A DNA stretch of 33,892 bases from Parafrankia discariae. GTDB lineage: Bacteria > Actinomycetota > Actinomycetes > Frankiales > Frankiaceae. This document shows, piece by piece, positions 1 through 33,892 of the stretch. Within the stretch, counting starts at the first letter, position 1. Every line of letters begins with the position of its first letter. A program made the translations under genes and the position numbers. Location of the stretch: assembly GCF_000373365.1 (NCBI RefSeq), contig NZ_KB891148.1, forward strand, positions 98,288 to 132,179. Direction: 5' to 3'. Below the pieces are notes generated by a model. The model worked only from the letters and a program-made list of their open reading frames with translations. It was not told where the DNA came from and made no database searches.

Positions 1-705
1 GCCGGGGCCGGGGCCGGTGGGCCGCGTTCCCGCCGGGGCGCCGAGACGAGGGCACGTCTCGTCGACGGCGCGCAGGCGGTCTTCGCGGAGAAGGGCTACC
101 ACGAGACCCGGGTCGCGGACATCGCCGAACGCGCCGGCCTGTCGCACGGCTCCTTCTACCACTACTTCGATTCGAAGGAGCAGATCTTCCGGGAGGTCGC
201 CGCGGTCGTCGACGCCGCCCTGAGCGCCGGGATGAAGATCATCCTCGCCCGGAACTCCCGCGCGTCGCCGCACGAGCGGCTGACCGAGGCGATCCGCGTC
301 CACTTCGAGGCGTACCGCGCGCAGGCCCGGATCATGAGCGTGATCGAGCAGGTCTCCCGGCACGACGAGCAGGTCTACACCCTGTGGACCCAGCTGTTCG
401 GCCGGCACTCGGACGACGTCGCCCACTCCATCGAACAGCTGCAGCGCCACCGGCTCGCCGACCCCGCGCTCGACCCGGCCGTCGCCGCCGCCGCGCTCGG
501 CGCGATGATGTGGCGCTTCGCCGAGCAGTGGCTGGTGCAGGGCCAGCCCGGGTGCGACTTCGACGTCGGCATCGAGCAGATCACCAGGCTGTTCGTGAAC
601 GCGCTCCAGCTGCGCGACCCCGCGGAGCCGCCCGACGAGCCGCCCCACGACGGGCCGCCCAGGCCCCCGGCACCGAGACCACACACCCCAGGTGGGACCA
701 CATGA
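1..705 (+). CDS. TetR/AcrR family transcriptional regulator (5' partial)
   Basis: The reading frame is open from the first base, so the start lies outside the window; about 234 codons are visible. Residues about 20-65 form a typical TetR helix-turn-helix: an ARLVDGAQAVF helix, a KGYHETRVADIAERAGLSHG turn and recognition segment, then SFYHYFDSKEQIF. The rest is an all-helical ligand-binding domain with a proline-rich tail. Proteins of this family are DNA-binding repressors released by small hydrophobic ligands. The stop codon overlaps the ATG of the following SDR gene (ATGA at 702-705), so the two are co-translated and the SDR or its neighbours are the likely targets. The ligand cannot be told from sequence. 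An internal ATG at 232 is not the start because the HTH lies upstream of it in the same frame. Confidence 0.9.
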   Translation, partial: AGAGAGGPRSRRGAETRARLVDGAQAVFAEKGYHETRVADIAERAGLSHGSFYHYFDSKEQIFREVAAVVDAALSAGMKIILARNSRASPHERLTEAIRVHFEAYRAQARIMSVIEQVSRHDEQVYTLWTQLFGRHSDDVAHSIEQLQRHRLADPALDPAVAAAALGAMMWRFAEQWLVQGQPGCDFDVGIEQITRLFVNALQLRDPAEPPDEPPHDGPPRPPAPRPHTPGGTT

Positions 706-1493
706 CTACGCCGATGACCGACCTGCTGGACCTGACCGGCCGGGTGGCCATCGTCACCGGTGGTGGAACGGGCATCGGGGCGGCGACCGCGCGGCTGCTC
801 GCCGCCCACGGCGCCGACGTGGCCATCGCCGCGCGCACCGTCGACGACCTGGAGCGGACCGCGGCGGACGTCCGGGCCGCCACCGACCACCGCTGCCTGC
901 CCGTGCCGACGGACGTCAAGGACGAACAACAGGTGATCCGGCTGGTGCGGCGCACCGTCGAGGAGCTGGGCCGGGTCGACATCCTGGTCAACAACGCCGG
1001 CGGCACCCGCCTGGGCCCGCTCTCCGCGCTGCCGACCAGAGCCTGGGACGCCAGCTTCGACCTCAATGTGCGGGCGGCCTACTTCTGCACCCGGGAGGCC
1101 GGCCGCCACCTGGTGGCGCAGCGCTCGGGCGCGATCGTCAACATCTCCTCGGACGCCGGCCTGCACGGGGTCCGCGGCGGCGCGCACTACGCCTCGTCCA
1201 AGGCCGCGCTGCAGATGTTCACGACGGTCACCGCGGCCGAGTGGGGATGCCACGGGGTGCGCGCCAACTGTCTCGCCGTCGGGCCGGTCGCCTCCGAACG
1301 GGCGGTCGAGGCGTGGCGCGTCGCCGGCATCGACACGTCCGAGTTCAGCACCACCCCGCTGGGCCGCCCGGGGACGCCCGCGGAGGTCGCGAACGCGGTC
1401 CTGTTCTTCGCCAGCGACGCCGCGTCCTACATCACCGGGCAGACCCTCGCCGTCGACGGCGGCCCGAGCCTGGGCGGAATCCGTGACACCTGA
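702..1493 (+). CDS. SDR family NAD(P)-dependent oxidoreductase
   Basis: Classical short-chain dehydrogenase/reductase of 263 aa, the usual length. It has the nucleotide-binding motif TGGGTGIG near residue 20, NNAGG near residue 102, the catalytic Ser in NISSDAG and the catalytic YASSK (Tyr/Lys) motif, and it ends with the common TGQTLAVDGG segment. The catalytic residues look intact, so it should reduce a ketone or oxidise an alcohol using NAD(P)H. The substrate is not predictable. The start at 702 is chosen because it overlaps the stop of the TetR gene (ATGA) and places the Rossmann motif at the normal distance from the N terminus. The same frame is open upstream to 384 but only as a shadow of the TetR gene. 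Confidence 0.93.
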   Translation: MTTPMTDLLDLTGRVAIVTGGGTGIGAATARLLAAHGADVAIAARTVDDLERTAADVRAATDHRCLPVPTDVKDEQQVIRLVRRTVEELGRVDILVNNAGGTRLGPLSALPTRAWDASFDLNVRAAYFCTREAGRHLVAQRSGAIVNISSDAGLHGVRGGAHYASSKAALQMFTTVTAAEWGCHGVRANCLAVGPVASERAVEAWRVAGIDTSEFSTTPLGRPGTPAEVANAVLFFASDAASYITGQTLAVDGGPSLGGIRDT

Positions 1494-1578
1494 GGCGCGG
1501 CGGCGGGAGGCCGAAGGGACCGGCGGGACGGGACTCGCGACAGGTCCGCTCCGCGCGTCCCACCCGTGACCATGGGGC

Positions 1579-2262
1579 GTGGCACGGACGACGGCTGACG
1601 GCCCGGCAGGAACGGCGGACACAGCAGGCACGGCGGGTTCGCCGGGTGGAAGCGGCCGGTTCTGGGAGGACCGCTACCGGCAGACCGACCGGATGTGGAG
1701 CGGGGCCCCCGACGAGCTGCTCGTCCGGGAGGTCGGCGGGCTGCCGCCCGCGACGGCGCTGGACCTGGGGTGTGGCGAGGGCGGTGACGCCGTCTGGCTG
1801 GCCGCTCAGGGCTGGCGGGTCACCGCGGTCGACGTCTCCCCCACCGCGCTGGCCCGGGCCGCCGGCGCCGCGACTGCCGCCGGGGTCGCCGAGCTGGTCA
1901 CCTGGCGGTGCGAGGATCTGGCCGACGGCGTTCCCGAGGGCTCCTTCGACCTCGTCCTCGCCATGTTCCTGCACTCCCCGGTCGGCATGCCGCGCGCGCG
2001 GGTGCTCCGGGCCGCCGCCGGACGGGTGGCGCCCGGCGGGACGCTGCTGGTGGTCGGGCACGCCGGCGCCCCGTCCTGGGAGCCGAGGAGAAAACCCCAC
2101 ACCCGCCTCGCCGGTCCCGACGACGTCCTGGCCGAGCTGGGCGCGGCCACCGGGGGCTGGACGGTGGAGCTGCGGGAGATGTACGAGGCACCCATGTCCC
2201 GCCCGAACGGCCAGGTGGGCTTCCGGGTCGAGAACGCCCTGCGCCTGCGACGTCCGACCTGA
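1579..2262 (+). CDS. Class I SAM-dependent methyltransferase
   Basis: A 227-aa protein with a Rossmann-type methyltransferase core. Motif I is LDLGCGEGGDA at about residues 61-71, followed by an acidic VTAVDVSPTAL strand (motif II), the DLVLAMFLHSP segment and a GGTLLVVGHAG strand. The layout FWEDRYRQTDRMWSG-PDELL upstream of motif I resembles TehB/thiopurine-type small-molecule methyltransferases. Substrate unknown. The GTG at 1579 is the given start; the first 25 residues are a low-complexity Ala/Gly/Thr stretch, so the real start could be a little downstream. It follows the SDR gene by 85 bp in the same direction and may share its transcript. Confidence 0.85.
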   Translation: MARTTADGPAGTADTAGTAGSPGGSGRFWEDRYRQTDRMWSGAPDELLVREVGGLPPATALDLGCGEGGDAVWLAAQGWRVTAVDVSPTALARAAGAATAAGVAELVTWRCEDLADGVPEGSFDLVLAMFLHSPVGMPRARVLRAAAGRVAPGGTLLVVGHAGAPSWEPRRKPHTRLAGPDDVLAELGAATGGWTVELREMYEAPMSRPNGQVGFRVENALRLRRPT

Positions 2263-2324
2263 CCGGCGGCGTCCCCGCAACCGGCGACCGCCCGGTGCCG
2301 GGCCGGGGGCACGAACGAGAACGA

Positions 2325-2354
2325 CCCCGTGCCCCATGGTCACGGGGCACGGGG
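2325..2354. terminator. Hairpin between convergent genes
   Basis: Perfect inverted repeat with 11-bp arms (CCCCGTGCCCC at 2325-2335 and its complement at 2344-2354) around an 8-nt loop. It lies between the plus-strand methyltransferase and the minus-strand thiolase-like gene, where a bidirectional terminator is expected. There is no T-tract, as is common in high-GC actinomycetes. Confidence 0.65.
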
Positions 2355-2404
2355 CACGGGGCCGAACGGCCGGCCGCGGCAGCCGTCGGGTGACGCGGTC
2401 AGCC

Positions 2405-2460
2405 GGCGATCAGGCGATCAGGCGATCAGGTGGTCAGGTGGTCAGGTGGTCAGGTGGTCA
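2405..2460. repeat. Octamer tandem repeat, 7 copies of two variants
   Basis: Seven contiguous 8-bp units: three GGCGATCA followed by four GGTGGTCA. The array runs into the 3' end of the minus-strand thiolase-like gene: its stop codon (complement of TCA at 2450-2452) and last codons lie inside the repeat. The two unit types differ at two positions and are not interleaved, which suggests block expansion by slippage. Confidence 0.95.
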
Positions 2461-3595
2461 CGATCGAGACACCGGCCGTGCCGGGCGCGCCGTAGAGCTG
2501 GGCGTAGCCGACCCTCGGGTTGCCGGGCACCTGCCGGTCACCGGCCTGCCCGCGCAGCTGGAGGACCAGCTCGTGGATCTGGCGCAGGCCGGAGGCGCCG
2601 ACGGGCTCGCCGTTGGCGATCAGCCCGCCGTCGGTGTTGACCGGCAGCCGGCCGCCGATCTCGGTGGCGCCCTCGGCGAGCAGCTTCTCCTGGTCTCCGT
2701 CCGCGCAGAAGCCGTTCTCCGCCATGTGCATGATCTCGGCACCGGAGTCGGTGTCCTGGACCTGGATGACGTCGACGTCCTCCGGGCCGATGCCCGCGGT
2801 CTCGTAGGCCGCCTTCGACGCGAACACCGTGGGGGCCTCGGCGTGCTCCACCGCGGCCCAGGAGCTGTGCACCTCGTGCGCGCCGTAGGTACGGGTCCGC
2901 AGCGTGCTCGCCCGCAGGTAGATGGGGTTGGACGTGTACTGCCGGGCGATGTCGGCGCGGCACAGGATGATCGCCGCGGCGCCCTCGTCCGGACTGCAGA
3001 ACATGTACTTCGTCAGCGGGAAGTTGAGCATCTGCGAGGTGAGGATCTCGTCCTCGGTCAGCGCCTTGCGGCGGAAGGCGTTGGGGTTCAGCACGCCGTT
3101 GCGGTAGTTCTTCGCCGCCACCCGGGCCAGCGTCCGGTGCGAGATCCCGTGGTCGTGCATGTAGCGGTTGATCTTCATCCCGAAGAACTTCGTCGTCAGG
3201 AAGTGACCGATGTCGCCGTACCAGGGCGGGGCGCTGTAGTGGACGGGGTCGGCCGTGAAGGCGCCGAAGGCGTGCTTGTCCATGCCCACCGCGAGGCCGA
3301 TGTCGTACTTGCCGTAGCGGATCGCGTCGGCGGTCAGCTCCAGCGCGGTCGCGGCGGTCGCGCAGCCGTTGTAGACGTCCATGAACGGGATCCCGGTGAG
3401 GCCGAGCAGGCCCACGACCGCGTCGGGGTTGTCCACCTCACAGCTCCCGCCGAAGGCGAACTGGACCTGCTTCCACTCGAGGCCGGCGTCGGCGAGCGCG
3501 GAGCGGACCGCCTCGGCGCCCATCTGGATCGCGGACTTGTTGCCGAAGCGCCCGAAGGGGTGGATGCCCACCCCGATGATCGCGACGTCCTCCAT
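2450..3595 (-). CDS. Thiolase-fold lipid-transfer-type protein (Ltp2-like aldolase subunit)
   Basis: A 381-aa thiolase-superfamily protein. The N-terminal Cys motif is present (NGCATAAT, Cys78), but the C-terminal thiolase signatures are changed: the usual GHPxGxSG reads NGEPVGASG (Glu330 for His), and the usual Cys-containing CxGGG loop reads QLYGAPGTAG (Tyr368). This pattern is typical of the SCP-x/Ltp2 branch, whose studied members work with a DUF35 protein as retro-aldolases on acyl-CoA intermediates, for example in steroid side-chain removal, rather than as Claisen thiolases. The immediately upstream gene is exactly such a DUF35 protein, with 1 nt between its stop and this ATG. A GGGAGG ribosome-binding site lies inside the end of the upstream gene. 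The role in acyl-CoA chain shortening is inferred from family and pairing. Confidence 0.88.
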   Translation of the reverse strand: MEDVAIIGVGIHPFGRFGNKSAIQMGAEAVRSALADAGLEWKQVQFAFGGSCEVDNPDAVVGLLGLTGIPFMDVYNGCATAATALELTADAIRYGKYDIGLAVGMDKHAFGAFTADPVHYSAPPWYGDIGHFLTTKFFGMKINRYMHDHGISHRTLARVAAKNYRNGVLNPNAFRRKALTEDEILTSQMLNFPLTKYMFCSPDEGAAAIILCRADIARQYTSNPIYLRASTLRTRTYGAHEVHSSWAAVEHAEAPTVFASKAAYETAGIGPEDVDVIQVQDTDSGAEIMHMAENGFCADGDQEKLLAEGATEIGGRLPVNTDGGLIANGEPVGASGLRQIHELVLQLRGQAGDRQVPGNPRVGYAQLYGAPGTAGVSIVTT

Positions 3596-3596
3596 G

Positions 3597-4028
3597 TCAG
3601 TTTCCTCCCTCGGACGGCGCGAACGCGTACGACATGACCTGGGTACCGTCCTCGTCGGTACGGAACGGGTAGATCACCAGCTCGAGCCCCATCCCGAACC
3701 TGATCTCGTCGGCCTTGCTGATGGTCAGGCGGCCCTCGACACGCACGTCGTCGCCGAGCTGCACGAGGCCCACCGCGAACGGCTTGAAGGTCTCCGGCGT
3801 CTCACCGCTGGCGTAGGGCTCCTTGGGCAGGAACTCCTGGGTGGTCCACGTCCACAGCGTGCCCTCGCGCGGCAGCAGGCGCTGCTCCATCTCGAGCTTG
3901 CCGCAGCGCGGGCAGGAATCCTGCGCGGGGAATGTGACCGCCGCGCAGCTGCGGCAGCGGGAGCCGATCAGCTGTGGTTTCTCCGCGGGCCAGGTGAACA
4001 CGTCGGGTGCAAAGGGAATCTGTGCCAT
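3597..4028 (-). CDS. Zn-ribbon/OB-fold DUF35 protein, partner of the thiolase-like subunit
   Basis: A 143-aa protein with an N-terminal rubredoxin-like zinc ribbon (CRSC at about residues 26-29 and CPRC near 39-42), followed by an OB-fold that binds acyl-CoA in family members. DUF35 proteins or domains (as in ChsH2) form complexes with Ltp2-type thiolase homologues, and the gene order here matches. The start at 4028 (MAQIPFAPD) is preferred over an in-frame ATG at 4079 because AGGAG sits 8 nt upstream and the extra 17 residues do not look like the family. It is the first gene of a two-gene minus-strand operon. Confidence 0.88.
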   Translation of the reverse strand: MAQIPFAPDVFTWPAEKPQLIGSRCRSCAAVTFPAQDSCPRCGKLEMEQRLLPREGTLWTWTTQEFLPKEPYASGETPETFKPFAVGLVQLGDDVRVEGRLTISKADEIRFGMGLELVIYPFRTDEDGTQVMSYAFAPSEGGN

Positions 4029-4046
4029 CAGAACACTCCTAGCCTG

Positions 4047-4069
4047 GTGACCGGCCACGGACAGGTCAC
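4047..4069. promoter_or_regulatory. Candidate operator dyad upstream of the DUF35 gene
   Basis: GTGACC and its complement GGTCAC are separated by 11 bp, 19-41 bp upstream of the DUF35 start codon. Position and symmetry would suit a dimeric repressor, but 6-bp arms can arise by chance. Confidence 0.3.
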
Positions 4070-4371
4070 TAAAAATCATCCGGATGTCGGCCGGCGGAGG
4101 CCACGGCGCTCAGCTCGGCATCAGACGTCTTCGGCGGGTCACACCGGGGCCACCGCGCGCGGAGGCTGCGCGGACGTGGGTGGCCGGGTGCCGCCGACCG
4201 CGTGGGTCGCGGGCCGGCGCACGGCCGGGACGAGGACGAGCAACGGGATCCGGCCCTCCACATCGTGCGGATCGTGCGCCGGGCGGCCGGCGGTCAGCGG
4301 GTCGCCCGAAGGCGCGCAGCCCCCGGGTAGGGGCAGCATATGCACATTCCCGACGCACCCGCACGGGAAGC

Positions 4372-4416
4372 GATCGGGCTCCGGACCGGGCCCGGGGCCC
4401 GGTCCGGAGCCCGATC
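4372..4416. repeat. Perfect 45-bp palindrome with 22-bp arms
   Basis: The left arm at 4372-4393 (starting GATCGGGCTCCGGACC) is exactly complementary to the right arm at 4395-4416, with a single G at the centre. As RNA it would make a very stable hairpin. It lies mid-way between two divergent genes, so a simple terminator role is not obvious. It may be a dispersed palindromic element or a structured regulatory site. Confidence 0.9.
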
Positions 4417-4668
4417 AGAGCCGAGCCGGATCCGGGCTGGCTGGTACGGGACGACCTCGGGATGGCGCGGGTGACGGCCGGCACGCCCACCCAAATCGAC
4501 ACCGCCAGTAGCGCGTACCGGCACGTCACCTCGCACTTTCGGGAATCCGCCGCGGACGGGTGACCTACGGTCATGACGAGTGCGTTCCGGCTGCTGAATG
4601 GGTAGGAAGAGCTCTCGGGTACCGCCCGGCGCCCAGCCAGCCATGCTTTCGACACGACGAGGTGGCCA

Positions 4669-5091
4669 GTGAGCCTTAGCATCCGCAACAAGCTGACCGG
4701 AACCGTAAGCGAGATCACCCGGGGGGCGGTGATGAGCACCGTACTGATCACGCTGCCCGGCGGGCAGAGCCTGACCGCGGCGGTGACGCTGGACGCCGTC
4801 GACGACCTCGGCCTCAAGGAGGGCTCGGGGGTCGACGTCCTGATCAAGTCCACCGAGATCTCGCTGGCCACCGGCAGTGTGGACGGCCTGAGCATCCGCA
4901 ACCAGCTGCGCGGCACCGTCTCGGGCATCGAGACCGGCGGCGCCATGGCCGTGGCGCACGTCACCCTCGAGCAGGGCGGCGAGCTCACCGCGGCGATCAC
5001 CCTCGCCGCCGCGACCGAGCTCGGCCTGTCCGCGGGCACCGCGGTGACCGCCCTGGTCAAGTCGACCGAGGTGGCCGTCGCCGCGGCCTGA
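4669..5091 (+). CDS. Tandem Mop (TOBE) molybdate-binding protein, molbindin-like
   Basis: A 140-aa protein made of two clear repeats of about 68 residues, beginning LSIRNKLTGTVSEI (residue 3) and LSIRNQLRGTVSGI (about residue 74). Each continues through a beta-strand segment to the closing VLIKSTEISLA / ALVKSTEVAVA motif, the signature of the Mop/TOBE domain. Di-Mop proteins (molbindins) bind molybdate or tungstate oxyanions and are thought to store or buffer them in the cytoplasm. No molybdate transporter or molybdoenzyme gene lies in the window. The start is GTG at 4669, with a GAGGTGG ribosome-binding site just upstream. Confidence 0.9.
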   Translation: MSLSIRNKLTGTVSEITRGAVMSTVLITLPGGQSLTAAVTLDAVDDLGLKEGSGVDVLIKSTEISLATGSVDGLSIRNQLRGTVSGIETGGAMAVAHVTLEQGGELTAAITLAAATELGLSAGTAVTALVKSTEVAVAAA

Positions 5092-5171
5092 CGGGCCAGG
5101 GGGTGAGCCCCGTCCGGCCGGGGGCAGCCCCGTGGCCTCCGGGTCGCGGGGACAGCCCCAACCCACAAAAG

Positions 5172-5204
5172 TCCGCACCTGCGGATAAAACAAGCTGATA
5201 GCTT
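5172..5204. promoter_or_regulatory. Two adjacent dyads upstream of the tryptophan/AurF operon
   Basis: TCCGCA-CC-TGCGGA (5172-5185) and AAGCT-GAT-AGCTT (5192-5204) lie in a locally AT-richer stretch 63-95 bp upstream of the first gene. They are candidate operators or promoter-proximal sites. I find no clear -35/-10 pair. Confidence 0.4.
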
Positions 5205-5266
5205 CGCATCCACGGACGTAGAGCAAGGTCGGGTTCAGGGGACGTTCGGCTTGGAGGGGGCGCCAG

Positions 5267-6103
5267 GTGCAGGACAACACTCGCTCCGCCGGCCGTACCC
5301 GGCCGCGGAACGTACTCGTGACCGGCGGGTCGAGCGGGATCGGCCGGGCCACCGTGCGCCAGTTCGCCCGGCACGGCGACACCGTCTGGTTCACCTACGC
5401 GTCCGGCCGGGAGCGTGCCGCCGCCCTCCTGGCCGAAACAGGGCGGGAGAACGGCGCCGACCTCCGTGCCTTCGAATTCCGCCAGGGTGACCGGGAAAGT
5501 CACCGGAACCTGGCAGAAGCTCTTCCCGGGCCGGTCGACATCCTCGTCAACAATGCCGCCGTCGGTACCCGGACGATAACCCGGTACGTCGCCGATCCCG
5601 AGGCTCGCGACGAGGCTTTCCTGCGCATCAACTGCCTCGGGCCGCTCTGGCTCGCCCGGCAGTTCCTGCCGGCGATGACGGAACGCGGCTACGGAAAAAT
5701 CATCAACATCTCCAGTGTGGGCGGCGGGGTGACGCAGTTCCCTGGTTTCGACATCGCGGACGGCATCAGCAAGGCCGCGCTCGCCTACCTGACCCGCCAT
5801 CTGGCCGCCGAGCTCGCCCACTCCCCCGTCGACGTGATGGCGCTCTGCCCCGGCGCGGTGGACACCACGATGCTGCGGGAGAGCACGCTGGACCCGCTTC
5901 CCCCGGACGCGCGCGCCGCGCTGGAGGCCGGGCTGCCGAAGGGACGACTGATCCGGCCCGAGGAGGTCGCGGCCGCCGTCTGGTGGCTGTGCCAGGACGA
6001 GTCCCGGCTGCTGCACGGCTCGGTCCTGGACGCCTCGATGGGGCTGGGCGTGCATCCCGGCCTGCTCACCGGCCGGGAGAGCGGCCGGGAGGTGACCGGC
6101 TGA
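5267..6103 (+). CDS. SDR-family protein lacking the catalytic tyrosine
   Basis: A 278-aa SDR-fold protein. The NAD(P)-binding motif TGGSSGIG (about residue 19) is intact, NNAG reads NNAA, and the catalytic Ser is in NISSVGG. At the YxxxK site the sequence is DGISK: Lys is kept, but the Tyr that donates the proton in classical SDRs is Asp. It may use another acid, act as a non-oxidoreductive SDR or have a regulatory or structural role. The GTG start at 5267 has GGAGGGGG 6 nt upstream. It is the first gene of a five-gene run; its TGA overlaps the next ATG (TGATG at 6101-6105). The product of this protein in the pathway is unknown. Confidence 0.88.
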   Translation: MQDNTRSAGRTRPRNVLVTGGSSGIGRATVRQFARHGDTVWFTYASGRERAAALLAETGRENGADLRAFEFRQGDRESHRNLAEALPGPVDILVNNAAVGTRTITRYVADPEARDEAFLRINCLGPLWLARQFLPAMTERGYGKIINISSVGGGVTQFPGFDIADGISKAALAYLTRHLAAELAHSPVDVMALCPGAVDTTMLRESTLDPLPPDARAALEAGLPKGRLIRPEEVAAAVWWLCQDESRLLHGSVLDASMGLGVHPGLLTGRESGREVTG

Positions 6104-7497
6104 TGGTGTCCCGGCGCGCGGCGGCGCTCACGGCCCGGCCGCCGGCGATAGCCGCCGCCCATTTCCGCGCGCAGGCCGACCCCTACCACCCGCGGCGGCG
6201 GCCCGGCGGCTACCTCAACCTCGGCACCGCGGAGAACCGGTTGGTGTGGGATCTGCTCCGCCCCCGACTGGCCGCGCGCCGCCCGCCGGGCCCCGCCGAC
6301 ACCCAGTACGCGCCGCTGCACGGGGCGGCCGACTTCCGCGCGGCGCTCGCCGGTTTCCTGGGCGGCGTCTGCCGGACGGAGCTCGACCCCGACCATCTCG
6401 TCGTCGTCAGCGGGGTGAGCGCCGCGCTCGACGTCATCGCCTCGGTCCTGTGCGACCCGGGCGATGTGATCATCGTTCCGGCGCCCTACTACGGCTCGTT
6501 CGACGTCGACCTCACCGGCCGGTCCGGGGCCCGCCTGCTGCCGGTGCCGGTGCGACCCGGGCAGGCCGGTGCGGCCGGTCCGGCCGGGCAGGCCGGGCAG
6601 GCCGGGCAGGCCGGGCAGGCCGGGCAGGCCGACGGCACCGGGGCGGGCGACGACACCGGAGCTGGCGGCGGGATCGCCCGGGCGATCGACCGCGCGCTGG
6701 CCGACGCGCGGCGCCGCGGTGTCACCGTCCGCGCGGTCGCGCTGGCCTCGCCCGGCAATCCGGTCGGTCACGTGTACGGTGCGCCGCAGCTACGCGCCCT
6801 CTGCGAGGTCGCCGCCGGGTACGGGGTGGACGTCATCGCCGACGAGATCTACGCGAACTCGGTGTTCGGGCCCGCGCCGTTCGTGAGCGTCCTGGACCCG
6901 CGGGTGGACGCCGCCGGTGCCGGTACCCGCGCCCATCTGCTGTGGGGCTTCGCGAAGGACTTCGGGCTGCCCGGGTTCAAGGTCGGCGTGCTGCACTGCC
7001 CGGACCCGGAGATCCGGGCCGCGGCGCGCGCGTTCGCCTACTTCGCGCCGACCTCGACCGACACTCAGGCCGTGCTGCGGGACCTGCTCGGCGACACCGG
7101 GTGGGTCACCGGCTTCCTCGCCGAGAGCCGCCGACGGCTCGGTACCTCCTACACCCGGGCGACCGGGATGCTCACCGCGGCCGGCATCCCGTTCGTGCCC
7201 GTGGCGGCCGGGTTCTCCGTGTGGGCCGACCTGCGGGCGTGGTTGGCCGCGCCGACGTTCGCCGCCGAGCACGCGCTGTGGGAGCGGATCTTCGAGGAGC
7301 TGCGGGTGAACATCCTGCCGGGGCAGGCGTTCACCGCCCCCGAACCCGGCTGGTTCCGGATCTGCCACGCCACCGACCGGGCCGTCGTCGCCGAGGGGCT
7401 GCGGCGGATCGGTGGCCTGCCGCGGGCCGCCGGGCCCGGCCCGGCGGCGACCCCCGTCGCCACCGTGGCGGGCAGCGCCGGGCTCAGGAGGGACTGA
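6103..7497 (+). CDS. PLP-dependent class I/II aminotransferase, ACC-synthase-like
   Basis: A 464-aa fold-type I PLP enzyme. Recognisable segments are GYLNLGTAENRLVWDLL near residue 36 (ACC-synthase-like), the APYYGSFDVDL loop, ASPGNPVG (PLP-ring Asn), ADEIYANSVF (Asp/Tyr contacts) and FAKDFGLPGFKVG, whose Lys285 should form the Schiff base. The resemblance is to ACC synthases and related aminotransferases, so transamination of an amino acid or an elimination/cyclisation is possible. Between tryptophan dioxygenase and formamidase genes, kynurenine or a derivative is a reasonable substrate guess. An Ala/Gly/Gln insert at about residues 150-190 is low-complexity and not part of the usual fold. 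The start overlaps the upstream stop. Confidence 0.88.
   Translation: MVSRRAAALTARPPAIAAAHFRAQADPYHPRRRPGGYLNLGTAENRLVWDLLRPRLAARRPPGPADTQYAPLHGAADFRAALAGFLGGVCRTELDPDHLVVVSGVSAALDVIASVLCDPGDVIIVPAPYYGSFDVDLTGRSGARLLPVPVRPGQAGAAGPAGQAGQAGQAGQAGQADGTGAGDDTGAGGGIARAIDRALADARRRGVTVRAVALASPGNPVGHVYGAPQLRALCEVAAGYGVDVIADEIYANSVFGPAPFVSVLDPRVDAAGAGTRAHLLWGFAKDFGLPGFKVGVLHCPDPEIRAAARAFAYFAPTSTDTQAVLRDLLGDTGWVTGFLAESRRRLGTSYTRATGMLTAAGIPFVPVAAGFSVWADLRAWLAAPTFAAEHALWERIFEELRVNILPGQAFTAPEPGWFRICHATDRAVVAEGLRRIGGLPRAAGPGPAATPVATVAGSAGLRRD
6583..6627 (+). repeat. In-frame 9-bp tandem repeat, 5 copies
   Basis: Five exact copies of GCCGGGCAG encode Ala-Gly-Gln five times inside the PLP enzyme. The flanks (6560-6672) are degenerate versions of the same composition, so the whole Gly/Ala/Gln insert probably arose by slippage. 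The frame is preserved. Confidence 0.95.
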
Positions 7498-7498
7498 C

Positions 7499-8497
7499 AT
7501 GCCAGGCGAACCCGCCGCGTCGACCGAACCCGCTCTGCCGGCCGGGCCCACCGCGTCGGCCGAACCCACCGCCTCGCCCGGCGGGAGCGCGTTCGGCTCC
7601 TGGTACTCCGCCGCCGGGGTCCGCGGCGGCGCCCGCCAGTTCTTCGGCCCGGAGATGGAGCGTGGCCGGGTCTTCTTCCCGGCGGAGCTCGTCCCCCACC
7701 TGTCCCACGAGGCGGTCCGGGCGCTGCCGCCGGCCCGGGTCCGCGAGCTGACCGTCCGGCATCTCTACCAGTTCCTCCTCTCCGCGACCCACCTGGAGAC
7801 CCGGGTCGTCAACCGCGGGGCGGAGCGCATCGCCGCCAACCAGGCGGGCGTCGACCTGCCCACCGCGGGCCGGCTGGACGCGTACAAGATCTACTGCGAC
7901 GAGGGCTACCACTCGCTCTACAGCCTCGACCTGGCCGACCAGATCGCCATCGCGACCGGCATCCCGATCCCCGGGTGCGACTACGGCGCCTTCGTCGGGG
8001 AGCTCGCCCGGACCGGCCGCGACCTGCTGCCCGGCGAGCCGGTGCTGGCCCAGCTCCTCCAGGTGATCGTCTTCGAGACCCTGATCACGGCCGTGCTCAA
8101 CGAGGTCCCGAACGACCCGACCGTCGTCACGGCGGTGCGCGAGCTCACCCGGGACCACGCCCGCGACGAGGGCCGGCACCACCGCTTCTTCACCGGCTTC
8201 TTCCACGTCCTGTGGGCGCAGTTGAGCGGGTCGCTGCGGATCCGCGTCGGCGCCGCCGTCCCCGGCCTGGTCCTCGCCTGCCTGGCGGTGGACGTCGGGC
8301 CGATCCGCGTCTCGCTGCGACTCGCCGGGCTGGACGGCGCCGCCGCCGACGCCGTCGTCCGGGACGTCTACGGCGGGGCGGCCGCGACCCGCCGGAGCCG
8401 CGAGCTGGCCCGGGCGACGGTGCAGATGTGCGAGTCCGCCGGCGTGCTCGACCTCCCCGGGGCCCGGGAGCACTTCGCCACCCACGGGCTGGGGTGA
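7499..8497 (+). CDS. AurF-family diiron N-oxygenase
   Basis: A 332-aa protein with all the metal-ligand motifs of the AurF/CmlI arylamine oxygenase family: Glu100 in THLETR, Glu135 and His138 in DEGYH, Glu193 in FETLIT, and His220, Glu224 and His227 in DHARDEGRHH. The spacing matches AurF, in which three Glu, one ExxH pair and a HxxxExxH cluster bind two irons. Family members oxidise aromatic amines to hydroxylamine, nitroso or nitro groups. The first 30 residues are a disordered Ala/Pro/Ser tail. AGGAGG lies 8 nt before the ATG, which is 1 nt after the upstream stop. In this operon the obvious arylamine is kynurenine or a product of it; this is inference. Confidence 0.9.
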   Translation: MPGEPAASTEPALPAGPTASAEPTASPGGSAFGSWYSAAGVRGGARQFFGPEMERGRVFFPAELVPHLSHEAVRALPPARVRELTVRHLYQFLLSATHLETRVVNRGAERIAANQAGVDLPTAGRLDAYKIYCDEGYHSLYSLDLADQIAIATGIPIPGCDYGAFVGELARTGRDLLPGEPVLAQLLQVIVFETLITAVLNEVPNDPTVVTAVRELTRDHARDEGRHHRFFTGFFHVLWAQLSGSLRIRVGAAVPGLVLACLAVDVGPIRVSLRLAGLDGAAADAVVRDVYGGAAATRRSRELARATVQMCESAGVLDLPGAREHFATHGLG

Positions 8498-9351
8498 GGC
8501 GCGCCGTGCCCGCTCCCGAGACCGACGGCGAGCCGCTCACCTACGCGACCTATCTGCGCCTCACCCAGCTCCTCGACCAGCAGCGGTGCCGAAGCTCACC
8601 CACCGCCCACGACGAGCTGCTGTTCATCACGATCCACCAGGTGTACGAGCTCTGGTTCAAGGTGCTGCTGTTCGAGCTCGCCGACGCGCGGGACCGCATG
8701 CTCCGCGGCGACGCCCGCGGAGCCGGGCTCCGACTGCGCCGGTGCCAGGAGATCGAACGGGTGCTGGTCGGGCAGATCGAGGTGGTCGACACGATGAGCC
8801 CGCGCGGCTTCCTGCAGTTCCGCGGGGTCCTCGGGACGTCCAGCGGCTTCCAGTCGGCGCAGTTCCGCGAGATCGAGTTCCTCTCCGGCACCCCCGACGA
8901 CGGCTGGCTCGCCCGGGCGGGCTGGCTCAGCTCCGACGACCGGGCGCAGCTGTGCCGCCGCCTGGCCGAACCCGACCTGTGGGACGCCTTCCTCACCCTC
9001 GTCGGTGGCACCGGGTTCGCCGTGGCCACCGAACACCAGCGCGCGGCCGCCCTCGCCGAGATCGCCGGCGGGGACGAGTCGGCCGGCCGGAACGGGGGGC
9101 ACGGTGAGCTGTGGGACCTCTCGGAGGCGCTGCTCAGCCACGACCAGATGTGGTCCGCCTGGCGCGCCCGGCACCTCACGGCGGTGGTGCGCCAGCTCGG
9201 GGAGAAGCCGGGCACCGGCGGGAGCGCGGGCGCCGGCTACCTGCGGGCGCGGGTCGATCTGAGGTTCTATCCGGAGCTGTGGGCCGCGCGGAGCCTGCTC
9301 GCCGCCGACGACGAGCCGCGGGAGACGGCCCCCGGGGCGGGGCGGCGGTGA
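8494..9351 (+). CDS. kynA: Tryptophan 2,3-dioxygenase
   Basis: Haem dioxygenase of 285 aa that opens the indole ring of L-tryptophan to N-formylkynurenine, the first step of the kynurenine pathway. Seen in the sequence: FITIHQVYELWFK with the active-site His48, FLQFRG with the substrate-carboxylate Arg110, SSGFQSAQFR, WRARH with the presumed haem-ligand His227, and the C-terminal GTGGSAGAGYLR loop. Length and motif order are those of bacterial TDOs. The GTG at 8494 overlaps the upstream TGA (GTGA); a second in-frame GTG at 8506 is an alternative. Its placement next to a formamidase gene confirms the pathway. Confidence 0.93.
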   Translation: MRRAVPAPETDGEPLTYATYLRLTQLLDQQRCRSSPTAHDELLFITIHQVYELWFKVLLFELADARDRMLRGDARGAGLRLRRCQEIERVLVGQIEVVDTMSPRGFLQFRGVLGTSSGFQSAQFREIEFLSGTPDDGWLARAGWLSSDDRAQLCRRLAEPDLWDAFLTLVGGTGFAVATEHQRAAALAEIAGGDESAGRNGGHGELWDLSEALLSHDQMWSAWRARHLTAVVRQLGEKPGTGGSAGAGYLRARVDLRFYPELWAARSLLAADDEPRETAPGAGRR

Positions 9352-10244
9352 GCGGCGCGCCCGGCCGGCGGACGTGGGAGAACGACCGGGAGCTGCGCGA
9401 CCGCGCGTACTCGCCCAGCCTGACCGTGCCGGACATGGCCGGCTTCCTGCGGGAGTACGCCGCCAGGTCCGACGCGGCGCGGCGGAGCATCGCCTGGCGG
9501 GAGATCGCCTACGGGCCGACCGCCGCCGAGACCCTGCACCTGTTCCCGGCCCGGCGGGACCACGCCCCGTTGCAGGTCTTCGTCCACGGCGGCTACTGGC
9601 AGGAGCTGAGCCGGTGGGAGTCGTCGTTCGCCGCGCCGGACTTCGTCGCCCGCGGCGCGGCGTTCGCCGCGCTCGGCTACGGGCTCGCCCCCGCGCACCG
9701 GCTCGACGAGATCGTCGCCCAGGTCCGCCGAGGCGTCCACTGGCTGTTCCGGCATGCCGGCGAGCTGGGTGTCGATCCCACCCGCGTCTTCCTGAGCGGC
9801 TCGTCCGCCGGAGCCCACCTGGTCGCGATGTGCCTGCTCGACGGCTGGCTGCCGGCCCCGCTGCGCCCACGGGACGTCATCCGCGGCGCGACCCTGCTCA
9901 GCGGGATCTACGACCTCGAGCCGCTGCGGGACACCTACGTCGGGGAGGCCATCGGGCTCACCGCCGCCGAGGCCGCCCGCAACAGCCCGCTGCGCCGGGC
10001 GGGCAGCCGGCTCCCGCCGCTGGTCGTCGCGCGCGGCGAGCGGGAGACGGTGGCCTTCGCCGCCCAGCACAGCGCCTTCACCACCTCCCTGGCCGGGACG
10101 GGCACCCCGGTGACCGCGCTGGTGGCCGCGGGCCGGCACCACTTCGACCTGCCCTTCGACCTCGGCGACCCGGCCACCCTCCTCGGCCGGGCGACGCTGA
10201 CGCGGATGGGCCTGGCCGTTCGCCTCCCGGCGGACGGGCGATAG
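9348..10244 (+). CDS. Alpha/beta hydrolase, kynurenine formamidase type
   Basis: A 298-aa alpha/beta hydrolase with the HGGYW oxyanion-hole motif (residues 80-84) characteristic of kynurenine formamidases, the nucleophile elbow GSSAG (Ser153) and a C-terminal GRHHFDLPF segment carrying the catalytic His. It should cleave formate from N-formylkynurenine, the product of the adjacent dioxygenase, giving kynurenine. The GTG start overlaps the dioxygenase stop (GTGA at 9348-9351). Last gene of the coupled run. It belongs to the HGGXW/esterase-like type, not the metal-dependent KynB type. Confidence 0.9.
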   Translation: MSGAPGRRTWENDRELRDRAYSPSLTVPDMAGFLREYAARSDAARRSIAWREIAYGPTAAETLHLFPARRDHAPLQVFVHGGYWQELSRWESSFAAPDFVARGAAFAALGYGLAPAHRLDEIVAQVRRGVHWLFRHAGELGVDPTRVFLSGSSAGAHLVAMCLLDGWLPAPLRPRDVIRGATLLSGIYDLEPLRDTYVGEAIGLTAAEAARNSPLRRAGSRLPPLVVARGERETVAFAAQHSAFTTSLAGTGTPVTALVAAGRHHFDLPFDLGDPATLLGRATLTRMGLAVRLPADGR

Positions 10245-10253
10245 CCCGACACC

Positions 10254-10281
10254 CCGGGGGCCGGCGACTCCCCGCCCCCGG
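10254..10281 (+). terminator. Hairpin after the tryptophan/AurF operon
   Basis: CCGGGGGC (10254-10261) pairs with GCCCCCGG (10274-10281) across a 12-nt loop, 10 bp after the formamidase stop. Plausible terminator, although such G/C runs are common in this genome. Confidence 0.45.
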
Positions 10282-10497
10282 CCGACCGGCCGGAAGTGGC
10301 GGTCACGCACCGTCACCCGCCCCGTCCCACCAGGCCGGGTCCGGCTTCGTGAGCAGGACAGACGTCCCGCCGGCGGGCCGCGGACGCGCGTCGGCGGGAA
10401 CTCTCCGCAAACGGGGCGCCCGGGATCAACGGGTAATCTCGGGACGATCCGGCATCAGGCCGGCTCACGATCATGGCCGGTCAAGGAGGGATCAACG

Positions 10498-11070
10498 GTG
10501 GCGGAAGAGGTTGGCCCGGAGTTCGGTCCGCTGGCGGTACTGGCCGGCGAGTGGGAGGGCGACCAGGGGGTGGACGTCGCCTTCGGGAACACCGAGGGCT
10601 CGATGATCACGACCCCGTTCCGCGAGCGGGTCACCCTCAAGCCGTTCGGCCCGGTGGACAACGGCACGCAGCATCTCTACGGCCTGGACTACCACATGGC
10701 CGCCTGGCGGTTCGGTGAGGAGAAGCCGTTCCACACCGAGATCGGCTACTGGCTGTGGGACGCCGAGCTCGGGCACGTGATGCGCTGCTTCATGGTTCCC
10801 CGCGGCCAGGTGCTGATCGCCGGCGGCATCGTCGCGCCGGACGCGACCAGCTACACGCTGCGCGCGGAGGTCGGCTCGACGGAGTACGGCATCCTGTCCA
10901 ACCCCTACCTGGCGCGCGCCGCGAACACGACGCTCTACGAGGTGACCATCTCCGTCGCCCCGGACGGCAGCTTCACCTACGACTCCACCACCACGATCGA
11001 CCATGCGCGGGTGTCCGAACCGGTCGCCCACACCGACCACAACGTGCTGCGCCGGCTGCCCGAGGCGTAG
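10498..11070 (+). CDS. Nitrobindin-like haem-binding beta-barrel protein
   Basis: A 190-aa protein that resembles the nitrobindin/THAP4-type FABP-like barrel: it opens with GPLAVLAGEWEGDQG, continues through PFRERVTLKPFG and HLYGLDYHMAAW, and has the conserved PFHTEIGYW segment about residue 80. Characterised nitrobindins bind ferric haem and react with nitric oxide or peroxynitrite. The GTG start has a strong AAGGAGGG site 7 nt upstream. It lies 253 bp after the formamidase gene in the same direction, so it may have its own promoter. The position next to an N-oxygenase operon is suggestive but may be chance. I could not identify the haem-ligating His with certainty. Confidence 0.7.
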   Translation: MAEEVGPEFGPLAVLAGEWEGDQGVDVAFGNTEGSMITTPFRERVTLKPFGPVDNGTQHLYGLDYHMAAWRFGEEKPFHTEIGYWLWDAELGHVMRCFMVPRGQVLIAGGIVAPDATSYTLRAEVGSTEYGILSNPYLARAANTTLYEVTISVAPDGSFTYDSTTTIDHARVSEPVAHTDHNVLRRLPEA

Positions 11071-11150
11071 CCGGGGCCGCCATCGCGCCCAGGCCCACCG
11101 ACCACCCGCGCACACCCCCACGAACGCTCACCCCCACAACCGCACACCGC

Positions 11151-11180
11151 CGAGCGCCGGACTTTCCAGTCCGGCGCTCG
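11151..11180 (+). terminator. Strong hairpin terminator
   Basis: Perfect 13-bp stem (CGAGCGCCGGACT at 11151-11163 with its complement at 11168-11180) and a TTCC loop, 81 bp after the stop of the nitrobindin-like gene. Confidence 0.8.
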
Positions 11181-11365
11181 CGCGTGCGCCGGTCCTTCCG
11201 CGCGCGGCCCCGCCCGGCCCTCCACCCGAACCGCTGGTGGCCTCGACGTCGGGCGCGACGTGAACCGGCGCGCACCACAAACAAGGCACCCCGACAAGGA
11301 ATCCCGCCGGGAAACCAGGAGCCCTGTTCTCGAAGAAGCCGGCGAACCGGGCACACATCTTTCTA

Positions 11366-11394
11366 TTGACATGTGAGCCGTTACTAACGATGCT
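11366..11394 (+). promoter_or_regulatory. Candidate promoter with embedded operator palindrome
   Basis: TTGACA (11366-11371) followed after 17 bp by GATGCT is a reasonable -35 with a weak -10, in an AT-richer patch about 240 bp upstream of the GMC oxidase. The spacer carries the exact palindrome CGTTACTAACG (11379-11389), positioned where a repressor could block polymerase. Confidence 0.4.
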
Positions 11395-11634
11395 GGGTGA
11401 CGCCCGGAACGGGGCATTTCGGGTGCCCCGCCCGCTCTGAGCACGACCGTACGCGTAACCAGAGCAGCTGAATTTCCGCCCGCAGCGGACACCCCTCGGC
11501 AATTGCCCCTGCCCGCGTCCGCCCGGATTTCGTGACTTACGTCGGCGCACCCCAGCCGGCCGGTGGACCTCCCGTCCACCCGCGTGCGGCCGAAGGACGC
11601 GCACCCTGCCCGCGATTCAACTCTGGAGTCCACC

Positions 11635-13260
11635 ATGCCCGAAAACACGCCCGACACCGTCGAATCCACCCCCGGCCTCAACCGCCGGCACTTAATCGGC
11701 ACGGCGGCCATCGGTGCCGCCGCGATCGGCGGTTTCACCGCGGGGCCGGGGGCCGTCCGGGCCCGGGCCGCCACCCCCGTGCCGGCCACGGTGCAGCGGG
11801 AGCGCGCCGTGGTCATCGGCAGCGGCTTCGGCGGCGGCGTGACCGCGTTGCGGCTGGCCCAGGTCGGCGTGTCGACGCTGGTCCTGGAGCGCGGACTGCG
11901 CTGGCCCACCGGGCCGAACGCCACGACGTTCTGCCGCTTCGCCAACATCGACAACCGCTCCGCCTGGCTGACCGACCACGCCACGGTCGGCGGCGTGGTG
12001 AAGACGTGGGAGCCCTACACCGGGGTGATCGAGAGCATTCCCGGCAACGGAATCACGGTGAACTGCGGAGCGGCCGTCGGCGGCGGCTCGCTGATGTACC
12101 ACGGTATGACGCTGAAACCGTCGAAGGCGAACTTCGCCGCGTCGATTCCGGTGGCCGCGAACCTCTACGACGAGCTCAACCTGTGGGCGTATCCACTGGT
12201 GGCCAGCATGCTGGGTGTCTCCACGATTCCGGCCGACATCCTGAACTCCGACCCGTACAAGTCCTCCCGGGTCTTCCGGGACGTGGCACCGGGCGCGGGC
12301 CTGGAGCCGTTCCAGGTTCCGCTGCCGATCGACTGGCAGTACGTGCGCGGCGAACTGAACGGCCAGTACCAGCCGACCTACACCACCAGCGACATCGCCT
12401 TCGGTGTCAACAACGGCGGTAAGCGCTCCATCGACGTCACCTACCTCAAGGCCGCGGAGGCCACCGGTCGGGTCCGCGTCGCGACGCTGCACGTCGTCCG
12501 CGACATCGCGCTCGACGCGAACAAGAAGTGGGTACTGACGGTCGACCGCATCAACACCGGCGGCGTCGTCCAGGAGACGAAGACCATCGTCGCGGACGCG
12601 GTGTTCCTCAACGCGGGCTCCGCCGGCACGACCCGCCTGCTGGTGAAGTCCAAGGCGAAGGGGCTGATCCCCAACCTGCCGGACGCCGTCGGCACCCAGT
12701 GGGGGAACAACGGCGACCGCATCTACCTGTGGAACGGCATGAACGGCGACATCGGGACCCAGCAGGGTGGTCCCGCCTGCGTGGGCGGCCGCGACACCAC
12801 CAGCTCGATCCCGCTGACCATCATCCACGCGGGCTCCCCCATTCCGAGCACCGCCGGCAAGCTGATGACGGTCGTCGGCTTCGGGATCGTGAACCCCGCC
12901 GGTACCTGGGCCTACGACTCGGCGAAGGACGACGCCGTGCTGACCTGGCCGTCCAGCGGTGACGCCGCGCTGCAGGCGCTGATCGCCGCGCGCATGCAGA
13001 AGATCGCCCAGGTGGGCGGCGGCATCATGATCGACACGAACGCCCAGGCGAACTCGACGTGGCACGCCCTGGGCGGCGTGCCCATGGGGTCCGCGGTCGA
13101 CCTCTACGGCCGGGTCATCGGCCAGAAGGGCCTCTACGTGCTCGATGGCTCCCGGATCCCGGGCTCCACCGGCGCCTGCAACCCGTCCATGACGATCGCG
13201 GCCCTCGCCGAGCACAGCATGTCCAAAATCGTTCTCCAGGACGTCGGACGCGTCTTCTAG
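11635..13260 (+). CDS. Exported GMC oxidoreductase, cholesterol-oxidase-like
   Basis: A 541-aa flavoenzyme. The N terminus has a twin-arginine signal: LNRRHLIG (Arg17-Arg18), then a hydrophobic Ala/Gly stretch and ARAA as a possible cleavage site near residue 46. The FAD motif GSGFGG is at 62-67; GGGSLMYHGM near 150 is typical of cholesterol oxidases; TWHALGG (His477) and CNPSMTIAALAEHS (Asn516) match the catalytic His and Asn. The Glu that assists isomerisation in Streptomyces cholesterol oxidase appears not to be conserved (HAGSPIP at that place), by eye only. Likely oxidises a sterol or another bulky alcohol outside the cell. The start at 11635 has GGAG 7 nt upstream; the frame extends to 11563 without a better site. 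Confidence 0.88.
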   Translation: MPENTPDTVESTPGLNRRHLIGTAAIGAAAIGGFTAGPGAVRARAATPVPATVQRERAVVIGSGFGGGVTALRLAQVGVSTLVLERGLRWPTGPNATTFCRFANIDNRSAWLTDHATVGGVVKTWEPYTGVIESIPGNGITVNCGAAVGGGSLMYHGMTLKPSKANFAASIPVAANLYDELNLWAYPLVASMLGVSTIPADILNSDPYKSSRVFRDVAPGAGLEPFQVPLPIDWQYVRGELNGQYQPTYTTSDIAFGVNNGGKRSIDVTYLKAAEATGRVRVATLHVVRDIALDANKKWVLTVDRINTGGVVQETKTIVADAVFLNAGSAGTTRLLVKSKAKGLIPNLPDAVGTQWGNNGDRIYLWNGMNGDIGTQQGGPACVGGRDTTSSIPLTIIHAGSPIPSTAGKLMTVVGFGIVNPAGTWAYDSAKDDAVLTWPSSGDAALQALIAARMQKIAQVGGGIMIDTNAQANSTWHALGGVPMGSAVDLYGRVIGQKGLYVLDGSRIPGSTGACNPSMTIAALAEHSMSKIVLQDVGRVF

Positions 13261-13282
13261 GTTCCCGCTCCCGGCACGCCCG

Positions 13283-13317
13283 GGGTACCGATCCCGTGAC
13301 CTGCGGGATCGGTACCC
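13283..13317 (+). terminator. Strong hairpin terminator after GMC oxidase
   Basis: Perfect 14-bp inverted repeat (GGGTACCGATCCCG and complement) with a 7-nt loop, 22 bp after the GMC oxidase stop. Confidence 0.85.
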
Positions 13318-13412
13318 ACCGGCCCGCGGAGGCGGAGCCGGCGCCCGCGCTGCCCGCCTACCACAACGACCTGATCGTGCTGGCGTAGGTTCAGGCTTCT
13401 CACCAGCATCTT

Positions 13413-13817
13413 TTGACAATCGGGCGGACAACGGGTCCATACCCGCGCTGCACACGCACGGCTGGGCCCCTGCGACCGCACGACGCAGCAGCGGCTCCCG
13501 TGGACCATGCCGACGCGTATATCGATCCGGAGTACTTCCACGAGCTGTTCTGCGCCGATGTCGACGCGGGGCAGGCGGCGATCATGGCCTCGAGCCAGCG
13601 CGGCTTCGCCGCGTCGTGCCTGTCGACGCCGTCGGGGTGGCGCACGATTCCGAGCTGGTATCTCGTGGCGGCGAACGACGCAACGATCCCACCGGAGGCC
13701 GAGCGGGTGACGGCGGCGCGCGCCGGCGCGCGCACGATCGAGGTGGCCAGCTCCCACGTAGCCATGGTCAGCCACCCGGCGGAGACGGCCGACCTGATCA
13801 TCGCCGCCGCCAGCTGA
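13413..13817 (+). pseudogene. C-terminal remnant of an alpha/beta hydrolase
   Basis: From about 13500 the frame reads DHADAYIDPEYFHELFCADV, then a GQAAIMASSQRGF segment, TIPSWYLVAANDATIPPEAER and SSHVAMVSHPAETADLI. These are the last about 100 residues of a salicylate-esterase/EstC-like alpha/beta hydrolase, including the acidic-residue loop and catalytic His. The N-terminal half with the nucleophile elbow is absent, and the sequence before 13500 is unrelated. No convincing start or ribosome-binding site is present. It is best read as a deletion remnant; translation of the fragment cannot be excluded. Confidence 0.75.
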
Positions 13818-14221
13818 CGATCACCGAGCCCGGCCCACCGGCGGTCCCCACGTTCGGTGGACCGGGCTCGGCGCGGCTCGGGAACATCCACACCGAGCCG
13901 TTCGGCGCGGCAGAGTCCGGCGTCGGCTCACGTTGTCCGGCGTCGGCTCACGTTGAGGGGTGCCCTTGCGCAGGCCGGGGGCCTGCCAGGCCAGGACCGC
14001 GAGGCTCTCGTGCGGGCAGCGGTAGCCCATCGACTTGCTGAGCCGTTGCTCACCAGCAGCCCGCGAGGACGGACCGTCCACCTCGACGCGGGCGCCCAGC
14101 GGATCGTGGACAGCTACCGGCAGCGCGGGCTCGCCTGCCAGTTCCGCACCCGCGATGCCGAGGTCCCCGGCTACGGCGGCGGCGCGCCCGCAAGTAGGCG
14201 GGGACCTCGTACAGTACGGCC
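13818..14221. other. Gene-poor stretch with repeats and coding debris
   Basis: About 400 bp follow the hydrolase remnant. They contain a duplicated 20-mer (13916-13955), a plus-strand frame at about 13950-14130 reading ALVRAAVAHRLAEPLL that looks protein-like but matches nothing I know, and a hairpin with 10-bp arms (14160-14169 with 14199-14208) just before the DinB-like start. Together with the truncated hydrolase this looks like a decayed or rearranged locus. Confidence 0.5.
13916..13955. repeat. Direct tandem repeat 2 x 20 bp
   Basis: Two exact adjacent copies of TCCGGCGTCGGCTCACGTTG. Confidence 0.95.
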
Positions 14222-14752
14222 ATGAGCTCCGGCGTCCCGCTCCTCACCGACGCGTTCGGGCGGATCCGGGAGATCGTGCACGGCGTCGTCGACGGCCTGA
14301 CCCCGGGCGAGCTGAACCACCGGCTGGACGGCCGGGCCAACTCGATCACCTGGCTCGTCTGGCACCTCACCCGGGTGCAGGACGACCACGTCGCCGCCGC
14401 GGCCGGGTCGGAGCAGGTCTGGGTCGCGGGCGGCTGGGAGCGGCGGTTCGGGCTGGACCTCCCCACCGGGCCGCGGGACGGGTACCGGGCGATCGGCTAC
14501 GGCCACAGCTCGGCCGACGTCGACGCGGTGCGCGTCACCGATCCCGGTCTGCTGCTCGGCTACCACGACGCCGTCCACGAGCGGACCGTCCGCTATGTCG
14601 GGCAGCTGGGTGACGCGGACTTCGACCGGATCGTGGACGAGGCGTGGGATCCCCCCGTCACCCTCGGTGTGCGGCTGGTGAGCGTCGTCTCGGACGACCT
14701 CCAGCACGCCGGGCAGGCGGCGTTCGTCCGCGGGCTCGTCCACCCCGGCTGA
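14222..14752 (+). CDS. DUF664 DinB-like protein (mycothiol-dependent metalloenzyme family)
   Basis: A 176-aa four-helix-bundle protein of the DUF664/DinB_2 type. ITWLVWHLTRVQDDH (His48) supplies the first metal-ligand His, and LQHAGQAAFVRG near the C terminus supplies the last; a YHDAVHERT segment lies between. Related actinobacterial proteins act as mycothiol- or other thiol-dependent S-transferases or maleylpyruvate isomerases. The substrate is unknown. No strong ribosome-binding site is visible before the ATG, but the family N terminus fits this start. A hairpin just upstream (14160-14208) may affect its expression. Confidence 0.85.
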   Translation: MSSGVPLLTDAFGRIREIVHGVVDGLTPGELNHRLDGRANSITWLVWHLTRVQDDHVAAAAGSEQVWVAGGWERRFGLDLPTGPRDGYRAIGYGHSSADVDAVRVTDPGLLLGYHDAVHERTVRYVGQLGDADFDRIVDEAWDPPVTLGVRLVSVVSDDLQHAGQAAFVRGLVHPG

Positions 14753-14779
14753 CCACCCGGGCACTCCGCCAGCCCAGGG

Positions 14780-16003
14780 TCAGCCCGCCGGGGTCAGCCG
14801 GGGGCCCGGGGTGAAGGTGATCGGCACCGCCTGCGGCGCCCGGTTGAACGTCGAGTGGAAGTCGATGTCCGCGCCGGGCCGGAGGCGGACGTCGACGAGG
14901 CGCGTGACGATCTCCTCGAGGGCGATGCGCAGGTTCATCCGGGCCAGGTTGGAGCCGGCGCAGCGGTGCGGCCCGGCGCCGAACGCGATGTGCCGGTTAC
15001 GTCCACGCTCGAGGTCGAACGTGTCGGCGTCGTCGAACTCGGACTCGTCCCGGTTCGCCGACGCCCAGTAGATGAGCACCCGCTCACCGGCATTGATCTG
15101 ACGCCCGCCGAGCTCGGTGTCGTGCCGGGCCGTGCGGGCGATGCAGATGAACGAGCCGTCGAGGCGCAGCAGTTCCTCCACCGCGTCGGGGATCAGCTCC
15201 GGGTTCTCGCGCAGCCGGGCGAGGATCTCCGGGTGCCGGCAGAACCGGATCATCGACATCCCGAGCACACCGGCCGTCGTCTCCAGGCCGCCGAGGACGA
15301 GGAGCTGGACCGTCCCGACCGCCTCCGCCGGGGTGATCGGCCGGCCCTCGATGTCGGCGGCCATGACGGCGTCGACGACGTCGCCGCGCGGGCCCTCCTC
15401 GCGCCGGCGCGCCATGAGCGCTCCGATCCACGCCGCCAGCTTCCCGTGGCTCTCCCGGGACTCCGCCAGGTGCGACAGCGACGCCAGGGTCGCCCAGTGG
15501 TTGACCATCTCGAGGTCCTCGGCGGGCGCGTGCAGCGCCAGGTCGAAGAACGCGAGCCCGGGCAGCGGGCGGGCGAAGTCCGCCATGAACTCGCACTCAC
15601 CGGCCTCGACGAACCCGTCGATGAGCCGGTTCACGAGCTCCCGGGTCCGCTGCTCCCACTCGGCGACGACGACCGGCCGGAAGTGGGTGTTGATCAGGCG
15701 CTTGAAGGTGCGCTGCAGCGGCGGGTCGATCGTCACCGGCAGGATCTTCATCGGCGTGGGGGTGTGCGGGACGGTGATGCCCAGCTCGGAGCTGAACGTC
15801 TCCCAGTCCTGCGCGACCCGGAGCACGTCCTCGTAGCCGGTCACCACCCAGAAGCCGTCGTACTGGTCGCTGTGCGCCACCGGGCACCGCGACCGGGCCA
15901 GGGTCAGCGCGGGGTGTGGATCGCGGGCGAGCTCAGGCGAGAGGTGGTCGAAATGGTGCTCGACCCACTGCGCATCCAACTGACCGGTAGCCACGTCCGT
16001 CAT
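14780..16003 (-). CDS. Cytochrome P450
   Basis: A 407-aa soluble bacterial P450. Visible: the I-helix oxygen-activation region LLVLGGLETT (about residues 234-243, Gly-Gly rather than Ala-Gly before the acid/Thr), the ExxR motif EELLR (276-280) and the haem-binding loop FGAGPHRCAG with Cys348 as the thiolate ligand. It needs a ferredoxin and reductase, which are not in the window. The substrate is not predictable. The start at 16003 is chosen for the GAGGTG site 8 nt upstream; the frame is open to 16078. A candidate operator lies about 76-93 bp upstream. Confidence 0.93.
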   Translation of the reverse strand: MTDVATGQLDAQWVEHHFDHLSPELARDPHPALTLARSRCPVAHSDQYDGFWVVTGYEDVLRVAQDWETFSSELGITVPHTPTPMKILPVTIDPPLQRTFKRLINTHFRPVVVAEWEQRTRELVNRLIDGFVEAGECEFMADFARPLPGLAFFDLALHAPAEDLEMVNHWATLASLSHLAESRESHGKLAAWIGALMARRREEGPRGDVVDAVMAADIEGRPITPAEAVGTVQLLVLGGLETTAGVLGMSMIRFCRHPEILARLRENPELIPDAVEELLRLDGSFICIARTARHDTELGGRQINAGERVLIYWASANRDESEFDDADTFDLERGRNRHIAFGAGPHRCAGSNLARMNLRIALEEIVTRLVDVRLRPGADIDFHSTFNRAPQAVPITFTPGPRLTPAG

Positions 16004-16078
16004 CTCCACAGCACCTCGCACACGTCCATGCCAACGTGCCCGGTCGGGCAACGGACCGGGTCGCGAGCAGCGTACCAA

Positions 16079-16096
16079 TGAGTGAGTCCTCGCTTA
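16079..16096. promoter_or_regulatory. Candidate TetR-type operator upstream of P450
   Basis: Imperfect dyad TGAGTGAG-TC-CTCGCTTA (6 of 8 positions pair) in the gap between the P450 start and the next gene's stop. Size and style resemble operators of TetR-family repressors. Confidence 0.4.
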
Positions 16097-16100
16097 GCGA

Positions 16101-17222
16101 TTACGCCCCTGGCCTGGACGGGCACTGGCGCGGCTCGGGCTGCTCCGCCGCGGGCAGGACGACGTCGTGGGCGGTGGCGGTCAGCGACAGCCCCGCCCGG
16201 CCCGTCGACGCCTCGACGATGTCGAGGTCCAGCGGCAGCTGGCCGACCGGGATCCTGATCGGGGGCAGCAGGCCGCCCACGGGCACCGGGATCGTGGCGT
16301 TGATGGCCCCGCGCAGCGTCACCTCACTGGGGACGAGCGTGAGCACGTTGTCGCGGACCTCGAAGGTGGTAACGCCCCCGATCTCCTGGGAGCCGAACAA
16401 CCACAGGTCGGTGCGCCCGGAGATCTCCACCCGCCGGCCGCCGTCGACCGGGTTCACCTGCAGGCCGCCGGGCAGCCCGGCCAGGTAGGTGTTGAGGTCG
16501 GCGTAGTCGAGCCGGACGGTCGCCCGGATGTCGTCGACGGGCACCGCGCCGACCGACCCGGAGATCATGTCCCCGAGCGGCACGTGGATGCCGGACAGCC
16601 GCGCCTGCACCGCGGAGATCCGGGGCCCCGGGGTGGGGATCCCCTCGATGGTCACCCCGATCTCCTTGAACTTGCCGAGCAGGATCTGGGTGAGGAAGGG
16701 GAAACCGCCGATGTGCACGTCGCGCACGGTCGGCACGGGAGAACCGCAGTCCAGGCTCTCCGCCACGCTGACCTCGATCTGCTTGGCCATCTGGCCCTCC
16801 GCGACCGAGACCGCGGCCCGGTCACCCACCACCAGCAGCACGAGGCCGACAACCGCCGCGATCAGGGCCCAGAGCCGCCGACGCCGCCGCCGACGGGCCG
16901 GAGCGGGTTCGTAGGCCGTCGTCGGCGGGACCGGCGGTCCTGGCGGGACCGGCGGGACCGGGTGGAACTCCCCGGCGGGGGGCGGCGGCCCGGGCGCGGG
17001 GCCCGGCTGGCCGGCATACGGGCTGGCGGCGGCCACCGCGCCGGCGTGGCGGTACAGGTCCATCGTCGGCCGGTCGCCGCCCGGCGCGGGCCACGCTCCC
17101 GGTTCGGACCGCGGCTCCGGCTCAGGCCACTCCTCCGACACCGGCCGCGCCCACGGTGAGCGGTGGGCGGGGACGTCGCCCTCGGCCGCGTGCTGGTCCG
17201 TCCCGTCGCCGCCGTGGTTCAC
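16101..17222 (-). CDS. LmeA/DUF2993-family membrane-anchored protein
   Basis: A 373-aa protein with a proline-rich cytoplasmic N-terminal region (residues about 30-110), a basic run of Arg (110-116) and one transmembrane helix LWALIAAVVGLVLLVV (about 117-132). The remainder is an extracytoplasmic DUF2993 domain with characteristic FPFLTQILLGKFKEIGV and ALINGT-like beta repeats. LmeA of mycobacteria is a periplasmic phospholipid-binding protein involved in lipomannan maturation; a lipid-binding role in the envelope is a fair inference here. The start is the GTG at 17222, with GGAG about 8 nt upstream. The frame is open to 17399, but that would overlap the solute-binding protein gene. It follows that gene by 34 bp on the same strand. 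Confidence 0.85.
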   Translation of the reverse strand: MNHGGDGTDQHAAEGDVPAHRSPWARPVSEEWPEPEPRSEPGAWPAPGGDRPTMDLYRHAGAVAAASPYAGQPGPAPGPPPPAGEFHPVPPVPPGPPVPPTTAYEPAPARRRRRRRLWALIAAVVGLVLLVVGDRAAVSVAEGQMAKQIEVSVAESLDCGSPVPTVRDVHIGGFPFLTQILLGKFKEIGVTIEGIPTPGPRISAVQARLSGIHVPLGDMISGSVGAVPVDDIRATVRLDYADLNTYLAGLPGGLQVNPVDGGRRVEISGRTDLWLFGSQEIGGVTTFEVRDNVLTLVPSEVTLRGAINATIPVPVGGLLPPIRIPVGQLPLDLDIVEASTGRAGLSLTATAHDVVLPAAEQPEPRQCPSRPGA

Positions 17223-17256
17223 CGGACATCTCCGCTCCGCTCGGCGTCGGCCAGGC

Positions 17257-18486
17257 TCAGAGCCTACTGCCGCAGAAGTCGGGGTCCACCACCTCGAGGC
17301 CCGTGCCCGCCGCGTTGACCCGGACGAAGGCGTAGCACTCGCGCAGACGCCCGAAATCCTCGGCGAAGTCGGTTCTGGTGATGAGGCCGCCAGCGTCATA
17401 GTCCTGCACCGCGCGCAGGCCGTCCATGAAGGATCGCCGGCTCGGGCACGGCCCGGCGTCCTCCAGCCCGCGGACGAGCATGTCCGCGACGACGTAGGCG
17501 CTCAGGGCGAGGGCCTGGTCCGGGTCGACGAGCTGCGGGGCGTACCGGGACACCGCCGCGCGGTAGGCGTCGAGAGCCGGCGAGTTGGCCTGGAACGGCA
17601 GGTAGTTGGCGTAGGAGGTGACCCCCGCGAGGCGGGCGCCGTAGGCCCGCAGCAGCTCCGCGCTGACCTCGCGGCCGGTCAGGATGACCTTGAGCGGTAC
17701 CCCGGCCTCGCGCGCGGCGTCGACGAGCTGCGCGAGCGTCTCGGTGTCCATCGCGGCGACCAGGCTGTCGACGCCGTTGTCCACCATCCACTCGGCGATC
17801 CGGGTGGCGCTCGCCCGCCCCGGCTGGTACTCGGTGACCTGCCCCGCGGGAATCTCGACACCGGCGGCGCGCAGGCTCACGATCAGCTGGTCGGCGAACT
17901 GCATCGAGGTGCTCCCGCCGGCGTAGTCCCGGACGATCACCGCCCGGGTACCGCCCTGCGCACGGACGTACCGGCCGAACGTGTCAACCGACCGCCCGTC
18001 GGTGAAGACGTAGGAGAACGAGAACATGTTCCGGTACCGGGACCACGCGTCCTCCACCGCGAGGCCGACCACGGGCACCGCCGCATCGGCCAGGTAGGGG
18101 GCCCCACCGGAACTGGCGGTGCTCGTCTCCAGGACTCCGAAGACCCCCTCCCGCTCCACCAGCTGCCGGCTCATGGTCAGGTTCGCCGACGGGTCCGCCT
18201 GGTCGTCGCGCCACACGTAGCTGATCCGGCGCCCGTGCACTCCTCCGGAGGCGTTCGCGAGCCCGAGCCGGGCGTCGATGCCCGCCCGCGCCGCGCCGAA
18301 CGAGCTGGCGAGGCCGCCCGAGTCCGGGTACAGCAGCCCCACCTTGACGACCTCCCGCGCGGTGACACCGGGCGCGACGCAGCCGTCCGCGGCGTCCGTC
18401 GTCGCGTCGCTGCCCGCGCAGCCGACCAGCGACGCGACGGATAATGCGGCCGCCACCGTACACAACACGGATCGAGCGGAGTTCAC
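17257..18486 (-). CDS. ABC transporter substrate-binding lipoprotein, branched-chain amino acid type
   Basis: A 409-aa type I periplasmic-binding protein. The signal peptide ends in the lipobox LVGC (Cys23), so it should be a lipoprotein on the outer face of the membrane. The mature part opens with VKVGLLYPDSGGLASSFG and GIDARLGLANASGGVHGR, typical of the LivJ-like family, and shows the two-lobe pattern through TSYANYLPFQA. Such proteins bind amino acids, short amides, aromatic acids or other small ligands; no permease or ATPase of this system is nearby, so it may be an orphan receptor. GTG at 18486 is the start, with GGAGG 6 nt upstream; an upstream in-frame ATG at 18549 would spoil the signal peptide. 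Confidence 0.88.
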   Translation of the reverse strand: MNSARSVLCTVAAALSVASLVGCAGSDATTDAADGCVAPGVTAREVVKVGLLYPDSGGLASSFGAARAGIDARLGLANASGGVHGRRISYVWRDDQADPSANLTMSRQLVEREGVFGVLETSTASSGGAPYLADAAVPVVGLAVEDAWSRYRNMFSFSYVFTDGRSVDTFGRYVRAQGGTRAVIVRDYAGGSTSMQFADQLIVSLRAAGVEIPAGQVTEYQPGRASATRIAEWMVDNGVDSLVAAMDTETLAQLVDAAREAGVPLKVILTGREVSAELLRAYGARLAGVTSYANYLPFQANSPALDAYRAAVSRYAPQLVDPDQALALSAYVVADMLVRGLEDAGPCPSRRSFMDGLRAVQDYDAGGLITRTDFAEDFGRLRECYAFVRVNAAGTGLEVVDPDFCGSRL

Positions 18487-19377
18487 ACCAGCCTCCAAAC
18501 GATAATCAATGTTCGCCCCACACCGCGGAGAAACAGGCACGACCGCCAAGAGTTTTCAGTATTCGGCCGACTTTCACATATACGGGCGCCCGCCATTGCG
18601 TCGCAAAAGAAGCGTCGCCCTCCTCCGGCCGATGACGGACCGGGCGCGGGGACATCTGCCGCGCGCCCACCGGACCACAATCTCGACCTTTCCTGCACCC
18701 TAACAGGAACCGGAACCGGACGGCATCAATGTGTCCGCCCGACCAGGACGGCAGCTTCAGGACGGCATCAGCCAATCCCGGCAATTGCTGTACAACAAGT
18801 TCCGTATCGGCCGCCTACTGGCCGGAAAAGATCCGCCAGACACCGACCCCGGCACGGCCCGGACGGCCGGGTCGATCCAACGGGGATCGCCCGCCATGGC
18901 AGGAGTCCTCGGGCCACCGCCGGCGGGCGGGGCGGCGGCGCCCGCCAGGCCGGCCGCGCCCGGACGGGCCCACCGGACCCGCCCGGCGCGGAGCCGCCCG
19001 CCGAGCCGCCGGTGACATCACCGGGATAACCGGCCGCGCACTCGTCGGCCGGCCACATTGATTACCGCGGGCAGACCGGCCCGGTATCGGCGCGAAAATC
19101 TTCCCGGCTCCGGATCGACATTTCCGCATACCGGGTCGCGACACAATTGGGAACATCTCGACGAACGGCCGCGGCGAGCAGACCTGTTCCGGAGCGGGTA
19201 GGCCCTTGAACACGGCACGGCGGCCGTACTGCCGCGGAGCGGGTCGGGCGCCTCACCGACAAGACGCCCGACTTCCAGTCAGGTACTCCAGCGCACGGGA
19301 CCCTGAGGCGGGGCGTCCCGTGCGCCACGTCGCGCATGGCGGCGCCGCACGTCGGCGGCGCCAGCGTGGGACGCCGG
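18487..19377. other. Gene-free stretch of about 890 bp
   Basis: It lies between the solute-binding protein and the DUF574 methyltransferase (both on the minus strand). The part at 18490-18620 is clearly AT-richer than the surroundings and should hold the promoter of the solute-binding protein. A plus-strand frame from GTG 18731 reads QLQDGISQSRQLLYNKFRIG, which is somewhat protein-like, but it decays into low-complexity sequence and I do not call it a gene. Hairpins lie at 19243-19272 (8-bp arms) and 19291-19325. Confidence 0.5.
19291..19325 (-). terminator. Hairpin after DUF574 methyltransferase
   Basis: Perfect 11-bp arms (GCGCACGGGAC and complement) around a 13-nt loop, 53 bp past the stop of the minus-strand methyltransferase gene. 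A second hairpin lies at 19243-19272. Confidence 0.65.
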
Positions 19378-20190
19378 CTACGGCTTGCGGCCGACCCCGC
19401 ACGACTCCAGCGGCGCGAGCGGCTCGCCCGGCTCCGGGTCGTGGCGCCAGAACGGCGGGGAGACGATGCCGGGCTCGACGAGCTCGAGGCCGTCGAAGAA
19501 ACGGGTGATCTCGGCGACCGAGCGGTAGCGGTAGCCGTAACCGGTGCTGCTGACCTGGTTCATGTCCTCGACGGTGACGTCCTTGTTCGCGGCCGGCGCG
19601 GTGGTCGTGTCGTCGGAGCCGTCCTCGAGCACCAGGAAGCTGCCCGACGGCAGGGCGCCCACCATGCGCCGGGCGATCGAGTAGGCCTCGTCGAGGTCCG
19701 GGATCAGACCCATGATCGACATGAACATGAGCCCGATCGGCTTGTTGAAGTCCAGCGTCTCGGCCGCGAAGGAGAGAATCCGGTCGGGGTCGCGCGCGTC
19801 GGCGTCGAGGTAGGTCGTGACGCCCTCCGGGGAACTGGTGAGCAGCGCGCGGGCGTGGGTCAGCACCATCGGGTCGTTGTCGACGTAGACGATCCGCGAT
19901 TCCGGCGCGAAGCGCTGCGCGACCTGGTGGGTGTTGTTCTCGACGGGAAGGCCTGTGCCGACGTCGAGGAACTGCCGTACGCCCTCCTCGGCGACCAGGT
20001 GGGTGATGGCGCGCGCCAGGAACGCCCGGGACGCCCGTGCCACGTCGACAATCTGCGGGAAGACCGCGATGGACTCGTCGCCGTGGGCGCGGTCGACGGG
20101 GAAGTTGTCCTTGCCACCGAGGAAGTAGTTCCAGACCCGGGCCGAGTGGGGCCGGGTGGTGTCGAAGGTCGGGGGCGGATAGTTGGTCAC
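19378..20190 (-). CDS. DUF574 SAM-dependent methyltransferase
   Basis: A 270-aa member of the actinobacterial DUF574/Methyltransf_19 family. The N-terminal ARVWNYFLGGKDNFPVDR motif is diagnostic; the SAM-binding loop reads FLDVGTGLPVENNTHQ, followed by IVYVDNDPMVL. These genes are numerous in streptomycetes and Frankia, often near regulatory genes; their substrates are mostly unknown. The GTG at 20190 has GGGAG about 10 nt upstream. It has no same-strand neighbour within 190 bp and is probably a single-gene unit. Confidence 0.92.
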   Translation of the reverse strand: MTNYPPPTFDTTRPHSARVWNYFLGGKDNFPVDRAHGDESIAVFPQIVDVARASRAFLARAITHLVAEEGVRQFLDVGTGLPVENNTHQVAQRFAPESRIVYVDNDPMVLTHARALLTSSPEGVTTYLDADARDPDRILSFAAETLDFNKPIGLMFMSIMGLIPDLDEAYSIARRMVGALPSGSFLVLEDGSDDTTTAPAANKDVTVEDMNQVSSTGYGYRYRSVAEITRFFDGLELVEPGIVSPPFWRHDPEPGEPLAPLESCGVGRKP

Positions 20191-20311
20191 GGCGCGTGAG
20201 CTCCCGTTCGAGGGCCATTTCTGGCGAGGGCCGATGCTGTCTCCGTCGTAATGGCGGAATCGTAGAACCTGTTAGGAAGATCCCACCGACCGGGGAGGGC
20301 GACAACACACC

Positions 20312-20346
20312 GCGAGGGCGCGCCCCCTTCGGGAGCGCGCCCTCGC
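20312..20346 (-). terminator. Strong hairpin after NitT/TauT binding protein
   Basis: Perfect 12-bp arms (GCGAGGGCGCGC and complement) with an 11-nt loop, 43 bp past the stop of the minus-strand binding-protein gene. Confidence 0.8.
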
Positions 20347-20389
20347 TGCCGACTCGAAACGGCGGGATTCCGCTGTCTGCGGGGACCAG

Positions 20390-21550
20390 CTACTTCAGCG
20401 AGACGGACGGGTCGATGAACTCGTCAGTGGTGACATCAGCCGCGGTCAGCCCGGCGGCGGGCGCCGTGCCGGCGGCGGTGAGGACGGGCGTCAGCCGGCC
20501 GATCAGGTCCTGGACCCGCGCGGTGTCGAAGCTCCCGAACACGCCGTCGGCCCCGTTCGCGACCAGCCCGAGCTCACGCTGCTTGCTGTTCCCGTCCTCC
20601 AGCAGGCCGCTCGACAGCTCGTAGCCCCCGGTGTCGAGCTTCGAGGTGACCTCGATCATCAGATCGTTGGCCGGCTTCGGGTCGGCCTGGTAGTCCACCA
20701 TCGCCCGCTGGAACAGCGGCACCAGTGCCTTCAGGCACGCCCGGTTCGCCGCCAGCTTGTCCTTGCGGACGCCGAGCACGTTCGCGTACGCCGGGTACTC
20801 GTCCCCGACGAGGACGTACTTCACCGGCCTGGCCCACTCCTTGACGTCGTGCTCGAGCCGGTACGGCTCGTCGGTGACGAACCCGAGCTGGATGAGCTTG
20901 CCGTCCTCCGCCACGAACCGGCTGATCTCCCCGTCGTACGAGGTGTCGACCTGCGGACGCTGGAGCAGGCCCGCGCCGATGAGGACGTCCAGATAGGGCT
21001 CGTCGCTGGCGAGGACCGTCTTCCCCGACCTGCCGATGTCGGCCAACGTGGTGAAGTCGAGCGACGGGTCACCCCAGAAGAACATCAGCGGCGACTTGGC
21101 GTAGGGGGCGAGGACCGCGACCGACGGATGGTCCGCCGAGTTGCTGATCATCTCGTCCATGTCCAGGTAGCCGAGCAGGATGTCGTCGTCCGTCTCGAAC
21201 AGCGACGACGCCGAGTCGAAGCCCACCGCCGGGCCGCCGGACCGGATCTCGAGGTTCACACCGGTCGCGCCGAGCGGCCCCGTCACCCGGAAGTCGCCCG
21301 CGTCGATCTTCGGATTCGCGCCGAGGAGCTGGTAGGTGGCGCCGTAGTCGACCTCGGGCCACCAGCTCGTCTGCACGACGACGGTGTCCGGGCAGACGCC
21401 CTTGAGCGGGGTGGTGTAACTCGCCCCGGCGGCCGTCCCGCCGGTGACACCGGCGTTCTCGGGCTCGTCCTGGGAGTCGCCGCAGGCGGCCAGGCCGAAG
21501 GCCAGCCCCACGGAACAGACCAGGGCCGCCACCGTACGAAGTCTCGTCAC
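20390..21550 (-). CDS. ABC transporter substrate-binding lipoprotein, NitT/TauT type
   Basis: A 386-aa type II periplasmic-binding protein. The signal peptide ends in the lipobox LAAC (Cys23). The mature sequence has TSWWPEVDYGATYQLLG near the N terminus and TLADIGRSGKTVLASDEPYLD, and it ends in a helical region, in the manner of SsuA/TauA/Thi5-like proteins that bind sulfonates, nitrate, pyrimidines or aromatic acids. The ligand is not predictable. The start is GTG at 21550, with GAGGAG about 10 nt upstream; the frame continues to 21742 but the extension has no signal-like features. A permease gene of the matching family is divergent at 21965. Confidence 0.87.
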   Translation of the reverse strand: MTRLRTVAALVCSVGLAFGLAACGDSQDEPENAGVTGGTAAGASYTTPLKGVCPDTVVVQTSWWPEVDYGATYQLLGANPKIDAGDFRVTGPLGATGVNLEIRSGGPAVGFDSASSLFETDDDILLGYLDMDEMISNSADHPSVAVLAPYAKSPLMFFWGDPSLDFTTLADIGRSGKTVLASDEPYLDVLIGAGLLQRPQVDTSYDGEISRFVAEDGKLIQLGFVTDEPYRLEHDVKEWARPVKYVLVGDEYPAYANVLGVRKDKLAANRACLKALVPLFQRAMVDYQADPKPANDLMIEVTSKLDTGGYELSSGLLEDGNSKQRELGLVANGADGVFGSFDTARVQDLIGRLTPVLTAAGTAPAAGLTAADVTTDEFIDPSVSLK

Positions 21551-21964
21551 GTGTGCTGCTCTCCTCGGCGCAGGAAGGAAGGGAGGTACGCGGGACGCGG
21601 ACCCAGGAGAGGCGAGTCGCCACAGTGACAACCGCGTGCTGTCTCCGTCACCTCCGATATGGGCGATAGCCTCCCACGTCCGACACCTCGGGCAGCAGGC
21701 ACCTCCCGCCGCACGCCGCAGCGCGTCCCGGCCGGAGGACACCGCGGACTCGTGAACAGGTGTCTGCCGGTCCCGGCCGGACGCGCTGTCGCTCGCCCCG
21801 TGGGCCGGCCTCGGTCCGCTGTGCGGCTACGTGGCCGTCCTGCTGGCCCTCGCCGCCCACCGGCTGCGCCACCGCGACACCTAGGATTCGGACGAGGCGC
21901 ACGATCGGGGGCGAATCCCCCCGAACGGGCCTCGCGACCAGACTCTCGACCGAAGGGTTCCTAG
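21551..21964. other. Divergent intergenic region of 414 bp
   Basis: It should contain promoters for both the binding protein (minus) and the permease (plus). It also contains a coding remnant (21756-21884). I do not see clear promoter hexamers. Confidence 0.5.
21756..21884 (+). pseudogene. C-terminal remnant of an ABC-2 type permease
   Basis: A 42-codon plus-strand frame, opened by a stop at 21753 and closed by TAG at 21882, reads DALSLAPWAGLGPLCGYVAV followed by a Leu/Ala-rich helix and a basic RLRHRDT tail. This is the usual last transmembrane helix and basic C-terminal tail of ABC-2 family permeases. No start codon, upstream domains or partner ATPase are present, so it is a deletion remnant. 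Confidence 0.6.
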
Positions 21965-22828
21965 GTGCCAGACGGGGACGACGGCGGGCACACGGCGCCG
22001 GTGGGGCCGGGGGCGGCCCGCCCGCGGCGGGCGGGCGTCCTCGCCGCCCGGGCCGCGCGGACGGTGCTGCCGCCGTTCGCGGTGTTCGCGGCCGTGATCG
22101 GCGTCTGGTACGCCGTCACCTACTGGTTCCTCGCCCCCCGCCGCCGGTTCCTGCTGCCCCCGCCGCACGAGGTCGTCTCCGAGGGCTTCCTGGACCGCCG
22201 CACCGCCGACGAGATCCTCACCGCGCTCGGCGGGACGGCGAAGGTCGCGCTCACCGGCCTCGCGATCGCCGCGGGCCTCGGCATCCTCTCGGCGATCCTC
22301 ATGTCGCAGGCCCGCTGGATCGAGAACTCGTTCTACCCCTGGGCCATCCTCCTGCAGACGATCCCGATCCTGGCCATCGTCCCGCTGATCGGGTTCTGGC
22401 TCGGCTACGGATTCTGGTCCCGGACGGTCGTGTGCGTCGTGATCTCGATGTTCCCGATGATCACCAACACACTGTTCGGCATCCAGTCCGTGGACGCCGG
22501 CCATCACGACCTGTTCACGCTGCGCCGGGTCGGGCGGTGGCGCCGGCTGCTGCGCCTCGAGCTCCCGAGCGCGCTGCCCGCGATCTTCGTCGGCCTGCGT
22601 ATCTCCGCCGGCCTCGCGGTGATCGGCGCGATCGTCGGCGACTTCTTCTTCCGCCGTGGCGACGTCGGGATCGGCGCGCTCATCGACAACTACACCCGCG
22701 ACCTGTCCTCCGGCCCGCTGTTCGCCGCGATCATCGTCTCGGCACTGTTCGGCCTGGTCGTGTTCTGGTTCTTCGGCCTGGCAGCGCGCCTGGTCGTCGG
22801 CCCGTGGCACGACTCCGCGCGTGGCTGA
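21965..22828 (+). CDS. ABC transporter permease, NitT/TauT (SsuC/TauC) type
   Basis: A 287-aa integral membrane protein with about six hydrophobic segments: one after a basic N-terminal tail (about residues 33-55), then LTGLAIAAGLGILSAILM, the ILLQTIPILAIVPLIGFWLG helix pair, VCVVISMFPMITN and later helices. The cytoplasmic EAA-like loop is LRLELPSALPAIFVGLRISAG, the site that contacts the ATPase. Family members import sulfonates, nitrate or pyrimidines together with a binding protein such as the divergent one at 20390-21550. The GTG at 21965 is preceded by AAGGG. It ends 24 bp from the convergent PKS gene. No ATPase gene is in the window. Confidence 0.9.
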   Translation: MPDGDDGGHTAPVGPGAARPRRAGVLAARAARTVLPPFAVFAAVIGVWYAVTYWFLAPRRRFLLPPPHEVVSEGFLDRRTADEILTALGGTAKVALTGLAIAAGLGILSAILMSQARWIENSFYPWAILLQTIPILAIVPLIGFWLGYGFWSRTVVCVVISMFPMITNTLFGIQSVDAGHHDLFTLRRVGRWRRLLRLELPSALPAIFVGLRISAGLAVIGAIVGDFFFRRGDVGIGALIDNYTRDLSSGPLFAAIIVSALFGLVVFWFFGLAARLVVGPWHDSARG

Positions 22829-22852
22829 CACCACCGCGGCGGCATCCGCCAC

Positions 22853-25150
22853 TCAGCGCTGACCCCGCGCGCCCGCCACGCTCGGTGCGGCGGCCTGGTC
22901 AGGCTCCGCGACCTCCAGCCAGTACCGCCGGCGTTGGAAGGCGTACGTGGGCAGGTCGATCCGCCGCGCGCCGGTGCCCGCGAAGAACGCCCGCCAGTCG
23001 ACGGCCTGCCCCCACCCGTACAGCACGCCGACCGCCTCGGTGACGGCGCGGGCCTCGGCGCGACCGGCTGGCAGCAGCACCCACGACCTCGCGCCGCGCG
23101 GAATGTCGACGCCGGCCGCGTCACGCCCCACGACCAGCACGTTCGTGGTGCCCGGGGGAACACGGCAGCCGGACGGCGCGCCGCGGGTCCCCGCCGCCAG
23201 CAGTGCCCGCAGGTCGTCCAGCGACAGCGCGCCCCGCACGTACGCGGCCGCGGCCTCACCAGTGCCGTGCCCGACGACGGCGTCGGGCCGCACGCCCCAG
23301 GACTCCACCAGCCGGCACAGCGCCACCTGAACGGCCATCTGAAGGGCCTCCTCCGTCTCCGCGAGAGCCGCTCGGAGGATCGTCCACTGCGCGGCGAAGG
23401 CCGGGAAGGCCGCCGCCAGTGCGCGGCCGGCGCCGCTCCCCCACCCGTTCCCACCGGGCAGCGCGAACACGATCCCGGCTCCGGCACGGCCGTCCACCTC
23501 GCCGGGAGCGGCCCCCGGGCCCGCCGGCGGGTCGGCGGCCATCGCGGTCAGGCCGAGCAGGAACTCCGCGCGGTCATCGGCGACCAGCACCGCCCGGTGC
23601 GGGAAGGCGCTGCGGCCGGTCGCGAGCGAGAACCCGACGTCGGCCGGGAGGAGATCGACCCGCTCGGTCACCAGGTCGAGCAGGCGCCGGGCCTGGGCCC
23701 GCAGCGCGGCCGGCGACCGGGCCGACAGCGGCCACGGCACCACCGACCGGTCCGCCGGCCGGTCCGCCGCGTGCCCGGCCGCCGTGTCGGCGAGCGGCGG
23801 CGGCTGGTCCTGTTCGAGGATCACGTGCGCCAGCGTGCCGTTGGCGCCGAACGAGGAGACCCCCACCCGGCGGGGCCGGCCGTCGGTGTCCGGCCAGGGC
23901 ACCGGTTCGGTCAGCAGCGCCACCGTGCCCGCGGACCAGTCCGCGTGCGGGGTCGGGGCGTCGACGTGCATGCTGCGCGGCAGCACGCCGCGCCGCATGG
24001 CCAGCGCCATCTTGATGACGGCGCCGGCGCCCCCGGCGGCCTGGGTGTGGCCCAGGTTCGACTTCAGCGAACCCAGCCACAGCGGCCGGCCGGCGGGCCG
24101 GTCGCGCCCGTAGGTGGCCAGCAGGGCCGCCAGCTCGATCGGATCGCCCACCGGGGTTCCGGTGCCGTGGCCCTCCACCGCGTCGACGTCCGCCGGGGCG
24201 AGGCCGGCGTCGGCCAGCGCCCGGCTGATGAGCCGTTCCTGCGAGGCGCTGCTGGGAGCGGTGAAGCCGTTGGTCGCGCCGCCCTGCTCCACGGCGCTGC
24301 CGCGCATCACCGCCAGCACCGGATGGCCGTTGCGCCGGGCGTCGCCGAGCCGCTCCACCAGCAGGACCCCCACCCCCTCGGAGATGCCGGTGCCGTCGGC
24401 CGCCGCAGCGAAGGACTTGCATCGGCTGTCCGGGGCCAGGCCCTGCCCGTGCCGGGTCGTCTCCTCCCACAGCTCCGGGGTGGCCAGCACCGAGACCCCG
24501 CCGACCAGGGCGAGCGAGCACTCGTCGCGCCGCAGGGCCTGGCTGGCCAGGTGCAGGCCGACCAGCGAGGAGGCGCACGCGGCGTCCAGCGTCACGCAGG
24601 GCCCCTCGAGACCGAACGTGTAGGAGACGCGCCCGGACGCGATGCTGCCCGCGCTGCCGAAGTAGGCGTAGCCGTCGATGCCCGGGGGCGGTGGGCGCAG
24701 CCGGTAGCCGTAGTCGTGGAAGATCACGCCGAAGTACACGCCGGTGCGGCTGCCCCGCGCCGAATGCGGGTCGATCCCGGCGTGCTCGAAGGCCTCCCAC
24801 GAGGTCTCCAGCAACAGCCGCTGCTGCGGGTCGGTGGCCAGCGCCTCGTTCTCCGACATCCCGAAGAACTCCGGGTCGAAGTCGGCCGCGTCGTGCAGGA
24901 AGCCACCCCCGAAGCAGCTGAGGGCCGAGGTGTCCCAGCCCCGGTTGGTCGGGAACGGGGTGATGGCGTCGCCGCCGGCGGCGACGAACCGCCACAGCTC
25001 GTCGGGTGAGCGCACCCCGCCCGGGAAACGGCAGGCCATCCCGATGATCGCTATCGGCTCGCCGGCCCGCGCGACCAGCCCTCGCAGCCGCTCGTTCTCC
25101 TTCATCGCAGCGCGCAGCGCCTCGACGAGGCGATCAGGGGGAACTGTCAC
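22853..25150 (-). CDS. Type I PKS protein: docking coil, KS, truncated AT; no ACP
   Basis: A 765-aa protein. Residues 5-28 are an N-terminal coiled-coil docking segment. A ketosynthase spans about 32-448 with Cys192 (LDAACASSL), His328 (EGHGTGT) and His368 (NLGHTQ), so it should be catalytically competent; the closing GTNAHV motif reads GTLAHV. The acyltransferase region, about 559-745, is only about 185 residues instead of about 300. Its start VFALPGG is diverged, the nucleophile motif GHSxG reads GHGTG (Ser to Gly629), and the middle containing the specificity motif and catalytic His is missing, although the post-AT linker [12 protein letters not shown] is intact. There is no KR, ACP or thioesterase. 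GTG at 25150, GGAGG 5 nt upstream. It follows the large PKS gene by 81 bp and should receive its chain through the docking coil. Confidence 0.9.
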
Positions 25151-25170
25151 CAGGGCCTCCGGCGGTCCAT

Positions 25171-25210
25171 GTCGGGTCGGGTCGGGGTTGGTCGGTCGGG
25201 TCGGGTCGGG
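25171..25210. repeat. GTCGG-type pentamer repeats between the PKS genes
   Basis: Two short blocks of repeated GTCGG units fill most of the 81-bp spacer between the PKS genes. Simple-sequence expansion; no function evident. Confidence 0.8.
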
Positions 25211-25231
25211 CCGAACCGGGGGCCGGGGTGG

Positions 25232-28200
25232 TCAGGTGCCCTCGCCGAGGGCCAGCCGGACGAGCGTCTCGGCGTCCATCTCGTCGAACGCGCTGGCCGC
25301 CGCGCCGCCGGGCCCGGCCGGCGGCACCGGATCAGGGGATCCGGTCCGGCCCGCGGCCGGCGGCTGGACCACGGATGGAGCCGCGGACGGGGCCGCGGGC
25401 TGGGCCGCGGCGGGGAACATCTGGTCCCGGAGGTGGCCGGCGATGGCCTCGGGTGTCGGGAAGTCGAAGACGAGCATCGGCCGCAGGCGCGCTCCGGTCG
25501 CCGCGGCCAGCCGGTTGCGGAACTGCACCGAGGCGAGCGAGTCGAAACCGAGCTCCCGGAACGGCCGGTCCGGTGCCACCTCCGCCGCGGAGGCGTGCCC
25601 CAGCGCGGCGGCGGCGGTGGCGCACACGACGTCGAGCAGGGCCCGGTCCCGCTCCGGGCCGCTGGCCCCCGCCAGCCGTTGGGCCAGCGTCCCGGCCGGG
25701 TCTTCGGCCTCGCCGTCGACCGACCGCCGGACCGGATGGCGGACCAGGCCGCTCAGCAGCGGCGGGACGCCCCCGGCCCGCAGCACCCGCGGGTCGAGCC
25801 GCATGGGCAGCAGGACGGGGCGGTCCGCGGTGAGCGCCGCGTCGAACAGCGCCATGCCCGCGGCGGCGGAGATCGGCCGCAGCCCGTTGGCGGCCATCCG
25901 CTGGTCGAGCGCGGCGGCGTCGAGGTGCCCGGCCAGGGCGCCGCGCGGGGCCCAGTACCCCCAGCCGAGGGCGAGCGCGGGCAGCCCGGCCGCCCGCCGG
26001 TGGTGGGCCAGGGCGTCGAGGAAGGTGTTGGCGGCCGCGTAGTTCGCCTGCCCGGCGCTGCCGAACGCCGCCGCGGACGAGGAGAACAGCACGAAGGCGG
26101 CCAGGTCGTCGCCCCGGGTGAGCTCGTGCAGGTTCAGGGCGGCGTCCATCTTGGGCCGCAGCACGGTGTCGAGGCGCTCCGGGGTCATCGCGGAGAACAC
26201 CCCGTCGTCGAGGGTGCCGGCGGCGTGCACGACCGCCGTCAGGGGATGCTCCGCGGGGATCGCGGCGAGCACGCCGGCCAGCGCGGCGCGATCCGCGGTG
26301 TCGCAGGCCGCCACCGTCACCCCCGCGCCGAGCGCGGTCAGTTCGTCGGTCAGTTCCGCGGCGCCGGGCGCGCCGGCTCCGCCGCGGCTGACCAGGAGCA
26401 GGTGACGGATCCCGTAGGCGGTGACCAGGTGCCGGGCGAGCAGGCCGCCCAGCGTGCCGGTGCCACCGGTGATGAGCGCCGTGCCGTCCGGCCGCCACCC
26501 TGCCCGGCCGGGCGGCGCGCCGGTCTGGCTGGTCTGGCCGGGCGGGGCGGTACCAGAGCCGGCGACCGCCGCGCGGACCAGGCGTTGCCCCAGGACCGCG
26601 CCCTCACGCAGGGCGACCCGCGGCTCGCCGCAGGCCACCGCGGCCGGCAGGGCCCGCTCCGACGCCGCCGTCCCGTCGACGTCCACGAGCAGGAACCGGT
26701 GCGGGTTCTCCGCCTCCGCCGAGCCGAGCAGGCCCCACACCGCGGCGTCGGCGAGGCCGGTGACGTCGTCGTGCGCGCCGACGGCCACCGCCCCCCGGGT
26801 GACCACGACCAGCCGGGCGGCGGCGAACCGCTCGTCGCGCAGCCATTCCTGTGCCAGCGCGAGCACCGAGCGCAGGGCCGTGCGCGCGGCCCCGGCCAGA
26901 CCGGGGCCGGCCGCGGCGGAGTCGCGGCTCACCACCACGACGTCCGGGACGGCCGGCAGGGCCGCGACCGCCGCCAGATCCGGGCAGGCCGGGGCGTGGA
27001 CGCCGGCCAGCGCGAGAGCCGTGCGCAGCCCGAGCGGATCCGGCCCGAGCACCGCCCAGCCCGGCACGCCGGCACCCGACGCGCTCACACTCGGCAGCAC
27101 CGGCACCCAGTCGAGGGCGAACATCGCGTCCGCCACCGAGGCGCGCAGCGCGCGCAGCCGGGCGGCGGCCAGCGGCCGGAGATCGACCGGGCCGAGAACC
27201 GCGACCGCCGCTCCGGTCCGGTCGGCCAGCTCCGTCCAGACCGGGCCGGCGCCCGAGAGGTCGACGCGCACCCGCACCGCCCACGCTCCCGTGGCGTACA
27301 GCCGCACACTCCGGTAGCCGCCGACGACCGCCACCACCGACCCCGGCTCCGTAACCGGCTCGGGCACCGCGGCCGGCTCGGCCGCGGGCGTCCCGGGCTC
27401 CGGGAGCCGTCCCCACAGGGCCAGGTGCCCGGCCGCCTCGAGCAGCCAGGGGTGCAGGCCGAACCCGGCGACCTCGTGCTCGCCGTCCAGGTCGGCCTCG
27501 GCGAACAGCTCCATCCCCGCCCGCCAGGCTCTCGTGAGCCGGGGGCCGCCCGGCCCGTGACCGGCGGCGAGCAGCTCGCCGTACAGCCGGTCGACGTCGA
27601 CCGGCGCGGCGCCGGGCGGCGGCCACACCCGCGGGCCGGCCACCGACGCGGCCGGTTCCGCGGAACCGACCAGGGTCGCGGTGGCGTGCGCGGTCCAGGG
27701 CGTGTCCGCCGGAGCACCCTCGGGACGCGCGTGCACCGTCAGCGCGCGGTTCCCGGTGCCGTCCGGCGCTCCGGCGCGCAGCTGGAGCCGCAGTGCCCCG
27801 GTCTCGGGCAGCACCAGCGGCTCGGCCAAGGTCAGGTCGGCCACCTCCGGGCAGCCGCTCTCGTCGCCCGCCCGGATGGCCAGCTCCAACAGCACCCCGT
27901 CCGGCACGACCGGGACGCCGGCCATAGTCCGGCCGGCCAGCCACGGCTGCGCGGCCGGGCTGATCCGGGCCGTCAGCAGCAGGCCGCCGTCGGCCAGCGC
28001 GACGGAGCCGGTGAGCAGCGGATGAGGCGGGCCGTCGCGACCCGTCGCGGCGCCGGCATCGGCGTCGTAGCCGGCGCCGGCCGAGCGGGCCGGGGCCGGC
28101 CGCGGCCAGAACCGCCGGCGCTGGAAGGCGTAGGTGGGCAGGTCGGCCGGGTGCGCGCCGGTGCCCGTGAACGCCTCCCGCCAGTCGACGCCGACCCCGT

Positions 28201-31200
28201 GGACGTGCGCCTCCGCCAGCGCGGCCAGCAGGCGGTCGACACCCCCGCGGCCGCGCTGGAGCGTGCCGACGACCACGGCGTCCCGGCCAGTGTCGTGCGC
28301 CGTCTCGGCCAGCCCGAATCCCACTACCGGATGTGGGCTGACCTCGACGAACGTGTCAAAGCCGGCGGCCAGCAGCGCCCGCGCGGCGCCGTCGAGCAGC
28401 ACGGGTTCCCGGGTGTTGGAGTACCAGTACCCGGCGTCCATCACCGCGGCGTCCAGCGGCCCCCCGGTCACCGTCGAGTAGACCGGGATCCGGGCGGGGG
28501 TGGGGGCCAGCGGGCGCAGGATCTCCATCAGCTCGGGACGGATGCCGTCCACCTGCGCGCAGTGCGTCGCGACCGACGACGCCACCAGCCGGGCGCGGAC
28601 GCCCTGCGCGGTGAGCTCGGCGACCAGCTCGTCCAGCGCGGCGGTCTCGCCGGCGACGGTGACCTGGCGCGGCCCGTTGATCCCGCCGACGGCGAGGCGG
28701 CCACCGAAGCGGCCCAGCCGGGCGGCGACGTCCGCGGCCGGCAGTCCGACCGACGCCAGTGCTCCCCGGCCGAGCAGGCGGGTCGCCAGCAGCCTGCTGC
28801 GCAGCGCGATGATCCGGGCGGCGTCGTCCAGGGAGAGGGCGCCCGCGACGTGCGCGGCGGCGACCTCCCCCTGGCTGGTACCGACCACCGCGGCCGGAGT
28901 CACCCCGTAGGCGCGCCAGGCCGCGGCCAGCGACACCATCATCGACATCAGCGCGGGCTGGATCACCTCGATGGCCTCCAGGGGTGGCGCCCCGTCGACC
29001 CCGCGGATCACGTCCAGCAGGGACCAGTCGAGGTAGGGCTCGAACGCCACGGCGCACTCGGTCATCCGCTCGCGGAACGGCGGGCAGGACTCCAGCAGCT
29101 CACGGCCCATGCCGGCCCACTGGGACCCCTGCCCGGGGAAGACGAACACCACGCGCGGGTCGGGAACGGCCACCCCGCGCGCGACGAGGCCGCGCGACCC
29201 GTCGGCGGGATCGTGGTCGCCGGCGAGCTCCGTGAGGCCGGCCCGCAGCTCGTCGTGGTCGGCGCCGATGACGACCGCGCGGTGGTCGAAGGCGGCCCGG
29301 GTCGTCGCGGTGGCCAGCGCGACGTCCGTGGCGGCGCGGCCGGGACGGTCGTCGAGGTGAGCGGCCAGCCGGCGGGCCTGGGCCCGCAACGCCTCCCCGG
29401 TGCGCGCCGACACCAGCAGCGGCACCGGCCGCGACTCGGACCGCGGCGTAGGCCGCGACACGGGCGCCGGGGTGGGTCCGCCCGCCGCCGCGGACCCGGA
29501 TGCCGGCCCCGCGGCGGCGGGGGCCTCACCGAGGATCACGTGCGCGTTCGTGCCGCTGATGCCGAAAGCGGAGACCGCGGCCCGCCGCGGCCCGCGTTCA
29601 CCGGCCGGCCACGCGACCTCCTCGGTCAGCAGCCGGACGCCGGAGCCGTCCCAGTCGACCTGGTGGGTGGGCTCCGCCGCGTGCAGGGTGCGTGGCAGCA
29701 CTCCGTGCCGCAGGGCCAGCACCATCTTGATCACGCCGGCCACGCCGGCCGCCGCCTGGGTGTGCCCGATGTTGGACTTCAGCGATCCCAGCCACAGCGG
29801 GCGGCCCTCCGCCCGCCCGCGGCCGTACGCGGCGATGAGGGCCTGCGCCTCGATGGGGTCGCCGAGCTTCGTCCCGGTGCCGTGCGCCTCCACCGCGTCC
29901 ACCTCGGACGGCGACAGCCCGGCGACGGCGAGCGCCTGGCGGATCACCCGCTGCTGCGCCGGGCCGTTCGGCGCGCTCAGCCCGTTCGACGCCCCGTCCG
30001 AGTTGACCGCCGTGCCCTCGACGACGGCGAGCACGGGACGGCCCGCCCGACGGGCGTCGGAGAGCCGTTCGAGGACCAGCAGGCCGACACCCTCGGAGAG
30101 GCCGGTGCCGTCACCACCCGCACCGAAGGCCCGGCAGCGGCCGTCCGGTGACAGCGCGCGCTGGCGGCTGAACTCGACGTACATGAGCGGGGAGGACATC
30201 ACGACCGCGCCGCCGGCCAGCGCCAGCGAGCACTCGCCGCGGCGCAGCGCCTGGACGGCCTGGTGCAGGGCCACCAGCGACGACGAGCAGGCCGTGTCGA
30301 CGGTCACCGCCGGCCCCTGCAGCCCCAGGGTGTAGGAGATCCGCCCGGACATGACGCTCGCCGCGTTGCCGATGCCGATGTAGCCCTCCAGCTCCGCACC
30401 GGCGGCCAGCGCGCGCGGGCCGTAGTCCTGGACGTTCGTGCCGACGAACACCCCGCCCAGGGTGCCGCGCAACGTCGACGGGTCGATGCCCGCGCGTTCG
30501 ACGGCCTCCCACGACAGCTCCAGCAGCAGCCGCTGCTGGGGGTCCATCGCCAGGGCCTCGCGGGGGTTGATGCCGAAGAACTCGGCGTCGAAGTCGGCGA
30601 CCCCGGTCAGGAAACCGCCGTGGCGCACGTAGGACGTGCCGGACCGCTCCGGGTCGGCGTCGTGCAGGGCGTCGAGATCCCAGCCCCGGTCGGCCGGGAA
30701 CTCGCCGATCGCGTCCCGGCCCTCGGCCAGCAGCCGCCACAGGTCCTCCGGGGAGTCGACCCCACCGGGCAGCCGGCAGGCCATGGCCACGATCGCCACC
30801 GGCTCGGTGTCCAGCCGGTTTTGATCACCGCCGGGCCCGCCGCGGTCACGGGACGTCGCGGGACGCCGGTCGCGGTCGGCGGGCGCCTCGTCCTCGTCGC
30901 CGCCGGCGATCTCCCCGCGCAGGAACTCCGCCAGCGCCGACGGGGTCGGATAGTCGAACACCAGCGTGGATGGCAGCCGCAGGCCGAGCGCCGCGCCGAG
31001 CCCGTTACGCAGATCGACGGAGGTAAGCGAGTCGAAGCCGAGGTCGCGGAACGCCCGGTGCGCCTCCACGGCGGTGGCGTCGGCGTGGCCCAGCACGGCC
31101 GCCGCCCGGGTGCGGACCGTCTCGATCAGCGCCCGGTCCCGGTCGGCCGCGGGCAGGGCGGCGAGCCGGCGGGCCAGTGGCGAGCCGGTTCCGGTCACGG

Positions 31201-33892
31201 CCGGGGAGGCGGTGCCGTCCGCGGCGCCGGACGCCCCGCCCGCGGCGGCGACCTGGGCGGCGTCGGCGGCGAGCGTGTCGAACAGGGGGCGGCGGCCAGC
31301 CGAGGTGAAGACCGGGATGAACCGTGCCCAGTCGATGTCCGCCACGACGGTGTGCGTCTCGTCGTGGTCCAGCACCTGTCGCAGGGCTTCGAGGGCGCGG
31401 CCCGGCGCGAGGTACCCGAGCCCCCGGGCCCGCTGCCGCCGCACATCGGGATCCTCGGCCGCCGCGACGTCGGCGTCGCCGCTTCCCGTGAGCGGCGCCC
31501 ACAGGCCCCAGGCGACCGAGGTCGCCGGCAGGCCGCGGGCGTGCCGGCACTCGGCCAGCGCGTCCAGGTGGGCGTTGGCCGCGGCGTAGGCGGCGTGGTC
31601 GGCGCCGCCCCAGACACCGACGATCGAGGAGAACAGCACGAACGCGTCGAGGTCACCGGCGGGGAACAGCTCGTCGAGCCGGTCGGCCACGGTGGCCTTG
31701 ACGGCGACGGCGTCGGTCAGGTCGGTGACCGAGGTGTCGGCGAGCGGGCGCAGCCCGAGCAGCGCGGCGGTGTGCACGACGGCGCGGATCGGCCCGCCGG
31801 CGGCGGACTGCCCGCGGACAACCGCGGCCAACGCCTCGCGGTCCGCGAGGTCGCAGGTGGCCACGGTCAGCCGGAGATCCCCGGCGAAGGTGCCGCGGCG
31901 CAGCGTGTCGATGTCGGGATCGCCCGCACGGTGCGATCCGGCGAGCACGACATGCTCGGCTCCCCGCCCGGCCAGCCATCCGGCCAGATGAGGGCCGAGC
32001 GGTCCGGTGCTGGTGACCAGTACGGTTCCGCGGAACCGCCGGCGCCGGGCGGGTTCGGCCCCGTCGAGCGGCGCGCGCAGCAGCCGACGGGCGAAGGCCG
32101 TGCCCGCCCGGATCGCGACCTGGTCCTCGCCGGTCGCGCCGCGCAGAACCGCCGCCAGCCGGCTCCGGGCGGGCCCGTCCAGCGCGTCGGGCAGGTCGAC
32201 GAGACCGCCCCAGCGGGACGGATGCTCCAGCGCGGCCACCCGTCCCAGTCCCCAGGTCTGCGCCCGCGCCGGGTCGGTCACCGGGTCACCGTCACCGACG
32301 GACACGGCACCGCGGGTGAGGCACCACAGCGGCGCCCCGATCCCCGCGTCGCCCAGGGCCTGGACGAGCAGCAGAGTCGCCGCGGCGCCCCCCGCGTCCA
32401 CGGCGTCCCCGGCGCCGGTCAGCGCGAGCAGCGACAGCACGCCCCGCGGGACGGTCTCCCCGGCGCCGGTCACGGCCCGCAGGCGGCGGGCGAGGCCCTC
32501 CCGGGTGAGGTCGGCGGGGCCGACCGGGACGCCGACGATCTCCGCGCCGTCCTCGGCCAGGGCGCGCACGGCGTCGGCGGCGGGCGGCGGGGCGGCCTCG
32601 GCGGCCGGGAACGGGGTGACCACCAGCCAGCCGCCACCCACGGCCGCCGGGGAGGCCCGCGGCGGTTCTGGACCGAGCGGATGCCAGCCGACGCGGTACC
32701 GCAGCCTGTCAAGATCCGCCCCACCAGCCACGCCACCGCCGGATGCGCCATCGCGAGCCGCGCCACCGCGGGCCGGGTGGTCGTCGCCCAGCAGCCAGTA
32801 CCGCTGATGCTCGAAGGGGTAGGTCGGCAGGTCCACCTGCCGGCCCCCGGCCACCAGCGGGGCCCAGTCGACCGGCACCCCGCGCACCCACAGCCGCGCC
32901 GCCCCGGCCGACAGCCGGTCCGGCCCGCCGTCGCCGCGCCGCAGCGACTCCACGACAACAGCGTCCGGGACGCCGGCCGCCTCGGCTGTCTCGGTGATCG
33001 CCGCGGTCAGCACCGGATGTGGACTGAGCTCCACGAACACCCGGTGCCCCTCAGCCAGCAACCCGCGCACCGCCTCATCGAAACGCACCCGCGACCGCAG
33101 GTTCCGGAACCAGTACTCCCCGTCCAGCGACTCCGGCTCCACCAGACATCCCGTCACCGTGGACCACATCGCCACATCACCCGCACGCGGGGTGATACCC
33201 ACGAACTCCACGGCCAGCCGGTCACGGACCCGCTCCACCTGCACCGTGTGCGACGCGTAATCCACCGGCAACCACCGAACCCGCACACCCTCCGCCCCCC
33301 ACCCCGACACCAACCCCTCCAACACCGCCGTCTCACCCGCCACCACCGTCGCCGACGGCCCGTTCACCGCCGCCACCCCCACCCCACCAGCCCACTCACC
33401 ACCAGCCAGCTCACCCAACCGGGCCTCCACCTCCACCACCGGCAACCCCACCGACACCATCCCCCCACCACCAGCCAGCTCCTCCGCGATCACCCTGCTC
33501 CGCAACGCCACCACCCGCGCCCCCTCCTCCAACGACAACACCCCCGCCACACACGCCGCCGCCACCTCCCCCTGCGAATGCCCCACCACCACATCCACCC
33601 GCACCCCCCACGACTCCCACACCGCCGCCAACCCCAACGCCACCGCCCACAACACCGGCTGCACCACATCCACCCGCTCCAACAACCCCGCCCCCGCCAC
33701 CCCAGTGCCCGAAACCCCCGAACCACTCCCCTCCACCCCACGCAGCACCTCCACCAACGACCAGTCCACAAACGGCGCCAACGCCACCGCACACTCCCCG
33801 ATCCGACCCGCGAACACCGGCGAAGAATCCAAAAGCCCCGCACCCATCCCCACCCACTGCGCCCCCTGACCCGGAAACACCCACACCACCCG
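25232..33892 (-). CDS. Modular type I PKS (5' partial): AT-KR-ACP / KS-AT-DH-KR-ACP
   Basis: The frame is open through the window edge, so the start, including the first KS, is missing; about 2886 codons are visible (numbering from the GTG at 33889). Order: AT 1-320 (GHSQGE 103-108; YASH 211-214, the methylmalonyl signature); KR about 395-860 with Ser/Tyr/Asn present but an altered cofactor loop; ACP about 920-995 (GFDSL, Ser954); KS about 1030-1455 (Cys1201, His1336, His1376); AT about 1580-1890 (GTSQGE 1670-1675, VATH 1773-1776); DH about 1955-2160 lacking the catalytic His; KR about 2260-2690 ([11 protein letters not shown], intact Ser/Tyr/Asn; B-type); ACP about 2755-2825 (Ser2784); C-terminal docking helix about 2866-2882. 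No ER. Predicted chemistry is two extensions, the second ending as a beta-hydroxyl because the DH looks inactive. Product unknown. Confidence 0.93.

Follow-up and report, generated by a model that had tools for sequence, protein, structure and literature searches.

The 3-hydroxyquinaldate of thiocoraline and quinolobactin are products of kynurenine-derived quinaldate/quinolone pathways, in which tryptophan 2,3-dioxygenase (TDO) and a formamidase supply kynurenine to a PLP aminotransferase. The cassette described here resembles these pathways in that arrangement, and a 2-carboxyquinoline scaffold would likewise be its simplest outcome; however, its four-gene core lacks a P450, a flavin hydroxylase and an NRPS, and has instead a diiron N-oxygenase, an Asp-type short-chain dehydrogenase/reductase (SDR) and an ACC-synthase-like PLP enzyme. 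In pyrrolnitrin biosynthesis PrnB acts on 7-chlorotryptophan, halogenases are present, N-oxygenation is carried out by the Rieske enzyme PrnD, and no PLP enzyme or SDR is known, whereas the cassette has both. The likeness to pyrrolnitrin is that of a short pathway in which a tryptophan is the substrate of a heme enzyme of TDO type and an aryl amine is N-oxygenated; the pyrrolnitrin pathway has four enzymes, with PrnB as the heme enzyme (PMC11791213). The diiron N-oxygenases AurF, CmlI, Dob3 and AzoC share with the cassette enzyme the fold family and seven metal ligands including an extra histidine (PMC13061610, PMC6783550), although in sequence AurF and CmlI are far removed from it, matching profile A1 at 31 and 26 bits, and the gene neighbourhood is unlike that of the cassette.

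The window, i.e., the whole stretch of DNA analysed, comprises 33,892 nt of the soil bacterium Parafrankia discariae (assembly GCF_000373365.1, contig NZ_KB891148.1, positions 98,288-132,179, forward strand). From the reading frames, five plus-strand genes occupy 5267-10244 and encode an SDR (GTG start codon), a PLP enzyme, an AurF-type oxygenase, a TDO and an AFMID-like hydrolase. The coupled layout of the earlier note was reproduced on re-reading the sequence: SDR and PLP genes overlap by TGATG, a 1-nt gap separates the PLP gene from the AurF gene (with AGGAGG upstream of the latter), and the AurF/TDO and TDO/hydrolase junctions are both GTGA overlaps. The promoter scan revealed no sigma-70-like promoter, and one terminator-like site was found on the minus strand (5185-5172), with 0.7 expected. 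A type I PKS lies on the other strand at 22853-33892, more than 12 kb from the cassette, and genes between the two are kept by G004 and G001 beside a decayed site; a same-genus locus carrying a 3' relic of TDO and the hydrolase looks like a decayed copy of the cassette.

We found the SDR-PLP-AurF-TDO core in 14 loci from five actinomycete families, 13 of them complete and one (L025) cut by a contig end; L009 and L010 were dropped as duplicates of L015 and L016. The earlier note would have been refuted by these genes being rarely together; the four core genes passed that check. Its five-gene set held for these four, the hydrolase being variable (5/14 copies), and its gene order is one of two, as AurF-TDO-SDR-PLP also occurs. 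Among 393 genomes of the class, with the best few first-look candidates scored per genome (6 and 4 among the matches listed), relatives of the SDR (E<=1e-42) and of the PLP enzyme (E<=1e-50) were found solely in four cassette-bearing genomes, the same four that carry the cassette AurF, all from the one family to which the window belongs. Chance adjacency is therefore rejected, because the core was found at 14 loci and at these cut-offs the relatives are confined to cassette genomes. The identities of the genes are correlated across 13 loci (0.93-0.97, species relatedness ignored). With dN/dS values of 0.08-0.37 (four pairs compared for each core gene and two for the hydrolase), the cassette genes are under purifying selection. 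For these comparisons, start codons outside the window were assigned mechanically; L025, whose contig ends inside the PLP gene, was omitted from the SDR and PLP alignments, and for the trees two ORFs were trimmed (the L041 AurF to 340 aa and the L015 hydrolase to 330 aa).

These observations support a dedicated and conserved operon that contains a diiron N-oxygenase and should open tryptophan to yield kynurenine. The following scheme, with all its substrates, its sequence of reactions and its end product, is inferred from the genes, their coupling and co-occurrence, the active-site residues and the selection on them. TDO would convert L-tryptophan to N-formylkynurenine, from which L-kynurenine would be freed by a formamidase, either the cassette's own or one from the catabolic kynurenine pathway of the host. 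The AurF-type enzyme may then N-oxygenate kynurenine itself or a compound made from it, the aryl amine being a little likelier than an aliphatic one, and the side chain of kynurenine would be the target of the PLP enzyme, with transamination as the simplest reaction. Ring closure between the ring nitrogen and the alpha carbon could yield a cyclic imine or nitrone, and the Asp-type SDR would reduce the resulting C=N. A likely product class would be an N-hydroxy 2-carboxy-(di/tetrahydro)quinolone. We consider the chances about even that the locus is a horizontally moved biosynthetic cassette working in this manner, through kynurenine formation and N-oxygenation, then a ring-closing reaction at the side chain involving the PLP enzyme, and lastly C=N reduction.

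The AurF-type ferritin-like diiron oxygenase (7499..8497, plus strand, 332 aa) matches the Pfam AurF family at 64.6 bits (cut-off 29.6). All seven metal ligands reported in the earlier note (E100, E135, H138, E193, H220, E224 and H227) are invariant in 14/14 cassette copies, and the six family diiron ligands are also kept in 36/36 AurF rows examined. The seventh, H220, corresponds to the histidine described as characteristic of N-oxygenases of this class (PMC13061610). Against NCBIfam NF045603 the cassette enzyme scores 23 bits (cut-off 620). In a tree that did not include AurF and CmlI themselves, the cassette copies form a clade (support 100/99) and join a sister clade (100/100) whose members are neighbours of PALP genes in 7/7 loci, of OTCase-like genes in 6/7 and of OCD genes in 4/7, with LysE genes also linked. 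As the sister clade lies beside OTCase-like and PALP genes, oxidation of an aryl amine cannot be deduced from the tree; these neighbours suggest an aliphatic amine and count against the aryl-amine reading. It is accordingly conceivable, though rather unlikely in our estimate, that the enzyme acts on an aliphatic amine, either the alpha-amine of kynurenine or one belonging to a second amino acid, and converts it to a hydroxylamine, oxime or nitroso group, leaving the aryl amine free or as nucleophile for N-N/C-N ring closure. Such a reading gains from the PALP, OTCase-like, LysE and OCD set, which to us recalls SbnA/SbnB-type diaminopropionate synthesis, and from the remoteness of the aryl-amine enzymes AurF and CmlI. 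VlmB, which acts on an aliphatic amine, counts in the same direction; it is named alongside AurF in PMC13061610. On the other hand, the sister clade has no known substrate to argue from, 50% identity does not fix a substrate, and kynurenine, which the cassette evidently supplies as an amine, carries an aryl one. The earlier proposal of an N-oxygenase acting on the aryl amine thus stands in its enzyme class, while the aryl-amine site is not established.

In the SDR-fold protein (5267..6103, plus strand, 278 aa; Pfam adh_short/adh_short_C2), the GGSSGIG NAD(P) motif, NNAA, and the Asn, Ser and Lys of the classical tetrad (N122, S150 and K169) are present, and the catalytic Tyr is replaced by Asp (D165, GAC codon at 5759..5761 on the plus strand, placed by alignment with other SDRs) in 13/13 cassette copies, where the other three residues are kept. 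The SDR fold given in the earlier note was correct, but the loss of the Tyr had been missed and the protein had been assigned no part in the product. By analogy, the protein resembles Asp-type imine reducers, and a role as a natural imine reductase with Asp as donor may be proposed. The proton donor in imine-reducing enzymes is Asp, Glu or Tyr (PMC7540600), and in the cassette enzyme an Asp would likewise be available as donor beside a polarising Ser and an NAD(P)H site. The Asp-type enzymes covered there are IREDs, whose sequences are not significantly similar to those of SDRs, and engineered beta-HADs, whereas the imine-reducing SDRs covered there retain Tyr.

The fold-type I PLP enzyme (6103..7497, plus strand, 464 aa; Pfam Aminotran_1_2) has plant ACC synthases (1b8g, 1iax) as its nearest solved relatives, in agreement with the ACC-synthase-like assignment made earlier. 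Equivalents of ACC synthase K273 and R407, the PLP lysine and carboxylate arginine (K285 and R419 here), are kept in 14/14 copies, that of A46 in 13/13 and that of E47 in 12/13 (Asp in one). In contrast, the invariant Tyr85 is Leu in the 13/13 copies covering the site, and the SAM-adenosyl contacts Arg150, Pro146 and Ser18-Tyr19-Phe20 of the adenine pocket are replaced by V/T, G/S/A and A-I-A. With these contact positions replaced, SAM is unlikely as the substrate, and a SAM-dependent ACC synthase is rejected on the residues. The role of Tyr85 in ACC synthase is treated in PMC1282579. A 9-bp tandem repeat (6557..6631, plus strand) forms part of a GQA-rich insertion found, among the aligned copies, only in the window copy, and the structural model has pLDDT <50 at residues 157-187. 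The transaminase role suggested in the earlier note, which had overlooked the loss of the SAM-adenosyl residues, is a candidate role. ACC-synthase-like enzymes also perform gamma-elimination chemistry, which counts against a transamination step.

It is unlikely, in our view, that the SDR first reduces the ketone of kynurenine and that the PLP enzyme then catalyses, instead of a transamination, a gamma- or beta-elimination coupled to ring closure of the kind GntC performs with gamma-hydroxyarginine. The product would in that case be a cyclised amino acid, for instance a quinaldate-like one, with or without N-oxygenation. GntC is the top NCBIfam match, albeit at 117.9 bits, far under the cut-off of 415; the closest folds are ACC synthases, which catalyse alpha,gamma-elimination; and the gamma ketone of kynurenine is reducible to a gamma alcohol. 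Nevertheless, the SDR lacks the Tyr used by ketone-reducing SDRs, and the PLP enzyme has Leu at the position of ACC synthase Y85 and Y69 at what we take to be the position of aminotransferase Y70. This elimination chemistry overlaps with our preferred scheme and with the other alternatives; the GntC mechanism is given in PMC10367076.

The TDO (8494..9351, plus strand, 285 aa) is the sole PF03301 gene found in the genome. It scores 157.1 bits to Pfam Trp_dioxygenase, above the cut-off, and 192.5 bits to the TIGR03036 equivalog, whose cut-off is 390.7, and we therefore regard it as a divergent branch, a point against the preferred scheme. Heme- and Trp-binding residues are kept: of 11 positions checked in 14 copies, two deviate, Y113, which is Phe throughout, and T254, which is Ser in a single copy; heme His240, His55, Arg117 and Phe51 are found in 14/14. 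The AFMID-like alpha/beta hydrolase (9348..10244, plus strand) has the motifs HGGYW, GSSAG and HHFDLP. Its Pfam (Abhydrolase_3/BD-FAE) and NCBIfam matches are general esterase/lipase families only, none named formamidase, and the formamidase tree has no starred branch. The oxyanion motif HGGYW, the nucleophile Ser in G-x-S-A-G and the catalytic His in (N/H)HFDLP occur in 5/5 cassette hydrolases, and we take these motifs to be marks of the AFMID-type formamidase family. The enzyme is a putative kynurenine formamidase, judged from HGGYW and its place beside TDO; in 9/14 cassettes no adjacent formamidase was found, which counts against the preferred scheme. The earlier statement that the last two genes make kynurenine from tryptophan should hold, with the TDO residues kept and formamidase motifs in the putative hydrolase.

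Four of the five hydrolase-bearing cassettes are in genomes without kynureninase. In none of the four Frankiaceae hosts was another TDO or a kynureninase found, and all carry the cassette hydrolase, so that kynurenine is unlikely to be meant for anthranilate or NAD in them. Kynureninase was not found in Streptomyces sp. MP131-18 either, which counts against the preferred scheme. Among the nine hosts with kynureninase, eight have it beside a second, non-cassette TDO. These hosts, together with the patchy distribution and four-gene linkage that point to one dedicated pathway and the 33-37% identity of the window TDO to the four non-cassette TDOs compared, make it very improbable that the cassette serves ordinary kynurenine/kynurenate metabolism with an accessory amine-detoxifying oxygenase and no specialised product, even though kynurenate needs no more than TDO, a formamidase and an aminotransferase-like enzyme, and DnfA, presumably kin to AurF, can be counted in its favour. 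DnfA oxidises hydroxylamine (PMC9478400). Least probable of all is that the divergent TDO (192.5 bits, as above) is a MarE-type monooxygenase forming 2-oxindole, so that kynurenine is never formed: the cassette profile gives 211 bits to Xanthomonas campestris TDO vs 44 to MarE (8vyy, 9ca3), the loop has the GTGGS of TDO in five copies (including that of the window), GTAGS in seven, GTGGT in one and GSGGS in one, with the SLGGR of MarE in 0/14, and a formamidase-like gene accompanies 5/14 copies. The divergence of the TDO counts in favour of this reading; MarE also has His55 and the Arg contacts (PMC11904535), and these residues therefore do not exclude the MarE type.

Returning to the preferred scheme of a dedicated, mobile cassette, we compared the flanks of the loci, on crude gene calls. 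No next-door flanking gene is common to different genera among the loci compared, and a cassette within a larger conserved cluster is unsupported, as the neighbours differ between the genera. In Streptomyces L019 the flanks encode a class II tRNA synthetase with a GAD domain, an M18 peptidase, an acyl-CoA dehydrogenase and a pirin, which look like housekeeping genes; several are common to up to five Streptomyces loci, and ten flanking genes scanned in other genera were different from them. Two further-out family matches cross genera, fam17 (L017, L020) and fam20 (the window P450 and L023). The PLP protein had no match in 72,556 plasmid records (E<=1e-30). The cassette is apparently self-contained, patchily distributed and horizontally moved.

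The earlier note knew of no described cluster with this set, and the literature we searched, with most subscription journals outside its scope and hence weak evidence of absence, yielded neither a published description nor a paper mentioning both 'kynurenine' and 'AurF'; the pathway is undescribed as far as this literature goes. We tentatively suggest, as possible though short of probable, that actinomycetes have an NRPS-free, horizontally spread pathway to an N-oxygenated kynurenine heterocycle (e.g., an N-hydroxy 2-carboxy-tetrahydroquinolone or nitrone), in which the Tyr-to-Asp change has made the SDR a natural imine/nitrone reductase, and an enzyme of the ACC-synthase fold has given up SAM for N-oxygenated kynurenine. 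The gene set is small, apparently complete and easily expressed, and its enzymes point to as yet unassigned chemistry: N-oxygenation downstream of kynurenine, an SDR with Asp for Tyr and an ACC synthase homologue that has lost its SAM site. That the cassette is conserved in five families of actinomycetes suggests a product of use to the hosts; should this be an N-hydroxy quinolone-type carboxylate, metal binding or a role as signal or inhibitor would be conceivable.

The window (G000:C47:98288-132179, from a genome of 7.9 Mb) carries, at 5267-10244, five genes on one strand, which encode an SDR, a fold-type I PLP enzyme, an AurF-type diiron oxygenase, a tryptophan 2,3-dioxygenase (TDO), and an alpha/beta hydrolase which, from its motif, we take to be AFMID-like. 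The junctions proposed in the earlier note (TGATG, a 1-nt gap, GTGA, and GTGA, in order) were borne out by the reading frames. Within the PLP gene, a 9-bp tandem repeat of 8.3 copies (6557-6631) encodes a GQA-rich insertion of ∼30 residues missing in the other aligned PLP copies. Immediately upstream of the operon lies a gene for a double Mop/TOBE molybdate-binding protein (4669-5091); no homologue was found at E≤1e-4 in the syntenic locus of G004, a genome of the same genus, or beside the G004 cassette, and the match to the corresponding stretch of the relative G001 was at chance level only. A modular type I PKS with KS, AT, DH, KR, and ACP domains occupies 22853-33892 on the minus strand, where a 765-aa piece (22853-25150) gave a short AT match only.

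A scan of genome contigs with the AurF protein as query yielded 29 loci, in 12 of which (L015-L026) the remaining cassette genes adjoin AurF; SDR, PLP, AurF, and TDO are all present in 11 of these, and L025, which lies at a contig end, has PLP, AurF, and TDO. Including the window and L011, where G004 has all five genes intact on a different contig, the cassette totals 14 copies, 13 of them complete for the four genes, from Frankiaceae, Pseudonocardiaceae, Streptosporangiaceae, Streptomycetaceae, and Micromonosporaceae. At the other 17 loci no TDO was found, AurF is at most 52% identical, and the SDR or PLP matches are weak (23-31% identical). The usual order is SDR-PLP-AurF-TDO, with AurF-TDO-SDR-PLP in Catellatospora and Actinoplanes; intergenic gaps are mostly short or negative, those between SDR and PLP being 378 and 422 nt in two Streptomyces (gene starts picked mechanically), and the neighbouring genes vary from genus to genus. 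Between the four genes, identity matrices show correlations of 0.93-0.97 over 13 loci, without correction for phylogeny. The dN/dS values, computed from four pairs each for SDR, PLP, AurF, and TDO and from two for the hydrolase, ranged from 0.08 to 0.37. Among 393 genomes of the class, where scoring was confined to a few top candidates per genome, AurF homologues (E≤1e-30) occur in 10, and PLP (E≤1e-50) and SDR (E≤1e-42) relatives in 4 each. The four PLP and SDR carriers are the same genomes and all belong to the window's family, which leaves the sample without an independent carrier from any other. Within that family, 4 of 35 genomes have the cassette.

The TDO equivalents of Y24, Y27, L28, F51, H55, R117, L120, H240, and G253 are conserved in all 14 copies and that of T254 in 13 (Ser in one), while the Y113 equivalent is Phe throughout. 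The GTGGS loop reads GTGGS in five copies, GTAGS in seven, and GTGGT and GSGGS in one each. The window TDO is divergent, scoring 192.5 bits against a TIGR03036 cut-off of 390.7, and the cassette TDO profile scores 211 bits to TDO versus 44 bits to MarE, a TDO-like 2-oxindole-forming monooxygenase (8VYY and 9CA3; PMC11904535).

All seven AurF ligands are kept in 14 of 14 copies, including the seventh His, which PMC13061610 gives as the mark of N-oxygenases of this class. The cassette AurFs form one clade (support 100/99), from which AurF and CmlI themselves are remote in sequence. Homology does not settle the substrate; because TDO accompanies AurF in all 14 copies, the aryl amine of kynurenine is the most direct candidate. 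The sister clade comes from seven loci (L027, L028, L029, L031, and L043, ∼8.1-14 kb of each; L030 and L032) with PALP in all seven, OTCase-like genes in six, and LysE exporter, OCD, ATP-grasp, or carbamoyltransferase genes in some, as assigned by Pfam in L027, L028, and L030 and by clustering in the remainder. This set may serve an aliphatic, perhaps diaminopropionate-derived, pathway and appears to be a so far undescribed route to an N-oxygenated amino acid. A second AurF (L031 itself, L035, L036, and L037) is present in four of the five sister-clade Streptomyces strains, whether at that locus or elsewhere on the contig or in the genome.

Relative to ACC synthase, the PLP enzyme retains the Lys, the Arg, and, in 12 of 13 copies, the Glu47 equivalent, whereas other residues are replaced (Tyr85 by Leu, Arg150 by Val/Thr, Pro146 by Gly/Ser/Ala, and the adenine pocket by Ala-Ile-Ala; plant numbering, with roles from PMC1282579). 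This pattern suggests an enzyme descended from ACC synthase that acts on amino acids and does without SAM. The SDR model has a classical fold (pLDDT 82; loop 152-156 poorly modelled), its nearest chains being glucose dehydrogenase and actinorhodin ketoreductase. Its Asn-Ser-Lys are retained and Asp stands in place of Tyr in 13 of 13 copies. Enzymes that reduce imines can use Asp as the proton donor (PMC7540600), although, as described there, not within an SDR.

In the pathway we propose, conversion of tryptophan to N-formylkynurenine is the well-supported step. Kynurenine would then be released by the dedicated hydrolase in 5 of 14 cassettes and presumably by a host enzyme elsewhere, and it or a derivative would be N-oxygenated, a step for which the enzyme class is supported and the site is predicted. 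The PLP enzyme may carry out side-chain chemistry with ring closure, and the Asp-type SDR could reduce a C=N bond. The first candidate for the product class is an N-hydroxy 2-carboxy-quinolone, or such a compound in reduced form.

The five hydrolase-bearing cassettes are those of the window, G004, Protofrankia, CiP1, and Sphaerisporangium. Across the 14 host genomes, kynureninase (TIGR01814) was found in nine, and in none of the four Frankiaceae hosts or Streptomyces sp. MP131-18; the four Frankiaceae likewise lack any TDO beyond the cassette's own, and each of the other 10 hosts has at least one more. Kynureninase adjoins a non-cassette TDO in 8 of the 9 hosts bearing it, in Kutzneria together with an HGGYW-bearing hydrolase. 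Thus, most hosts that lack a catabolic route to kynurenine have a cassette with a formamidase of its own. Two hosts depart from this pattern: MP131-18, which has neither kynureninase nor the cassette hydrolase, and Sphaerisporangium, which has both. Kutzneria sp. 744 has two TDO-like genes close together (L083:7846-10908), each <30% identical to the cassette TDO, beside genes for an FAD-binding protein and for two proteins that match no Pfam family.

A region of G004 matches the window flanks (a thiolase 93% identical, a THAP4-type protein, and a GMC oxidoreductase) and is without SDR, PLP, AurF, and most of TDO. Two pieces remain, at L082:7137-8326 (G004:C3). One is a relic of ∼20 C-terminal TDO residues (7137-7196; E 0.006 at 60% identity) whose frame fits the GTGA overlap; the other is a hydrolase whose alignment spans residues 1-287 of the window hydrolase. 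On shuffling the relic frame, 0, 0, 0, and 1 of 1000 shuffles reached the observed alignment score against four cassette TDO C-termini. At the same place G001 keeps only a hydrolase fragment, residues 136-221 (L095:12513-12779, G001:C390). The AurF of L011 clusters with the Protofrankia and CiP1 copies, apart from the window AurF (support 100/98). Our inference is that the genus once had the five-gene form at the window locus, that this form was lost stepwise, and that another copy was gained. In another genus of the family, a partial formamidase homologue (L096:1909-2283, G033:C76) is 63% identical over residues 166-289, with no other cassette genes within the 14 kb taken.

No description of this gene combination was found in the literature searched, whose reach excluded most subscription journals and cluster databases. 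The enzyme families themselves are known, and the cassette would belong with the kynurenine-derived biosynthetic clusters.
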